Shown here: positions 1 through 64,000 of the stretch, piece after piece
Position numbering within the stretch: the first letter of the stretch is position 1
Layout: every line of letters starts with the position of its first letter
Source: Candidatus Lambdaproteobacteria bacterium RIFOXYD2_FULL_56_26
Lineage (GTDB): Bacteria; SAR324; XYD2-FULL-50-16
Direction of reading: 5' to 3'
DNA: 64,000 nt
Assembly (NCBI GenBank): GCA_001783715.1
Contig: MFNF01000046.1
Coordinates: forward strand, 1 to 64,000
Notes under the pieces: generated by a model
The model's database searches: none
What the model was told of the DNA's origin: nothing
What the model saw: only the letters and a program-made list of their open reading frames with translations
Position numbers and translations under genes: made by a program

Positions 1-85
1 TCATTCAACTTTGGGCTACAAAAGTCCCGAGGAGTATGAGATGCTGTTGGCCAATTAAGGACTCTACGAAAGTGGGGCAAGCTCA
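1..85 (+). mobile_element. Right end of an IS3-family insertion sequence (transposase C-terminus and terminal repeat)
   Basis: Positions 2-58 read in one plus-strand frame as HSTLGYKSPEEYEMLLAN followed by TAA. The H-S-x-L-G-Y-x-S-P-E-E-Y/F pattern is the hallmark C-terminus of IS3-family OrfB DDE transposases. After the stop, 61-85 reads ACTCTACGAAAGTGGGGC then AAGCTCA. Its reverse complement begins TGAGCTTGCCCCACTTTC, a typical IS3-family terminal inverted repeat starting with TG. The element therefore ends near 85. The rest of it lies outside the window, so its group and intactness cannot be judged. Confidence 0.8.
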
Positions 86-567
86 GAGGTTTCTTGGCCT
101 GCGCTGGAATAAACTAACGTAGCCCCAGGTTGGCCGGGCGATGAAGAAAGATGAACATTTGGGAGAACTTTGGAGAACTCCCCTCTTGCTCGACATACAT
201 GTTTCAAAATGCGTGCGTAGCCAGATTTTCCCGACCCATTGCCCCCATAAATCACATTTAAACCCTGCTTTTCGAACTTTAAGCATTGATTTTCAGCGAT
301 CATATTCACATTTTGAAGGTCTTTAAGTTCTTCAAGGGTAGTCAGTGCGCTAGTTTTAGGGTCACTTGGAACATGTGATGTCAATAATGGCTTTGCTTCA
401 GGCGCTGTGATACCAGGGATGCCATTTTCTTTTTTCATCATGCAGTACAACTCTTCATAGTCATCACTTGCCAATCCTTCTGGTTTGTCAAATAAGCGGC
501 GAAGGGCATCGCGCTGCCAAGAAGGAAGTTTTTCAGACCAACTTATAATCTCGTGAATCAGTGCCAT
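64..567 (-). pseudogene. AAA-family defence ATPase, N-terminal fragment cut by an IS3 element
   Basis: The 167-residue frame has an N-terminal helical region (SWQRDALRRLF near residue 17) and a P-loop, YGGNGSGKSGYARILK, near residue 107. The CRARG that follows is typical of large RloC/PrrC-like AAA ATPases found in restriction islands. Such proteins usually run to many hundred residues; this one ends about 45 residues after Walker A. The last residues (SELAPLS) are encoded by the IS3 end, so about 160 residues are native. Walker B and the rest are missing or lie beyond the IS. It starts 41 bp after the mod stop and was probably the last gene of the restriction operon. A working ATPase is unlikely. 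Confidence 0.75.
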
Positions 568-608
568 TTTTTTCCAAAGTGATACATTAACCGGTCTTAC
601 TCACCGAG

Positions 609-3365
609 CTAAACCTTAAACACCTTCATCACCTCATCGCCCAGGTGGTTGATCACTTTGACGGCAATGCGATGGGAGGTGGGTTTGGGGAAGGGGCGGG
701 ATTGGGAACGGTTGAGGGAGGCCCAGGCTTCTTCGTTGATTTCGGCCTTAAGCGTGGTTTTGAGCGCCTTGTAAGGGTCGTTGGCACCCAGGAAATAGGC
801 TTGGCGGACAAAGAAACTTTCTTCGTTGTAATCGGTGTCGATGAACCAGCAGGCGATGCCTTCGGGGCCGTCGCTTTGGACCTTGCCGGTGGCGGGGTGG
901 AAGACATCCACTCCGTTGAGTTTGACAATGATTTGACCGGCGGGGGCCTCCAAAATCTCCAGGTCCGGCTCGCCGAAGATCACAAAGAGGTTGCCCTTGC
1001 CCGTGTTTTTGAGGTCTTCGGCCATGTGCAGGTCGGCGTTCATCCGGGCTTTGAGGATCGGGATACGGCCTAGACTGTTGAATTCAGAGCTGTGGGCATC
1101 GTAGTTAAAGGCACAGGCGACCAAGACTTCAAACCCTGCGTCTCCGGCCTCCCTGGCGGCGGCGACCAAATCCCCACGGGCGACGGTGCCAAACTCGGGG
1201 CCGATGAAGATGGCCGCCCGCTTCTCGGTCTCCCCCTCCTCATACCTTCCCTCGGCGCAGATATAGTGACCCGGCCAAGGGGTCAGGGAAGTGAAGGTGA
1301 TCTTGTCTTCCTTATGGGCCTGTTGGACCCCGGCGGTTTTGAGGTTCTCCAGAATCATGGGGACAAAGCCCAACTCGGCATCGGTCTGCCGCTGGGCGGC
1401 CTGGAGGGGGTCAATCAACTCATCGTTTTCATCCACCCCCATTGCCCGGTGGGGCGAGAGGCTTTCAACGGTGAAGGGACCGGCGACCCGGACCTTCTTT
1501 TTGTCTTCGTAAGGTTTGTCGTAGAGGTATTCCGATTCAGCCTTGGCGGCGATGCTGGCATCAATCTCCCGTTGCCGGGCGAGGCGGTTTTCCCACCACT
1601 TAGCGTGGGTTTCCAGGGCTGTTTTGGACCACTTGGCCCCAGCCTCACGGGGGACTTCCCATTCCTCCCACTTTTGGCCCAAGGCTTGGTTGAGCTGGGT
1701 CCGCAGGGGTTCCAAGACCTCTTGAAACCGGTCCCAGATTACATCAATCTCGGTATTGTTGGCGATGGACTTGAGGGTGACATGGGGAACCCGCTCATAA
1801 ACAAAGCCATGCCGCAGGTCGCCGTGGGTGGGGGATTCGGAGGGGGGAACTTGGGTTAAAACCGCTTCCTTTTGCTGTCCTTCTCTGCTGTCTGCGAGCA
1901 GGTAAAAGGGATACCTCGCCCCCATGATCCGGGCTCTGGCCAAGGCCAAGGCGACTCTACTGGTGTCCAGGGTGATCCAGCGGCGGCCCCATTGCTCGGC
2001 CACATAGGCAGTGGTGCCGGAGCCACAGGTGGGGTCTAGGACTAGGTCGCCTGGGTCGGTGGTAAGAAGAATGCAGCGCTCAATAACTCTGGTGGTCGTT
2101 TGAACGACATACAATTTTGAGTCACCAAAGCCTGACTGTCGAGTATCGTCCCAGACATCCGAAAATGTTTGAAAACCAAAGTCAATAAAAGGTCTGACGA
2201 AACCCAAGGTTAGCCCAGAATAGGTCAGTCTTTGGGATTTTTTAAGCCGCTCCATTCCGCTGAAATTGGTTTTCCACCCTCCTTTTCCAGGGACAAATCT
2301 TCGACCTGAATATGGATACTCAAATGTCGTTGTTGTACTACCTGATTGTGAGGTAATGGGGTTCATACGAGATATTCGGTGAGGTTCTTTACCAGCTACC
2401 CCAAATAATCCATCCTCTGAAAAATCAAATCTAAAATTTCTATCTGCCTCTGCATCTCGCTTGAAGAGCAATCTCCTAAATTTTGTTTTGTCCTTGCATT
2501 TGGCAAACCATAAAATAAAATCACAAGTATTATCCAAAGCTTCCGATGCCTTGCCTGTTGTGGTCCTATAAACAATTTGGCTAATAAAATTCTCATCCCC
2601 AAACACCTCATCCATCACAGCCCGGACCCGATGGACATTCTCATCCCCGATCTGCACAAAGATCGAACCCGACTCGGTCAACAAGTCCCTGGCCACGGTC
2701 AACCGGTCCCGCAGGTAGGTCAGGTAGCTGTGGATGCCGTCCCGCCAAGTGTCCCGGAAGGCCTTGACCTGTTCCGGTTCCCTGGTGATGTGGTCTTTGG
2801 CTCCGTCCTTGACATCCCGGCTGGTGGTGGACCATTGGAAATTGCTGTTGAACTTGATCCCATAGGGCGGGTCAAAATAAATGCACTGGACCTTGCCCCG
2901 CAGGCCCTCCCTCTCGGCAAGGCTGGCCATAGCCTGGAGGCTGTCACCCAAGATCATCCGGTTGGTCCAGTTTTGGTCGTGCCGGTAAAAATCGGTCTTG
3001 TCCGCCCCTTTGGGGATGCCGTTAAAGTCGGCGAAGATGTCCACCTGTTCGTTGTCCGGCTCCAGGTCGGCCTGGGATTGGCGCTTGAGGTCGTCAATCA
3101 GCGCCTTGGGGTGGACCTTCTCCTGGATGTAGATGGGCGGGGCGGCAACGGCCAAGTCCGCTTGGTCCTGGGCATCCTTCCCTCGCCAAACCAACTGGGG
3201 GTCCAGGTCGGGGTTCCTGGGGTAACGGAGTGTCTTGACCCCCTGGTCCGCTTTCTTCATCACCGACTGGTATTCGGCGGTCGGGATGTTCTTTCTGGAA
3301 GCCTCCTCATGGGTGAAGGCCTCCACCTGTAGCTTTTCGGTTTTTTTGCTGCCTTTTTTTGCCAT
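609..3365 (-). CDS. mod: Type III restriction-modification DNA methyltransferase (Mod)
   Basis: The 918-residue protein would methylate the N6 of adenine in an asymmetric site and give the Res-Mod complex its sequence specificity. Motif IV (CIYFDPPYGI) is near residue 165 and the SAM-binding motif (DPTCGSGTTAYV) near residue 444. This order, catalytic before SAM motif, is the beta class typical of type III Mod. The long segment between them is where the target recognition domain sits. It is clearly more AT-rich (about 2100-2600) than the rest of the gene. The C-terminal third has no motif I recognise but is normal for the long Mod proteins. It is transcribed with res and dinD upstream; dinD ends 21 bp before its start. 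Start is the first ATG of the frame. Confidence 0.93.
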   Translation of the reverse strand: MAKKGSKKTEKLQVEAFTHEEASRKNIPTAEYQSVMKKADQGVKTLRYPRNPDLDPQLVWRGKDAQDQADLAVAAPPIYIQEKVHPKALIDDLKRQSQADLEPDNEQVDIFADFNGIPKGADKTDFYRHDQNWTNRMILGDSLQAMASLAEREGLRGKVQCIYFDPPYGIKFNSNFQWSTTSRDVKDGAKDHITREPEQVKAFRDTWRDGIHSYLTYLRDRLTVARDLLTESGSIFVQIGDENVHRVRAVMDEVFGDENFISQIVYRTTTGKASEALDNTCDFILWFAKCKDKTKFRRLLFKRDAEADRNFRFDFSEDGLFGVAGKEPHRISRMNPITSQSGSTTTTFEYPYSGRRFVPGKGGWKTNFSGMERLKKSQRLTYSGLTLGFVRPFIDFGFQTFSDVWDDTRQSGFGDSKLYVVQTTTRVIERCILLTTDPGDLVLDPTCGSGTTAYVAEQWGRRWITLDTSRVALALARARIMGARYPFYLLADSREGQQKEAVLTQVPPSESPTHGDLRHGFVYERVPHVTLKSIANNTEIDVIWDRFQEVLEPLRTQLNQALGQKWEEWEVPREAGAKWSKTALETHAKWWENRLARQREIDASIAAKAESEYLYDKPYEDKKKVRVAGPFTVESLSPHRAMGVDENDELIDPLQAAQRQTDAELGFVPMILENLKTAGVQQAHKEDKITFTSLTPWPGHYICAEGRYEEGETEKRAAIFIGPEFGTVARGDLVAAAREAGDAGFEVLVACAFNYDAHSSEFNSLGRIPILKARMNADLHMAEDLKNTGKGNLFVIFGEPDLEILEAPAGQIIVKLNGVDVFHPATGKVQSDGPEGIACWFIDTDYNEESFFVRQAYFLGANDPYKALKTTLKAEINEEAWASLNRSQSRPFPKPTSHRIAVKVINHLGDEVMKVFKV

Positions 3366-3386
3366 GTTTCGGTTTTGGTCAGGGGT

Positions 3387-4223
3387 CTATAGGGGGTCTG
3401 GTTTTTTTAGAGATTTTTTTCCTTCCGCTTTGATCCGGCGCTCTACCTTTTTCACATCTTCAGCAGCGGGCAAACTCTCCGGCTGTATCCCTCGTTCCAG
3501 CAGGGTCTTGCGGACTGCTTGGTGGTTGGTCACCTGTTCCTTGGAAATCTCCTTTTCTGTGGTCATCTGGTTTTGCCGGGCATTAAAGATCGTGATTTCA
3601 GAGGCAAAGTCCTTGGCCTTGATTATCAGAGTGGGAGCAAAATCCGCCAGAGGCCGGTTTTCTGGAACCTGCCACTGGGCCTTCATCTCTTTGGTGGTGC
3701 GGTTGAATAAGGCTTGATCCCCTTTGCTGCGGATCAGGGCAAAATCCTGATTGCCGCCCGTCTGTTCATAAATCACCGAAGACAGCTCTTTTTCCGTTTC
3801 CGAAAGTTTTTTGCGAGCCGAAACCCGTTCAGCCTCTAAGAACCGTTTTTCGATCAACTCCGCCTTACGGGTCTGCACCGCAAAGTAGGTCTGGGCAAAG
3901 GCGATTTCTTGTTTCTTAGGGTCGCTATTTTGGGCAATCAGGTAACAGGCGTACCGAGTCAGCAGGATATCCTCGATTTCTCTTTGTGTGCCTGAACCCA
4001 GACCAACCATTTTGTTAGCGTCAACAAAATGGTCTGATACCAAATGGTTGGAAACTTCACAGGCGGTTTTGGCCTTGTTGATGGCAGCCAAAAAGTTGCG
4101 CCATTCGGCGTAACCCAGGAGGTGTTGCAGATCTCGGGCAAACCAGAACTCCACCCCACCTTCGGTTTGCTGGGCTTGGGCCTCAAATTGCTGGGTTAAG
4201 CCGTGGATGGTGTCTCGTTTCAT
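3387..4223 (-). CDS. dinD: DinD-like DNA-damage-inducible protein
   Basis: The 278-residue protein matches the DinD family. The N-terminal half resembles a Bro-N/antirepressor fold (EFWFARDLQHLLGYAEWRNF near residue 26, then AINKAKTAC). The middle has the conserved LTRYACYLIAQNSDPKK near residue 88 and FAQTYFAVQTRKAELIE. In E. coli DinD is SOS-induced and inhibits RecA strand exchange; its role in restriction loci is not settled. Here it sits between res and mod. Its ATG overlaps the res stop (ATGA, 4220-4223), so it should be translated at a fixed ratio to Res. It may link restriction damage to recombination control, which is inference. No SOS box was found near it. Confidence 0.85.
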   Translation of the reverse strand: MKRDTIHGLTQQFEAQAQQTEGGVEFWFARDLQHLLGYAEWRNFLAAINKAKTACEVSNHLVSDHFVDANKMVGLGSGTQREIEDILLTRYACYLIAQNSDPKKQEIAFAQTYFAVQTRKAELIEKRFLEAERVSARKKLSETEKELSSVIYEQTGGNQDFALIRSKGDQALFNRTTKEMKAQWQVPENRPLADFAPTLIIKAKDFASEITIFNARQNQMTTEKEISKEQVTNHQAVRKTLLERGIQPESLPAAEDVKKVERRIKAEGKKSLKKPDPL

Positions 4224-7200
4224 TCTTTAGCACTGAGAGTATTTTGAATCAGTTGGTTAAACTCTGCTTCGATCTTCGCTTCAAAGTCCGCTTCAATCTC
4301 ATACACATCCCTAAACTCGGCGAAGGCCCAGCGGCCATACCGGCCTAGGTAATTCACCCCTGGAACCCAATAGGTCTCCATAGTTTGCTTCTTCACCTTG
4401 GCATCCTCGCCTCGAAAGCCCTTGATCTCTACGATCAGGTGCAAGGGGTCGGGTCGCCCATCGTCCACCAGGACAATAAAGTCGGGCCGATAATGGTGCA
4501 GGGTTGCCCCCAGTTGGTAGGGCACCTCTAGGCCCAGGTTGTGGTTCTTGACATAGGCTTTTACCTTGGGATGCGCCTCCGCCGCCCGGCAAAACTCCCC
4601 TTCCCAATCGCTGTCAAGGATCACCCAATTGAGGTGGCAGCGCTCCGAAGAAGTTGCCCAACGGGACTCTTTGGAGGTGTTAAAGTTGACATGGGCGGTA
4701 GTGCCGATGGGGTTGTAAGAATCCAAAACCGCCAGGATCGGGTTGGTGCCCAAAAAGGAGCGGGTGATTGCGGCGCTGATCTTTTCGCAGGCTCGGTCGG
4801 CCAGCTCTTTGTACATCAATAGGGCAGGGTAGGTCTTGCCTTTGCAGACTAGATAACTGTCCAGCCATTCCTTGGTGATCCGCTTGAGCTGGCCGAAAAG
4901 ATGGAGCTTGGGTTCCTCTCCTTCGGAGCGGAATTTGTGAAAGAGCAGGTGGTTGGTTAGGTTCATCAACAAGGTCGAAGGGCGGACCTGTTCCAGGTGG
5001 TCCAGGTTAAGGTCCACCGCCTCACCGATGATCCCTTCATTACGAGTCCGGGTGGGGCCAACTAAGTCGGGGGTCAGCACCATCTCCGAATCAGCGGTAA
5101 AGGTTGCGGTCAACCGTTCCTCAGGCAGCTCAACCCGGTAGCCCAGAACCCTGGGGAAGCGAATTTCCAAACTGTCCCGTTCCGGGCGCATCGCTTTAAC
5201 CTGGATGGTTTTTCTTGGCGGTTGGGGCGGACCCACCACAGGTTTGGCTGTGAAATCAAAGGGAATGCCCAGGACATCGGCATATTCGACATTAAACAGC
5301 CCTTCCTCGTTCAAGTCGTAAGACTGGCGGCGCAAAGCCCGGCCAATCACCTGTTCACACAAAAGCTGGGTGCCAAAGGCCCGAACCCCAAGGACATGGG
5401 TGACGGTGTTGGCATCCCAACCTTCGGTGAGCATAGAGACCGAAACCACGCAGCGAATCTCCCCACCCAGTTTGCCTTCCTTGCCCACCGTGTTCATTAC
5501 CTCACGGAGCAGGTCTTGGTCGGTCAGTCCTTCGGCCTTTTGGCGGTCCCCGGTCCTTTCGACAATTTCCCTGCGAAAAGCTTCGATTTCGCCGGCGGCC
5601 ATGTTGCGAAACTGCTCGTCCAGAGCCTCTCCAGACTCCAATTGCTCACTGTCGATCAGAAGAGTTTTGGGTCTTGGGTAAGGGTTGCCGTCGGCATCAA
5701 AGTTGGAGAAAAGCTCTAGGTGAGCGGGAACCCATTCGGTGCTGCCGTCCTCCTTGTCCCGGTTAAAACCGGAGATGTAATCGTAAACCAGTTTGGAGGT
5801 GGAGGTGTTGTTACAGACCACGATGAAGCAAGGGGGAACCTCAATCTTGGCCAATTGCCACAGCTCAAAGGTTTCGGCGTAGTGGCCGTACAAAGCTTCC
5901 AAGGCGGATTGCAGTTCCAAAGGTAAATTCAAAGGGTCCAGCTTGGCCGATTGGCCTCGACCCTTTTTGGGCATTTTTTTACCGATGTGATCCCAGAGGT
6001 TGCGGAAAACGGGGCTGTCTGTGCCGGGCAGATTGTCGGCCACGGGCACCCTAGGGAGCTTGACGATCCCGCATTCGATGGCATCCATCAGGGAAAAATC
6101 GCTCATGGTCCAGGGGAAAAGTGTACCTTCAGCATAACCGGAACCTCGGAGGAAAAAGGGAGTGGCCGAAAGGTCGATCACATTAACCAGTCCCAGGTTA
6201 CGCTTTACGATTTCCAAACCGGAAATCCAGAGCCTTGCGGCCTCGTTGTTCTCCTTGGCCTCGTCCTTTTCTTCACCTTTGAGATCCTCAATCTCTTCCG
6301 CCCCCGGTTTTGCCCGGTAACAATGATGGGCTTCATCGTTGATGGCCAAGATGTTTTTCATCCCCATCAGCTCAGGCATGAGCCGCTTTAGCATCTGCCC
6401 TTCGGTTTCAAAGCTGTTGATCGCCTCACCCCGGCCTTGTAGCAAGGAACGGTTCCCTTTGGAGAGCCCCAACCGGTCCCTGAGCTTAAAGGCGTGATAG
6501 TTGGTAATCACAATCTTGGCCTTGGCCATTTCGGGGAGAAGGTCTTGGGGCACCAGCTCCCGGTTGGCGTAGTATTTTTCCGGGTCATTGGGCATCAAAA
6601 CCCGGAGGCGATCTTTGATGGTCAAGCCGGGAGTGACGATCAAAAAGCCTTTAGTGAACCGGTCGCTGCTCGGCCTACGAACGGCGTTGAGCGTCTGCCA
6701 AGCGATCAGCATTGCCATGACGGTGGTCTTGCCCGCCCCGGTGGCCAGTTTTAGCGCCAGACGCATTAGGTCCGGGTTCGCTTCTCGATTGGCGCTGACT
6801 AAGTGATCCGTTAAGCTTTTTTCCTCCTTGCCGCCTCTGGAAGCAACCTCGGTAAGCCAGATCACCGTTTCCACAGCCTCAACTTGGCAGAAAAAAGGCC
6901 GAACCCCACTGAAGTCGTGGTGCCGCCAATGTTGAAGAAGCCGGGCAGTTTCGGGGGTCACCTTCCAATCCTTGGGGTTGGGTAAGGCCCGCCAATGAGC
7001 TACCTTTTCCCGGATCGAATTGATGATCTGACTGACGAAATACTGTTGTTCTGGGTTGGAGACCCCGGCCACATCTTGATAGCCAAAGACTTGCTGTTCC
7101 CCAGAGGCGGTTTTTTTTTGTTTCTTGGCTTTGGGAATGGGGCTGATGAACTCTGATTTACGGCGTTTTTCTAGGATTTTTTGGGTCGGCTGGCCAGTCT

Positions 7201-7276
7201 CGTCAAGCTCCCAATGCTTAGTGGGGGGCTTGTACGGAGAGTTGAGGATTGGTTTGTCAAAAAACGGGTTTTCCAT
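4220..7276 (-). CDS. res: Type III restriction endonuclease helicase-nuclease subunit (Res)
   Basis: The 1018-residue protein is the ATP-driven translocation and cleavage subunit that acts with Mod. Walker A (LATGAGKTTVMAML) is near residue 178 and the DEAH-like Walker B (NDEAHHCYR) near residue 310. Helicase motif VI is seen in GRALRRQSY near residue 640. The C-terminal nuclease fold shows YRPDFIVLVDDG and the catalytic IVEIKGF near residues 925-955, a PD-(D/E)xK pattern. Length is normal for Res. It is the first gene of the minus-strand operon res-dinD-mod-ATPase. No clear Shine-Dalgarno precedes the ATG, so the start is the likely but not proven one. Confidence 0.93.
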   Translation of the reverse strand: MENPFFDKPILNSPYKPPTKHWELDETGQPTQKILEKRRKSEFISPIPKAKKQKKTASGEQQVFGYQDVAGVSNPEQQYFVSQIINSIREKVAHWRALPNPKDWKVTPETARLLQHWRHHDFSGVRPFFCQVEAVETVIWLTEVASRGGKEEKSLTDHLVSANREANPDLMRLALKLATGAGKTTVMAMLIAWQTLNAVRRPSSDRFTKGFLIVTPGLTIKDRLRVLMPNDPEKYYANRELVPQDLLPEMAKAKIVITNYHAFKLRDRLGLSKGNRSLLQGRGEAINSFETEGQMLKRLMPELMGMKNILAINDEAHHCYRAKPGAEEIEDLKGEEKDEAKENNEAARLWISGLEIVKRNLGLVNVIDLSATPFFLRGSGYAEGTLFPWTMSDFSLMDAIECGIVKLPRVPVADNLPGTDSPVFRNLWDHIGKKMPKKGRGQSAKLDPLNLPLELQSALEALYGHYAETFELWQLAKIEVPPCFIVVCNNTSTSKLVYDYISGFNRDKEDGSTEWVPAHLELFSNFDADGNPYPRPKTLLIDSEQLESGEALDEQFRNMAAGEIEAFRREIVERTGDRQKAEGLTDQDLLREVMNTVGKEGKLGGEIRCVVSVSMLTEGWDANTVTHVLGVRAFGTQLLCEQVIGRALRRQSYDLNEEGLFNVEYADVLGIPFDFTAKPVVGPPQPPRKTIQVKAMRPERDSLEIRFPRVLGYRVELPEERLTATFTADSEMVLTPDLVGPTRTRNEGIIGEAVDLNLDHLEQVRPSTLLMNLTNHLLFHKFRSEGEEPKLHLFGQLKRITKEWLDSYLVCKGKTYPALLMYKELADRACEKISAAITRSFLGTNPILAVLDSYNPIGTTAHVNFNTSKESRWATSSERCHLNWVILDSDWEGEFCRAAEAHPKVKAYVKNHNLGLEVPYQLGATLHHYRPDFIVLVDDGRPDPLHLIVEIKGFRGEDAKVKKQTMETYWVPGVNYLGRYGRWAFAEFRDVYEIEADFEAKIEAEFNQLIQNTLSAKE

Positions 7277-7354
7277 AAGCTTTAGTTAAAAGGTGCCTCT
7301 TGCAAGTCAGTGCAAGGTAAATGGGGTTGGTTTTTAAAAATAACGCAGCCAATC

Positions 7355-7389
7355 AGGCACTTAATTGTTGAAGCACAATCCAAGTGCCT
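7355..7389. repeat. Inverted repeat, 8-bp arms
   Basis: AGGCACTT at 7355-7362 pairs perfectly with AAGTGCCT at 7382-7389 across a 19-nt spacer. It abuts the terminator hairpin at 7394-7418. It could extend transcription termination or be an operator of the res operon. Confidence 0.5.
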
Positions 7390-7418
7390 AAAAAAAGTCC
7401 CATGCTTATTGGGACTTT
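7390..7418 (-). terminator. Intrinsic terminator downstream of the RhuM-Fic gene
   Basis: AAAGTCCC (7394-7401) and GGGACTTT (7411-7418) form an 8-bp stem with a 9-nt loop. Read on the minus strand the stem is followed by a run of seven T. It lies about 170 bp past the stop of the minus-strand gene at 7590 and before res, so it would separate the two transcripts. Confidence 0.65.
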
Positions 7419-7589
7419 AGTCAAAAAGACCATTGGATTGCAAGGATTTTGTACTCTTCAGAGACCAAAGGTTCAACGAGCTGAGTCGGGGGATTATGCC
7501 GCCGTCGTCAAAACCCCCACCGCCCTCTGGGCCAACATTGTCCAGATAACTTTTTGCTTGGACGATCTTCCTGGTCTTAAATGCTCTGA

Positions 7590-8600
7590 TTAATAGCAAA
7601 GAACCAACATATTCATCACCAACCGAATCATCGTCTCCTTCTGCGCCGGGGCGGACTCGGCCACCAGCAGGGCCAAGGCCGCAAGTCCCAGGTCGTTGAT
7701 CACCGGGCTGCCGGTTTGGTCCAGCAATCGCCCGTTGCGGTTGAGGAAGTCCACGAACAGAAAGGCTCCGCTTCGCTTGTTGCCATCGGCAAAGGGGTGG
7801 TTCTTGATCACGAAATAGAGCAGGTGGGCCGCTTTGGACTCAATGCTGGGGTAGGCCGGTTCGCCAAAAGCAGTTTGGTCCAGGTTCCCCAAAATGGCGG
7901 CAAGGCCGTTGTCCCTTTCTTGGGCAAACAGGGCGGTCGCTTCCTTGCGGTGGATTAGGTCTTTTTTTAGGTTGGCAAGAGAAAGGCGGGCTTCCTCTAG
8001 GCTGGGCAGTTGGCCGCCCGGCTGGGTTTGCGGCTCGGTCAGCAGCCCTTCGTCATACCGCTGCAAGAGCAAAAAGGTCTGGGCGTAGCGAGTGACTAGC
8101 TCCACCAAGCCCCTGCCCGTCCTCTCCTCAAGTTCCGGGCTCTTCGCTACCCTTTGAACCAGCTTGAGCGCTGCTTCCAGCTCTTTGGCGTTTTCCTCGA
8201 ATCTCTGGCGGTGGATCGTGTAACCCTTGGTCAGATGCTCCTTGAGAACGCCGGTCGCCCATTGGCGGAAGCGGGTTGCTGTACCGCTCCTGACCCGGTA
8301 TCCGACCGAAATTACAGCATCCAGGTTGTAATATTCCAACTCCCTGGCGACCCTTCTCCTCCCTTCCTCTTGAACTGTTGCAAAATTTGCAACAGTTGCC
8401 CCTTTGTCCAGTTCGGCGGATTCGTAGATATTCCGAAGGTGGCGGCTGATCCCTGATTTATCCACCTGGAACAGGCCGGCCATTTGATTGAGGGTGAGCC
8501 AAACGGTATCCTGCTCCAAGCGTACCTCAAGATTCAACCGGCCATCCTCGCCAGGGTACAGCAGCAATTCCCCCAATTTTTTTGTTTCTTGGCCCTTCAA
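7590..8600 (-). CDS. RhuM-family protein with C-terminal Fic/Doc domain
   Basis: The N-terminal part is the RhuM virulence-protein family: VWLTLNQMAGLFQVDKSGIS (helix-turn-helix-like), then the family hallmark LEYYNLDAVISVGYRVRS and FRQWATGVLKEHL. The C-terminal part carries a Fic-type loop HPFADGNKRSGAFLF near residue 267. The Lys in GNKR is like Doc rather than the GNGR of AMPylating Fic enzymes, so the transferred group is uncertain. Such fusions are common beside restriction systems, probably as toxin-like or abortive-infection modules. I chose a TTG start at 8600, preceded by AAGGAAAGG, giving 336 residues. The frame stays open to 8981 but that extension has no family similarity and looks noncoding. 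It ends 313 bp before res. Confidence 0.82.
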   Translation of the reverse strand: MKGQETKKLGELLLYPGEDGRLNLEVRLEQDTVWLTLNQMAGLFQVDKSGISRHLRNIYESAELDKGATVANFATVQEEGRRRVARELEYYNLDAVISVGYRVRSGTATRFRQWATGVLKEHLTKGYTIHRQRFEENAKELEAALKLVQRVAKSPELEERTGRGLVELVTRYAQTFLLLQRYDEGLLTEPQTQPGGQLPSLEEARLSLANLKKDLIHRKEATALFAQERDNGLAAILGNLDQTAFGEPAYPSIESKAAHLLYFVIKNHPFADGNKRSGAFLFVDFLNRNGRLLDQTGSPVINDLGLAALALLVAESAPAQKETMIRLVMNMLVLCY

Positions 8601-8790
8601 AGCCTTTCCTTTTTGTCTAACCGACTGGTAGCCCCAAATCCCCTTTCGCACGCCCCAGGCTAAAATAAGAGGGCTTCTTGTGCAAGTGGCAAAAGCAGAC
8701 CCTTCTTTCGCCAAAAGAGCAGGCATGCCTTCTGCTTCTGCTCCGGCTTCTACCCCAAGCAAGAGCGCAAAAAACTTCCCATTTTCAGGT

Positions 8791-8812
8791 TGCCGATCAA
8801 ATTTGATCAGCA
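8791..8812. promoter_or_regulatory. Near-perfect 22-bp palindrome, candidate operator
   Basis: The core GATCAAATTTGATC (8795-8808) is a perfect 14-bp palindrome. Outer TGC (8791-8793) pairs with GCA (8810-8812), leaving a single mismatched pair (8794/8809). It is about 190 bp upstream of the RhuM-Fic start. The size fits a site for a dimeric helix-turn-helix repressor. Confidence 0.55.
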
Positions 8813-9028
8813 AACCAAGCGGGGCGGGATGTTGTTGGAAGAGGATAGAAGTCTGAACCCAAGCCCGGATTTCCTTTATGGCCCCATTCCCTCCTGGCCA
8901 AGACAAAAAGGCGGAGATGAAAGGGAAGACACTCAACGCAATCGGCTTTGCTGCTTGGGCGGGAGTCATAGATTCGGCCAAGGTCCGCCAGTTGGGAATA
9001 GGCGGGGGAAATTCATCGTAATACGATT

Positions 9029-9056
9029 GTGCTACGGCGTGCTACATCTGTGCTAC
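9029..9056. repeat. Three direct GTGCTAC repeats in helical phase
   Basis: GTGCTAC occurs at 9029-9035, 9039-9045 and 9050-9056, with start-to-start spacing of 10 and 11 bp. The copies therefore face the same side of the helix, as in excisionase or iteron-type binding arrays. The gene 300 bp downstream encodes an excisionase-like DNA-binding domain. Confidence 0.6.
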
Positions 9057-9094
9057 GGTAGTCTGCTGGTCCTTTTACAGCAAGGATATGCAGT

Positions 9095-9122
9095 GTATAG
9101 CGATGGTATACGGTCGCTATAC
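9095..9122. promoter_or_regulatory. Inverted repeat GTATAGCGA / TCGCTATAC, candidate operator
   Basis: Perfect 9-bp arms at 9095-9103 and 9114-9122 flank a 10-nt centre that itself contains the palindrome GTATAC. It lies between the GTGCTAC array and the plus-strand gene at 9364. Confidence 0.5.
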
Positions 9123-9363
9123 GCAGGTTTGAGGATTGGGAAGAACTTTGGGGATCGGTTCGAGTATTTTTTTGAGGGAGGAGTAAAAGATTTTTCCTGC
9201 TCCTGGAATTGACAAGTTCGGGTCGAACCTGGGCAACCTGGGAGTGCTACCCGGTATCCTGCCAGTAGTCCTGGTTAGGCCTTTGTGGCTGGGCAACCGG
9301 AACATTTCGCCGGTTCCTAGCCCAAGGCCGGACTTGGAAACCATCCACAATAGGAGGTCTTAC

Positions 9364-9996
9364 ATGATTCCCTTTAAGTTCAAAAAACCGATTCCCGAAG
9401 GACGGGAACTCTGGGTCGGCGTGGGCTCGGTCATCCTAGGGACCTTATTCACCCGAACCCCCTTAGATCACCCGGTTTGGACCCAGTTCGAATCCTTCAC
9501 TTATGCCGTCTTGGCATGTTTTTTCCCGTTGTATCTGATTGGCTATCTTTCCAGGAGGCCAGGATGGACCTGCTCCGAGCCGAAAGAACCTGTCCAAGAG
9601 GTGCCCCCGGTCTTGGGATTAGAGCCAGCACCGAAGGATGCATGGCTTCAGAAAGAGGTACAGCCCCAACCTTCCGAAATCGCTTTGACGGAATTGGAGA
9701 AGCGGTTGGACCATCTGGAAAGCGGGGAAAAGATAAAGCAAATCGTGGTCGAGGTGCTGGGGCATTTCTTCCCGAACGACTGGAAGGCCTTGGGGGAGCG
9801 GTCTCTGGCTCGGGAGATGATGCTCAACGAAAAAAAGGCTTCCGCTGTGTCCGGGAAAGCGGTCAAAACCCTGCAAAACGAGCGGACCTTAATGACCGGG
9901 ATTCCCTACATCAAAGATGGGAATTTGGTTCGTTACCGTCTGGGCGACATCCTGGACTACTTGCAGGATAAAAAGCAGCGGTTCGGAAATTATTAA
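9364..9996 (+). CDS. Membrane protein with C-terminal excisionase/AlpA-like helix-turn-helix
   Basis: The ATG at 9364 follows a strong TAGGAGGT (9351-9358), giving 210 residues. Two hydrophobic segments lie near residues 15-30 and 45-65 (FTYAVLACFFPLYLIGYL). A Pro-rich linker and a charged helix (LTELEKRLDHLE) follow. The C-terminus, about residues 155-203, has the shape of the HTH_17/AlpA winged helix: AVKTLQNERTL, then IPYIKDGNLVRYRLGDILDY, close to the family's PYIKIGRLVRYR...L pattern. It may therefore be a membrane-tethered DNA-binding regulator or a divergent mobile-element protein. No integrase is nearby within the window. It is not a family I can name; the fold call rests on the C-terminal motif. 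Confidence 0.7.
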   Translation: MIPFKFKKPIPEGRELWVGVGSVILGTLFTRTPLDHPVWTQFESFTYAVLACFFPLYLIGYLSRRPGWTCSEPKEPVQEVPPVLGLEPAPKDAWLQKEVQPQPSEIALTELEKRLDHLESGEKIKQIVVEVLGHFFPNDWKALGERSLAREMMLNEKKASAVSGKAVKTLQNERTLMTGIPYIKDGNLVRYRLGDILDYLQDKKQRFGNY

Positions 9997-10247
9997 GACC
10001 CCGATCCTTTGACCTAAAAGCCGCCTGTTGTGCAGGGCGGACTTCCAACCTTTCCCTAGAGTCCCTGTCCTTCCCTGGTGTTGATTTCCCCAGGTTCCCT
10101 TTTGGGCTTTTCCAGCCAAAAAAAACTCCTCACCCCAAGACAAACCAATCCCGATTCCTTTAGGCTGAAACTTGGTTTTTTGGTGGGGAATAAGTGGGGA
10201 GCGGACCCCCAGGGAAACAGCCGATTTGGCCAAGAGACTGATTTTAA

Positions 10248-10297
10248 TGGCGGGTTTGACGGGGTTCGAACCCGCGGCCTCCAGCGTGACAGGCCGG
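10248..10297 (-). pseudogene. 3' fragment of tRNA-Asp(GTC), possible attachment-site scar
   Basis: On the minus strand, 10297 to 10248 can be laid out as tRNA positions 27-76. It has an anticodon stem CCGGC/GCTGG, loop CTGTCAC with anticodon GTC, a 5-nt variable loop, a T-arm GCGGG-TTCGAAC-CCCGT, acceptor strand CAAACCC, discriminator G and encoded CCA. Positions 1-26 (5' acceptor strand and D-arm) are absent; the upstream sequence is unrelated. This cannot be a working tRNA. Such 3' remnants are left by tRNA-targeting integrative elements. Confidence 0.8.
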
Positions 10298-10327
10298 GAG
10301 GGGCAAAACAGCGGCATAAAAAATAAA

Positions 10328-10367
10328 AAAAAGGCCGAGAACCCAACCCTGGGCTTCCGGCCTTTTT
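10328..10367. terminator. Bidirectional terminator after sucD
   Basis: AAAAAGGCCG (10328-10337) pairs with CGGCCTTTTT (10358-10367). On the minus strand it lies 22 bp past the sucD stop and is followed by a T-rich run; it would also work on the plus strand. Confidence 0.8.
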
Positions 10368-10388
10368 GTTTTTTAGGCGGAGCAAACC

Positions 10389-11264
10389 TTAAGGCTTGTA
10401 CACCTCAACCATCGCCGAGCCGATCTCCGCTGCCGTGGCGGCCACCCGAACCCCGGCCCGGGTCAAAGCATCGATCTTCGACTTGGCCGAGCCGCCCGAA
10501 CCGGAGACAATAGCCCCGGCATGGCCCATCCGCCGTCCCGGAGGGGCGGTCTGGCCGGTGATGTAAGAAACCATCGGCTTGGTCACATATTCTTTGATAA
10601 AGTCGGCAGCTTCTTCTTCGGCGGTCCCGCCGATCTCACCGATCATCACGATCGCTTCGGTCCCTGGGTCGTCTTGGAACAGCCGCAGACAATCGATGAA
10701 GTTGGTGCCGTTGATCGGGTCGCCACCAATACCGATGCAGGTGGACTGGCCAAAGCCGTGGGCCACCAGTTGGGCAACCGATTCGTAGGTCAAGGTCCCC
10801 GACCGGGAAACCAAGCCTACCTTACCTTCCTTGTGGATGTGTCCGGGCATGATCCCGACTTTGCACTGGCCGGGGGTAATCACCCCAGGGCAGTTGGGGC
10901 CGACCAACCGGGATTTTCCGCCCTTGAGGGCGGCAGCCACGGCGATCATGTCGTTGACCGGGATGCCTTCGGTAATAGCGATCACCAGCCGAACCTCGGA
11001 CTCAATGGCCTCCAAAATTGCGTCTGCCGCAAAGGCCGGGGGGACAAAAATCAGGCTGCAATCGGCACCGGTTTTTTCCACCGCATCTCGGACCGAATTA
11101 AAAACTGGGGTCCCTTCATGTTCGGTTCCGCCCTTACCGGGGGTAACCCCGCCCACCACTTGGGTGTTGCAGTAGGCCTTACAATTCCTGGCGTGCAGCG
11201 AGCCTTGTGCTCCAGTCAAGCCTTGCACCAGAATTTTGGTATTCTTATCAACCAATACGCTCAT
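10389..11264 (-). CDS. sucD: Succinyl-CoA synthetase, alpha subunit
   Basis: The 291-residue alpha subunit binds CoA and carries the phosphohistidine of the TCA enzyme that converts succinyl-CoA to succinate with NTP synthesis. The CoA-binding Rossmann part begins [27 protein letters not shown] and SRSGTLTYE are conserved, and the catalytic His is in [10 protein letters not shown]. Length is normal. It starts 24 bp after the sucC stop, so the two subunits are made together. Confidence 0.98.
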
Positions 11265-11288
11265 CGTTCCTCGGGGCCTTGGATTTGG

Positions 11289-12473
11289 TTAGCTTTTGCG
11301 GGTGGAGATTTCGACAGCCTTTTTGGCCGCCGGGCCAAAGCCACTGACCATGGTCAGCTTGCCTCCGAGCCCCGAATCTTTGATGATCTGGGCCGCCAGT
11401 TCGGCGTTGGTGCCTTCGAGCCGGATCACCACCGGGATTTCCAGTTTCACTTTTTTGAAGGCTTCCACCACCCCATTGGCGATGATGTCACACCGGACGA
11501 TCCCGCCGAAGATGTTGATCAGGATGCAGTTGACGTTCGGGTCTTGGGTGATGATCCGAAAGGCGTTGGTCACCCGTTCCTCGTCGGCGGTGCCGCCCAC
11601 GTCCAGGAAGTTTGCCGGGCTGCCACCGTAGGCCGCCAGGATGTCCATAGAAGCCATGGCCAAACCGGCACCGTTGACCATACAGCCGATCTTCCCGTCC
11701 AACTTGATGAAGTTGAGGTCGTGACCGCTGGCTTCCACTTCCGCCGGGTCTTCCTCATCCACGTCCCGCAGCTCCAAGGTCGGCTTGTGCCGGAACATGG
11801 CGTTACCGTCAAAGCTCATCTTGCAGTCCAGGGCCAGGATACGCTCATCCCCGGTGATGATCATGGGGTTGATTTCCAGGAGGTCGCAGTCCTCGGCCAT
11901 AAAGGCCTGGTACAGACCGTTAAAAAAGCCGTGGGCCTGTTTGAGCACCTTGGGGCCATATTGGTCGAGCCCCAGACCGTAAGCGAGCCTAGTGGTCTGG
12001 AAGGGCCGCAAACCGTAAATGGGGCTGACCACTTCCTTCAAGATTTTTTCCGGAGTATGGGCGGCCACTTCTTCAATGTCCATCCCGCCTTCGGTTGAAG
12101 CCAAGAGGACCACCGATTTTTTGGCCCGGTCCACCAGCACGGAGAAGTACAGTTCCTTTTTGATGTCCATCCCCTCTTCGATCAGGACGGTCTTGACCCT
12201 CTGGCCTTGGGGGCCGGTTTGGTGGGTCACCAACTGCATGCCCAAGATCTTGGTGGCGTTTTCCTTGAGCGCATCCAAGCCTTTGGAAACCTTGACCCCG
12301 CCGCCTTTGCCTCGGCCACCGGCGTGGATCTGGGCCTTGACCACCCGAACCTCCCCGCCCAAGGTGGCTGCATTTTGCATCACCTCTTCGACCGACTTGG
12401 CCACATACCCTTTGGGAACACTGACCCCATACTTGGCGATGATCCCTTTGGCTTGATATTCGTGAATCTTCAT
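11289..12473 (-). CDS. sucC: Succinyl-CoA synthetase, beta subunit
   Basis: The 394-residue beta subunit supplies the ATP-grasp domain and the nucleotide and succinate sites. It starts MKIHEYQAKGIIAKYGV, the family's standard N-terminus. AQIHAGGRGKGGGVK is the nucleotide-binding loop, EINPMIITGD and DCKMSFDGNA bind metal, and NIFGGIVRCD and GTNAELA are in the C-terminal domain. It lies between mdh and sucD. A hairpin-T-run lies upstream (12501-12522), so its level may be set separately from mdh. Confidence 0.98.
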   Translation of the reverse strand: MKIHEYQAKGIIAKYGVSVPKGYVAKSVEEVMQNAATLGGEVRVVKAQIHAGGRGKGGGVKVSKGLDALKENATKILGMQLVTHQTGPQGQRVKTVLIEEGMDIKKELYFSVLVDRAKKSVVLLASTEGGMDIEEVAAHTPEKILKEVVSPIYGLRPFQTTRLAYGLGLDQYGPKVLKQAHGFFNGLYQAFMAEDCDLLEINPMIITGDERILALDCKMSFDGNAMFRHKPTLELRDVDEEDPAEVEASGHDLNFIKLDGKIGCMVNGAGLAMASMDILAAYGGSPANFLDVGGTADEERVTNAFRIITQDPNVNCILINIFGGIVRCDIIANGVVEAFKKVKLEIPVVIRLEGTNAELAAQIIKDSGLGGKLTMVSGFGPAAKKAVEISTRKS

Positions 12474-12500
12474 CTGGTTTTTTTTCCGATTGGGGATGAA

Positions 12501-12522
12501 AAAGGGGCAGAAACACCCCTTT
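12501..12522 (-). terminator. Terminator-like hairpin between mdh and sucC
   Basis: AAAGGGG (12501-12507) pairs with CCCCTTT (12516-12522). Read on the minus strand the stem is followed by TTTTT then CATC. It lies in the 63-bp gap between mdh and sucC and could attenuate read-through. Confidence 0.5.
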
Positions 12523-12536
12523 AAAAAAAAACTGGA

Positions 12537-13523
<987 letters not shown>

Positions 13524-13775
13524 CTAAAGAGGCGCTGTGCCTCACCTTGTTTCTCCGCCGGTTGAAACCGGCCCGAACCCAAGGCACCCTAAGTTGAAAG
13601 ACCCCCCAAACTTTCCGAAGAAAGGGGCAAAGTCAAGAAAAAGTTTCCTTACGCTTCGCCTGATATGCAACCGCTTCCAAAAAACGCCATAATCCTTGGT
13701 TTTTTGGAACAGCCTACCTGGGTTTGTTGAAGTGAGCAAGAAATTGAAAGGGACCATGAGCTTTTTGACAGTGCC

Positions 13776-14390
13776 ATGAAGCCTACTTTATTTGTTTCCC
13801 CTTGGGTCCAAGCATTCATGGCCCCGATCAGCCGGTTGGGCATGTTTTTTTTTGGCTGGCATTTTGAGGGAGAATTTCCGAAACTAAGGAAGTACGTTCT
13901 CATAGGAGCCCCCCACACCTCCAATTGGGACTTTGTGTTCATGCTTTTTGCCGCCTTCATCCTCAAGCAGGACTTCCGCTGGATGGGCAAAGACAGCATT
14001 TTCCGTTTTCCCTTTGGCGGGCTGGCCCGTTGGGCCGGCGGCATTTCCATTGACCGCAGCTTCCACGACCACCGGGTCCAAAAAATGATCGACACCCTCA
14101 AGGAAGCCGAAGATTTGATCCTGGTCATCGCTCCCGAAGGCACTAGGTCCAAACGGGACCAGTGGAAAACCGGCTTTTACCACATCGCCCTGGGGGCCGG
14201 GGTCCCGGTCTTGCCCTGTTGGTTGGACTACAGCCGCAAGGTGGGCGGAATCGGCACGCCTTACGTACTGACCGGGGACAAGGAACAAGATCTAAGGTTT
14301 TTGCAGAACCTCTACCGCCCCCATTGGGCCAAGTATCCCGAACTTTACACCCCTCCCTTGAGGGACAAGGAACCGAAGGAAGCCAAATGA
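13776..14390 (+). CDS. PlsC-like 1-acylglycerol-phosphate acyltransferase
   Basis: The 204-residue protein shows the acyltransferase block I HTSNWD (H-x4-D) near residue 46 and block III EGTRSK near residue 121. These indicate acyl transfer to a lysophospholipid or related acceptor at the inner membrane. It is short and lacks a clear N-terminal membrane helix beyond a hydrophobic stretch, as in the small PlsC relatives. The ATG overlaps the stop of a seven-codon open frame (MSFLTVP) that has its own AAAGGGA site, so it may be translationally coupled. It leads a run with a chemoreceptor and a GNAT gene, joined by ATGA overlaps. Confidence 0.82.
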   Translation: MKPTLFVSPWVQAFMAPISRLGMFFFGWHFEGEFPKLRKYVLIGAPHTSNWDFVFMLFAAFILKQDFRWMGKDSIFRFPFGGLARWAGGISIDRSFHDHRVQKMIDTLKEAEDLILVIAPEGTRSKRDQWKTGFYHIALGAGVPVLPCWLDYSRKVGGIGTPYVLTGDKEQDLRFLQNLYRPHWAKYPELYTPPLRDKEPKEAK

Positions 14391-15505
14391 ACGTAGGGGA
14401 AAACAAGCCCGAATCCGCCTTGGCCCCGGAGCTGCAAGCCAAACTGGCCCAGCTGGAGCAGGAACTTTCTTGGCGGCGGGGCAAGTGGGGGGTGTTGGAA
14501 CATTACGTCAAAAACATCCGTTACATCGCCGCCGAACATCCGGGCAAGCTGGCCATTGCGGTCATCGGGGCCACCGAATCCCTGCCTTTCGACCCTTTTT
14601 CCAGTGCCTTGGATACCCAAAACCATCCGGTCCAAGCCGCCGGTTTGGCCTTGCCACCGGGGGAGCACTGGTCGGGACGATATCTAGCTTATTATTCCAG
14701 TCTGGACTCCCACCTGCTCAAGGTTTACCAGGACATGAAAACCCCCAAGGGCACCCCCTTGGCTCCCAAGTCCGCCCAAACCTTAACCGGCATTCCCAAA
14801 GACCCGAACAGCCGCCTTTTTGACCGAGTCTGCCAAAGCCGCCAGACCTACAAGGCCTTCTTAAACCGAGAGAAATTTGGTTCCGACCTGATTATCAAGG
14901 CCTTCCCCCTGTTTGGCCCCGCCGGGGAGATCCTGGCCGTGGTATCCTTCACCCACGATGTCAGCAGCTACCTGGACCAAAAGGGCATGATCAGCGAGGC
15001 CTTGAGCGAACTTCGGACCGCCACGGCCGAGCTGTTTTCCAACCTGGAGAAGGTCCAGGAGGTTTCGGGACGGATCGACCACTTTTCCAAAGGGGTCAAC
15101 CAGTTGGAGCAGGAGGTCCAGTCGGTTTCCGATCAGGTCAAAGGGGTGGCCCAAAACTTTGACGAAGCCGCCCGGAAGATCAAGATGCTTTCCCTCAATG
15201 CCAAGATTGAGTCCTCCAAGGCCGGGGAATCAGGCCGGGGTTTTACCGTGATCGCCAATGAGATCCAAAACCTCACCACCCAAATGCGCCAAACCATCGA
15301 CCGGCTCGAAAAAATGAACGGCTCGTTGGCCCACATCCAAGAAGAAAGCGTCGGGAAGCTGTCCAAAATCAACGAGTTGACCAATGAAATTGGCACCCTG
15401 GCCAGCGGCCTGCGAAAAGAAGGGGAGCACTTTGAATCCCTGATCGACAGCATCGGGGAGGCGGAAAAACGCTACGAAGCCTTTGTCCAGGAGATGATCG
15501 CTTGA
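14387..15505 (+). CDS. Soluble methyl-accepting chemotaxis-like protein
   Basis: The ATG overlaps the acyltransferase stop (ATGA), giving 372 residues. There is no membrane segment. The N-terminal half looks like a PAS/GAF-type sensor (KAFPLFGPAGEILAVVSFTHD near residue 180). The C-terminal half is the coiled-coil signalling domain with a shortened hairpin tip (IKMLSLNAKIESSKAGESG, then GFTVIANEIQNL). It should signal from the cytoplasm through CheA/CheW or a similar pathway. No cheA or cheW is beside it. Confidence 0.85.
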   Translation: MNVGENKPESALAPELQAKLAQLEQELSWRRGKWGVLEHYVKNIRYIAAEHPGKLAIAVIGATESLPFDPFSSALDTQNHPVQAAGLALPPGEHWSGRYLAYYSSLDSHLLKVYQDMKTPKGTPLAPKSAQTLTGIPKDPNSRLFDRVCQSRQTYKAFLNREKFGSDLIIKAFPLFGPAGEILAVVSFTHDVSSYLDQKGMISEALSELRTATAELFSNLEKVQEVSGRIDHFSKGVNQLEQEVQSVSDQVKGVAQNFDEAARKIKMLSLNAKIESSKAGESGRGFTVIANEIQNLTTQMRQTIDRLEKMNGSLAHIQEESVGKLSKINELTNEIGTLASGLRKEGEHFESLIDSIGEAEKRYEAFVQEMIA

Positions 15506-15948
15506 AGGAACCCCAGATTCGTCCGGCCCGGCTCTCGGACGTGGAAGCCATGGCCGGGCTGTTGGACCAGCTGTTCCAAATCGAACGGGACTTTACCCCG
15601 GACCGGGGCACCCAGATCGCCGGGCTCAAGGCCTTGTTGGAAGGTTCGGCAACGGTCTTGGTCCTGGAGTCGGAAGGCCGGGTCCAGGGCATGGTCACCT
15701 TGCAAACCCTAATCTCCACAGCCTCCGGCGGACCGGTAGGGCTGATCGAGGACTTGGTGATCGACCAAGCCCTGCGTGGGAAGGGTTACGGGGAAACGTT
15801 GCTGGAAGCGGTATTGGCCCGGTCCAAGGAATTGGGTCACCTGCGGGTCCAGTTGCTGGCCGACAAAAGCAACCCGGGGGCCTTGCGGTTTTACGGTCGG
15901 TTGGGCTTTTACGCCCTCAACCTGATAGCCCTGCGGTACGAAGAATAG
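15502..15948 (+). CDS. GNAT-family N-acetyltransferase
   Basis: The TTG start overlaps the stop of the chemoreceptor gene (TTGA), giving 148 residues. The acetyl-CoA loop LRGKGYGETLL is near residue 91 and the C-terminal NPGALRFYGRLGF is typical of GNAT motif B. The substrate cannot be read from the sequence; it could be an amino acid, polyamine or protein. It is the last gene of the acyltransferase-chemoreceptor run. Confidence 0.87.
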   Translation: MKEPQIRPARLSDVEAMAGLLDQLFQIERDFTPDRGTQIAGLKALLEGSATVLVLESEGRVQGMVTLQTLISTASGGPVGLIEDLVIDQALRGKGYGETLLEAVLARSKELGHLRVQLLADKSNPGALRFYGRLGFYALNLIALRYEE

Positions 15949-15958
15949 TGACCAGCCC

Positions 15959-16648
15959 CTAAATCTGGGCCATAAATTCACGCCAAGCGCGGCCATGGGC
16001 AGCCCTGGACTCCAAAAAGGCCGCCTCCAGCCGCCAATCCCCACTGGTGACCAGGGAAACCAAGCGCTCCAGTCTGCCTTTGCCCAGGTACCGGTTGAAC
16101 AACAAGGGCACGATCCCCGCCTTGTCGTCCCGCAAGATATGCCTTATCGCCCTTTGGACCTTGGTATCCGCCAGTTTCATCTCCACTTGGGCCAAAAAGA
16201 CGATCCGTTCCACCTCGGGGCTGGTGGAAAGCCAGACCAAAAGATAATCGAAGTAGATGTAATCGAAGTACCGGCGGCACAGGTTGCGGTACAGGATGTC
16301 CGAGACCTCCAGGTCGTCTGGGTCGGCCAACTCGGCTTCGGTGATCTTGCGGGCGATGATCAAAACGAGGCTCGGGTCGGCCTTGACCTTCTCCCGAAAG
16401 ACCGCAAAAAATTTGTCGGTCAGCAGGTTCATGAACACCAAGGAGAGTTCCTTTTCCAGCCCCCGGCCCAGGATATTGTGGTCGGTGGCAATCCGAACGA
16501 TCAGGTATTGGACAAACCGCCCTTGGATCATGTTGGCCAAAAACTGGGCGGTACTGGAGTCCAGCTCGGGATTGGGATTGTTGGCCGGAAGGCCTTCCAG
16601 GCAGTTTTGGATGGCCTGGGTGTAGGGATTTAACTTGCGGTGGGGCAT
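15959..16648 (-). CDS. Conserved-looking hypothetical protein
   Basis: I do not recognise this 229-residue protein. It appears all-helical and soluble, with no signal peptide or membrane segment. Aromatic-rich YRNLCRRYFDYIYFDYLLVW is near residue 118 and basic residues are plentiful toward the C-terminus. It follows the aminotransferase gene by 45 bp on the same strand and may be co-transcribed with it. It converges with the GNAT gene, 10 bp away. Confidence 0.6.
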   Translation of the reverse strand: MPHRKLNPYTQAIQNCLEGLPANNPNPELDSSTAQFLANMIQGRFVQYLIVRIATDHNILGRGLEKELSLVFMNLLTDKFFAVFREKVKADPSLVLIIARKITEAELADPDDLEVSDILYRNLCRRYFDYIYFDYLLVWLSTSPEVERIVFLAQVEMKLADTKVQRAIRHILRDDKAGIVPLLFNRYLGKGRLERLVSLVTSGDWRLEAAFLESRAAHGRAWREFMAQI

Positions 16649-16693
16649 CGTCCTTTTTGGTTCCAGGTTGCCAAAATACGGCTTGACAAGGCT

Positions 16694-17875
16694 TCAGGAA
16701 AACTGCTTCACCAGTCGTTCAAACACCGGCAGACTGGCTTCAATCTTTGCGGTTTCAAAGCAATAAGCGATCCGAAAGTAGCCCTTGAGCCTAAAGGCCG
16801 AACCGGGGACCAAGAGCAGGTTTAATTCCTGTGCGGCCTTGACGAACTCCAGGTCGTCTTCGATCGGGGCTTTGGGGAAGAGGTAAAAGGCCCCTCCCGG
16901 CTTGACGCATTCCAGCCCCAAACCTCGCAAATGGTCGTACAAAAGGTCTCGGTTTTTTTGGTATGGCCCCAGGTCCACTCTGGCTCCGTCCACCAAGGGC
17001 AACATCCGTTGCATCAAGGCCGGGGCGTTGACAAAACCCAGGGTCCGCAAGGCCAAGACGGTTCCGGCCCGAACCAAGGCACGGTCCTGGTGGCGGGGCG
17101 AAACGGCCAGATAACCGATCCGCTCCCCCGGCAGGGCCAAGTCCTTGCTTGAAGAGGTGGCCAAGATGCAGTTTGGGTAGGCCTTAAACACCGAAGGCAC
17201 CTCCAACCGGTCAAAAACAATCGCCCGGTAGGGCTCGTCGCTGATCAGGTGGATCGGGTGGCCCAAGGCCCGTGACTTTTGTTCCAGCAGCGCCCCCAAT
17301 TCCGCCAGCTGTTGGGCCGAATAGACCACGCCGGTGGGGTTGTTGGGACTGTTGATCAACAGGGCTTTGGTTTTGGGGTTGATCGCCTGGGCCAAGGCCG
17401 CCAGATCGGGAGTAAAATCGGGCAAGGTAGGCACCGAGACCGGCACGCCGCCGTGGTTGTCGATGTAAAAGTCGTATTCCACAAAGTAGGGCCTCAGCAC
17501 CAAGACCTCGTCCCCTGGATCGAGGAGAGTCTTGAGGATCACGTTCAAGGCCCCTCCGGCCCCTACGGTCATCACTACGTCTTCAGCCCCAAACTCCAGG
17601 CCCGATTCCAAGGCCAGCTTCCCGGCCAGATAGCTGCGGGTCCCGGCCAGTCCGGCGTTGGGCATGTACCGGTGTTGCCCCGGTCGGTCGCTGGCAATCA
17701 AGGCTTGCAGGGCCGCCTTCACTTGTTTGGGCGGTTCAAACACCGGGTTTCCCAGGCTGAAGTCAAAAACCTTGTCTTCCCCGTACAGCGCCTTGCGCCG
17801 CTCCCCTTCCTCAAACATCTGGCGGATCAGGGAGGAACTACCCAGGCTTTGTTGCAGCTTTTTGGCAATGGCCAT
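16694..17875 (-). CDS. Class I/II PLP-dependent aminotransferase
   Basis: The 393-residue enzyme belongs to fold type I. It has the NSPNNPTGVVYS motif, a Tyr/Asp pair in HLISDEPYRAI, and the PLP-binding Lys in TSSSKDLALPGERIGY. The closest type is an aspartate/tyrosine-like or Bacillus-type aminotransferase that acts on amino acids; the exact substrate is open. Its ATG overlaps the stop of the upstream LOG-family gene (TAATG), so the two are translated together. Confidence 0.88.
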   Translation of the reverse strand: MAIAKKLQQSLGSSSLIRQMFEEGERRKALYGEDKVFDFSLGNPVFEPPKQVKAALQALIASDRPGQHRYMPNAGLAGTRSYLAGKLALESGLEFGAEDVVMTVGAGGALNVILKTLLDPGDEVLVLRPYFVEYDFYIDNHGGVPVSVPTLPDFTPDLAALAQAINPKTKALLINSPNNPTGVVYSAQQLAELGALLEQKSRALGHPIHLISDEPYRAIVFDRLEVPSVFKAYPNCILATSSSKDLALPGERIGYLAVSPRHQDRALVRAGTVLALRTLGFVNAPALMQRMLPLVDGARVDLGPYQKNRDLLYDHLRGLGLECVKPGGAFYLFPKAPIEDDLEFVKAAQELNLLLVPGSAFRLKGYFRIAYCFETAKIEASLPVFERLVKQFS

Positions 17876-18702
17876 TACAAAAACTCCTCAATGATCCCGT
17901 TTTTGATCAACTCGAAGGCTTCGTCCACGTCGTCCACAATCTTGAACAACAAAAGGTCCTTTTCGCTGATTACCTGCCACTTGAGCAGCGCCTCGAAGTT
18001 GAGGAAGTCGCCCCAAAATTCCTTCCCGTAAAGCAAGATGGGGATCCGTTTTTGCAGCTTCCCGGTTTGCACCAAGGTCAGAAGTTCAAACAGCTCGTCC
18101 ATGGTCCCAAATCCGCCGGGGAAGACCACCAGCCCTTTGGCCAGGTAGGCGAACCAAAACTTGCGGATAAAAAAGTAATGGAACTCGAAGCTCAACTTGG
18201 CGGTTTGGTAGGGATTGGGGTTCTGCTCAAAGGGCAGGGTAATGTTGAGCCCCACCGAAGGTCCTCCCGCCTCAGCCGCTCCCCGGTTGGCCGCCTCCAT
18301 CATCCCCGGACCGCCGCCCGAGCAGATCAAAAAACGTTTTTCCTTTTGGACGATCCCCATGGACCACTGGGTCAGCTTAAACGCCAACGAGCGGGCCGCC
18401 TCGTAGTAGTAGGACAGCCGAAGGTCCATTTGGGCCCGGTGCAGTTGGGCATGGGTCTCTTCGGTGATCACCTCGCTGCGGGTCATAAACTCTTCAATCG
18501 CCTCCAGGTGCGCTCTGGCATCCTTTTCGGAGACGGACCGGGCGGAGCCAAAAAAGACGATGGTGTTTTTGACCTCTTCTTTGGCGAACTTTTGGCCCGG
18601 AGCGGCAATCTCCGCCAACATGCGCACCTGTCTTGCCTCGGGGCTGCGGAGGAATTCCTCGTCTAAGAAGGTCGAGATTTTGGAGGGGTCTGAATTGCTC
18701 AT
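17875..18702 (-). CDS. LOG-family (TIGR00730-like) Rossmann-fold nucleotide-processing protein
   Basis: Proteins with this signature include cytokinin-activating LOG phosphoribohydrolases and PpnN-like nucleotidases. Here CSGGGPGMMEAANRGA near residue 143 and FPGGFGTMDELFELL near residue 196 are the two conserved loops; the PGGxGTxxE motif carries the catalytic Glu. The protein has about 275 residues if ATG 18702 is the start; AGGAG precedes it closely. A TTG at 18720 is an alternative. It is coupled to the aminotransferase by TAATG. Confidence 0.87.
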   Translation of the reverse strand: MSNSDPSKISTFLDEEFLRSPEARQVRMLAEIAAPGQKFAKEEVKNTIVFFGSARSVSEKDARAHLEAIEEFMTRSEVITEETHAQLHRAQMDLRLSYYYEAARSLAFKLTQWSMGIVQKEKRFLICSGGGPGMMEAANRGAAEAGGPSVGLNITLPFEQNPNPYQTAKLSFEFHYFFIRKFWFAYLAKGLVVFPGGFGTMDELFELLTLVQTGKLQKRIPILLYGKEFWGDFLNFEALLKWQVISEKDLLLFKIVDDVDEAFELIKNGIIEEFL

Positions 18703-18833
18703 GGCTCCTGTATGGGTCAAGCGGGAGCGTCCAATCTAACCGGAAGTGCTTCCCAAGGCAATTGGATTCTTGTTGGCACTTGAGAAATCGGGGGCAATCT
18801 GGCAGAATGTCAAGATAACCTTGGGAGGACCCC

Positions 18834-19283
18834 TTGTCTTCGATCATACAGAACAAAAAAGCCTTTTTTGAATATGAGGTCTTGGACCGCTTCGAGGCGG
18901 GCATTGCCTTGGTCGGCACGGAGGTCAAAAGTCTGCGGGCCGGTAAGGTCAAGATCATCGAGGCCTTCTGCCGGGTCACCAACGACGGCCAACTGGAGCT
19001 GCACCAGTTGGACATCTCCCCCTACGAGTTCGGCAACCAAAACAACCACGACCGCAGCCGGGTCCGAAAACTCTTGATGAAACACTCGGAAATCAGGAAA
19101 CTAGGGCAAATGATCAAGGAAAAGGGGCTGACGTTGATCCCCATTTCCATGTATTTCAAGCGGGGCAAGGTCAAAGTGGAAATCGCCCTGGCCAAGGGCA
19201 AGAAACTGCACGACAAACGGGCGAGCCTCAAGGAAAAAGACACCCAAAGGGAAATCGACCGGGCCATCAAAGGGGGCGGATAA
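18834..19283 (+). CDS. smpB: SsrA-binding protein SmpB
   Basis: SmpB carries tmRNA to stalled ribosomes in trans-translation. The 149-residue protein shows ALVGTEVKSLRAGKV, PYEFGNQNNHDRSRVRKLL and the conserved C-terminal tail of basic residues after LAKGKKLHDKR. The start is a TTG preceded by GGGAGGA. tmRNA is often nearby but is not seen in the following 267 bp. Confidence 0.97.
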   Translation: MSSIIQNKKAFFEYEVLDRFEAGIALVGTEVKSLRAGKVKIIEAFCRVTNDGQLELHQLDISPYEFGNQNNHDRSRVRKLLMKHSEIRKLGQMIKEKGLTLIPISMYFKRGKVKVEIALAKGKKLHDKRASLKEKDTQREIDRAIKGGG

Positions 19284-19550
19284 ACAACCCCCAGCCCTCT
19301 CTGCGCTTGTGCAACCAAAAGTTAGGTTTGGAACCACCCCAACCGCAGAAGGACTTATGGCTTCCCCTAAAGACAACTTCCTGTATTATTCCCGACTTTG
19401 GTTTCAGTCCCAGGTTGGCCAGGGAAGCACCTTTTATCTGCACCTTCCGCCCAGGGATTCCTCAACTTGACTCCAAGATTTGCGCCACACCTCCTTGGGC
19501 CATGCAAAAAACCTTGGAGATAGAGCAACCCTCCAACCCCAACCGACAAT

Positions 19551-19895
19551 ATGCCTAGTTTATCCGGTTTCCTAGCCCTTTTGGTGGCGATTTGCTTTGA
19601 GGTGCTGGGGACAACCGCCCTCAAGCTTTCCGATGGGTTCACCCGGCTTTGGCCTTCTCTCTTGGTAGCGGTCTGTTATGGGGTCAGTTTTTGGCTTTTT
19701 TCCCTGGCCTTACGCAGTCTCCCGGTGGGGGTGGCCTACAGCATCTGGGCCGGTTTGGGGATCGTTCTGGTCAGCTTGGTGGGAGTCTTTTATTTCAAAC
19801 AGCCCCTCGACCTTGCCGGAGTCCTAGGGATGGGCCTGATCCTTTCCGGGGTCTTGGTGCTGCGAATCTTTTCAGGCACCGGGGTGGAACCCTAA
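19551..19895 (+). CDS. Small multidrug resistance (SMR) family transporter
   Basis: The 114-residue protein has four membrane helices and the membrane-embedded Glu in AICFEVLGTTALKLS that all SMR proteins use to couple protons to cation or guanidinium export. AYSIWAGLGIVLVSLVGV is the SMR signature of helix 3. It is more like the EmrE type than the guanidinium exporters, but I cannot fix the substrate. No partner SMR gene lies beside it. Confidence 0.9.
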   Translation: MPSLSGFLALLVAICFEVLGTTALKLSDGFTRLWPSLLVAVCYGVSFWLFSLALRSLPVGVAYSIWAGLGIVLVSLVGVFYFKQPLDLAGVLGMGLILSGVLVLRIFSGTGVEP

Positions 19896-20025
19896 CCTTT
19901 GGATTCCACCTGAGGCAGAACTACTTCTGTTATTTGAACTGGTTACGCCGGAAGGTTTGCGTCCCAGTTTAAAATGTCTTACCTTAGAAAATTATGCTTT
20001 CGGTCTCACCTCCACGGAGCCCCCT

Positions 20026-20814
20026 TTGGCAAAGATTCGCCTGATTCTGGTTGGCCTGCTGTTGGTCTGGGGTCAACCCCTGGTCGCCAAGCCTTTGCCC
20101 CAACCGGAGCGCCTCTTGTACCGGATCAGCTTGGGCGGTTGGTTGACCTTGGGCTACGCCGAGGTCAAAAACAAAGGCCCCTGCCCCCAAACCCCCCACT
20201 GCTTGAGCTTTGAAGCCAGGGCCTGGAACGACGGCTGGGCGCACAGCGTTTACCCGGTGGACGATCTGGTCCAAACCGAATGGGACCCGGTTTTGCGCCA
20301 CACCTTGTGGCACAAAAAGAAACAACAGGAAGGCCGGATCGACCAGGAATATGAGGTCCACTTTGATTACCAGTCCGGCCAAGCCCAATGGACCCAACGG
20401 GGCTTCTCGGCCAACACCAGCGGTGGGCTGGACCAAGGCACCACCAAAGGATTGATCCCAGAACTGCAAGACCCCTTGAGCGCCATTTTCTACGCCCGCA
20501 GTTACCCTGTAGAAGGCAAGCCGGGCATGAAATTTAAGATCGGGGCCTTTGACGACCTCAAAGTCAGCCAAATCGAAATGTCGATCTTACAGGAACAAAC
20601 CTTGGTCCACGAGGTCAACGGCGAGAGCCGGGAGTTCCAGACCCAACTGATCCAGCCCCAATATGAAGGTTCGGGGATGTTCCAACGGAGCGACCGCAAA
20701 CTTTTTATGTGGGTCAGTAAGGGTGCCAGCCGGGTCACCTTGAAGTTCCAGGCCGAAATTGCGGTGGGCTCCATCTGGGCGGAATTGATCGAAGCCGATC
20801 CCTTGATCGACTAG
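20026..20814 (+). CDS. Exported DUF3108-type protein
   Basis: The TTG at 20026 has GGAG six bases upstream and begins a clear signal peptide (LAKIRLILVGLLLVWG, then Ala-Lys), giving 262 residues. The frame is open further upstream but without a better start. The mature part resembles DUF3108: LLYRISLGGWLTLGYAEVK near the start and LQDPLSAIFYARSYP near residue 150. Such proteins are periplasmic or outer-membrane associated beta-rich proteins of unknown role. It stands alone between an SMR gene and yaeQ. Confidence 0.75.
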   Translation: MAKIRLILVGLLLVWGQPLVAKPLPQPERLLYRISLGGWLTLGYAEVKNKGPCPQTPHCLSFEARAWNDGWAHSVYPVDDLVQTEWDPVLRHTLWHKKKQQEGRIDQEYEVHFDYQSGQAQWTQRGFSANTSGGLDQGTTKGLIPELQDPLSAIFYARSYPVEGKPGMKFKIGAFDDLKVSQIEMSILQEQTLVHEVNGESREFQTQLIQPQYEGSGMFQRSDRKLFMWVSKGASRVTLKFQAEIAVGSIWAELIEADPLID

Positions 20815-20929
20815 GCTAGAGGACAACACCCCCGCCTGGACGGCCCTGGGCGGCCATCCTGCCCACCGACTGGACGGCTTGGGCCGATTTGGTTTAGGTT
20901 GCAACCAACCCTTTGCGGAGCGGCAACCG

Positions 20930-21484
20930 ATGGCCCAAAAATCTACGATCTACAAGGCCAACCTTTCGGTGGCCAACATGAACCTCAACCACTACCAAGA
21001 CTACAGCCTGACCTTGGCCCAGCACCCTTCGGAGACCTTGAGCCGGATGATGTTTCGCCTCGCAGTTTTTGCCATTTTGTCCCAAGAGGAACCCCAGTTT
21101 TGCAAGGGAATCAGCTCTGAAGAGGAACCCGATCTTTGGTGTTTGGACCTGACCGGCCAGATCACCCATTGGATTGAACTGGGCCACCCAGAGGAAAAGC
21201 GTCTCCGCCAAGCTTGCGGCAAAGCCAGAAAGGTTTCAATTTTCCCCTACCAAGCCCAAGCATCCAGCCAATGGTTCCAGGGAGCCGAGAAGTCCATGGA
21301 GCGATTTGCCCACCTGGAAGTCACCCAGCTTTCGGTCCTGGAAAAACGGTCCCTGGAAGACTTGGTGCAAAAATCCATGGACCTGAGCTGTACCCTGCAA
21401 GACGACGAACTTTGGTTCAGCGCCCCCCAAGACCGTATCGGCCTCTCCCTTACCCCCCTCAAATCCGCCACACCGGGGAGGTAA
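20930..21484 (+). CDS. yaeQ: YaeQ family protein
   Basis: The 184-residue protein matches YaeQ along its length. It opens KSTIYKANLSVANMNLNHYQ; then come HPSETLSRMMFRLAVFAI, ISSEEEPDLWCLDLTG and IELGHPEEKRLRQACGKA. YaeQ has a PD-(D/E)xK nuclease-like fold; its biological role is not established, though it was once proposed to act on transcription. GGAG precedes the ATG. Confidence 0.93.
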   Translation: MAQKSTIYKANLSVANMNLNHYQDYSLTLAQHPSETLSRMMFRLAVFAILSQEEPQFCKGISSEEEPDLWCLDLTGQITHWIELGHPEEKRLRQACGKARKVSIFPYQAQASSQWFQGAEKSMERFAHLEVTQLSVLEKRSLEDLVQKSMDLSCTLQDDELWFSAPQDRIGLSLTPLKSATPGR

Positions 21485-21712
21485 GGGAAAACAACGGCAT
21501 GACGGTATGTTGCAGGCAGCTGTTTTAGCTCTGGCAGAGCTGAATCCCGTTTTTAAGGAGTTGGGGATCAAAAACAAGTATGGAGCCAGTACAACTTGGA
21601 TGGGGAAACTGGAGTACCGTCTCAAGGCGGGACGAAATGGCGGCTGTCCTGTCTTGGCTCTGGGCATGAAACCAAGCCTTATTGTTGACTTATAACCTAA
21701 GCCGGAGAGGGT
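21485..21712 (+). other. Unexplained interval before the MT-A70 gene
   Basis: The 228 bp hold a 62-codon open frame (21507-21695) with no Shine-Dalgarno and no family I recognise. Composition is more AT-rich than yaeQ. It may be a small gene, a leader or debris from the transfer of the methylase gene. Confidence 0.3.
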
Positions 21713-22342
21713 ATGAACAGCCCCGCCCTTGATTTGATTAAAACGGTTGGCACTCGGAAGTTTCAAACCGTCTTGGCCGACCCTCCCTGGCAGTTCCAAA
21801 ACCGCACCGGCAAGGTAGCCCCGGAGCACCGGAGACTGAGCCGGTATTCTACCCTGACTTTGGACGAAATCAAGGCGTTGCCGGTTTCAAACATCGTTGC
21901 CGACCCAGCCCATCTTTACCTGTGGGTTCCCAATGCACTGCTGCCCGACGGGTTGGCGGTAATGGCCGCTTGGGGGTTTACCTACAAATCCAATTTGATT
22001 TGGCAAAAGGTTCGCAAAGACGGCGAACCGGATGGCAGAGGAGTGGGTTTTTACTTCCGCAACACTACAGAAATTTTGTTGTTTGGGATCAGAGGGAAAA
22101 ACGCCCGCACCTTGGCCCCAGGCAGGAGTCAGGTCAATGTGATCAAATCCCAGAAAAGGGAGCATTCTCGCAAACCGGACGAACAATACCCTTTGATCGA
22201 GTCTTGCAGTTCCGGTCCCAGGATCGAGCTCTTTGCCCGTGGGCCGAGGGCAGGTTGGGCCGTCTGGGGCAACCAATCGGAAGAATACCAACCCAGTTGG
22301 CCGACCTACGCCAACCATTCACAAAAACAAAAGGTAGGCTAA
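21713..22342 (+). CDS. MT-A70-family DNA N6-adenine methyltransferase (orphan)
   Basis: The 209-residue protein has the catalytic DPPW (VLADPPWQFQNRTGK) near residue 23, TLTLDEIKALPV and HLYLWVPNALLPD. RNTTEILLFGIRGK and the C-terminal IELFARGPRAGWAVWGNQ are standard for bacterial and phage MT-A70 methylases. It would methylate adenine in a short DNA site. No endonuclease gene is adjacent, so it is an orphan, probably of phage or island origin. GGAGAGGG precedes the ATG. Confidence 0.9.
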   Translation: MNSPALDLIKTVGTRKFQTVLADPPWQFQNRTGKVAPEHRRLSRYSTLTLDEIKALPVSNIVADPAHLYLWVPNALLPDGLAVMAAWGFTYKSNLIWQKVRKDGEPDGRGVGFYFRNTTEILLFGIRGKNARTLAPGRSQVNVIKSQKREHSRKPDEQYPLIESCSSGPRIELFARGPRAGWAVWGNQSEEYQPSWPTYANHSQKQKVG

Positions 22343-22366
22343 CAGCAGTCCCCCCCAAAAAAACAA

Positions 22367-22398
22367 CCCCCTACCTCAGGGTGAACTTGGGTGGGGGG
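22367..22398. terminator. Terminator between the MT-A70 gene and valS
   Basis: CCCCCTACC (22367-22375) pairs with GGGTGGGGG (22389-22397) with one mismatch. On the minus strand it is followed by TTGTTTTTTT, a good valS terminator. Confidence 0.65.
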
Positions 22399-22403
22399 AA
22401 GGG

Positions 22404-24875
22404 TTAGGCTTTGGGGGTGGCGGTGACGGTGGCGCTCAGGGGGCCTTCGGTGAGGGTCAGTTTGGTGGCCCGGACGGCACTGGCGATTTCCACCTCAAAG
22501 GCACGAGCCAAAACCAAGGTTTGTGCTGGAGCGCTCAGCTCCACCCGTTCCACCTTGGTGGCAATGCCGATCTGGGATTCGATCTTGGCCTTACGGATCA
22601 AGCTCAAAACCTCGGCCACTGCGTCCCCTTGGGCCAAATCCACTTCGCTGTACCCCTTCCCGGACTTCTGGGGCCATGCGGCCACATGGATGCTCTCTGG
22701 ACCGCCAACGGTTTCCTTAAAAAAGCCCTGGTAGATATGCTCGGTCACAAAGGGCAGGATCGGGGCAAAGAGTTTGACCAAGGTGTAGAGCACTTCGATA
22801 GCCACGGCCTTACCAGCCTGGATCTGGGCCTCGCTGTAGCTCTGGTCGGTCTCGGGGTTGTTCCAAAGCCGAAACTTGATCATCTCCAGGTAGTTGTCGC
22901 AATAACTGTCCCAGAAAAACCGCTCCACCAGCCGCAAGGCGTTGGAGTAGTCGTAGGTTTCAAAATGTTTGCCCGCCGATTGGACCACCTGGTCACAAGC
23001 GCCCAAGAGCCACCGGTCCACCGGCATCAAACCCGCCTCGTCCCAACCTGGTTTGAACCCTTCCCCAACACTTTGGGACAAAAATCGCACCGAGTTGTAC
23101 AGCTTGTTGAGCAGCTTTTGGCCGTTTTTGACCTCAATCTCGTTGTACCGCAGGTCGTTGCCCAAGGTGCCCAAGGCCGACCAATACCGGAGCGCATCGG
23201 CACTGAACTTTTGGACGATCTCCGCCGGGTCCTGGTAGTTGCCTTTGGACTTGCTGATCTTGTGTCCCGCTTGGTCCAGGCCCCAGCCGCTGACCACAAT
23301 GTCCTTCCAAGGCAGACTGTTGGCGTGGAAGTGGCTTTTGGCGACCGTATAAAAAGCCCAGGTGCGGATGATCTCAAATCCTTGGACCCGAATGCTCATC
23401 GGGAACAGCCCCGGACGTTCGGCCTCCCATTGCCCTTTGTCGTTCAGGGCCATTCCGGCGTTGATCTGGGGGGTCAGGCTGCTGGTCATCCAGGTATCAA
23501 ACACGTCCTCTTCGGGCCGAAAACTGCCGGACCCGCAAACCGGACAGGATTCCAGGGCAGGCCCTTGGGCGGTGGGGTCCACCGGCAACTCGCCGGGTTC
23601 GGCGTAGTGGACATAAGCACAGTCGTTGCAATACCAAACCGGAATCGGCACCCCATAAAACCTTTGGCGGCTGATACACCAATCCCACTTGAGCCCTTCG
23701 ACCCAATGGTCGTAACGTTTCTGGAAATATTCGGGGAACCAGTTGAGTTCATTGGCCCGGTCCAAAAAGGCTTCCTTGTGGTCGATCAGGTCGATGAACC
23801 ATTGCAGGTGGGGGATGTATTCCACCGGCGTGCCGCTGCGCTCGGACACCGAAACCCGCTGGAGGGTTTGCTTTTGGCCCTTCAAGGCCCCGGTTTCTTC
23901 CAGCTTGGCCAGGATAGCCGCCCTGGCTTTGGTCACGTGCTGCCCTTCAAACTCCCCGGCCAAACGGTTGAGGATGCCCTTTTCATTGAGCACCACCCGG
24001 CTCATCAATTTGTATTTTTTCCATTTGGCGATGTCTTCGGGGTCCCCGAAGGTACAAACCATCATCAACCCGGTGCCAAAGTCCTTTTCCACCGATTCAT
24101 CGGCCAAGATGGGGACTTCGTAGCCAAACAACGGGACCTTGGCCTTTTTGCCCAACAAGGACTGAAACCTTTCGTCTTCAGGGTGGCAAAAGAGAGCGAC
24201 ACAGGCGGGGATCAGTTCGGGCCTAGTGGTGGAAATCACCAGCTCTTGGCCCCCTTCAACGGCAGTGAAGGCCACATCGTTGAGCATCCCGTTGCGCTCG
24301 ATCGCCTCAATGTCCGCTTGGGCCAAGGCAGTTTGCATGGAGATGTCCCACATGATCGGGTCTTTTTTGCGCCCAACCAGTCCCTTTTTGACCAGATCCA
24401 AAAAGCTGGACTGGGCCACCTTGGTGGGGCCTTTGCCGATGGTGTTGTACTCCAGGCTCCAATCAACACTGATCCCCAACATCCGCCAAAAACGCCGGTA
24501 ACTCTCGGCGACCTCTTTGGTTTCTTTGATGCAAAGTTCCACAAAGTCGGGCCGGGTGATCTTGCTTTTGTCGATGTTGTACTTCTTTTCGACATACCGC
24601 TCGGTGGGCAGGCCGTTGTCGTCAAAGCCCATGGGGTAATAACAGTTGAACCCGGACATCCGTTTTTGGCGAACCAGGATCTCCGCCTGGGAATAGCTCA
24701 TGGCGTGGCCCACATGCAGGTGAGCGGCGGAAGCGTAGGGTGGTGGGGTGTCAACGCTGAACAGGGGCTTGGTGGAGTTGGGGTCGTATTTGTAAATCCC
24801 CAACTCGTCCCAAAACTGGGACCAACGGGCTTCTGCTTCCTGGTGTTCGTAGCGTTTGGCTTCCAAAAGGTTCAT
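22404..24875 (-). CDS. valS: Valyl-tRNA synthetase, rickettsial/archaeal type
   Basis: The enzyme charges tRNA-Val. HLHVGHAMSYSQ is the HIGH motif and KISKSKGN the KMSKS motif. GFDDNGLPTERYVEKKY and ALAQADIE are the signatures of the short rickettsial/archaeal ValS. The common bacterial ValS has a GTDHAGIATQ-type sequence at that place. A zinc knuckle is seen (YCNDCAYVHY and ESCPVCGSGSF). I chose ATG 24875 (MNLLEAKRYEH) because family similarity begins there, giving 823 residues; the frame is open to 25070 without homology. No Shine-Dalgarno is clear. Confidence 0.93.
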   Translation of the reverse strand: MNLLEAKRYEHQEAEARWSQFWDELGIYKYDPNSTKPLFSVDTPPPYASAAHLHVGHAMSYSQAEILVRQKRMSGFNCYYPMGFDDNGLPTERYVEKKYNIDKSKITRPDFVELCIKETKEVAESYRRFWRMLGISVDWSLEYNTIGKGPTKVAQSSFLDLVKKGLVGRKKDPIMWDISMQTALAQADIEAIERNGMLNDVAFTAVEGGQELVISTTRPELIPACVALFCHPEDERFQSLLGKKAKVPLFGYEVPILADESVEKDFGTGLMMVCTFGDPEDIAKWKKYKLMSRVVLNEKGILNRLAGEFEGQHVTKARAAILAKLEETGALKGQKQTLQRVSVSERSGTPVEYIPHLQWFIDLIDHKEAFLDRANELNWFPEYFQKRYDHWVEGLKWDWCISRQRFYGVPIPVWYCNDCAYVHYAEPGELPVDPTAQGPALESCPVCGSGSFRPEEDVFDTWMTSSLTPQINAGMALNDKGQWEAERPGLFPMSIRVQGFEIIRTWAFYTVAKSHFHANSLPWKDIVVSGWGLDQAGHKISKSKGNYQDPAEIVQKFSADALRYWSALGTLGNDLRYNEIEVKNGQKLLNKLYNSVRFLSQSVGEGFKPGWDEAGLMPVDRWLLGACDQVVQSAGKHFETYDYSNALRLVERFFWDSYCDNYLEMIKFRLWNNPETDQSYSEAQIQAGKAVAIEVLYTLVKLFAPILPFVTEHIYQGFFKETVGGPESIHVAAWPQKSGKGYSEVDLAQGDAVAEVLSLIRKAKIESQIGIATKVERVELSAPAQTLVLARAFEVEIASAVRATKLTLTEGPLSATVTATPKA

Positions 24876-25128
24876 GTCAACCGGCAGTTGGGGGAGGTCA
24901 TCTTTTTGGGTCGAAGAGAAAACATGCCCAGCAATGGCAGAATCGGCCCGATTTGTAAAGCCGCCCCAAGGGTCAAGGGCCTTGGTTTTTTCGACCCACC
25001 CAAGCCCCGCCCCCTGGGTCCACAAAAACTTGCCTCGAACGCTTAACATTGCGAGACTGACCCAAATCAATTAACTTCAACGGGCAGTCTTCCAAGTAAG
25101 GAGGCCTCTCCCGTCCAACCAAAGCAAC

Positions 25129-28377
<3,249 letters not shown>

Positions 28378-28457
28378 CTTAACATTTTCCCCAAGGCCAT
28401 GTTACGATTCGCTACCTCTTGCCCCCACCTCTGCAAAGCCAATAGGGACCTCTGAAC

Positions 28458-28868
28458 ATGACCCGTCCGAAAATTTTGATCGTTGACGACAACCAAGTGA
28501 ATCGCTCCCTCTTGGAGCACCTTTTGGGACCTTATGGTGACTGCTTTTTCGCCGCCAACGGCAAGGACGCTTTGCTCAGTTTTGAGGACCACCACCAGCA
28601 AGGGAAACCGCTGGACCTGATCTTCATGGACATCATGATGCCGGTATTGAGCGGCATTGATGCGGTCCGGGCGATCCGGGAATGGGAGCACCAGGAAAAG
28701 ACCCAAAAGGAAGTGGAAATCGTCATCATCTCTGCGCTCAAGGAGGGGGAGGACAAAAAATCCGCCCAAGAGGCAGGGGCCAAACATTATCTGGTGAAGC
28801 CCTTCAAGGAGCAGGTGATCTACAACCTTCTGTCCCAACTGGGATACCTTTCCCCCAAAAAGGCATGA
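28458..28868 (+). CDS. Single-domain response regulator
   Basis: The 136-residue receiver has ILIVDDNQVN, the phospho-acceptor Asp in LIFMDIMMP and Lys in YLVKPF. No output domain follows, so it acts by protein contact or as a relay step. It begins 80 bp after the hybrid kinase and its stop overlaps the start of the receiver-kinase gene (ATGA). Confidence 0.92.
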   Translation: MTRPKILIVDDNQVNRSLLEHLLGPYGDCFFAANGKDALLSFEDHHQQGKPLDLIFMDIMMPVLSGIDAVRAIREWEHQEKTQKEVEIVIISALKEGEDKKSAQEAGAKHYLVKPFKEQVIYNLLSQLGYLSPKKA

Positions 28869-29962
28869 CCCAAGCGCCGATCTTGATCATTGACGACAAC
28901 CCCAAAAACGTACAGCTTGCCGCCCAAAGTCTGGCCGGAATCGGCAGGCCCCTGGCCTTTGCCCAGAACGGCACGGATGCGATTTCCCAAGCCGGTTTGT
29001 TGCAACCGGACCTGATCCTCTTGGACGTTATGATGCCGGGCATGGACGGGTTTGAGGTCTGCAAAGCCCTCAAGCAGGACCCCAAAACCCAGTCGATCCC
29101 GATCATCTTCTTAACCGCCAAGAGCGATGCGGAAAGCCTCACCAAGGGGTTTGAGGTCGGTGGTGTGGACTATGTAGCCAAACCCTTTTTGCCCGCCGAG
29201 TTGCGGGCTCGGGTGGAAACCCATCTGGCCCTGCGCCAAACCACCCAAGCTCTGCTGGAGTCCAACCAAACCAAGGACCGCTTTTTTTCGATCATCTCCC
29301 ATGACCTCAAGGTCCCTTTTAACGGCTTGATCGGCATTGCCAACCTGTTAGTTGAGGAGTTTGACCAACTGACCAAAGAGGAGATGTTGCCCTTTTTGGA
29401 AGGGTTACAAAAGTCGGCCCAATATGGCTTTCACCTGTTGGTCCAACTGCTGGATTGGTCTCGGACCCAAACCGGCCACATCCAATGGGAGCCCAGCTCC
29501 ATAGACCTGACCCAAGTCGGCCAGGAAACCTTGGGGCTGCTCAGGGAAGCTGCGGTGCAAAAAAAAATCACCTTGAGCCTGGAGTTGGGTGAAACCACCC
29601 CAGTCCAGGCCGACCACAAGATGATCCAAACCATTTTGCGCAATCTGGTTTCCAACGCCATCAAATTCACCCCCAACGGTGGGCAGGTCATTCTGGGCGC
29701 TTCGGCCTCTGAGGCAGGATGGTCGGTGTATGTAAAGGACACGGGAGTAGGGATTTCAGAGAATAACTTGCAAAAGTTGTTTTTGCTCGACCAGCAATTT
29801 TACACCGCCGGGACCGCCGGAGAGGAGGGCACGGGCCTGGGTCTGTTGCTCTGTCATGAGTTTGCCAAAGCCCACGGCACAAGGCTGGCGGTGGAATCCA
29901 CGGTGGGCCAGGGGACCCGGTTTTCCTTTACCCTGCCCTTCGCTGCTCCACCCCAAGACTGA
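28865..29962 (+). CDS. Receiver-histidine kinase (REC-HisKA-HATPase)
   Basis: The ATG at 28865 overlaps the preceding stop, giving 365 residues. The N-terminal receiver has ILIIDDNPKNV, LILLDVMMPGMDG and YVAKPF. The kinase core follows with the His in FFSIISHDLKVPFNGLIG near 142, LVSNAIKFTPNGG, DTGVGISENN and GTGLGLLL. It has no membrane segment. The receiver may be fed by the upstream hybrid kinase. Frame continuity upstream of 28865 overlaps the receiver gene and is not coding. Confidence 0.92.
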   Translation: MTQAPILIIDDNPKNVQLAAQSLAGIGRPLAFAQNGTDAISQAGLLQPDLILLDVMMPGMDGFEVCKALKQDPKTQSIPIIFLTAKSDAESLTKGFEVGGVDYVAKPFLPAELRARVETHLALRQTTQALLESNQTKDRFFSIISHDLKVPFNGLIGIANLLVEEFDQLTKEEMLPFLEGLQKSAQYGFHLLVQLLDWSRTQTGHIQWEPSSIDLTQVGQETLGLLREAAVQKKITLSLELGETTPVQADHKMIQTILRNLVSNAIKFTPNGGQVILGASASEAGWSVYVKDTGVGISENNLQKLFLLDQQFYTAGTAGEEGTGLGLLLCHEFAKAHGTRLAVESTVGQGTRFSFTLPFAAPPQD

Positions 29963-29966
29963 GGGG

Positions 29967-30200
29967 CTACCCGAGTTTTTTGTGGGTTCCATCGCAAAAA
30001 GGGAACTTTGCCGATTGGCCACAACGGCAAACAAAATAGTCTTTGGTTTCCTCAAAGGTATGGTGGACCGAATGGAGGCCTGTGCCTTTGTGACTGCTGT
30101 CGCAAAAGGGCATTTCCTTGGAAAGGCCGCAACGACAGAATTTCCTGGTTTCTTGTGCCTCAAAGTGAAGCTTCAGCGGTCCAGTCTTTTCCCACCCCAT
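29967..30200 (-). CDS. Two-site CDGSH iron-sulfur protein
   Basis: The 77-residue protein has two CDGSH-type 2Fe-2S sites: CRCGLSKEMPFCDSSH (the usual G is S) and CRCGQSAKFPFCDGTH. Each has the three Cys and one His that ligate the cluster. The tandem layout is that of CISD3/MiNT and many small bacterial proteins. Its role is likely redox or cluster transfer. It converges with the receiver-kinase gene, 4 bp away, and follows the receiver-GGDEF gene by 52 bp on the same strand. Confidence 0.92.
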   Translation of the reverse strand: MGWEKTGPLKLHFEAQETRKFCRCGLSKEMPFCDSSHKGTGLHSVHHTFEETKDYFVCRCGQSAKFPFCDGTHKKLG

Positions 30201-30252
30201 GGGGCCTCCCCTGTTTCACAAACGTTAGGTGAATCCTTCCCACCAAAAGCGC

Positions 30253-31065
30253 TTAGCTCGGGACATCTAAAGAAGCCAGCGCTTCGGCCAGCGGCTCTGC
30301 ATGTTCTCCCTGCCCAAACCCCAAAGCAATCCGCAAGGTTCGGCTTTTTTCTCCCAAAGTTTGGCTCAAGTCGGCTGTCAAGCGCCTTTGAACCAGTTGT
30401 GCCGAGTCCATCGCCGTTTCGGGCATCAACAGGACCAGAACCCCCGAAACCAACTGGGCAGCAAAATCGGTCCGACGGATCAAGGGGCGGAGCGACCGCA
30501 CGATCTCCACTTGGAGCAAGTCCAGTTCCAGGGGGTCCAGGTGGTTGCGGTTGGCGCATTCGACCAACAAAGCAGCCAGATCTAGTTGATGCCTATGGGA
30601 ACGGGCCTTTTCCTCTTCATAACGTTGCAAAAAATAGTGGGCGTTGTACAGACCGGTCACCGGATCACGGGTCGCTTCCTTGGTTTTTTGGGCAATCCCC
30701 AATCCCAAGTCGATCCGGGCCAGCAGGTGTTCTGGGTCAAAGGGTTTGGTCAGGTAATCGTTCCCTCCATACCTCAATCCCTGGGCCAAGTCGGTGATGG
30801 TATTTCTGCCGCTCAAAAACAACACATACAACTGCCCGGCATCGGGCAAGGCTCTCATCCGTTTGCAGGCCTCAAACCCATCCATACCGGACATGGACAC
30901 ATCCAAAACCACTATGTCAGGCCGCTTGGCCACTACCATTTCCAGCGCTTCTTCGCCGCTTCCCACCTCAAAGACCGTTTGCCCAAATGGATGCAGCAAT
31001 CGAGAAACGGTGCGCCTCATCGCCGGTTCGTCATCTACAACCAATATTCGTCCTTTGTTTTTCAT
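30253..31065 (-). CDS. Response regulator with degenerate GGDEF domain
   Basis: The 270-residue protein has a normal receiver (ILVVDDEPAM, IVVLDVSMSGMDG, YLTKPF). A GGDEF-like domain follows, starting with RDPVTGLYNAHYFLQRY near 133. The signature place reads QLVSGVLVLLMP instead of GG(D/E)EF, so it should not make c-di-GMP. It may bind a partner or act as a scaffold. GGAAGGA precedes the ATG and a -10-like TATACT lies upstream. Confidence 0.87.
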   Translation of the reverse strand: MKNKGRILVVDDEPAMRRTVSRLLHPFGQTVFEVGSGEEALEMVVAKRPDIVVLDVSMSGMDGFEACKRMRALPDAGQLYVLFLSGRNTITDLAQGLRYGGNDYLTKPFDPEHLLARIDLGLGIAQKTKEATRDPVTGLYNAHYFLQRYEEEKARSHRHQLDLAALLVECANRNHLDPLELDLLQVEIVRSLRPLIRRTDFAAQLVSGVLVLLMPETAMDSAQLVQRRLTADLSQTLGEKSRTLRIALGFGQGEHAEPLAEALASLDVPS

Positions 31066-31119
31066 CTCTCTTTATTCCTTCCGCCCTCTGTATTCAGTCC
31101 ACCACCCCTCCAATCTACG

Positions 31120-31125
31120 AGTATA
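31120..31125 (-). promoter_or_regulatory. Candidate -10 (TATACT) for the receiver-GGDEF gene
   Basis: TATACT on the minus strand, 55 bp upstream of the ATG at 31065, within an AT-rich stretch. No good -35 is seen 17 bp before it. Confidence 0.35.
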
Positions 31126-31163
31126 ATCCAGTTATTAAAAAAAAACGAATACTTTTCACATTT

Positions 31164-32399
31164 TTAAAACTTCCCGGCCCATTCCTCCAACTCCGCCACC
31201 GCCTTGAGGTACTCCGCCTTGGCGTTTAAGGTTTTGATCTTGATGTTCAAAAGGTTCACTCTGGAGCTTAGGGACAGGGACATCCCCCGACCTCCCCCCG
31301 AGTACAGTCGTTGGTTGATCTGGTCGGCCATTTTGGCGGGAGGCAGGACTTGGTCCTCCATCAGCCGGACCAGACGGAAGGCGTTTTGGGCATGGTGGAA
31401 ATGGACGCTGACCTGTTCGATCACCTCTTCCTCAAAGGCCTTCCGATTCTCCAAGGCGGCAGTGGCACCGGCCTCCTCCGCCTCTGCCGCAGCGCCCAGA
31501 CGACTGTTACCCCAGGGCAGCGAAAAACCCAGGCTGAAGCTGTAGTTGTACTGCCGGACCGGGTTGGTGCCCATGGTCGAGGGTCCCATCTTAAAATAGT
31601 TGAACCCCAATTCCACCATCGGGGCGTGGGACTTGGAACTCTGCAGTTCTCGCTCTCTTGCTGCCGCTTGCTCTTTGAGTTTGAGCGCCTTTAAGGTCGG
31701 GTGGGTGGCCAGGGCTTGGGCGATCAGCTCTTTGAGTTCCATCCCCAGCTTGGGTTGTGGCGGGTCCGCCACCGAAGTCACCCAAGGATCATCGGACCGC
31801 CCCAAGAGGCGGTTGAGCCGGACCCTGGCGTTGGTCAGCTGGTCTTGTTTTTGGACCAATTCATAGGCATTTTCCCCCAGCTTGGCTTGGGTTTCCAAAC
31901 TGGCCCCCAACATATCCTGGTTCCGTTGGCTTTCGATGCTTCCGGTTTCGGCCAGCTTTTCAAAGAGGGTCTGGATCTCTTCGAGTAACCCTGGGATTCC
32001 CTCCAGCTGCCAAAGGTCGTAAAAGGTGGACTTGACCTGCCGCTCCAGCTCTCGGCGCTTGGCCTCCTGTTCAAAAGAGGCCGCCTGGGCGTTCAGCTCC
32101 GCCGCTTCGGACTCCAGGTCGCTCCAGCCCCAAAAGGGCAGCGGCTGGACCAGAGAGTATTTTTCATCCTGCGGCCCCTGTTCGATCATCATCCTCGGTG
32201 CGTCCCAGCCCCCGGCCCCTTGGGCTCGGGCGGACACCGCCGCCACCTCGGCCTGGACCCCGATCCAGACCGGACTGTGTTCAAAGGCGTATTCCAGGGC
32301 TTGGGAGAGCTCCAACCGTTCGGTCGGTAGTTCCGCCCAGGCCGGTGGGGCCCCCAGGCACAACAGCCACCCCAATACAAACTTCCAATTGGCTTTCAT
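31164..32399 (-). CDS. TolC-family outer membrane channel of the Cu/Ag efflux operon
   Basis: The 411-residue protein has a signal peptide (FVLGWLLCLGAPPAWA). TolC/CusC-type helical repeats include LELSQALEYAFEHSP and a second-half copy around LKELIAQALATHPTLKAL. It would form the trimeric outer membrane duct for the CusBA-like pump. Many bacterial relatives are annotated simply as TolC family. It is the last gene of the minus-strand efflux operon and starts 5 bp after the YtkA-like gene. Confidence 0.9.
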   Translation of the reverse strand: MKANWKFVLGWLLCLGAPPAWAELPTERLELSQALEYAFEHSPVWIGVQAEVAAVSARAQGAGGWDAPRMMIEQGPQDEKYSLVQPLPFWGWSDLESEAAELNAQAASFEQEAKRRELERQVKSTFYDLWQLEGIPGLLEEIQTLFEKLAETGSIESQRNQDMLGASLETQAKLGENAYELVQKQDQLTNARVRLNRLLGRSDDPWVTSVADPPQPKLGMELKELIAQALATHPTLKALKLKEQAAARERELQSSKSHAPMVELGFNYFKMGPSTMGTNPVRQYNYSFSLGFSLPWGNSRLGAAAEAEEAGATAALENRKAFEEEVIEQVSVHFHHAQNAFRLVRLMEDQVLPPAKMADQINQRLYSGGGRGMSLSLSSRVNLLNIKIKTLNAKAEYLKAVAELEEWAGKF

Positions 32400-32404
32400 T
32401 TTCC

Positions 32405-32866
32405 CTACTTGGTGACAAACTTGACCACAAATTCATCGGAAATGTCTCCCGAAGAAAAGAGCAGGTGGAGCTTCCAAAGCCCAGCCATTGGAATTTGCAG
32501 GACCAATTCAAAGGTCCCGTTGGCGACCTTTTTGATCGCAACCGGGGCCAACTCCATGGTCATACCCGGCATTTCAAAACTGGCGGACTTCAGTTCCCCA
32601 TCTTGGATCAACCGTTGGTCCCGTCCCAACAACGCCACCTGGAAACGAGCGACCCCCGGGGTAACCGGTACCTGATCCAAACCAAGCATAAAGGACTTGT
32701 TGTGGGAAAAAATCTCGCTCTTTTTGTTTTCTCCCAATTGGGCCGGTTGCATCATCTGCTTGTGGTCCAGGCCTCCCTGCATCTGGCTGTGGTCCATTTC
32801 GGCCGCTTGCAGAGGGGCGCAAAACAAGGTCAGGGCGAGGGTCAGGCCGGTCAGAAAAGTTTTCAT
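32405..32866 (-). CDS. Exported YtkA/FixH-like metal-efflux accessory protein
   Basis: The 153-residue protein has a signal peptide (FLTGLTLALTLFCAPLQA) and then a His/Met-rich stretch (EMDHSQMQGGLDHKQMM) suited to Cu or Ag. The C-terminal beta domain (EMPGMTMELAPVAIKKV, then LQIPMAGLWKLHLLF) is YtkA-like, similar to the two extra domains on the CusB-like adaptor. It probably binds metal in the periplasm and hands it to the pump, like CusF, but the fold is different. Its ATG overlaps the cusA stop (ATGA). Confidence 0.82.
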   Translation of the reverse strand: MKTFLTGLTLALTLFCAPLQAAEMDHSQMQGGLDHKQMMQPAQLGENKKSEIFSHNKSFMLGLDQVPVTPGVARFQVALLGRDQRLIQDGELKSASFEMPGMTMELAPVAIKKVANGTFELVLQIPMAGLWKLHLLFSSGDISDEFVVKFVTK

Positions 32867-35800
32867 CGTTCCTCTTTGGGATCTGGGGTTAAAGAGAAGG
32901 AAAGGTCACGGCCCTTCCAAAAGGCAAAAATGACGGGATAAACCAACAGTTCCAAAACCACGGAAGTCAACATCCCACCCACCATCGGAGCGGCGATCCG
33001 CTTCATGGTGTCTGCGCCGGAGCCAACGCTCCAAAGAATCGGAATCAAACCAAACAAGGTGGTCCCGGCGGTCATCAGTTTGGGCCGAATCCTTCCGGCG
33101 GCCCCCTCAACGATTGCCTCGACTAGGTCGGCGTGACTTTTGATCCGCCCCTCACCCAGTCGTTTTTTATAAGCAAGCTTGAGGTAAAGCAGCATCATCA
33201 CCCCGGTCTCTGCGTCCAGGCCCGCCAAGGCAATGATCCCCACCCACACGGCGACCGAAAGGTGGTAACCCAACACCCACAATATCCCAAAGGCACCGAT
33301 CAGGGAAAAAGGCACCGCCAACAGCACAATCAAGGTTTCGGTAATACTCAACGTATTGATGTAGATCAAGACCACCACCAACACAAAGGTCAAGGGGATC
33401 AGGGTCTTTAGGGTTTTATTGGCCCGTTCCAGGCTTTCGTACTGACCCGCCCAAACCAAAGAAACCCCAACCGGCAGTTTCACCTTTGCGGCAACGGTTT
33501 TTTTGGCCTCCGAAACATAGTCCCCCAGGCTCACCTTGCTCCGGTCGATGTCCACAAACACAAAGTTGGCCAACCGGCCGTTTTCGTCCCGGATCATCGG
33601 CGGACCTGTCTTGACGCTGATCTTGGCCAGTTGGGTGATCGGGATAAAACCGGTTTTGGTGGGCACCAGTACCTTTTCCAGTTCCTCCAGATTGCTGCGG
33701 AAGTCTCTGGCGTAGCGGATCTGAACCGGGTACCGCTCCCTCCCTTCGACGGTCATGGAAACATTCTGCCCCCCTACCGCCATGGCCAAGGCACTCAACA
33801 CCTGCTGGGCACTGAGGCCATAACGGGCGGCCTTGGCCCGGTCCACCTCAAAGTCGATGAAATGCCCGCCGGTGCTCCGTTCGGCAAAGGCGCTCCGGGT
33901 ACCCAGTTGGTCTTGCAGGGCCAGTTCCACCTCTTCGCTGACCGCTTCGATGGTCTTGAGGTCCGGTCCCAACACCTTGATCCCCACGGCGGTGCGGATC
34001 CCGGTGGCCAGCATCTCGGTCCGGGTTTGGATGGGCATCCACCAGACGTTGGGCATCCCCGGAATCTGGCAGAGCCGGTCCAGCTCTTGGGTCAGGGTCT
34101 CCAGGCTCTGGCCCTCACGCCACTGGTCCTGGGGCTTGAAGGTGATCACCGCCTCGATCATCGAGAGGGGGGCCGAATCGGTGGCGCTTTCGTCTCGGCC
34201 TACCTTGGTAAAAACATGTTCCACTTCGGGCAGGGATTTGATCCTCTTGCCCACCTGATGGGCGATTTTTTCCGCCTCACTGATCCCCATTCCCGGCACC
34301 GCCGTGGGCATGTACAGCAAGGTCCCTTCGTTGAGGGGGGGCATGAATTCGCTGCCCAACCGGCTGGCGATCGGCACCACCAACAGCACCCCCCCCAGGG
34401 CCAACCCCAAGGTCCAACGGCGGTGTTTGAGCACTTTGCGGACCAGGGGTTCATAAAAACGGATCAAAACCTTGCTGATCGGATTGAGGTGCTCGGGCAG
34501 GGTTTTGCCCCGCAAAAACAACACCGCCAAGGCGGGGGTCAGGGTGATAGCCAACACCGCCGCAGCGGCCATGGAGAAGGTTTTGGTCCAGGCCAGAGGC
34601 TTGAACAACCGTCCCTCTTGGCCGGTGAGCCCAAAGATCGGCACAAAGGCAATGGTGATGACCAACAGCGCCAAAAAGATCGGCCTGCCCATTTCGGCCA
34701 TGGCATTGGCGATCACCTCGACCCTGGGTCCCGGTTTCCCTTGTTCCTCCCAGGTTTCCAGGTGTTTGTAGGCGTTCTCGACCATCACAATCGAAGCGTC
34801 CACCATCGCCCCAATGGCAATGGCGATCCCCGACAAGGACATGATGTTGGCGGTCATGCCGCTGTATTCCAAGGGAATAAAACTGACCAACACCGCCAAG
34901 GGCAAGGGCAGACTGGCCACCAGGGAGGAACGGAAGTGCCAGAGAAAAATCCAAACCACCACCGCTACCGTCAAAATCTCTTCGGCCAACTTAAAAAAGA
35001 TGTGGCTGACTGCATCGTTGATCAGTTCGGAACGGTCATAGACCGGCACAATCTTCACCCCGTCGGGCAGGGTTTTCTGCAAAGCTTCCAGCTTCGTCTT
35101 GACCGCCTCGATCACCTGGGCCGCATTGCCACCGAAGCGGATCACCACCGTCCCGGAAACCGTTTCCCCCAAGCCGTCCAGGTCGGCCACCCCCCTACGC
35201 ATCTCCGAGCCCAGGCTCACTTGGCCCAACTGGCGCAAAAAGACCGGGGTGCCTTGGAACTCGGCCACCGGGATCATCTCCAGGTCGCTGAGGCTTTTGA
35301 GGTACCCCCGGCCCCGGATAAAATGTTCCACCCCCGAGATTTCCAGCACCCTGGCCCCCAAGTCTAGGTTCGACTGGCGGACTGCATCGGCCACCTGGTT
35401 GAGGCTGATCCGGTAGGCCCGCAACCGGTTGGGGTCCAGTTGGACTTGGTACTGTTTGACAAAGCCTCCCACCGAAGCCACTTCAGCGACCCCGGGGATC
35501 GAGCGCAGTTCAAAGGACAAGACCCAGTCCTGGAGGCTCCGTAGGTCCGCCAGACTGTGTTTGCCGCTTTCATCGACCAAGGCGTATTGGTACACCCAGC
35601 CCACCCCGGTAGCGTCCGGCCCCAACCTGGGGACTACCCCTTCGGGCAGCTGTCCGCTGGAGGAAGCGAGGTACTCCACCACCCGTGATCTGGCCCAATA
35701 AAGGTCAGTGCCCTCTTCAAAGACCACGGTGACGAAGCTCAAGCCCAAAAAGCTCTGACCCCTTACATAATGGACCTTGGGGGCACCCAAGAGGCTGGTG

Positions 35801-36009
35801 ACGATCGGGTAGGTCACTTGGTCTTCCATCAAATCGGGGCTCTGCCCGGACCATTCGGTGTAAACGATCACCTGGACATCCGACAGGTCGGGAATGGCAT
35901 CCAAAGGCACCCGGTCGAAGGAACGTAGGCCAAGCACCAACAGAACCATGGCCAACGCCAAGACCAACCCCCAATGGCGTACACAAAGCCGAACCAAGCC
36001 TGAAATCAT
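32863..36009 (-). CDS. cusA: CusA/HME-type RND efflux pump
   Basis: The 1048-residue inner membrane pump uses the proton gradient to move heavy metals. The TM4 signature SGIAIAIGAMVDASIVMVENA matches Cu/Ag pumps of the HME-4 group. Three Met that line the CusA path have counterparts: LLYMPTAVPG, LSMIEAVITFKPQDQW and TEMLATGI. GNQ-like RND repeats and twelve membrane helices are evident. It lies between cusB and the YtkA-like gene, with ATGA overlaps at both ends. The Met residues favour Cu+/Ag+ over Zn or Co. Confidence 0.95.
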   Translation of the reverse strand: MISGLVRLCVRHWGLVLALAMVLLVLGLRSFDRVPLDAIPDLSDVQVIVYTEWSGQSPDLMEDQVTYPIVTSLLGAPKVHYVRGQSFLGLSFVTVVFEEGTDLYWARSRVVEYLASSSGQLPEGVVPRLGPDATGVGWVYQYALVDESGKHSLADLRSLQDWVLSFELRSIPGVAEVASVGGFVKQYQVQLDPNRLRAYRISLNQVADAVRQSNLDLGARVLEISGVEHFIRGRGYLKSLSDLEMIPVAEFQGTPVFLRQLGQVSLGSEMRRGVADLDGLGETVSGTVVIRFGGNAAQVIEAVKTKLEALQKTLPDGVKIVPVYDRSELINDAVSHIFFKLAEEILTVAVVVWIFLWHFRSSLVASLPLPLAVLVSFIPLEYSGMTANIMSLSGIAIAIGAMVDASIVMVENAYKHLETWEEQGKPGPRVEVIANAMAEMGRPIFLALLVITIAFVPIFGLTGQEGRLFKPLAWTKTFSMAAAAVLAITLTPALAVLFLRGKTLPEHLNPISKVLIRFYEPLVRKVLKHRRWTLGLALGGVLLVVPIASRLGSEFMPPLNEGTLLYMPTAVPGMGISEAEKIAHQVGKRIKSLPEVEHVFTKVGRDESATDSAPLSMIEAVITFKPQDQWREGQSLETLTQELDRLCQIPGMPNVWWMPIQTRTEMLATGIRTAVGIKVLGPDLKTIEAVSEEVELALQDQLGTRSAFAERSTGGHFIDFEVDRAKAARYGLSAQQVLSALAMAVGGQNVSMTVEGRERYPVQIRYARDFRSNLEELEKVLVPTKTGFIPITQLAKISVKTGPPMIRDENGRLANFVFVDIDRSKVSLGDYVSEAKKTVAAKVKLPVGVSLVWAGQYESLERANKTLKTLIPLTFVLVVVLIYINTLSITETLIVLLAVPFSLIGAFGILWVLGYHLSVAVWVGIIALAGLDAETGVMMLLYLKLAYKKRLGEGRIKSHADLVEAIVEGAAGRIRPKLMTAGTTLFGLIPILWSVGSGADTMKRIAAPMVGGMLTSVVLELLVYPVIFAFWKGRDLSFSLTPDPKEER

Positions 36010-37838
36010 GGCTTCTCCAGGATGGCACCGAACTGGGGCAGTACGTCCCTAAGCTGGGCTTCGGAGCTGATCAGGAAGTTGGCCGAAAAGGTCACCTGCT
36101 GCCCTTGGGTCAGCCCGATCACCTCGACCCACTCTCCATCGGTCTGCCCGGTTTCGATCTCTTGGGGGGTAAAAAACCCGTCCCCTGGGGTCAAAAAGAC
36201 GTACTTGTGACGGCCGGAAAACAAGATCGCCCGGCGGGGCAGCACCAATCGCTCGCCCTTGTCCGAAAGGATCTCGGCATCGGCGTACATGCCCGGCTTG
36301 AGTAGGATCTTCGGGTTGTCCACCAGGATACGAACCTTCAAGGTTCGGGTGTTGGGGTCCAAAAAGGGATAAAGGTAATCCACCTTGCCTTCCAAAACCG
36401 AACCGCCTTGGTAGGCCAAGGTCAGCCTCACCTTGTCCCCACGTTTGACCTCGTAGGCTTCAAACTCGAAGACCTCAGCCAGGGCCCAAAGTTGGGTCAG
36501 GTCGGCCAAACGAAAGAGTGGCACCCCCTTTTGGGCATAACCCCCTTCAACGACCGACTTGGTCACAATGTAGCCGGAAAAGGGGCTTTTGATTACCTGC
36601 TTGCCCGGTGCCCGTTTGAGCCGGCGCAGTTCCTCCAAATCGGCAGGGGAAAAGTCCCAAAGCAGCAGCTTTTCCTTGGCGTTTCTGTACAGCTGGGCCT
36701 CCGAAGGGTTGCGCCTCGGGGAACCGTCCAATTGCAGGAAAATCTCTTGGGCTTCAAAGAGTTCGGGGGAGTAAATGGAAAAAAGCGCTTGGCCCTTGCG
36801 GACGAATTCCCCTTCCCGGTTGGCAAACAGTTGCTCGATCTTGCCGCTGTACTTGAGGGAGAAATCGAAGACCCTGGATTCGTCCACCTCAATCCGGGCG
36901 ACTGTCAAGAGCCGTTTGGAGAGCTGCCTTCGTTCCACCTTGCCCAGTTCGATGCCGATCAACTGGGCCCGCTGTTGGTCGATGTACAGGTTTTTGGCCT
37001 GCCCCCCGCCTTGCTCCTGCCGGGTCCCTTCCGCCGGTCCCTTGTAAACGAAGCCCTCAACCCCAACGGTGACCGAAAAGGGGAACTCCACCTTGGTCCC
37101 GTCGGCGAGGCTCACTCGGACGGGCAACTCCCAGGAACCGGCCATGGCCAGCTCCAAGGTCGCTTGGTACCGGCCCTTGCCCTGGTCTAGGGCGGCGGTT
37201 TTGGACGACATCTTGGGCATCGCACCCATGGCGGGCATGAAGGCTTCCACCTCCACCTTTGCTGCCTCTAACGGTTGGCCTTGGGCGTTGACCAGGGTAA
37301 AGCTCACCTGATTGTCCCCCACTTCGGCAGTGGTGGGGTCCAGTTTAAATTCCCCCAAGGTCAGCCCCTGGCGCTGGTAGGTTCGTTCCTTGGGGCTGGA
37401 CGAAAGGGAGGCAGGTCCGGCCTCTCCTTGGTACAACAGGCCTGCACGACCTACGGTCAAGGCAAAGGGGAACTCCAAGGTGGGTTTGCCCCCTCGTTTG
37501 ATCTGGATGGGCATTTCCCAGGTTCCTTCCATGGAAAGCTGGAGCTGGGCGACATAGACCCCACCGCCCTGGGGCTTGGCTTCGGCGGTCATGGCCATGT
37601 AGGGCATCGCCCCACTTTCGGGCATAAAGACCTCCACCTCTACCCTTGCTTGGCCAAGGCTCTGCCCCTTGGGTACCTGCAACCGAAAGGTCAGTCGGTT
37701 GTTGCCCACCACCGGAGCGGCCGGGACGAGGGTTACTTGGGTGAGGGAGACCCCTTCCTTTTGGTACTCCTGGGCCCACAACGGGCTGGAGAACAAAAGG
37801 AAAAGAGCCAAGAGACTGGTCAGTCGGGACATAAACAC
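36006..37838 (-). CDS. cusB: CusB-like adaptor with two N-terminal YtkA-like domains
   Basis: The 610-residue protein is longer than a usual CusB. After a signal peptide come two similar domains of about 115 residues: VEVEVFMPESGAMPYMAMT near 65 and VEVEAFMPAMGAMPKMS near 200. The adaptor core follows from about 290 (IGIELGKVERRQLSKRL), with the lipoyl/barrel parts (VIKSPFSGYIV, LTLAYQGGSVLEGKVDYLYP). The adaptor links CusA to the outer membrane duct. The extra Met-rich domains may bind metal. Its stop overlaps cusA (ATGA). Confidence 0.9.
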   Translation of the reverse strand: MFMSRLTSLLALFLLFSSPLWAQEYQKEGVSLTQVTLVPAAPVVGNNRLTFRLQVPKGQSLGQARVEVEVFMPESGAMPYMAMTAEAKPQGGGVYVAQLQLSMEGTWEMPIQIKRGGKPTLEFPFALTVGRAGLLYQGEAGPASLSSSPKERTYQRQGLTLGEFKLDPTTAEVGDNQVSFTLVNAQGQPLEAAKVEVEAFMPAMGAMPKMSSKTAALDQGKGRYQATLELAMAGSWELPVRVSLADGTKVEFPFSVTVGVEGFVYKGPAEGTRQEQGGGQAKNLYIDQQRAQLIGIELGKVERRQLSKRLLTVARIEVDESRVFDFSLKYSGKIEQLFANREGEFVRKGQALFSIYSPELFEAQEIFLQLDGSPRRNPSEAQLYRNAKEKLLLWDFSPADLEELRRLKRAPGKQVIKSPFSGYIVTKSVVEGGYAQKGVPLFRLADLTQLWALAEVFEFEAYEVKRGDKVRLTLAYQGGSVLEGKVDYLYPFLDPNTRTLKVRILVDNPKILLKPGMYADAEILSDKGERLVLPRRAILFSGRHKYVFLTPGDGFFTPQEIETGQTDGEWVEVIGLTQGQQVTFSANFLISSEAQLRDVLPQFGAILEKP

Positions 37839-37907
37839 CTACCGGAAACCGAGTGAATCAAACAAACCTCAACGAGGTTTGATCCAAAGCGTCAGGAGTC
37901 CGGTTGG

Positions 37908-38372
37908 CTAGCAGGAAAGCTGGGTTTTTTGTTGGACCAATCCCCTGGCCTCTGGTGGAGGCAGTGTTTGGCCAAAGAAGAAAAAGAGGGAAAAACCGAG
38001 CCCCAAGACCGAAAGTCCCGCCCAACCTGTGGGCTCTGCCAACAAGAACGGGACAGACCAAAACCGGAATTCAACCTTGTCTTGGAGCACCACCTGCCCT
38101 TCCTGGCAACAGGCCTTTAAATCTGTGTCACAGCAGTCACGATGGTTTTGGGAAGGTTGGTTGGAACCGGAATTGTGGGCAACCGGGGTGACGGGGTGCT
38201 GGTGATTCAGCGGCCTGGAGCCCGCAGTTTTAGCGGCAAAAACAGAGGCAACGTTGGCCGCCTCCAAAAGTGCCGACCCCTTCATTTGGCAATGACCGGC
38301 GAGCGCCAGGACAGCGGCCAACAGCAACAGCCCAAGCGACTTGCCCAAACCTGCCTGAAGGTGAAACCTCAT
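37908..38372 (-). CDS. Cys/His-rich membrane protein leading the efflux operon (CopL-like?)
   Basis: The ATG at 38372 follows AAAGGA, giving 154 residues. A hydrophobic N-terminal segment (LGLLLLAAVLALAG) is followed by a linker with NHQHPVTPVAHN and the cluster HRDCCDTDLKACCQEG. A second hydrophobic segment (LSVLGLGFSLFFFF) and a final Cys end the protein. The layout resembles CopL-like copper-inducible proteins but I cannot prove the family. It lies 69 bp before cusB and directly after the promoter at 38408-38437. Confidence 0.6.
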   Translation of the reverse strand: MRFHLQAGLGKSLGLLLLAAVLALAGHCQMKGSALLEAANVASVFAAKTAGSRPLNHQHPVTPVAHNSGSNQPSQNHRDCCDTDLKACCQEGQVVLQDKVEFRFWSVPFLLAEPTGWAGLSVLGLGFSLFFFFGQTLPPPEARGLVQQKTQLSC

Positions 38373-38407
38373 CGCCAATCCTTTTTCCAGAGTAAAACCA
38401 CAATCCC

Positions 38408-38437
38408 ATCCTAGGCCCATTCTCCTGGGGTTGTCAA
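38408..38437 (-). promoter_or_regulatory. Candidate promoter of the Cu/Ag efflux operon
   Basis: TTGACA (38432-38437, minus strand) and TAGGAT (38408-38413) are 18 bp apart, 36 bp or more upstream of the first ATG. A 10-bp direct repeat overlaps the -35 region. Confidence 0.5.
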
Positions 38438-38463
38438 ACTTCGACCGCCCCCGCAAACTTCGA
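38435..38463. promoter_or_regulatory. Direct repeat CAAACTTCGA x2, candidate activator site
   Basis: CAAACTTCGA occurs at 38435-38444 and 38454-38463, perfect copies with a 19-bp period. On the minus strand they read TCGAAGTTTG just before and into the -35 of the efflux promoter, the position expected for an OmpR-type activator. Confidence 0.6.
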
Positions 38464-38483
38464 GAAAAACCTTACCCAGCGCC

Positions 38484-40073
38484 TTACACCTTGAAGGTGG
38501 AAAGTTGCTCCTTCAGGTTTTCGGCCATTTTGTCCAGTTCGTGGACCGTCTGGTCCACCTGCCTGATGGAATTGGCCAGTTCGTTCATGGAAGTGCTGGT
38601 CCCCGAAGCCACCTTGTTGATTTCCCGAGCCAGATTGGAAACTTCTGTGGTGCGCTCCCGTTGTTGCTTGACCTCTGCCGCCATTTCATTGGCCTTCTCT
38701 CCAATCTGGCCCACTTTGTTGATCAACCCTCCGACCACCATGGTTGCATTCATCACCACCATGGCCCCCATGTTCACTTGGGCAAAGGTCATTTCGATCA
38801 ACCGGTTGATCTGCTGGATGGTAATCGCACTCCGGTCAGCCAAAGACTTTACTTCCTTGGCTACCACCGCAAACCCTCGGCCAAACTCCCCAGCCTTGGC
38901 TGCTTCGATGCTGGCGTTGAGGGACAGCAGGTTGGTTTGGGTGCCGATTTTGGCGATGTCTTGGGTGTGTTTGATCACCTGCCCTGTGGACTCGCCGATC
39001 CGGCCCATGGCATCTTGGATGTTCTTGAGTGCTTCCCGGCTCTGGTCGGTGTCGGCCAAGGCGGATTGGGATAGACTTAAAACCTCGCCGGCTTTTTCCT
39101 CCATTCTCTTTCCGCCTTGGTCCAAGGCCGACAGATCGTCACTGGTTCTGTTGATCGCCTGGGCGGACTGCTCGGTCCCACTGTTCACCTCCTTGGCCAC
39201 CCGTTCAATGTTCTCCACCGTAGCTGCCAATTCGGTGGTAGAGCTCGAAAGCGTAAAAGTGTAGGTGGAAATCCCCCGGATGACCTGGGCGAAGGTTGCC
39301 AACAGGTTGGAAAAGGCAGTTTTGGTTTGGGCACATTCGTCTTTGCCTGCAACTTTCAAGATGACGTTGAGGTTCTTGCTGGCTTCCACTTCAACCACCA
39401 CCTTTTTGAGGTCCATCAAAGAGGAGGTGATGTTCCCGGTGATGATGATCCCCACCCCCAAGCTGGCGGCGATGGCCAAAAACGACAGCACCAAGGTCCG
39501 CCAACGGAACTGGTTCATCTGTTCGATCGACTGGTCCATCTGGAGCTGAGCCTCGTTGACCTGATGAACCGTAAAAGGGCCCAGTACCTCAGACAAGGCC
39601 GTAGCGGTCTGGTCAAAATCACCCATGATCTTGTTGCCCCGAGTCGTCCCGCCTTCGATGTATTCATGGGCCATTTTTTGTCCCATCTGGTAATAGGCCT
39701 CTACCCGTTTGGCCAGAATCTCCGTGGCTTCAACCTGCTTTTGGTCGCCAATGGATTCAAAATGGGTGCGGAAGGTTTTGAGCCCGGCCATGAACTCTTC
39801 GTAATTCTTTTTTGCTTCCTCAAAGCCATCGTCCAGACCGTCCTTCCCTTGGGTAGCGGAAATGTCGGTCAACCATTGTTGGATTTGTACGATGTTTTTA
39901 TCCATCGTTTTGGCCAAAATAGCGTTGGGAAAGTTGACCTGCCCCACTTGGTTGATGGAGTTGTACACATCCTCGCCGACCTTGAAGGACCAGAGGCTCA
40001 AACCAGCCAAAATCAGCAACGGCAAGAGCAACACCATCAAAATCTTGTTGCGGATATTCATATCTTTTAACAT
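38484..40073 (-). CDS. Membrane methyl-accepting chemotaxis protein
   Basis: The 529-residue chemoreceptor has an N-terminal membrane helix ([19 protein letters not shown]), a helical periplasmic 4HB-like sensor and a second membrane helix near 195 ([19 protein letters not shown]). The long cytoplasmic coiled coil has the tip [20 protein letters not shown] near 385. It should control CheA, but no che genes are adjacent. AAAGGGG precedes the ATG. It lies upstream of the efflux operon but a separate promoter is likely for that. Confidence 0.93.
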
Positions 40074-40428
40074 AGTGCCGCCCCTTTAACAGAGTATGAA
40101 GTTCGTTTCATTATGGAGCAAAAGACCGTGATCCTGCAAATCCGAAATCTCATCGGAACTCAAAGGCATGGCCCCCGCTGTTGGTGCAGGCAAGGGCGTT
40201 CAGGATCAACTGTAGTAGTGCCAGAGCGCTTTTATCTCTTTTGTGGCTACAAAATCAAGAAAAACCTAGCTTTGCAACGCTTTTCCCTTCAGGTAGGGAC
40301 CTTGCCCCCAAGGCAAAAAGGAAAATGTCCGGGAGAAGAAAAATTGTTACAACCGGTTACAAAACAACCCTAGGCAATCTTGCCCAGGCACTGTACCCTC
40401 GTTCCATTCAACTTTAGGCAGGTGAAGA
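40074..40428. other. 355-bp divergent region between chemoreceptor and exbB
   Basis: No gene is supported. It has a direct repeat GTTACAA at 40346-40352 and 40356-40362 (10-bp period) and an imperfect hairpin CCTaGGCA/TGCCcAGG at 40369-40388, both upstream of exbB. The remaining sequence shows no clear promoter. Confidence 0.45.
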
Positions 40429-41061
40429 ATGTTTGAAGCAGCTTTGGCGCTTTTTGAACGTGGCGGGGTGATGATGTACCCCTTGTTGGTCTGTTCGATT
40501 TTGGTGGTGACCCTCACCTTGGAACGGATCCTGGTCCTTCGCAATGCCGCCCTTTTGCCTAAGAACGGACTCCAACTTTGGGCCGACTGGTTCGGCTCGG
40601 GCTTAAAGAAGGACCAAGCCCCCAACCCAAATTCGACCGCTCTGGTCAACCAGATCTTGGGCCCCCTCTGTCCCTACTTCCCCATTGAGCTGCCCCGGCT
40701 TGAAGAACGGTTGAGCGACCTTTCAAGGAAGGCCAAAAACCGCCTGGAACGGGGGGTGGTCTATCTGGACACCATCGCCGGGGTAGCACCGCTGTTGGGG
40801 CTACTGGGCACCGTTTTGGGGATGGTAGAGGTTTTTGCCAAGCTTTCCTTGGCCGGAGCCGCCAAGATCGAGGCCCTGTCCTCGGGGATCAGCGAAGCCC
40901 TACTGACCACCGTGGCGGGTCTGTTGATCGGCATTCCCGCATTGGTCGCCGCCAACCTCTTTACCCGGCACATCGAAAACCTGCTTTTGGGGGCGGAAGA
41001 CCAGATCAACGACCTGCTCGACCAGTACCCCGCCCAGATGCTCCGCCATGAAGATCGTTGA
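40429..41061 (+). CDS. exbB: ExbB/TolQ/MotA-type proton channel subunit
   Basis: The 210-residue protein has one N-terminal membrane helix and two later ones. DTIAGVAPLLGLLGTVLGMV and ISEALLTTVAGLLIGIPALVA are the conserved MotA/TolQ/ExbB segments with the pore-lining Thr. With ExbD it turns the proton gradient into force on TonB. It overlaps exbD by 14 bp. Genes for a TonB-dependent receptor are not in the window. Confidence 0.92.
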   Translation: MFEAALALFERGGVMMYPLLVCSILVVTLTLERILVLRNAALLPKNGLQLWADWFGSGLKKDQAPNPNSTALVNQILGPLCPYFPIELPRLEERLSDLSRKAKNRLERGVVYLDTIAGVAPLLGLLGTVLGMVEVFAKLSLAGAAKIEALSSGISEALLTTVAGLLIGIPALVAANLFTRHIENLLLGAEDQINDLLDQYPAQMLRHEDR

Positions 41062-41446
41062 CACCAAAGTCCGCCGGACCCAGATCAACCTGACCTCTCT
41101 GATCGACGTGCTCTTCCTGTTGATCATCTTTTTTGCGGTCAGCACCCGTTTTGGGGAACAGGAAGCGGTGCCCCTGGAACTCCCCAAGGCCAAGACCAGC
41201 CAGCGTCTGGCCCTACAAACCCAACTGGTGGTCACCTTCAAGGACAAGACCCAGCTGTACCTCAACGGCACCCACACCGGCTGGGACCAACTGGACGGCA
41301 CCTTGGAAAACCCGCTGTTTGACCGGGAGAAAAAAGTGGTCCTCAACATTGACACCCAGGTGCCCCACGGGCAGGTGATCGAACTTTTGGACCGGTTGCG
41401 CAGCCACCACTTCGAGAAGGTCGCCTTTGGAACTCAAGCACCGTGA
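41048..41446 (+). CDS. exbD: ExbD/TolR-type protein
   Basis: The 132-residue protein has a single membrane helix with the proton-carrying Asp (LTSLIDVLFLLIIFFAVS near residue 15) and a periplasmic domain ending VIELLDRLRSHHFEKVAFGT. It partners the ExbB-like protein. The ATG lies inside exbB and the stop inside the TonB-like gene (20-bp overlap), so all three are coupled. Confidence 0.92.
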   Translation: MKIVDTKVRRTQINLTSLIDVLFLLIIFFAVSTRFGEQEAVPLELPKAKTSQRLALQTQLVVTFKDKTQLYLNGTHTGWDQLDGTLENPLFDREKKVVLNIDTQVPHGQVIELLDRLRSHHFEKVAFGTQAP

Positions 41447-42194
41447 CCTTTGGACCATCGGCTTCGCCTTCCTGCTCGCCTTGACCCTGCACTTGGCGAG
41501 CCTGCCGGGGGTTGGAGGCTGGGTCTTGGGCATGTTTGCCCCCCAAAGCGCCGAGCCGCCTTTGGAACTTGAGCTTTCCGAGGCCCTGCCCAAGCCCGTA
41601 ATCCCCAAGTTTCCCGCCCCCAAGGAGAAGGAAAACCCGCTGCCGGACCGGGAAAAGGAACTGACCGAGGCCCCCGACAAGATCAATGCCAACGCCAGAA
41701 ACAGCAGCCCCACCGGAGGAACGGAAGAGGAAGGGATTCGCCAATCCTTAAGCCGCCAAAAAGGCCTCGCCGAGGTCAAAGAGCAGATGAAGGAAAAAGG
41801 CCTCCAATCGACCGGGGAAGAGGGCCTGGACTACATGATCAACAACTACCAATGGAACTACAAGCGGTTCATGGAAAACTGGGCGGTCGCCCTGTCCAAG
41901 CGCTGGTTGGCTCCGGCGGACTATTTGCAGGGACAGGTCCCGGCCGGGGGCTCGGTGTGGGTCAAGATCACCCTCAAAAAGGACGGCACCCTGGAGTCCT
42001 ACGAGGTGCTGGAACACAACGTCAGCGAAGACATGGCCTTGATGGTGGTGTACGCCGTCATGGGGGTCCGCAGCCGCCCGGCGTTGCCCGACAGTTTTCC
42101 CGAAGACAAGCTGGTTGCCTACTGGCGTTTTGTCTATCCGCCCTTTGAGAAGTTGAAGGCGATGATCGAAGCCGAAAAAAACCGAGGCCAATGA
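41427..42194 (+). CDS. tonB: TonB-like energy transducer
   Basis: The TTG start lies inside exbD, giving 255 residues. One N-terminal membrane helix (IGFAFLLALTLHLASL) is followed by a Pro/Lys/Glu spacer (VIPKFPAPKEKENPLPD). The C-terminal domain (GSVWVKITLKKDGTLESYEV, then SRPALPDSFPEDKL) is like the TonB/TolA C-terminal fold. It spans the periplasm to reach outer membrane proteins. Either TonB or a TolA-like role is possible. Its stop overlaps the next gene (ATGA). Confidence 0.85.
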   Translation: MELKHRDLWTIGFAFLLALTLHLASLPGVGGWVLGMFAPQSAEPPLELELSEALPKPVIPKFPAPKEKENPLPDREKELTEAPDKINANARNSSPTGGTEEEGIRQSLSRQKGLAEVKEQMKEKGLQSTGEEGLDYMINNYQWNYKRFMENWAVALSKRWLAPADYLQGQVPAGGSVWVKITLKKDGTLESYEVLEHNVSEDMALMVVYAVMGVRSRPALPDSFPEDKLVAYWRFVYPPFEKLKAMIEAEKNRGQ

Positions 42195-43330
42195 ACTTTG
42201 AAATAACGGTGGACCGGTGGGCTTGGCCGGGGTTGGGGATGGGGTACTACCAAGGAAAGGCCACATTTTTGGCGGCGGTGCTGCCGGGGGAACGGGTCCT
42301 GGCCCAGACCGTCAAGGCCGGGAAAAACCACCTGGAAGCCCGTCTGGTCGAGGTCCTAGAACCCAGTCCCGCCCGGATACCCTCCCCTTGCCCACATTTT
42401 CCCGATTGCGGCGGTTGTGGATTGTTGCACTTGTCTTACGAAGACCAGTTGGTCCTCAAGGAGCAACAGCTGAACGAAATCGCCCAACGGGCGGGGCTCA
42501 AAGTCACCGCCGGTTTTACCCCCAGCCCCCAGCCTTGGGGCTACCGACACAAGGCCAACCTCAAGTCCGGCGGCGGCAAGCTGGGGCTCAACCGGTACCG
42601 GAGCGCCCAAGTTTTGGCGGTCCCCGAATGCAAGGTTTTCAGCGCCGGACTCAAACAAGCCTTCTCCGGGCTTGAGCCCAACCGAGAGGCAGACTTGGCA
42701 GCCCTGGAATCCCAAGACACCGGTCAGGTGGCCCTGGTTTGGTTGGAAAAAAACCGCCAGCAACCTTTGTCCGGTTTTGGCCAGCAGGTCTTTGAAGACT
42801 ACGGCCAAGGCAGGTTGGAGCTCACGGCGGCGGGCTTTGCCCAGTCAAATCCGGCGGTGACCCGGTTGATCCTGGCCGACCTGCTTTCGGCGGCCCGTGG
42901 GTACGGACGGATCGCCGAACATTACGCCGGAGCCGGAACCCTCAGCCTGGGTCTGGCCTTGGGGGCCGAACAGTATTTTGGCTACGAGACCCACAAAAAG
43001 GCGGTGGAGCTGGGCAACCGGAACCTCAAGGCCCATGGAGTCCAAAGCGGCCAAATTCGAGAAAGCAACGCCGAAGCGGCCCTGCTGCCCGATTCGGCCC
43101 AGCTCTTGGTGGTGGACCCGCCCCGGGCCGGAATGGCCTCAGCCCTGATCAACAAGGCGATCCATTCCAAGCTTGAGGCGGTCCTGTACCTCAGTTGCGA
43201 CCCGATGACCCAAGCCAGGGATCTGGCCCGGTTGGTCCAAGAAGGGGGGTTTGGGTTGGTTTGGCTCAAAGGCTACGACATGTATGCCCAAACCGGGCAC
43301 CAGGAAGCCTTGGCGCTGTTGGTCCGTTGA
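42191..43330 (+). CDS. RlmD/TrmA-family 5-methyluridine RNA methyltransferase
   Basis: The 379-residue protein begins with a TRAM-like beta domain. A 4Fe-4S cluster motif follows (CPHFPDCGGCGLLHL near 68), then the Rossmann core (EHYAGAGTLSLGLALGAE) and DPPRAGM. The catalytic Cys is in YLSCDPMTQARDL. It would methylate C5 of a uridine in 23S rRNA or tRNA; which one is not visible. It is joined to tonB by ATGA although the functions seem unrelated. Confidence 0.92.
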   Translation: MNFEITVDRWAWPGLGMGYYQGKATFLAAVLPGERVLAQTVKAGKNHLEARLVEVLEPSPARIPSPCPHFPDCGGCGLLHLSYEDQLVLKEQQLNEIAQRAGLKVTAGFTPSPQPWGYRHKANLKSGGGKLGLNRYRSAQVLAVPECKVFSAGLKQAFSGLEPNREADLAALESQDTGQVALVWLEKNRQQPLSGFGQQVFEDYGQGRLELTAAGFAQSNPAVTRLILADLLSAARGYGRIAEHYAGAGTLSLGLALGAEQYFGYETHKKAVELGNRNLKAHGVQSGQIRESNAEAALLPDSAQLLVVDPPRAGMASALINKAIHSKLEAVLYLSCDPMTQARDLARLVQEGGFGLVWLKGYDMYAQTGHQEALALLVR

Positions 43331-43345
43331 AGGCACCGGCCTTCA
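43328..43345. terminator. Palindrome linking two convergent stop codons
   Basis: TGAAGGC (43328-43334) and GCCTTCA (43339-43345) form a perfect stem with a 4-nt loop. The outer triplets are the TGA stops of the methyltransferase and of the CheY-like gene. There is no T-run, so termination is only probable. Confidence 0.4.
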
Positions 43346-43765
43346 GAAATCCGGGACCGGAGGACGGTTTTTCCGTTGGTCCCGAAACTCAAAGATCCGG
43401 TCGATCTTTTCCTTGAGTTTGGCGGCATCGTAGGGTTTGGTCATGTAGCTGTCCGCCCCGGCCTTGATGGCTCCCAGCAGTTGGTCCGGTTCCTCTTCGG
43501 CGGTCACCAACAAGACCGGCAGCTTGGCGAACCGGTCACTTTCCCGGAGCCTTCCGAGCAGTTCGAGGCCGCTCATCTTGGGCATGGACCAATCGATCAC
43601 CGCCAAGTCGAAGGGTGCGGCGGCCAGCTTCTCCAGGGCCTCAAAGCCGTCTTCCACCACTTCCACGTCATAACCCAAGTTACGAAAAAGTTTTCTGGCC
43701 AAAAGACGGATCCCCAAAGAGTCGTCCACCACCAGCACCTTAATCCCAGCCCCCGAAACCGCCAT
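43343..43765 (-). CDS. CheY-like response regulator
   Basis: The ATG at 43765 (MAVSGAG) follows AAAGGA; an earlier in-frame ATG at 43807 is less well placed. The 140-residue receiver has VLVVDDSLGIR, the Asp in AVIDWSMPKMSG and Lys in YMTKPYD. It has no output domain. It is divergent from the CheA-like kinase gene, with about 90 bp between the starts, and may be its target. Confidence 0.9.
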   Translation of the reverse strand: MAVSGAGIKVLVVDDSLGIRLLARKLFRNLGYDVEVVEDGFEALEKLAAAPFDLAVIDWSMPKMSGLELLGRLRESDRFAKLPVLLVTAEEEPDQLLGAIKAGADSYMTKPYDAAKLKEKIDRIFEFRDQRKNRPPVPDF

Positions 43766-43853
43766 ACCGTTCCTTTGTGCGTTGAAATCCCGCTCGGCTT
43801 TTGTCATGCTGCGGGTAAAGATTCTTGGAAACGGTTCAGCCTAACTCTTGGGG

Positions 43854-46031
43854 ATGATCCTGCCAAGTCACATCCAACGGACCCTTGTGGAAATGGAACC
43901 TGCCTCCCCCCTGTCCTTGGCGGACCTGCTGGCGCTGTTGCAGGCGCAACTTGCGGCCCCGGATGGGTCCAAACTGCCCCTGGACCAGCAAATCTCCTTG
44001 TCCCAGGCCCTCTGGCCCGCAATGGAAGCCCTAGAACAGGCTCGGGCAGAGCAGGGGGACAAGGCCTTTGCCCTGGGCCAGAACTTGGCCCAGGAACGGA
44101 CCTCCTTTTTTAACGCCCCGCAACCCCAGACCCCCGAGGTCCTAGCCCAAACCTTGGCGGACCGGCTGGCCAACTGGGGTTCCTTGCCGGTCCTGGCTTC
44201 CCTCTCCCCTTGGGACTCCCACCTGCTCTTGGGGCTCGCCCAAGAGCTCGAGTTGGCTCCGGGCCAGCCCTTTTTGGAAGAAGGCAAATCGGTCACCGGC
44301 CTCTATCTGGTTTCTGTCCCGGTGGAGGTTTGTTATCAGGGGATTCCGTTGCCCTTGGCCATGACCGGCGGTTTGTTTGGCCAAGAGGCGGTTTTTTCCG
44401 CCCAGTTTGTGGCCCCCTTGAGCTACAAGGTAGGGGCCGCCGCTACGGCCTTGTATATCCCCCAAGAGCGGCTCCGGGAGGCCTTGTCCTGGAATCCGGG
44501 GCTGGAGCTTTGGCTGCTTGCCCAGCGGTTTTTCCGCTCGACCCAGACGCTAAACCGTTTGGCCCAGGAGTACCAAAAGGTCAACCGGGAATCCAGGTTG
44601 ACCCAAGAGATTTTGGACAACACCGGGCAGGCCAGCTTTTCGATTGATGCCAAGGGGGAGATCGGCACCAACTACTCTACCGCTGCCGCCCAATATTTGG
44701 GTGAACCCAACCCGACCGGCCTGCCCTTTGCCGACCTGATCCTGCGGGACGACAAAAAGGCGCTGCGGTCCTACTACCGGGCCTTGAACTTGATTTTTGC
44801 GGGCAACCAGTTTGACCCCAAGGTGGTGTTGGACCTCTTGCCCAAACAGGTGCACCTCCAAGACCGGGTCTTTGCGCTCCATTATTATTTTGCCGAAGAC
44901 AAGCTGGGCTTTGTGACCTCGGTTTACGTCCGCATGAAGGACCTGACCGAAGAGATCAACCAGGCCAAGCTGGCCCAAGAGACCAAGGACAAGGAACGGG
45001 AAGAAAAGGAGATCGAAGAAAAGATCCGCAGCAACATCGCCAGCTTCCTGGGCCTTCTGGAGATGATCGACAAAAACCAAGCCAACCTGGAGCGGTTTTT
45101 CCTGGAAACGGTCAACCAAAAGTACCAAGCCAACCCCCAGGACCTTCGAGGTTTGCTCAAGGAACTGCACAGCATCAAGGGGCTGTGCAGCCAATTTGGG
45201 CTCCAGGGACTCAAACATGCGTCCCACGCAACCGAGAGTGCCTTGCTCGCCCTGGGCCAAGGGAAGATCGAACAATTTGCTCCAGCCTACAAGGAACTCA
45301 AGAGCCATTACAAACACGCTCACATCCTGCTCGAAAGCCTTGGGGAAGGGATCGTGTCGGTTCTGATGGGGGTTACCTTCACCAAGCCAGACTTTTTGGC
45401 CCTCAAACAAGCGGTGTTTGCCCAAGATTGGCCGACCGCCCAAGCGCTGGTCTCCGCCAAGGGCCAAATTCCCGCTTCGTCTCTGGCCGAGAATTGGGAG
45501 GACGACCTGCTCAACCTGGGCATGAGTCTGGGCAAGGAGGTTGATTTTGAATTGGTTTGCCCCGAGGACCTGACCTTGCCTTTGGAAATGGTCCGTACCC
45601 TCAACTTTGAACTGCGCCATGTTTACCGCAACGCCATCGACCACGGGCTCGAAACCCCCGAAGTCCGCAAGGCGGCCGGGAAAAGGAGTGCCGGGAAGGT
45701 GCGGTTGACCTTGGGGTCCGAAAACGGTCAACTGTCGATTGCCGTTGAAGACGATGGGGCCGGGATCGCTTGGGAGCGGATCCTCCAAAAGGCCCGGTCC
45801 AACCCCAACCTGGACCAAACCCAGATCGAAGCCTGGGTTGCTCAGAACCAGGCCTGGAGAATCCTCTTTTTACCGGGGTTTTCCTCCCAAGAGCAACTGA
45901 CGGAACTCTCGGGCCGAGGGGTGGGGATGGATGCCGTGGCTTCGGCCATTGAAGGGCTGGGGGGCAGCTATTCCCTGGAAAGCACCTTGGGAGCCGGGTC
46001 CAAGTTCAAGTTCCTGGTGCCGCTGTCTTAA
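43854..46031 (+). CDS. Unusual CheA-like kinase with cNMP-binding, PAS-like and Hpt domains
   Basis: The 725-residue soluble protein starts with a helical region. A cyclic-nucleotide-binding-like barrel lies at about 110-215 (QPFLEEGKSVTGLYLVSV, then GGLFGQEAVFS). A PAS-like domain follows near 260-370, then a coiled coil. The Hpt helix has His in LLKELHSIKGLC near 438. A CheA-type ATP domain follows (LRHVYRNAIDHGLETP near 585, VEDDGAGI, SGRGVGMDAV). No P5/CheW-binding domain is seen. It could signal from cNMP levels to the divergent CheY. The start could be TTG 43848. Confidence 0.85.
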   Translation: MILPSHIQRTLVEMEPASPLSLADLLALLQAQLAAPDGSKLPLDQQISLSQALWPAMEALEQARAEQGDKAFALGQNLAQERTSFFNAPQPQTPEVLAQTLADRLANWGSLPVLASLSPWDSHLLLGLAQELELAPGQPFLEEGKSVTGLYLVSVPVEVCYQGIPLPLAMTGGLFGQEAVFSAQFVAPLSYKVGAAATALYIPQERLREALSWNPGLELWLLAQRFFRSTQTLNRLAQEYQKVNRESRLTQEILDNTGQASFSIDAKGEIGTNYSTAAAQYLGEPNPTGLPFADLILRDDKKALRSYYRALNLIFAGNQFDPKVVLDLLPKQVHLQDRVFALHYYFAEDKLGFVTSVYVRMKDLTEEINQAKLAQETKDKEREEKEIEEKIRSNIASFLGLLEMIDKNQANLERFFLETVNQKYQANPQDLRGLLKELHSIKGLCSQFGLQGLKHASHATESALLALGQGKIEQFAPAYKELKSHYKHAHILLESLGEGIVSVLMGVTFTKPDFLALKQAVFAQDWPTAQALVSAKGQIPASSLAENWEDDLLNLGMSLGKEVDFELVCPEDLTLPLEMVRTLNFELRHVYRNAIDHGLETPEVRKAAGKRSAGKVRLTLGSENGQLSIAVEDDGAGIAWERILQKARSNPNLDQTQIEAWVAQNQAWRILFLPGFSSQEQLTELSGRGVGMDAVASAIEGLGGSYSLESTLGAGSKFKFLVPLS

Positions 46032-46109
46032 AAACCAACAGATTTTATCGGAGGAGCAACTCGCAAGAGGGAGCAGCTTCACTCTACTCCCATGGGTTGG
46101 ACCGGCTGC

Positions 46110-47423
46110 CTAGCTGGCTTTGAGGCTTAAAAACTGTTCCAATGCGTCTTCACCCAAAATCTCAATCGGGTCGAGCTCCTTGGCGATTTTTAGGCTGGTT
46201 TCCAGGCTCAAGTCCAAGACCTTGCTTTGGCCCAACCGGTTCCCGGAAGCATCGGTGAGCAACACCACCAACGGGCGCTCCAAGTCCCCTTCAGGCACGT
46301 TCATCACAAAGGCCTGGGACTGGTCGGAAAGCTGGACCAAAGAACCAACCGGGTAAAGACCCAACACCCGGGAGAAATCCTCCCAAGCCACTTCGTCGAA
46401 CTCGACCCCCACCAATGCGTCCAAGTACCGCATCGCCGCAGGAGCGGTCCAGGACTTTTTGTAGGGCCTTCTACCGGTCAGGGCTTGGAAAACGTCGATG
46501 ATCGCCAAGAGCTTGGCTTCGTAACAAACCTGCTCGTAAGCCAAATTTTTGGGATAGCTGGAGAAGATCGCCGTATCCACCTTCACATGGTGCATCCAAC
46601 CCATTTCCACCGCCACCTTGGGCAAACCCATCTGTTCGAGCAGTTCCCGGCTTTTGTCCGGGTGACTGCGGAGCAGCCTAATCTGGGGGCTGTCCTTTTC
46701 AAAGGCTTCGGGGCTTTCCAAGATTTCCTTGGAGATTGAAGACTTGCCTACGTCGTGCAGCAAGGCCGCCAGCAGGGCTTCTTGGAGATTTTTAAAGGCG
46801 CTGATCCGACCGGACCGTTCACAAATCTTCTGGTAGGTCCCCGCAAAGATCGCCCCCACGTCCACACAATGGCCATAGGTCTGGTCACTCTGTTTGAGGG
46901 TCGCCAAGGCCGACATGGCATCCATGTAGCTGTTTTCAACGATCTGCTCGACCAGCTTTTCGACCGCCTTGATGTCCCCCTTGCCCTGGGCGAGGCCGTC
47001 CATCAGGCTTTCGATCGCCACTGCCGCATGGTTTCTGACCTTGGCTCCGGCTTTGGCTTTTTCCACCAACTGGTTTGCTTCGGCGACCTTTTGCACCCGG
47101 TCCAACTTGGAGGCCGCCGGGAGGACCATAAAACGGTTGAAATTTTCTTTGGCCAACTCGCTCAACAGCCGATCATTGACATTGACCAAGTGCCCCAACG
47201 CCGCAGGAAAGCCGAATACCCGCAATACCAAGTCCGTTTCGGCCAATTCGTTGACTGAACATTCCCGTTCTTTTCCGCTACGAGAGATCAGGACCTTGGT
47301 TCCCGAAAAGTTGTGTTTCACCCATTCCAGCTTGTGGGCATCCAAGGGGCCAAACTTTTCATCCAGTCCCAGATAGGCCCGGATGGTCATGCCGGGGGTC
47401 AATTGACCAAGGGTCAGTTCCAA
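46110..47423 (-). CDS. HD-GYP-type protein with an altered GYP motif
   Basis: The 437-residue protein has the HD pair in LLAALLHDVGKSSI near 220 and HPDKSRELL. The next block reads MHHVKVDTAIFSSYP, where active HD-GYP enzymes have HHExxDGxGYP. The Glu and the GYP glycine are lost. Activity against c-di-GMP is therefore uncertain. An N-terminal domain of about 150 residues precedes it. A TTG start is used. It converges with the CheA-like gene. Confidence 0.85.
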   Translation of the reverse strand: MELTLGQLTPGMTIRAYLGLDEKFGPLDAHKLEWVKHNFSGTKVLISRSGKERECSVNELAETDLVLRVFGFPAALGHLVNVNDRLLSELAKENFNRFMVLPAASKLDRVQKVAEANQLVEKAKAGAKVRNHAAVAIESLMDGLAQGKGDIKAVEKLVEQIVENSYMDAMSALATLKQSDQTYGHCVDVGAIFAGTYQKICERSGRISAFKNLQEALLAALLHDVGKSSISKEILESPEAFEKDSPQIRLLRSHPDKSRELLEQMGLPKVAVEMGWMHHVKVDTAIFSSYPKNLAYEQVCYEAKLLAIIDVFQALTGRRPYKKSWTAPAAMRYLDALVGVEFDEVAWEDFSRVLGLYPVGSLVQLSDQSQAFVMNVPEGDLERPLVVLLTDASGNRLGQSKVLDLSLETSLKIAKELDPIEILGEDALEQFLSLKAS

Positions 47424-47696
47424 AGAGATGCCACCACAAAGGTTGATATTGGTTGTTTAGGTCTCCAACACTATCTCTTAGAAGCTACCAATGCAAGGGA
47501 TTCTGCCTAGAAAATGTAAGCTAAACCACTGGGCCTGGACGGGAATTTTCCCTAAGTAAGAATTCCATTTTTTCACCCCACATTCGTTCCCAGTCAGGGG
47601 GAAAGACTTTTTACCACCTCCTGACCAAAACCAACCTTTGAGTCCCCCCGGACTGTCATCTTGTGTCCATCAACCCAATGCCCCTTAGGAGGTCCC

Positions 47697-48041
47697 ATGT
47701 TCGACCCACACACTTTACACCTTGCAGCCCGGATCGGTCACTACCTGCATTGGAAAAGAGGAGGAAAGGCCCAGGAGTTTTTGGTCCGGTTGGAGGCCTT
47801 TTTTTCGCCAATCTATCGAGGCGGGGATTTTAAGGAACAACTGAAGTACTTGGTGCACCCCGCCGAGCCCAGGCCGCTGGACGAAGGGCTGTTCCAGGAG
47901 ATCCGCAAGCGGTTTAACCCCTTCCAAATAAACCAACTGCTCTTTTTTTTGGACCAGATCACCCACCGCCAAGAGCCACAACCCCTAGAAGAGCTGGTCT
48001 ATCTGAGGGATCTGTATGAAAAGTTGCTGGTAGAAGGCTAG
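47697..48041 (+). CDS. Small hypothetical protein
   Basis: The ATG at 47697 follows TAGGAGGT closely, giving 114 residues. It is helical and soluble, rich in Leu, Phe and Gln, without Cys pairs or a signal peptide. KRFNPFQINQLLFFLDQITH near 74 is distinctive. I do not recognise a family. It stands alone upstream of mgtC. Confidence 0.65.
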   Translation: MFDPHTLHLAARIGHYLHWKRGGKAQEFLVRLEAFFSPIYRGGDFKEQLKYLVHPAEPRPLDEGLFQEIRKRFNPFQINQLLFFLDQITHRQEPQPLEELVYLRDLYEKLLVEG

Positions 48042-48077
48042 CCCTTGGGCCTACAAAGTCCCTTTCCTTAAATGGAG

Positions 48078-48116
48078 CTTGGGGGTAAAGTGATTTAACA
48101 ACCCTTTACCCCCAAG
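48078..48116. promoter_or_regulatory. Perfect 13-bp inverted repeat 3 nt before the mgtC start
   Basis: CTTGGGGGTAAAG (48078-48090) and CTTTACCCCCAAG (48104-48116) are exact reverse complements with a 13-nt loop. The ATG of mgtC is at 48120 and no Shine-Dalgarno lies outside the stem. In RNA it would hide the ribosome entry region; in DNA it could be an operator. No T-run follows, so a terminator for the upstream gene is less likely. Confidence 0.6.
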
Positions 48117-48119
48117 TAC

Positions 48120-48812
48120 ATGACTTTAGAATTCCAGGAAATCCTGATCCGTCTCTTGGTAGCCGCCATAATCGGCACCGCCATTGGGGTCGAACGAAAC
48201 ATCCATGGCCGTCCGGCCGGGTTGAGGACCCACATGTTGGTCAGCCTGGGGTCCGCCCTGTTTATGCTGGTCTCCATCAACCTTCCGGGCAGCGCCTTGG
48301 GGCACTTGGGGGTTATCGCCTCCGACCCGGCCCGGATCGCCGCCCAAATCGTTACCGGGATCGGTTTTTTGGGGGCCGGGGTGATCATCAAGGACGGGAT
48401 GAACGTCCGGGGCCTGACCACCGCCGCCTGCCTTTGGATGGCTGCGGCAACCGGGATGGCGGCCGGTGCGGGGGAGTTTACCCTGGTAGGGGTGGCTACC
48501 GTGATTGGGCTGGCGGGCTTGGTGGGACTGCACAAGGTGGAAAGCCTTTATGCCCGAGATGCTTACTTTATCCTGCACCTGACCCTCAAGGGGACCCCGG
48601 ATGCGGAGAAGATTCGAGACCAAATCGCCGAGACCGGGGTTTTGGTGCCGGGGTTTTCCTTTGAACGGGACTATGATCAGGACCTGACCCTGCTGCGCTA
48701 CCAGATCTCCATTCACGCCAAAAACGGACGGCGAAAAAAGCTGGAAGAGTTGGTCGCCCAACTGGAACAGTCGGACTTGCGGTTGGTCAGGCTGTTGTGG
48801 AAGCGGGCTTGA
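48120..48812 (+). CDS. mgtC: MgtC/SapB family membrane protein
   Basis: The 230-residue protein has the MgtC N-terminal membrane block: AAIIGTAIGVERNIHGRPAG, LRTHMLVSLGSALFM and GIGFLGAGVIIKDG. A cytoplasmic ACT-like domain follows. MgtC proteins affect F-ATPase and growth at low Mg2+ in pathogens; transport itself is not proven. The end overlaps the convergent gene by 26 bp. Confidence 0.92.
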   Translation: MTLEFQEILIRLLVAAIIGTAIGVERNIHGRPAGLRTHMLVSLGSALFMLVSINLPGSALGHLGVIASDPARIAAQIVTGIGFLGAGVIIKDGMNVRGLTTAACLWMAAATGMAAGAGEFTLVGVATVIGLAGLVGLHKVESLYARDAYFILHLTLKGTPDAEKIRDQIAETGVLVPGFSFERDYDQDLTLLRYQISIHAKNGRRKKLEELVAQLEQSDLRLVRLLWKRA

Positions 48813-49587
48813 GCAAGTGGGGGTCGTTGGCAAACACCCCGTCCACCCCTAGGGCAAACAAGGACCGGGCCTGCTGGGAATCGGCGGCGGTGTAGGCCAG
48901 ATAACAGCGCCCTCGGCCTTTGAGTTCCTCTGCATCAGCGGCGCTCACCGCCCCTACTTCGGTGTGAAAGCCCCAGGCATCGATGGTCTCCAGCAGTTCC
49001 CAGCTTGGCCGGTCCAAGGGGCCTTCGCTCAGGTAGCTGAGCGGCGGGACTTGGGGCCTGCCTTGGAGCGCCAAGAGGCAGGGGGCACTGAAGCTGGAAA
49101 CCAACACTTGGTCCAACATCTTCGCCTGTTCCAGCTGGGCCATCAGGTCCGCCAAAAACCGCTCTCCGCCCTGTTCAAAGGTGTCGGGCTTGATCTCCAG
49201 GTTGAGCCTGATCTTGCCCTGCGCCAAAGCCAACAGCTGGCTGAGCAGCGGCAAGGGTTCTCCTAGAAACTTGGGGCCAAACCAGCCCCCGGCATCCAAC
49301 CGGGACAGGTCGGCCCAATCTTGTTCCCAACTTGCTCCGGTGCCGTCGGTCGTGCGGTCCAAGGTCTCGTCATGGAGCAGCAGGATCTTCCGGTCCCGAC
49401 TGAGCGCCAGGTCCACTTCGGCCATTGGGGCTTGGGCGGCAATCGCCCCTTGGATCGAAGCCAAGGTATTTTCAGGATACCGGGCGGAGTCCCCTCGATG
49501 AGCGACCACAAACGGCCTGGGGACAGAGGCAAAAAAATCTGCTGGCCCCTTGGACTTCGGCCTTTGTTTTGCTCCGGTTGGGACCAC
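48787..49587 (-). CDS. Glycerophosphodiester phosphodiesterase
   Basis: GDPD enzymes release glycerol-3-phosphate from glycerophosphodiesters. VAHRGDSARYPENTLAS, AEVDLALSRD and LLHDETLDRTTDGTG carry the catalytic His pair and the metal-binding Glu/Asp. I chose GTG 49587, which overlaps the preceding stop (TAGTG) and has AAGGAG five bases upstream, giving 266 residues. No signal peptide is present, so it is cytoplasmic (UgpQ-like). The stop lies inside mgtC. Confidence 0.9.
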   Translation of the reverse strand: MVPTGAKQRPKSKGPADFFASVPRPFVVAHRGDSARYPENTLASIQGAIAAQAPMAEVDLALSRDRKILLLHDETLDRTTDGTGASWEQDWADLSRLDAGGWFGPKFLGEPLPLLSQLLALAQGKIRLNLEIKPDTFEQGGERFLADLMAQLEQAKMLDQVLVSSFSAPCLLALQGRPQVPPLSYLSEGPLDRPSWELLETIDAWGFHTEVGAVSAADAEELKGRGRCYLAYTAADSQQARSLFALGVDGVFANDPHLLKPASTTA

Positions 49588-50117
49588 TACCGCTCCTTGG
49601 AGTCCACCCAATCTTGCGGATTGGTTCTTTCCATTGCGTCCTCTTCTTCCGGCGCTTCTGCGGGGACCTCGGCAGGGGCCTGACCTACTGTCGGTTGCGC
49701 CAACTCGTCGGCAGCCGGGGCTGTGGCTTGCGGGGGGGATTGGGGCTCTGGTTGGGCCTGCGCCGGAGCTGGCAACGCCACTGCTACCGGGGCTTCCATC
49801 GGGGCCGGAGATTCCTGGACCGCCGGGGATTCCATCGGGGTCGGAGCCTCTTGGGCCGCCCCAGAGCTTACCTGCGGTTCGGCAGGGGCCACTTCGGGAC
49901 CGGTTTGCCCCTGGTCCATCGGTTCTTCCTTCTCTGCCGCAGGGCAGTTGGCCTTTTGGGCGGCATCTTCAGGGGAATCGGTTAACATGGAGCAGTCTTC
50001 GGACCACTTCGGGTTCTCTGTCGCCTCTTGGAAGCCTTGCCCATCCTGGGCCAAAGCCGGACCGCCCCAAAGGGCCAAGACTAAGGCAAACAACAACACA
50101 AAAAAACGGAGCTTCAT
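49587..50117 (-). CDS. Exported Pro/Ala/Glu-rich low-complexity protein
   Basis: The 176-residue protein has a signal peptide (FFVLLFALVLALWGGPALA). The remainder is disordered in appearance, acidic and built of Pro-Ala-Glu repeats such as PTPMESPAVQESPAPMEAPV. Two Cys lie near residue 42 and 58. AGAGGA precedes the ATG. It is coupled to the phosphodiesterase by TAGTG. No function can be assigned; it may be a periplasmic spacer or surface protein. Confidence 0.75.
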   Translation of the reverse strand: MKLRFFVLLFALVLALWGGPALAQDGQGFQEATENPKWSEDCSMLTDSPEDAAQKANCPAAEKEEPMDQGQTGPEVAPAEPQVSSGAAQEAPTPMESPAVQESPAPMEAPVAVALPAPAQAQPEPQSPPQATAPAADELAQPTVGQAPAEVPAEAPEEEDAMERTNPQDWVDSKER

Positions 50118-50369
50118 GGGAATTCCTCTGTATTCAAAAAAGATTTCACTTTTGTCCCAAGATTTAAGGACTGCCTGAATTTACCTGCTTTTTGCCGCCT
50201 CGGAAACAAAATTTCTTTCCCCTGTTTTTTCATCCAGTTGTCTTTCGTCCGAACCAAAACGGCGGTCACCCGGCCCTGGCATCCCAAAACCAAGGTTCCC
50301 TGGACGGGGATTTTTGAAACCTGTAACTTCTCGGTGGGGATAGAGAAATTAACCTCCAAGGGGGAAAGC

Positions 50370-51602
50370 ATGGTTCCAACAATTTTAGTCATCGAAGGCA
50401 GCGAAATCCAAAGCCGGATGGTCAGCGAAGCCATCCGCCGCAGCTTGTCCCTGGAAACTTGGGAAGCGAGAAGCCTAGAGCAGGTCCAAAACTACCTCAG
50501 CCGCAAAGGGGAACGCCCCTTGATTGCGGTCAGCAACCTGCAACTGGAAGGGGCCCAGGACGGGGAGGCGGTGGATGTTTGTTTGGATGCCGGCATCCCG
50601 ACCCTCGTACTCACTTCCACCTATGATCCCGAGATTCGCAAAAACCTGTTGGACAAACAGGTGGTTGACTATGTGATCAAAAGCGCCAACTCCTTGAACC
50701 AGATCACCGGCCTGATCCGGCAGCTGATCAAAAATTCCGAGTTTGAGGTCTTGATCGTTGATGATTCCAAGCTATTCCGGCAGGAACAGTCCCGGTTGCT
50801 CCGGCTGATGCGGCTCAAGACCCATGAAGCGGAAGACGGCAAACAGGCCTTGGTGCAGCTGGCCCAACACCCGGGGATTCGGCTGGTCCTGACCGACCTG
50901 GAAATGCCCAACCTCGATGGACTGGCCCTGACCAACGAGATCCGCAAGAAATACCCCAAGGAACGGCTCGCCGTGGTAGGCCTTTCGGCCTATGCGGTTG
51001 ACGAAACCTCGGCGATGTTTATCAAAAACGGGGCCAACGACTTTCTGCGCAAACCCTTTTTGCAGGAAGAGTTCAACTGCCGGGTGATGCAAAACCTGGA
51101 GATGATCGACCTGTTTGACCAATTGCTGAAGGCGGCCCACGCCGACTATCTAACCGGCATTTCCAACCGCCGGTACTTCTTCAGCCATTCCGGCTCCAAG
51201 CTCAAGCCTCAGGTGGCCCAAGGGGTTGCGATGTTTGACCTGGATTTCTTTAAAAAGATCAACGACACCTATGGCCACGAGGCGGGGGACCAAGTCCTGG
51301 TCACCTTTGCCTCCCTTTTGGACCAACACCTGGGAAAGCTGGGCCAGGTGGCTCGTTTGGGAGGAGAAGAGTTTGCCGCCTTTTTCCTGGAGCTGCCGCC
51401 CGACCAAGCCAGAACGGCTGTGGAAGGGTTGCGCCAAGCGGTCGCTCAGACCCAGGTTGCCTTTGGCCAGCAGAGGATCTCGATGACCGTCTCGGTGGGT
51501 TTTGCAGTTGGCCCTTACGGCAACCTGGAACAATACTTGGCAGAAGCGGACAAGAACCTCTACTTTGCCAAGGAATCGGGGCGCAACCAGGTGGTGGGCT
51601 GA
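50370..51602 (+). CDS. Diguanylate cyclase with two receiver domains (REC-REC-GGDEF)
   Basis: The ATG at 50370 follows AAGGGGG, giving 410 residues. The first receiver is degenerate: its acceptor position reads AVSNLQLEG with Asn for Asp. The second is normal (VLIVDDSKLFRQE, LVLTDLEMPNLDG, FLRKPF). The GGDEF domain from about 260 has DYLTGISNRRYF, DLDFFKKINDTYGHEAGD and LGGEEF at about 330, so it should make c-di-GMP. An I-site RxxD is not evident. It is the only GGDEF in the window with an intact signature. Confidence 0.92.
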   Translation: MVPTILVIEGSEIQSRMVSEAIRRSLSLETWEARSLEQVQNYLSRKGERPLIAVSNLQLEGAQDGEAVDVCLDAGIPTLVLTSTYDPEIRKNLLDKQVVDYVIKSANSLNQITGLIRQLIKNSEFEVLIVDDSKLFRQEQSRLLRLMRLKTHEAEDGKQALVQLAQHPGIRLVLTDLEMPNLDGLALTNEIRKKYPKERLAVVGLSAYAVDETSAMFIKNGANDFLRKPFLQEEFNCRVMQNLEMIDLFDQLLKAAHADYLTGISNRRYFFSHSGSKLKPQVAQGVAMFDLDFFKKINDTYGHEAGDQVLVTFASLLDQHLGKLGQVARLGGEEFAAFFLELPPDQARTAVEGLRQAVAQTQVAFGQQRISMTVSVGFAVGPYGNLEQYLAEADKNLYFAKESGRNQVVG

Positions 51603-51655
51603 CTTCCAGGGGCTAGGCTGCCGGGAGTACCGGCGGCGCTTGGAGCGGAAAGGGG

Positions 51656-52456
51656 TCAGGCGAAATCGATCAAGCCGCGGGAAAGGCTGATTGCCACCGC
51701 ATGGGGGGCGTTGTGGGCATCCAGCTTGGTGTAGATCTTGTTCATCAGCTGTTGGGTCCTAGACTCGGAAATGCCCAGTTCTTCGGCAATCATCCGGCGG
51801 TTCATACCCTTTTGCAGCAATTGCAAAATCAACCGTTCCCGTTCTTCCAGCAGGCTCAAGTCCCGTTTTTGCCGGATCAAGGTGTAGGCCTTGTGGATGT
51901 GGGGCTTGATGGTGTCCAAGATGAACTCGGTCCGCCGTTCAAACAAGAACCCACCGCTCAGGTCAATCTGGCTGAATTCCTTTTTATTGTGGGTATAGGT
52001 GCGTACGGCGTAACCTTCGTTGAGCCCCGCCTGTAACGCTGCTGCAACCCATTGGGGGTCGGCACCGTACTCGAAGGCCAACAGGTTCCAATAGTGGTGC
52101 TGGAACTCCAGGTTAGCCAAGACCGAAAACACCGGGTCCTTGTGCTCCAAACCCCGTGATTGACCGGCGTGAAATTCGGTCACTGGCCAATCGATGGAAA
52201 ATTCGCTTTTTTCCAGCAACAGCCCTTCCTCGTTGAGCTCCACCAACAGAAAATAAAGGTGCTTGTACCCCAACAGGCTGCGCAACGACTCCAAAATCTC
52301 TTTTACCTGGGGCTCTTCTTCGGCCTGGATGCACCGGTTGATCATCTGCAACAAAAACAGCGCATCCTCGGCGGAGCAGTAAGAGGGATAGTCCGCAGGT
52401 GCAGCGTCCCAACCGGGAGGAGTTGAAGACATCAAAGGGGGGTCAAGGGGTGCCAA
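51656..52456 (-). CDS. LuxR-type transcription regulator
   Basis: The 266-residue protein ends with a LuxR helix-turn-helix (LLEERERLILQLLQKGMNR, then IAEELGISESRTQQLMNKIY). The N-terminal domain of about 190 residues is a PAS/GAF-like sensor not matching the acyl-homoserine-lactone family clearly. A TTG start at 52456 has GAGG upstream; ATG 52432 is possible. It converges with the diguanylate cyclase and could sit upstream or downstream of it functionally. Confidence 0.85.
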   Translation of the reverse strand: MAPLDPPLMSSTPPGWDAAPADYPSYCSAEDALFLLQMINRCIQAEEEPQVKEILESLRSLLGYKHLYFLLVELNEEGLLLEKSEFSIDWPVTEFHAGQSRGLEHKDPVFSVLANLEFQHHYWNLLAFEYGADPQWVAAALQAGLNEGYAVRTYTHNKKEFSQIDLSGGFLFERRTEFILDTIKPHIHKAYTLIRQKRDLSLLEERERLILQLLQKGMNRRMIAEELGISESRTQQLMNKIYTKLDAHNAPHAVAISLSRGLIDFA

Positions 52457-52849
52457 AAAACCTCATTTTTTCAGGTGAAGGTCCGGGGAACAACCGAGCT
52501 TTGGAACAGTTTGCCGTTTGGAGCCATTGCCGAACCGTCTTGAACCTCGCCCGCTTTAATAGCTGCTTTTTTTTTAAACTAAAAGCAATTTGTTGATTTT
52601 AAGCGAAAAGTCCCCCTGGGGCCTCTGTCTTGGCGGCGCTCTGGAGTGGGTTTGTGCGCTTGGGGTAGTCTCTAGGGGAATCTCCCCATAAAACCTGCAA
52701 AATTCGGGGTAAAAAGGAGCATTTTTTTGCTTTTGGACCGCCATTGCAGAGGATGAAGATTGTCTTGTTCAAAAAAATCGGGCAACCTTTGACCCGTACC
52801 AAGGCGGTTTTATTTTTAAACCTTTTTCAAGCCCACCGGAGAGCCTACC
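52457..52849. other. 393-bp region between luxR-type gene and Ca-ATPase
   Basis: No gene or known riboswitch is visible. It has a 5-bp hairpin GGGGA/TCCCC (52675-52687) and a promoter for the ATPase (52789-52816). The middle is AT-rich (52560-52600). Confidence 0.5.
52789..52816 (+). promoter_or_regulatory. Candidate promoter of the Ca2+-type P-ATPase
   Basis: TTGACC (52789-52794) and TATTTT (52811-52816) with a 16-bp spacer, 34 bp before the ATG, which has CGGAGAG upstream. Confidence 0.45.
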
Positions 52850-55534
52850 ATGTCCATCCTGCAAACTCCCGCCCAAGCTTGGCATTGCCAAACCTCCCAA
52901 GAAGCGGCCCAGGCGCTCAAAAGCGACCCCAAGCTGGGTCTGACCGAGGAGACTGCCGCCCAAAGGCTGGAGGCCTACGGTCCCAACCAGTTGGAGGCCA
53001 AGGGGACCAAGTCGGCGTTCTTGATGCTCTTTGAACAGTTCACCAGCCTTTTGATCCTGATTTTGATCGCTGCCGCCGCCGTCTCGGGTTACCTGGGCCA
53101 GATGGTGGAGATGGGGGCGATTTTGGCCATTGTGGTGTTGTTTGGGATCCTGGGGTTTGTCCAGGAATACCGGGCTGACCAAGCGCTGGCGGCCTTAAAG
53201 AAACTTTCGGTCCCCCGGGCTTTTGTCTGCCGCTCCGGGGTTTGGCGGGACCTGGATTCCAGCGAACTGGTCCCCGGAGACTTGGTCCGCCTGGAAGCGG
53301 GCAGCTTTATCCCCGCCGACCTGCGGATGACCAATGTCCAAAACTTCCAAATCGACGAATCCGCCTTGACCGGCGAGTCCTTGCCGGTGGCCAAGGAGAT
53401 CAACCCGATCCAAGACCCGGATGCCCCCCTGGGCAATCGCAAGAACATGGCCTTTATGGGAACCTTTTCCCTGCTGGGCCGGGCCGAGGCCCTGGTGGCC
53501 GAAACCGGAATGAATACCGAGATCGGCAGAATCGCCAAGTTGCTACAAACTGCCGAGTCCGGCCCCACACCGCTGCAGCGGCGGCTTGACCAGGCCGGAA
53601 AGGTTTTGGCCATTGTCGGGGCGGTGGCCTCGTTGTTGGTGATGATCGTGGGCCTGTGGTTGGGGAGAGACTTGGCCGAGATGTTCCTGATCGGGGTCAG
53701 TCTAGCGGTGGCAGTGGTCCCCGAAGGCCTTCCGGCAGTGGTGACCATCACCCTGGCCTTGGGGGCCCGCAGGATGCTCAAACGGCACTCCCTGGTCCGC
53801 AAGTTGACCGCCGTTGAAACTTTGGGCTCCGTGACGGTGATTTGTTCGGACAAAACCGGGACCTTGACCCAAAATAAAATGACCGCCGACTTGATGCGCA
53901 CCGCCTTGGACGGAACTCCTGGAGAAGGGCTGGCCAAAAGACGTTTGGGGTTAGCCGGGGTCTTGTGCAACGATGCCGCCTGGCCCTTGCCCCAAGTAGG
54001 GGGCGAAAAACTCGCCGGGGATCCCACCGAAATCGCTTTTTTGGAAGCGGCCCTCAAGGAGGGTCTGGATCCGGGGGCAGCCCGAGAAAAGGCCCCCAGG
54101 GTCGCCGAATGGCCCTTTGATTCGGGCCGTAAGATGATGTCCACCCTCCATGAACTCTCCCAAGACGGGGAACTCTGGACCCAGGTTTTGGGCTCGCTGG
54201 AAGGGGGCAGACTGTTGGTCGCCAAGGGAGCGGGAGACATGCTGCTCGACCGCTGTACCTCTCAGGTCGGCCCCAACGGTCCCGAGCCCCTGGGCCCCAA
54301 GGAGTTGGCTTTCTGGCACCAGGAGATCGACCGTCTGGCCGCCGTCGGCAGAAGGGTCTTGGGGGTGGCCGCCAAAAAGGCCGAACCGGGCCTGGAACAG
54401 GGCACCGCCGAACAGGCGGAATCCAATCTGGTCTTTTTGGGCCTGACCGGAATGATCGACCCGCCCAGGCCCGAAGCCGCCGCTGCCGTGGTCGCCGCCA
54501 AACGGGCAGGGATTCGCCCGGTGATGATCACCGGAGACCACCCGGCCACCGCCAAGGCGATTGCCCATGAATTGGGCCTTGAAGGTGAGGCTCTCCGGGG
54601 GGACGAACTGGCCAAGATGAGCGATGAGGAACTCAAAGTAGCGGTGGGCAACGTCGCCATTTTTGCCCGGGTCAGCCCCGAGCAAAAGCTGCGGATCGTC
54701 AAAGCCTACCAGGACCGTGGAGAAGTGGTCTCCATGACCGGAGACGGGGTCAACGACTCCCCTTCGCTCAAACAGGCCGACATTGGCGTGGCCATGGGCA
54801 TGGCCGGTACTGACACCGCCAAGGAAGCGGCTTCCATGGTTCTCTTGGACGACAACTTTGCCACCATCGTGGCGGCGGTCGAAGAGGGACGAACGATCTA
54901 CGACAACATCCTGCGGTTCTTGCGGTTCTCGATCACCGGGAACATGGGCAAGGTGCTGGTCATGTTAACCGCCCCGCTCTTTGGCATGACCGTCGCTCTG
55001 GTGCCTTTGCAGCTGTTGTGGCTCAACCTGTTGACCGACGGGCTTTTGAGTGTCGGGTTGGGGGTCGAGGCCCCCGAAGCCAACGTGATGCACCGTCCCC
55101 CCAGGCCGCCCAAGGCCAGCGTTTTTGGCGGGGGGATGCCTTGGTTCATCACCATCGCCGGTGGGGTTTTGGGTCTGATCTCTCTGGCCTTGGGGGTTTA
55201 TTACTTTAGGCTTGATCCCGCCGAAAACGGGGTTTGGCAGACCATGATTTTCACCTCCATCGTCTTCTTGCAGATCGCCCAGGCCCTTTCGGCAAGGTCG
55301 ATCGACCAGTCTTGCTTTACCCTGTCTCCGGCCACCAACAAGCTGCTCTTTTACATGATCGGCCTGACCTTGGTGCTGCAATTGGCGGTGATGTACCTGC
55401 CCCCGTTGGCGGCCCTGTTTGAGGCGGTGCCCTTGGGCTCCACCGAGCTGGGGCTGTGCATCGGTTCGGGGGTCTTTTATTTGGTCTTCCTGGAGATCTA
55501 CAAAAAACTCGCCCCCAAGCCCAAGACTATTTGA
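52850..55534 (+). CDS. P2-type Ca2+-transporting ATPase
   Basis: The 894-residue pump exports a divalent cation, most likely Ca2+. It has an N-terminal actuator with DESALTGESLPV, the M4 site PEGLPAVVTITLALGARR, the phosphorylated Asp in CSDKTGTLTQNKM, the nucleotide domain, GDGVNDSPSLKQADIGVAMG, and M6 with NLLTDG. These match PMR1/SERCA-like bacterial ATPases. Ten membrane helices are expected. It stands alone with its own promoter and a strong terminator. Confidence 0.94.
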   Translation: MSILQTPAQAWHCQTSQEAAQALKSDPKLGLTEETAAQRLEAYGPNQLEAKGTKSAFLMLFEQFTSLLILILIAAAAVSGYLGQMVEMGAILAIVVLFGILGFVQEYRADQALAALKKLSVPRAFVCRSGVWRDLDSSELVPGDLVRLEAGSFIPADLRMTNVQNFQIDESALTGESLPVAKEINPIQDPDAPLGNRKNMAFMGTFSLLGRAEALVAETGMNTEIGRIAKLLQTAESGPTPLQRRLDQAGKVLAIVGAVASLLVMIVGLWLGRDLAEMFLIGVSLAVAVVPEGLPAVVTITLALGARRMLKRHSLVRKLTAVETLGSVTVICSDKTGTLTQNKMTADLMRTALDGTPGEGLAKRRLGLAGVLCNDAAWPLPQVGGEKLAGDPTEIAFLEAALKEGLDPGAAREKAPRVAEWPFDSGRKMMSTLHELSQDGELWTQVLGSLEGGRLLVAKGAGDMLLDRCTSQVGPNGPEPLGPKELAFWHQEIDRLAAVGRRVLGVAAKKAEPGLEQGTAEQAESNLVFLGLTGMIDPPRPEAAAAVVAAKRAGIRPVMITGDHPATAKAIAHELGLEGEALRGDELAKMSDEELKVAVGNVAIFARVSPEQKLRIVKAYQDRGEVVSMTGDGVNDSPSLKQADIGVAMGMAGTDTAKEAASMVLLDDNFATIVAAVEEGRTIYDNILRFLRFSITGNMGKVLVMLTAPLFGMTVALVPLQLLWLNLLTDGLLSVGLGVEAPEANVMHRPPRPPKASVFGGGMPWFITIAGGVLGLISLALGVYYFRLDPAENGVWQTMIFTSIVFLQIAQALSARSIDQSCFTLSPATNKLLFYMIGLTLVLQLAVMYLPPLAALFEAVPLGSTELGLCIGSGVFYLVFLEIYKKLAPKPKTI

Positions 55535-55567
55535 GCCTAGCCCCGGAAGGGGCTTTGCTCCAACCTG

Positions 55568-55605
55568 CCGCCCTGGGGTCCCTGGGTCCCCAGGGCGGGT
55601 TTTTC
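55568..55605 (+). terminator. Strong intrinsic terminator after the P-ATPase
   Basis: CCGCCCTGGGG (55568-55578) pairs with CCCCAGGGCGG (55588-55598); TTTTTCT follows. It lies 34 bp after the stop. Confidence 0.85.
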
Positions 55606-55622
55606 TCTTCCTAAGGTACCCC

Positions 55623-56549
55623 ATGCCATACCACGCCGGTCTGGACGAGGTTCTAGTCCCTGCCAGCCCTGGCCGGGAAGCGGTACCGCTGCGGATCCTC
55701 TACCCCACCCTAACCCCCGCCGGTCCCACTTCGCTGGGTCCCTTCCTCGCCGAGGTTGCCCCCCAGGCTCCGGTGGCCGAGGGAAGGTTCCCCTTGGTTT
55801 TGTTCTCCCACGGCTCGGGCAGTTCCAGTCTGCTGTTCCGCTCCTTAGCCAGATTTTTGGCCCAAAACGGCTTTGTGGTGGGCTTGCCCGAACACCCCGG
55901 CAACAACCGAAACGACAACGAACGGGCCCAGAGCCTTAAGAACCTGAAGGAAAGACCCAAACACCTCAAAAGCTGTTTGGACTACTTTTTGGGGACCGAC
56001 GACCGGCAAAGTCACCTGCTGGGGGACCAAGTTGCGGTCATCGGCCATTCCATCGGTGCCTACACGGGTTTAGCCCTGGCCGGTGGAACCCCGCACAACC
56101 GGCACGAGATCCTCCATTTCCCGGAGTTTAAAATTACCGGCTCCGAGCCCATCGAGGTTGAGGCGGACCCCCGAGTCAAGGCGCTGGTACTGCTGGCCCC
56201 GGCGGTCGGATGGTTTATGGCCCCAGAGGCCTTGGAAAAGGTGAGGTTGCCGATTTTAATGCTCACCGGGGAACTGGACACCCTGGCCCCCAGCTTTCAC
56301 GGAGAGATCGTCAAGGGGGGAGTGGCGGGCCGCTGCCCTCTCTTCCACCAAACCATCCCCAAGGCCGGGCATTATTCTTTTTTCAGCCCCTTTCCCGAAG
56401 CCATGCGCCGCCCCAACTTTCTTCCGGCCCTGGACCCAGAAGGGTTTGACCGGGAACAATTCCAAGAGTGGCTGCAACTGGAAGTGCTGGGGTTTTTACG
56501 GCGGTACCTCTGCGGAGAACAGCAGGGGGAGACAAACCCGAGCCCTTGA
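55623..56549 (+). CDS. Alpha/beta hydrolase (PAF-acetylhydrolase-like)
   Basis: The 308-residue enzyme has the nucleophile elbow VIGHSIGAYTGLAL near 143, an acidic residue in LTGELDTLAP and His in KAGHYSFFSP. FSHGSGSSSLLFRSLARFLA forms the oxyanion region. The class includes lipid esterases and dienelactone hydrolases; the substrate is not visible. No signal peptide. The next gene starts 86 bp later on the same strand. Confidence 0.85.
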   Translation: MPYHAGLDEVLVPASPGREAVPLRILYPTLTPAGPTSLGPFLAEVAPQAPVAEGRFPLVLFSHGSGSSSLLFRSLARFLAQNGFVVGLPEHPGNNRNDNERAQSLKNLKERPKHLKSCLDYFLGTDDRQSHLLGDQVAVIGHSIGAYTGLALAGGTPHNRHEILHFPEFKITGSEPIEVEADPRVKALVLLAPAVGWFMAPEALEKVRLPILMLTGELDTLAPSFHGEIVKGGVAGRCPLFHQTIPKAGHYSFFSPFPEAMRRPNFLPALDPEGFDREQFQEWLQLEVLGFLRRYLCGEQQGETNPSP

Positions 56550-56635
56550 GGCAGCCTGCCGGACCGGGGCCAGCCGGGTCCCTTTGCAGGCAATCGTCAC
56601 CTCCCCTGGGTCAGGGGGCTTTTGGAGTATGGGCC

Positions 56636-57541
56636 TTGAAAATCTGTTTCCTTCCCGACAACCTTTGCACAAAACCACAGCGGTCCGGCCAAAGCCTCCT
56701 GGAGATCAGCCTCGCCGCTGGGGTGGACCACACCCATGCCTGTGGCGGGGTCGGCAAGTGTTCAACCTGTCGGGTCATGGTGCTTGAAGGGGCAGAGCGA
56801 TTGTTGGCCCGAAACCCCACCGAACAGGCGTTGGCCCAACGGCTCGGGTTTGGCCCGGAGATCCGTCTGGCCTGCCAGACCGTCCCCCAGGGCGACTTGA
56901 CCCTGCGCCGATTGGTCATCGACGATGAAGACCTGGAGATCCTCCACTTCCGGCTGACCGCCTCGGCTTTGCCCAAGATCGGGGTGGAAAAGGAGTTGGC
57001 CATCCTGTTTGTGGACCTGCGCAACTTTACCCCCTTTTCGGAAGCATTGCCTGCCTATGATGTGATGCACCTGTTGGAGCGGTTCTTTTTCCTGTGCGGT
57101 CAACAGGTCAAGCAGGCCGGGGGCTGGATCGACAACTACATGGGAGACGGGTTTTTGGCCCTCTTTGACGGGGAAAACCCCAAACAAAAGTGCCAAAAGG
57201 CTTTGGCTGCCGCCCAAGGGGTGTTGGCGGCCATGCCTGGATTCAACCACTACCTCGCCAAGGTTGCGCCCCAATTCCTCAAGCTGGGCATCGGGGTCCA
57301 CTACGGCCACCTGATCCAAGGGGAGATCGGGGCAGGGGAGCAGATGCGGGAGATTGTGATCGGGGACGCAGTCAACACCGCCTCTCGGATCGAATCCGCC
57401 ACCAAGGTTTTGGGCCGACCACTCTTGGTCAGTGAAGAGGTCCGGGAGCACCTGGGGCCGGAGTTTCGGTTCGAGAGGGTGGGGGAAGTGACCTTAAAGG
57501 GCAAACAGGGGCTTTTCCCGTTGTTTTGTCCGGTAGAGTGA
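56636..57541 (+). CDS. 2Fe-2S ferredoxin-class III adenylate/guanylate cyclase fusion
   Basis: The TTG at 56636 has GGAG eight bases upstream, giving 301 residues. The first 90 residues form a plant-type ferredoxin: HACGGVGKCSTCRVMV and the fourth Cys in RLACQTVP. The cyclase domain from about 120 has the metal Asp in ILFVDLRNFTPFSE, DNYMGDGFLALF and IGDAVNTASRIES. It should make cAMP or cGMP under redox control. Upstream frame to 56468 lacks homology. It could supply the nucleotide for the cNMP-domain kinase, which is speculation. Confidence 0.9.
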   Translation: MKICFLPDNLCTKPQRSGQSLLEISLAAGVDHTHACGGVGKCSTCRVMVLEGAERLLARNPTEQALAQRLGFGPEIRLACQTVPQGDLTLRRLVIDDEDLEILHFRLTASALPKIGVEKELAILFVDLRNFTPFSEALPAYDVMHLLERFFFLCGQQVKQAGGWIDNYMGDGFLALFDGENPKQKCQKALAAAQGVLAAMPGFNHYLAKVAPQFLKLGIGVHYGHLIQGEIGAGEQMREIVIGDAVNTASRIESATKVLGRPLLVSEEVREHLGPEFRFERVGEVTLKGKQGLFPLFCPVE

Positions 57542-57560
57542 ACGGGGGCACCCCCGTTCA
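57539..57560. terminator. 22-bp perfect palindrome spanning two convergent stop codons
   Basis: TGAACGGGGG (57539-57548), a central CA (57549-57550) and CCCCCGTTCA (57551-57560) form a hairpin whose outer triplets are the TGA stops of the cyclase gene and of ogt. The arms are exact reverse complements. No T-run follows on either side. Confidence 0.6.
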
Positions 57561-58025
57561 GAAGCCTGGGCCCCAGGAACAGCCTTCCAGGGACAGCAAA
57601 AATTCTTTGGTCTTGAGCCCACTGGAGTAGCCCCCCAAGGAACCATCAGCAGCGATCACCCGGTGGCAAGGGATCAGGATCGGCAGGGGGTTTTTCCCGT
57701 TCGCTCCGCCAACCGCCCTGGCGGCGGTGGGGCGACCCAGGGCGGCGGCCTGTCTGCCGTAACTTAAGGTTTGCCCGTAGGGGATCAAGAGCAACTGTTG
57801 CCAAACCTGCTTTTGGAAGGGAGTCCCTTGGGGCCGCAAGGGCAGAGTAAAGACCTTTCTCTGCCCGGCAAAGTACTGTTGCAATTGCACAGAGGCCTCA
57901 ACCAACAGGTCGGTCTTGTGGGCCGCCCTGTCCAAAGGACCAAAGTCCAGGGATACCAAGGCCCCGGCCTCCTCAAAGAGGCTGAGGGGGCCAAGGGGGC
58001 TTTGGAATTCTACCGCCGCTCTCAC
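57558..58025 (-). CDS. ogt: Methylated-DNA-protein-cysteine methyltransferase
   Basis: The enzyme repairs O6-methylguanine by moving the methyl to its own Cys. The active site is LPILIPCHRVIAADGSLGG near 117; TPFQKQVWQQLLLIPYGQTLSYG is the DNA-binding part. I chose GTG 58025, preceded by AAGGT and overlapping the selenoprotein stop (GTGA), which gives 155 residues, normal for Ogt. An upstream ATG at 58100 lies inside the selenoprotein gene in another frame and is not credible. It ends the dapF-ClC-selW-ogt run. Confidence 0.95.
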   Translation of the reverse strand: MRAAVEFQSPLGPLSLFEEAGALVSLDFGPLDRAAHKTDLLVEASVQLQQYFAGQRKVFTLPLRPQGTPFQKQVWQQLLLIPYGQTLSYGRQAAALGRPTAARAVGGANGKNPLPILIPCHRVIAADGSLGGYSSGLKTKEFLLSLEGCSWGPGF

Positions 58026-58258
58026 GGTTTTACCTTCTTTTTGATTGCAGCCAACAGTGACTCTTCGGGCGGAAAGCTGCCGGTCCCCTTTTTTGACCAC
58101 AACAATTCCCCTTCCAAAACCACTTCAAAGACCCCACCGGAGCTGCGGATCAATTTGGGGTTGATCCCCATTTCCTTGTTTATCTTAGCCGCTAGACCAA
58201 CGGCCCGAGGTTCGTAGTTTCAAACCCCACAATATTCGATGGTCAGGTTCATCTTCAT
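58022..58258 (-). CDS. SelW-like (Rdx family) selenoprotein with in-frame TGA
   Basis: This gene is read only if the TGA at 58220-58222 codes selenocysteine. The 78-residue protein begins MKMNLTIEYCGVU with NYEPRAVGLAAK after it, then LIRSSGGVFEVVLEGELLWS and SFPPEESLLAAIKKK. This is the Rdx/SelW fold: a beta strand ending in CxxU, a PRA helix, an SSGGxFEV strand and a KKGTGSFP turn. The frame starts in an ATGA overlap with the ClC stop and ends in a GTGA overlap with ogt. A hairpin with a GGUCU loop lies about 20 nt after the TGA, as bacterial SECIS elements require. SelW proteins are thioredoxin-like redox proteins of unclear substrate. Confidence 0.92.
58187..58205 (-). promoter_or_regulatory. 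Bacterial SECIS element of the SelW-like gene
   Basis: On the minus strand GGCCGT (58205-58200) pairs with GCGGCT (58192-58187), the outer and inner pairs being G-U. The 7-nt loop UGGUCUA starts 20 nt after the UGA and has G in its second position. Its GGUCU core is the same as in E. coli fdhF. Confidence 0.75.
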
Positions 58259-60060
58259 CCCAGATGGGTTTCAGGTTTGGCCATGGCCTTGACGATGACC
58301 GCCCGGTTGTAGGCATCAATCACGTCTTTGCGTTTGAGGATCCCCAAAAGCCGACTGGGGTCTTCGGGGCTTACCACCGGCATGGCTTCGATGTCTTTGA
58401 TCCCGAACTTGCGAATCGCTTCGGTCAAGGTGTCGTGGGGGTAAAGCCTGATGATGTCGGTTTCCGCCAACTCCTTCATCACCACCAGATGCTCCAACCC
58501 CTCTTCTAGGAGGATCTCCCGGATGTCTTGGAAGCTGACCACCCCGGTCATCTTGCCTTCCTCATTCATCACCGGATAATACTGGCTTTTGGAGGAAGGA
58601 AAAATCACCATAAATTCGGCGAAGGTCATGTTCTCGGGAATGGTTTCAAACTCGGTGAGCATAACCTTTTCAATCAGAATCTTCGACAGAATACTCTCTT
58701 CCCGCCCTTGGTGCAAGACGATCCCTTTACGGGAAAGCTCCATGCTGTCCAGCGAATCGGGACACAAGGCCCGGGCAACCATCACCCCGATCACCGAGGC
58801 AAACATGATCGGAATGATGACCTGATAATTGTTGGTCAGCTCAAACAGCAAGAAGATGGAGGTCATCGGCGCATGGGTCGCAGCGGCCAGCAGTGCCCCC
58901 ATCCCTACCAGGGCGTAGGAACCCGGCTGGATACCCATATTGGGGAAGCCCCAGGCCAAGGCCTTGCCGAAGGCACCGCCCGCCATGGCCCCAATGAACA
59001 GCGAGGGGGCAAACAAGCCACCGACGTTGCCGCTGCCCAAGGTGATCGAGGTGGCCAAAACCTTGAGAAAGACCAACAGCAATAGGAGCTGTAAGGTTAG
59101 GCTGGGGTCGGAGTTGAGGGAGGCGGTGATGATTTCGTACCCGTCGCCCATGATGCCCAGGTTGACCAAGCCCAACAAACCGACCAACAAGGCCCCCAAG
59201 ATCGGTTTGAGGTAGCGGTTCAGCTTCAGCTCTTCAAAAAAATCGCAGATCCGAAAAAAAGACTTGATGAACACAAAGGCCAACAGGCCGATAAACAGCC
59301 CCAAGAGGATGTAAAACCCGATTTCCTGGTACCCTTCGATCTGGTAGGTCAACTTGCCGAACAGAGGTTGGTCCGAATAGTAGGCCCGGCTCACCGCCGT
59401 AGCCAACCCGGAGGAAATGACGATCACCCCGAAGGTTTGCAGTTGGAATTGGCCGATCATCACGATCTCTTGGGCAAACAGCACCCCGGCCAAAGGGGCG
59501 TTGAACTGGGCCGCAATCCCCGCCGCCGAGCCGCAGGCGATCAAGACCTTGAGCCTTTGGCTGCCCATGGAAAAAAACCTGCCGATCGAGCTGCCCACCG
59601 CTCCCCCGATCTGGGCGATCGGTCCCTCGACCCCGGCTGCTCCGCCGGTGGAAATGGTGATCGAAGAGGTGATCATCTTCACGAAGATGTCTCGGGTGCG
59701 GATCAACCCCCCTTTGAGGTGGATGGCAATCAGAAAATTGGGCATCCCGTAGCCGGAGACAGCCCCCGAAGTGCCGATCAAAAAGGGAAGCAACATCAAG
59801 GCCCCGGCCACCGGAATCAAGGGCAACAGGTAGGGAGAAAAGTCCGAGAGCCAAGGGTAAACGACATGGAAAAAAAAGTGGTGCATCAAGTGCAGCATAG
59901 ACCGGAAAAACACCGAGGTAAAACCGGCACCGATCCCGACCACACAGGCCAAGAGCAACTCGATGTTGGTTTCCGAAAGGCTGATTTTACCGAAAAACAG
60001 ATTGGTCTTGGTCGAACGGTCCAGGCGGGTGAACTGAAGGATGTCTTTGAACTTTAACAT
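58255..60060 (-). CDS. ClC-family chloride channel/antiporter with CBS domains
   Basis: The 601-residue protein has the ClC membrane core: the ion-filter loop GSGNVGGLFAPSLFIGAMAGG, GGAAGVEGPIAQIGGAVGS in the GREGP position (VEGP here) and a C-terminal pair of CBS domains (PVMNEEGKMTGVVSFQDI and AMPVVSPEDPSRLLGILKRKD). The gating/proton Glu lies in GVEGP. It moves Cl- or another small anion such as F- or NO3-; which is not visible. Its start is 9 bp after dapF and its stop overlaps the selenoprotein ATG. Confidence 0.93.
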   Translation of the reverse strand: MLKFKDILQFTRLDRSTKTNLFFGKISLSETNIELLLACVVGIGAGFTSVFFRSMLHLMHHFFFHVVYPWLSDFSPYLLPLIPVAGALMLLPFLIGTSGAVSGYGMPNFLIAIHLKGGLIRTRDIFVKMITSSITISTGGAAGVEGPIAQIGGAVGSSIGRFFSMGSQRLKVLIACGSAAGIAAQFNAPLAGVLFAQEIVMIGQFQLQTFGVIVISSGLATAVSRAYYSDQPLFGKLTYQIEGYQEIGFYILLGLFIGLLAFVFIKSFFRICDFFEELKLNRYLKPILGALLVGLLGLVNLGIMGDGYEIITASLNSDPSLTLQLLLLLVFLKVLATSITLGSGNVGGLFAPSLFIGAMAGGAFGKALAWGFPNMGIQPGSYALVGMGALLAAATHAPMTSIFLLFELTNNYQVIIPIMFASVIGVMVARALCPDSLDSMELSRKGIVLHQGREESILSKILIEKVMLTEFETIPENMTFAEFMVIFPSSKSQYYPVMNEEGKMTGVVSFQDIREILLEEGLEHLVVMKELAETDIIRLYPHDTLTEAIRKFGIKDIEAMPVVSPEDPSRLLGILKRKDVIDAYNRAVIVKAMAKPETHLG

Positions 60061-60069
60061 CGACGCTCT

Positions 60070-60915
60070 TTACAGCTCAAGGGACCCCTCAAAAACTTCG
60101 GTTGCGGGACCGGTCATAAAAAGAGGGTGGCCGGGACCGGCCCAGTCCAAGGTGAGTTCGCCTCCCAACAGCTCCAAAACCGCTGGGCTTTTGAGTCTTC
60201 CGGTCAACACCCCCGCCACCAACACCGCCGATGCGCCGGTACCGCAGCCCAAGGTCTCGCCGGACCCCCGCTCCCAAGTCCGCTGTTTGGCCCGTTGGGG
60301 GCCTAGGACCTCCACAAACTCCACGTTGATCCGGTTGGGAAAGAGTTTGCAACGTTCGATCAAAGGGCCAAGGGAAGAAACCGGGGCCAGATCCACATGG
60401 TCCACAAAGGTGACCAGATGGGGATTGCCCATGGAAACCAAGGTGCCTTGGAAGTGGTAGGATTCAAAATCAAACAGGTGGTCCACCACTTGGGCTCCCT
60501 CCACCAAAGCCGGGATGCGGGCCGGGTCGAGGACCGGGACCCCCATGTTGACCCGAGCCGAAACAAACCTGCCCCAGTCGTCTTGTTGGATCGAGATGAA
60601 TTTGATTCCTGCCAAGGTGGAAACGGTCAGTTCGGTCTTTTCCACCAAACCATGTTCAAACCCATACCGGGCGACGCAGCGAATGGCGTTGCCGCACATC
60701 TCGGATTCGGAGCCGTCGGCGTTGAACATCCGCATCGAAAGGTCGGCCTTGTCACTTTTGTCGATCAGCACCAAGCCGTCACCGCCGATGCCAAAACGGC
60801 GGTCGGAAAGCTTGCGGGCCAGCTCTTCGGGCTTTGACACATGCTCTTGGGTCAGGTTAACGTACACGTAGTCGTTCCCGATGCCCTGCATTTTGGTAAA
60901 GTGTAACCTAGCCAT
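60070..60915 (-). CDS. dapF: Diaminopimelate epimerase
   Basis: DapF makes meso-diaminopimelate for lysine and peptidoglycan. ATG 60915 (MARLHFTKMQGIGNDYVYV) gives 281 residues. The catalytic Cys pair is in SEMCGNAIRC and LGCGTGASAVL; GMGNPH is present as SMGNPHLVTFV. The start overlaps the ATG of the divergent exported protein gene in CATG. It leads the minus-strand run with ClC, selenoprotein and ogt. Confidence 0.96.
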   Translation of the reverse strand: MARLHFTKMQGIGNDYVYVNLTQEHVSKPEELARKLSDRRFGIGGDGLVLIDKSDKADLSMRMFNADGSESEMCGNAIRCVARYGFEHGLVEKTELTVSTLAGIKFISIQQDDWGRFVSARVNMGVPVLDPARIPALVEGAQVVDHLFDFESYHFQGTLVSMGNPHLVTFVDHVDLAPVSSLGPLIERCKLFPNRINVEFVEVLGPQRAKQRTWERGSGETLGCGTGASAVLVAGVLTGRLKSPAVLELLGGELTLDWAGPGHPLFMTGPATEVFEGSLEL

Positions 60916-61657
60916 GAAAAAATCCCTGGTCGCAGTCTTTGCGATATGGTCGCTTTGTCCCAGCCTGGAGGCCCAAAGCTTCACCAGTAATCTGCCTTTG
61001 GGCTTGAGTCTTAGGTATGAACACAAGAATCAAAAGAGTCAACAAGTCACTGGATACTCAGAGCTTACCTACCGGGCCGACAACCGAGGCCGGGTCGAGG
61101 AACGGCTGAAAAACCGCAAACCGGACGGGGAACTTTTCCAGGAAAAATTCAGTCTTTTCAGCCAAAGAGGAGAGCTTTTGGAGTACCGGGAAAAGGACTA
61201 CCGCAAGCAGGTGGAGGTTACGGATTTGTACCGGCAGGGACGCATCGAAACCCGGATCAAACGGGGCGACTTTGAGCGGCAATTCACCTTGGACCAAGCT
61301 CCCCAACTGGTCCCCTTCGAGGTCCTGACCTTGTACCTGGAGTCTCGGTTGAGTGACTTGGTGCGGGACAAGTCGATCCAGTTCACCCTCTACCTGCCCT
61401 ACCTGGGGCTTGAAAGCCCAGAGCTGACCCAGATCCCGGTCTTGGCCCAATTGGAAAGCCTGGGCCCGGAGAAAAGTCCCCGAGGGGGGAAGGAAGAAGT
61501 GGCGATGATCCTGGTGATGCCCAGCAGCCCGATGTTGCAAATGCTGCTCCCTCCCGACAAAAGCCAGTTCCGGTTCGGCTTTTTCACCAAAGCCCCCAGG
61601 CTGCTTTATTCCTTTTCCGAAGCCCAAACCCTAAGTGTACTGAAGTCCGTCAAATGA
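60914..61657 (+). CDS. Exported protein of unknown function
   Basis: The ATG at 60914 begins a signal peptide (KKSLVAVFAIWSLCPSLEA), giving 247 residues. The mature part is rich in charged beta strands (RADNRGRVEERLKNRKPDG, YRQGRIETRIKRG) and recalls DUF3108-like proteins, but I cannot assign it. There is no good Shine-Dalgarno. Its end overlaps aat by 27 bp. Confidence 0.7.
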   Translation: MKKSLVAVFAIWSLCPSLEAQSFTSNLPLGLSLRYEHKNQKSQQVTGYSELTYRADNRGRVEERLKNRKPDGELFQEKFSLFSQRGELLEYREKDYRKQVEVTDLYRQGRIETRIKRGDFERQFTLDQAPQLVPFEVLTLYLESRLSDLVRDKSIQFTLYLPYLGLESPELTQIPVLAQLESLGPEKSPRGGKEEVAMILVMPSSPMLQMLLPPDKSQFRFGFFTKAPRLLYSFSEAQTLSVLKSVK

Positions 61658-62329
61658 CCAGGGCCCCAGGCGATGGGGGCTTTGCAGGGCGTGTTCCAAC
61701 TGTTCCAAGAAGGTTTCTCTGGGGACCTCCTGGGCACCCATCGATTTGAGGTGCGAGGTGGGGACTTGGCAGTCCACCAGTTCAAAACCCCAAAGCTCCA
61801 ACTGCCGACAAAGTCTAACCAGTGCGGCTTTGGAAGCATCGGGCCGGTGGCTGAACATACTTTCCCCAAAAAAGGCGGCCCCCAAGGACACCCCATAAAG
61901 GCCCCCGACCAGCCGCCCCTCTTCCCAGGTTTCCACCGAATGGGCGTAACCCAAATGGTGCAGCTTGGTGTAAGCGGCCTGCATGTCCTCCAAGATCCAG
62001 GTCCCGTCCTGCCCTTCCCGCTTGGTTTGGGCACAGGCAGCGATCACCTCGCCAAAGGCTTGGTCCAAGGTGACTTGGTACTTCGGCTTCGCCAGCACTC
62101 GTTCCAAGGACTTGGAAACATGGACCTGATCAGGGTACAGCACCAGCCTGGGGTCGGGGGACCACCACAAGATGGGGTTGTTTTCCGCATACCAAGGGAA
62201 AATCCCTTGCCCATAGGCGAGCAACAACCGCTCCGGCTCCAGTCCGCCGCCAACTGCCAGGATTCCTTCCGGCTCGGCTTCCCTAGGGTCGGGGAAAAGA
62301 AACGATTTGGGCAGGCGGTAGATCGGCAT
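61631..62329 (-). CDS. aat: Leucyl/phenylalanyl-tRNA-protein transferase
   Basis: Aat adds Leu or Phe to N-terminal Lys/Arg of proteins and marks them for ClpAP (N-degron). The 232-residue protein starts MPIYRLPKSFLFPDPREAE; GILAVGGGLEPERLLLAYGQ, GIFPWYAENNPILWWSPDPR and GLYGVSLGAAFFGESMFS are the family blocks. The frame extends to 62434 without homology. Confidence 0.96.
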   Translation of the reverse strand: MPIYRLPKSFLFPDPREAEPEGILAVGGGLEPERLLLAYGQGIFPWYAENNPILWWSPDPRLVLYPDQVHVSKSLERVLAKPKYQVTLDQAFGEVIAACAQTKREGQDGTWILEDMQAAYTKLHHLGYAHSVETWEEGRLVGGLYGVSLGAAFFGESMFSHRPDASKAALVRLCRQLELWGFELVDCQVPTSHLKSMGAQEVPRETFLEQLEHALQSPHRLGPWSFDGLQYT

Positions 62330-62448
62330 GGGTGGTCCGGTTCCTAGCTGGAGGTGGCCCCCAAGTGTTCCTGAGACCGGCACAAAAGTAAAGTTTTGGC
62401 CCCCGATGGGGCTGCCCCAAAGTACCAGAACCAATGAATTTATTTTTC

Positions 62449-62478
62449 TTGCACTTCCCCTATCGGTTTGGATATTAT
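62449..62478 (+). promoter_or_regulatory. Candidate promoter of the cold-shock gene
   Basis: TTGCAC (62449-62454) and TATTAT (62473-62478) with an 18-bp spacer, 55 bp before the ATG at 62533. Confidence 0.55.
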
Positions 62479-62532
62479 CCCACCCAAATCGCCGGGAACA
62501 ACCTAAAACCCTCTTTTTTTGCGAGCGATCCG

Positions 62533-62727
62533 ATGGAACAGGGCAAGGTCAAGTGGTTTGATGTCAAAAAGGGTTACGGATTTATCGTCCAACCCAACGG
62601 TAGGGACCTTTTTGTCCACAAGTCGGGCCTAGACAAGGGATGCCGCTTGGAAGAGGGCATGCCGGTAGAATACGAAATCTCCGAAGGGGTCAAAGGGCCT
62701 TGTGCCACGACGGTGCACCCCCTGTAG
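62533..62727 (+). CDS. Cold-shock domain protein (CspA family)
   Basis: The ATG at 62533 gives a 64-residue single CSD. GKVKWFDVKKGYGFIV holds RNP1 and RDLFVHKSGL RNP2, the RNA/ssDNA binding motifs. It acts as an RNA chaperone. Upstream frame to 62434 is the 5' UTR, not coding. A promoter lies 55 bp upstream. Confidence 0.93.
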   Translation: MEQGKVKWFDVKKGYGFIVQPNGRDLFVHKSGLDKGCRLEEGMPVEYEISEGVKGPCATTVHPL

Positions 62728-62816
62728 AGCCCCACAGGCCACTTTCGGCTTGCTGAAGACTGCCTTGAAGACCCAAGGGACTAGGCCAAGGGGTCGGACT
62801 GCGGCTCCGTGGTATC

Positions 62817-64000
62817 TTACGGCTCCGGTTCTTCAGCCGGGCAAAGGTACAAGGCTGCCTGGGCCAACTGTTGCGGCTCCCCGATCATCACCAATTCGTC
62901 TCCCGGACAGACCGGGGTCTGGGCCGAAGGGTTGGGCCGCAACTGTCCGGCACAACCTACCGCCAATACCGTCACCCCATACCGGCTCCGCAGCTCCAGG
63001 TCCTTGAGGCTCTGGCAGGTGATCAACCGCTCCGATACCCGCAACCTTCTGATCTCCAGACCGGAGAGGTAACTCTTGAGGTTGAGGTGGGAGGGAGTGG
63101 GTTCGCCGGGTTTGCGCAACATCTGGTACCCATCGGCCCGAATCTCCGCCACAAAAGCCTCAATTTTGTCTTGGGGGATCAACAGTTGGTTGAGTACCCG
63201 AGCAAAGATCTCCACCGCCCCCTCATATTCGGTGGTCACCACTTCGTCCGCCCCGGCTTGGTAGATCAAGTCCTGCTGGCTGACAAAACGGGTGCGGGCA
63301 ATCACATAAAGCGCCGGGTTGAGTTTTTTGGCCAACCGAATGGTGGCGAGGCTCGAAAGGGGATCAGAAATGGCCACGGTCATCATGCTGGCCTGGGTAA
63401 CCCCCAGGTGGCGCAAGACTTCTTCCTGGGCCGAGTCGCCAAAGTGGATCGGCAGGCCTTTGGCCTTTTCCCGGCGCACCGTCTCGGCGTTCATCTCCAA
63501 GATAATAAAGGAGGCCCCAGCGGTTTGCGCCGCCTTGGCCAACATCTGCCCGGTCACCCCAAAACCGATGATGATCAGGTGATTGCGCCCGTGGACCCAC
63601 TGGGTGGGGACCTCCGACCGGGTGGATTTTTCCAGGTGCAGCCTCCGGTGCAGGGCCTGGGCAAACTTAGGGGCAAAATTGATCAGAATCGGGGTCAAGG
63701 CCAGGGTCAAGACGGTGACCCCCAAAAAGAGTTCGTAATGGGCTCGGTCCAAAAGCTCTTGTTCCAGCCCGCTCTTGGCCAATACAAAGGAAAATTCCCC
63801 GACCTGGGCCAAGGAGAGCATCAAGATGGCAGTGGTTTTGGTGGAAAGCTTGAGCCACCAACCGGTGATCCCGATCCCAATGGACTTGACCAACAACACC
63901 AATAAGGTCAGCCCCAACATCACCGGTGCCTGTGCCCACACCCCGCCCAAATTGAGCAACATGCCGATGGAGATAAAAAAGAAGGCGCTGAAAATGTCCC
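62817..64000 (-). CDS. Kef-type cation:proton antiporter with TrkA domains (N-terminus outside window)
   Basis: The frame stays open to the window end (DIFSAFFFISIGMLLN precedes the first internal ATG), so the gene is cut. The visible membrane part (LMLSLAQVGEFSFVLAKSG) is the Na/H exchanger fold of KefB/YbaL-like proteins. A TrkA-N domain follows (HLIIIGFGVTGQMLAKAA, then LGVTQASMMTVAIS) and a TrkA-C domain ends it. It exports K+ or Na+ against H+ under control of nucleotides. It converges with the cold-shock gene. Confidence 0.9.
   Translation of the reverse strand, partial: DIFSAFFFISIGMLLNLGGVWAQAPVMLGLTLLVLLVKSIGIGITGWWLKLSTKTTAILMLSLAQVGEFSFVLAKSGLEQELLDRAHYELFLGVTVLTLALTPILINFAPKFAQALHRRLHLEKSTRSEVPTQWVHGRNHLIIIGFGVTGQMLAKAAQTAGASFIILEMNAETVRREKAKGLPIHFGDSAQEEVLRHLGVTQASMMTVAISDPLSSLATIRLAKKLNPALYVIARTRFVSQQDLIYQAGADEVVTTEYEGAVEIFARVLNQLLIPQDKIEAFVAEIRADGYQMLRKPGEPTPSHLNLKSYLSGLEIRRLRVSERLITCQSLKDLELRSRYGVTVLAVGCAGQLRPNPSAQTPVCPGDELVMIGEPQQLAQAALYLCPAEEPEP

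Follow-up and report, generated by a model that had tools for sequence, protein, structure and literature searches.

In most textbook accounts the regulation of CheA, a chemotaxis histidine kinase of the HPK9 class, needs CheW and receptors. A CheW-less kind of such kinases is already known, since forms with other inputs occur both in Ideonella dechloratans (WP_151125625.1, 4HB_MCP-HAMP-Hpt-HATPase, without CheW by Pfam) and in the genome investigated here. In this genome four more CheW-less kinases of the Hpt-HATPase type were found by Pfam, three with CHASE4-HAMP, Ser/Thr kinase-AAA-GAF or a second CNB as input and one (C16) with HATPase_c only. The window, i.e., the whole analysed stretch of 64,000 nucleotides from a bacterium of the SAR324/Lambdaproteobacteria lineage described as marine-type, encodes a kinase which shares with them the N-terminal sensor, the C-terminal CheA-like P4 domain and the lack of a CheW domain (Pfam), but differs in its input, the CNB-PAS combination being found solely in the SAR324 class. 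Together with its CheY, the CNB-PAS kinase is a variant specific to this lineage. With CheA it has the P1/Hpt phospho-acceptor, the P4 ATPase and the CheY partner in common; different from CheA, there is neither a P3 profile match nor P5/CheW, and P1 stands shortly before P4, after built-in CNB and PAS domains. The features concerned are the following.

43848 to 46031, + strand: CNB-PAS-Hpt-HATPase (CheA P4-type) kinase, 727 aa, soluble, without P3 (by profile) and without P5/CheW, predicted phospho-acceptor H441
43343 to 43765 (longest ORF to 43807), - strand: stand-alone CheY-like receiver of a dedicated clade, DD/D/T/Y/K set intact
44118 to 44552, + strand: CNB (CAP_ED) fold, residues 91-235, degenerate phosphate-binding cassette in which residue 189 is A instead of Arg
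44622 to 44942, + strand: PAS fold, residues about 259-365
45036 to 45338, + strand: Hpt (P1) domain, residues about 397-497, HSIKG
45465 to 46028, + strand: CheA P4-type ATP-binding domain, residues about 540-727, N, G1 and G2 boxes intact
46110 to 47423, - strand: convergent HD-GYP-like protein, HD and HH present, SYP instead of GYP, a conserved kinase neighbour of putative role

The open reading frames lie where an earlier note on this DNA had put them. Candidate starts of the kinase are TTG 43848 (first codon), ATG 43854 and ATG 43893. The CheY frame (43343-43807, - strand) comprises 154 aa, or 140 aa from the internal ATG 43765, which is the better start, has an AAAGGA-like site upstream and agrees with the gene limits given in that note. 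The two genes are divergent and separated by 88 bp (43765 to 43854) or 40 bp (longest ORFs), in line with the lone divergent CheY about 90 bp away described before. Scans for promoters and terminators gave no signal exceeding shuffles. The frames are open in 15 genomes, which is not expected from chance.

For the domain analysis a total of 21 kinases were aligned, comprising the window kinase and 20 homologues from 14 other genomes. Using Pfam on the window kinase alone, just Hpt (8.7e-7) and HATPase_c (1.5e-11) scored above cut-off, and neither a cNMP nor a PAS domain did so. Over the whole set HATPase_c and Hpt (PF01627) were found in 21/21 and cNMP_binding (PF00027) in 16/21 kinases. The profile derived from the 21-member alignment matched CheA (6s1k, 3.9e-63) as well as CNB structures of the PKA/PKG/HCN type. 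An AlphaFold2 model of the kinase (single chain, mean pLDDT 78.3, pTM 0.43, N-terminus mostly <50) shows the order CNB barrel, helix 217-258, PAS-like fold, helix 367-395, bundle 397-497, short helices 500-538 and ATPase. Matches obtained from this first model with VIA-align cover residues 91-234 and 442-727 only. They align P4 with CheA 1i58 (Z 22.9, rmsd 2.5, 174 residues) and the CNB with the HCN CNB 3u11 (Z 17.0, rmsd 2.8, 143 residues), HCN matches overall reaching a Z of about 16-17 over ~140 residues. The PAS and Hpt folds were compared with a second model of residues 246-545 (mean pLDDT 86.4). The best PAS-type match had a Z of 11.6 (rmsd 2.6, 125 residues aligned), and the Hpt aligned with P1 of Thermotoga maritima CheA (1tqg) at a Z of 10.7 (rmsd 2.6, 101 residues), the kind of high score which helical bundles readily reach. 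The H-box and PF01627 agree with the latter match, and the Hpt is a complete bundle. The soluble fusion of CNB, PAS, Hpt and CheA-type P4 proposed in the earlier note was thus upheld by homologue Pfam matches, profile and folds. The domain prediction it had suggested as a check returned PF00027 in most homologues and a CNB fold at residues 91-235, and its PAS-like domain was recovered by the fold match. What it had called an Hpt helix is indeed an Hpt, but a whole bundle and not a single helix.

Residues H441, K444, G445, N595, D598, H599, G600, D635, D636, G637 and G639 were invariant in 21/21 kinases, and so were G689, R690, G691 and G693. The motif GRGVGMD is present in the window kinase as previously read, and its GRG.G core, likewise DDG.G, is unchanged throughout the alignment. 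Since the H-box and the N, G1 and G2 box residues are invariant, Hpt and ATPase look active. Searching all 21 kinases at E<=0.05, no CheW (P5) domain was detected by Pfam and no profile match was obtained for the P3 dimerisation domain H-kinase_dim (PF02895), whereas the two ordinary CheAs of the window's genome (L118, L119), used as control, match both. Only 0-5 residues follow P4 in 20/21 kinases and 34 in one; in the window kinase P4 ends the protein. As far as such motifs and profiles tell, the kinase is catalytically CheA-like, yet fails two features which define the CheA family, P3 (by profile) and P5, and its architecture supports independence from CheW. It could still work in an ordinary chemosensory array via an unseen CheW or receptor contact, as CheW proteins and CheW-bearing CheAs are encoded in the genome and an MCP gene lies at 38484-40073. 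We regard this as very improbable, given the missing P5, the lack of anything after P4 and an MCP position which is common to G003 through general synteny only: between MCP and CheY, four other genes follow one another identically in the window and G003. As the whole region is shared, the MCP was rejected as a partner. MCP-like genes were found inside the examined stretch at 5/21 kinase loci.

In the phosphate-binding cassette of CRP and PKA a Gly-Glu pair and an Arg grip the cyclic phosphate. The CNB of the window kinase has the same fold as the CNB (CAP_ED) domains of HCN, PKA and CRP, but differs from them by the absence of the cassette Arg. Over the 21 kinases the Arg column holds S in 11, A in 9 and D in 1, and Arg in none; L053 has an Arg one column away, and other homologues carry Arg or Lys nearby. 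At the acidic position of the cassette 18/21 kinases have E or D, and the window kinase has Q. As control, 8 of the 12 CNB matches of the window's genome were used (wrong-frame rows L080-0 and L081+2 removed, four others outside); five of them (L075-L079) retain the Arg and three (L080, L081, L082) do not. Because the Arg is absent, cAMP or cGMP was rejected as the leading input, and canonical sensing of either by this CNB appears unlikely. Given the PF00027 matches in 16/21 kinases, the fold may bind a nucleotide by another route. A CNB fold by itself is no proof of cAMP sensing.

The earlier note had named cNMP as the possible input and had pointed to a ferredoxin-cyclase about 10 kb away. 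The latter was found: a 2Fe-2S ferredoxin domain and a class III nucleotide cyclase are joined in one protein at 56468-57541 (+ strand), and similar, nearly full-length matches occur in G007 and G003. The former found no support, either from the pocket or from the nearby cyclase, which is unlinked in relatives. In 7/9 family genomes 12 cyclase matches were obtained, and 0/12 lie on the kinase contig, with three kinase contigs <17 kb, where a linkage could have been cut; the cyclase was rejected as a functional partner for this lack of conserved linkage. Control of the kinase by cAMP or cGMP bound to the CNB, with the ferredoxin-cyclase possibly supplying the nucleotide, would fit the CNB fold, the nine class III cyclases of the genome and the widely kept acidic residue. 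It is nevertheless improbable in view of the S/A/D column at the Arg position, the Q of the window kinase, the Arg still present in most of the other CNBs and the cyclase contigs in nine relatives' genomes.

The window's genome (G000, 3.08 Mb) holds 92 receiver-domain matches (E<=1e-6) and nine class III cyclases, a rich signalling repertoire. Among solved structures the window CheY is nearest to CheY (1.5e-29), and it scores 114 bits against an NCBIfam CheY cut-off of 189. Residues D28, D29, D72, W73, T102, Y121 and K124 (154-aa numbering) are present, D72 being D58 when numbered from ATG 43765. Like Escherichia coli CheY it is a stand-alone receiver with all catalytic residues, a W after the Asp and the Tyr and Lys positions, but it has a C-terminal extension. 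Comparing 10 family genomes in a tree of 19 selected receivers, as against the 92 matches in the window's genome, the window-type CheY branches apart from another CheY of high conservation, which in the window's genome is C19 and likely the flagellar CheY. The window CheY belongs to a distinct clade of 7 members (support 100/99) apart from it. Five of these adjoin a kinase of the CNB-PAS family (window, G003, G005, G001 and G002; 3 divergent, 2 on the same strand), while those of G009 and G004 sit away from it. In the P4 tree as in the CheY tree, the G003 sequence is the sister of that of the window. The chance of a 5/7 adjacency is roughly <1e-11, with loci that are non-independent through shared ancestry. 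Because 5/7 clade members adjoin such a kinase, the pairing is real, and the dedicated lone CheY partner suggested before has found support in its conservation. Seen from the kinase, the CheY adjoins 5/21 loci. As 16/21 kinase loci are without an adjacent clade CheY, and no clade member was found in G006, G007 and G008 at E<=1e-28, some kinases must use another acceptor.

Taken as a whole, we consider it fairly probable that the window encodes a soluble, lineage-specific, receptor- and CheW-independent CheA-type sensor kinase feeding a dedicated CheY. Beyond the domain anatomy we infer all of its mechanism. The kinase is probably gated through PAS/CNB by a ligand other than cAMP/cGMP. Both PAS and the degenerate CNB would serve in the cytoplasm as modules for sensing or dimerisation, and their signal would differ from cAMP/cGMP bound via the canonical cassette. 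In the model, the long helices 217-258 and 367-395 might stand in for the P3 dimer, a suggestion drawn from a single chain and from profiles. Upon a change of signal, P4 would phosphorylate H441 on the partner subunit and the phosphoryl group would pass from H441 to D72 of CheY (D58 from ATG 43765). Phosphorylated CheY could then act by protein contact, with either a c-di-GMP enzyme or the flagellar switch as its target. A FliM with the N-terminus LSQDEVDSLL is encoded in the window's genome. An input of the intracellular state to motility which bypasses the array, with the free-standing PAS/CNB kinase (CNB pocket repurposed, its ligand not cAMP/cGMP) acting on a dedicated second CheY that competes with the chemotaxis CheY or adds to it at the flagellar switch, is possible but doubtful.

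Among the neighbours, the HD-GYP-like gene is the best conserved and flanks the kinase at 10/21 loci; such counts are lower bounds, since the loci L045, L048 and L051 end near contig ends. All 10 sequences have HD and HH, and 10/10 have SYP for GYP, so that the neighbour protein shows two parts of the HD-GYP phosphodiesterase motif set and lacks GYP. The family occurs in 26/52 class genomes (E<=1e-25): every one of the 15 kinase-bearing genomes, the complete set of 10 f4 genomes and a single f2 genome. In f3 (31 genomes) it was found in 5/5 kinase-bearing genomes (E<=1e-100) and in 0/26 others (1e-25). FliM is present in 52/52 class genomes, so flagella alone are insufficient to explain the pattern. 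These data, together with a REC-REC-GGDEF protein near the kinase (50238-51602) and a REC-GGDEF protein in G003, could mean that the kinase serves mainly c-di-GMP turnover, with the HD-GYP-like neighbour or REC-REC-GGDEF as output and CheY as connector or phosphate sink. We judge this unlikely. Pfam finds no receiver in the HD-GYP-like protein, its gene is convergent, it is present in 10/10 f4 genomes, where no complete match to the kinase was obtained, and the f3 co-occurrence may reflect one or two ancestral events.

The distribution of the CheW-independent kinase was surveyed with the CNB-PAS profile, scoring up to 7 candidates per genome. Near full-model matches were found in 15/52 class genomes, with a partial one in G041; outside the class the full architecture was found in 0/285 genomes, of which 6 match over the CNB half only. 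Searching a named collection gave no match with the single kinase protein and 11 named loci with the CNB-PAS alignment. These are labelled SAR324, Deltaproteobacteria, Candidatus Lambdaproteobacteria or bacterium, and the named relatives are metagenome genomes. Of plasmid records 451 match the kinase, 0 of them at 80% query coverage, and none match residues 1-500. A Burkholderia match (H4) has no annotation at that place. Among the literature matches listed there is no paper on a CNB-PAS-Hpt-P4 kinase, which does not imply absence from print. In the P4 tree the 21 CNB-PAS kinases form one group (95/91). The CheW-less state there takes 3 changes (bootstrap 2-3), of which the starred branches force just 1, the deep forks being open and the branches long. 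The other CheW-less kinases of the genome may thus have the same origin or a separate one, and P5 may have been lost or may never have existed in them.

Combining CheA chemistry with built-in sensors and lacking a coupling domain, this conserved family offers a compact soluble system for studying how Hpt and P4 are gated in the absence of an array. That one genome holds several CheW-less kinases with varied inputs also bears on the relationship between CheA and ordinary sensor kinases. The second CNB-Hpt-HATPase kinase of the genome (L081; L114 3413-5236, + strand) has 607-611 aa, and its pocket Arg is absent. A very large fusion in a single frame (L116 10243-15999, - strand) joins Ser/Thr protein kinase, AAA_16, GAF, Hpt and CheA-like HATPase over 1918 aa within the stretch and 1982 aa in the genome. 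Immediately upstream of a homologue of the focal kinase that bears a receiver, L055 (3351-5378, + strand) encodes a CNB fused to an ordinary hybrid kinase of the HisKA-HATPase-receiver type.
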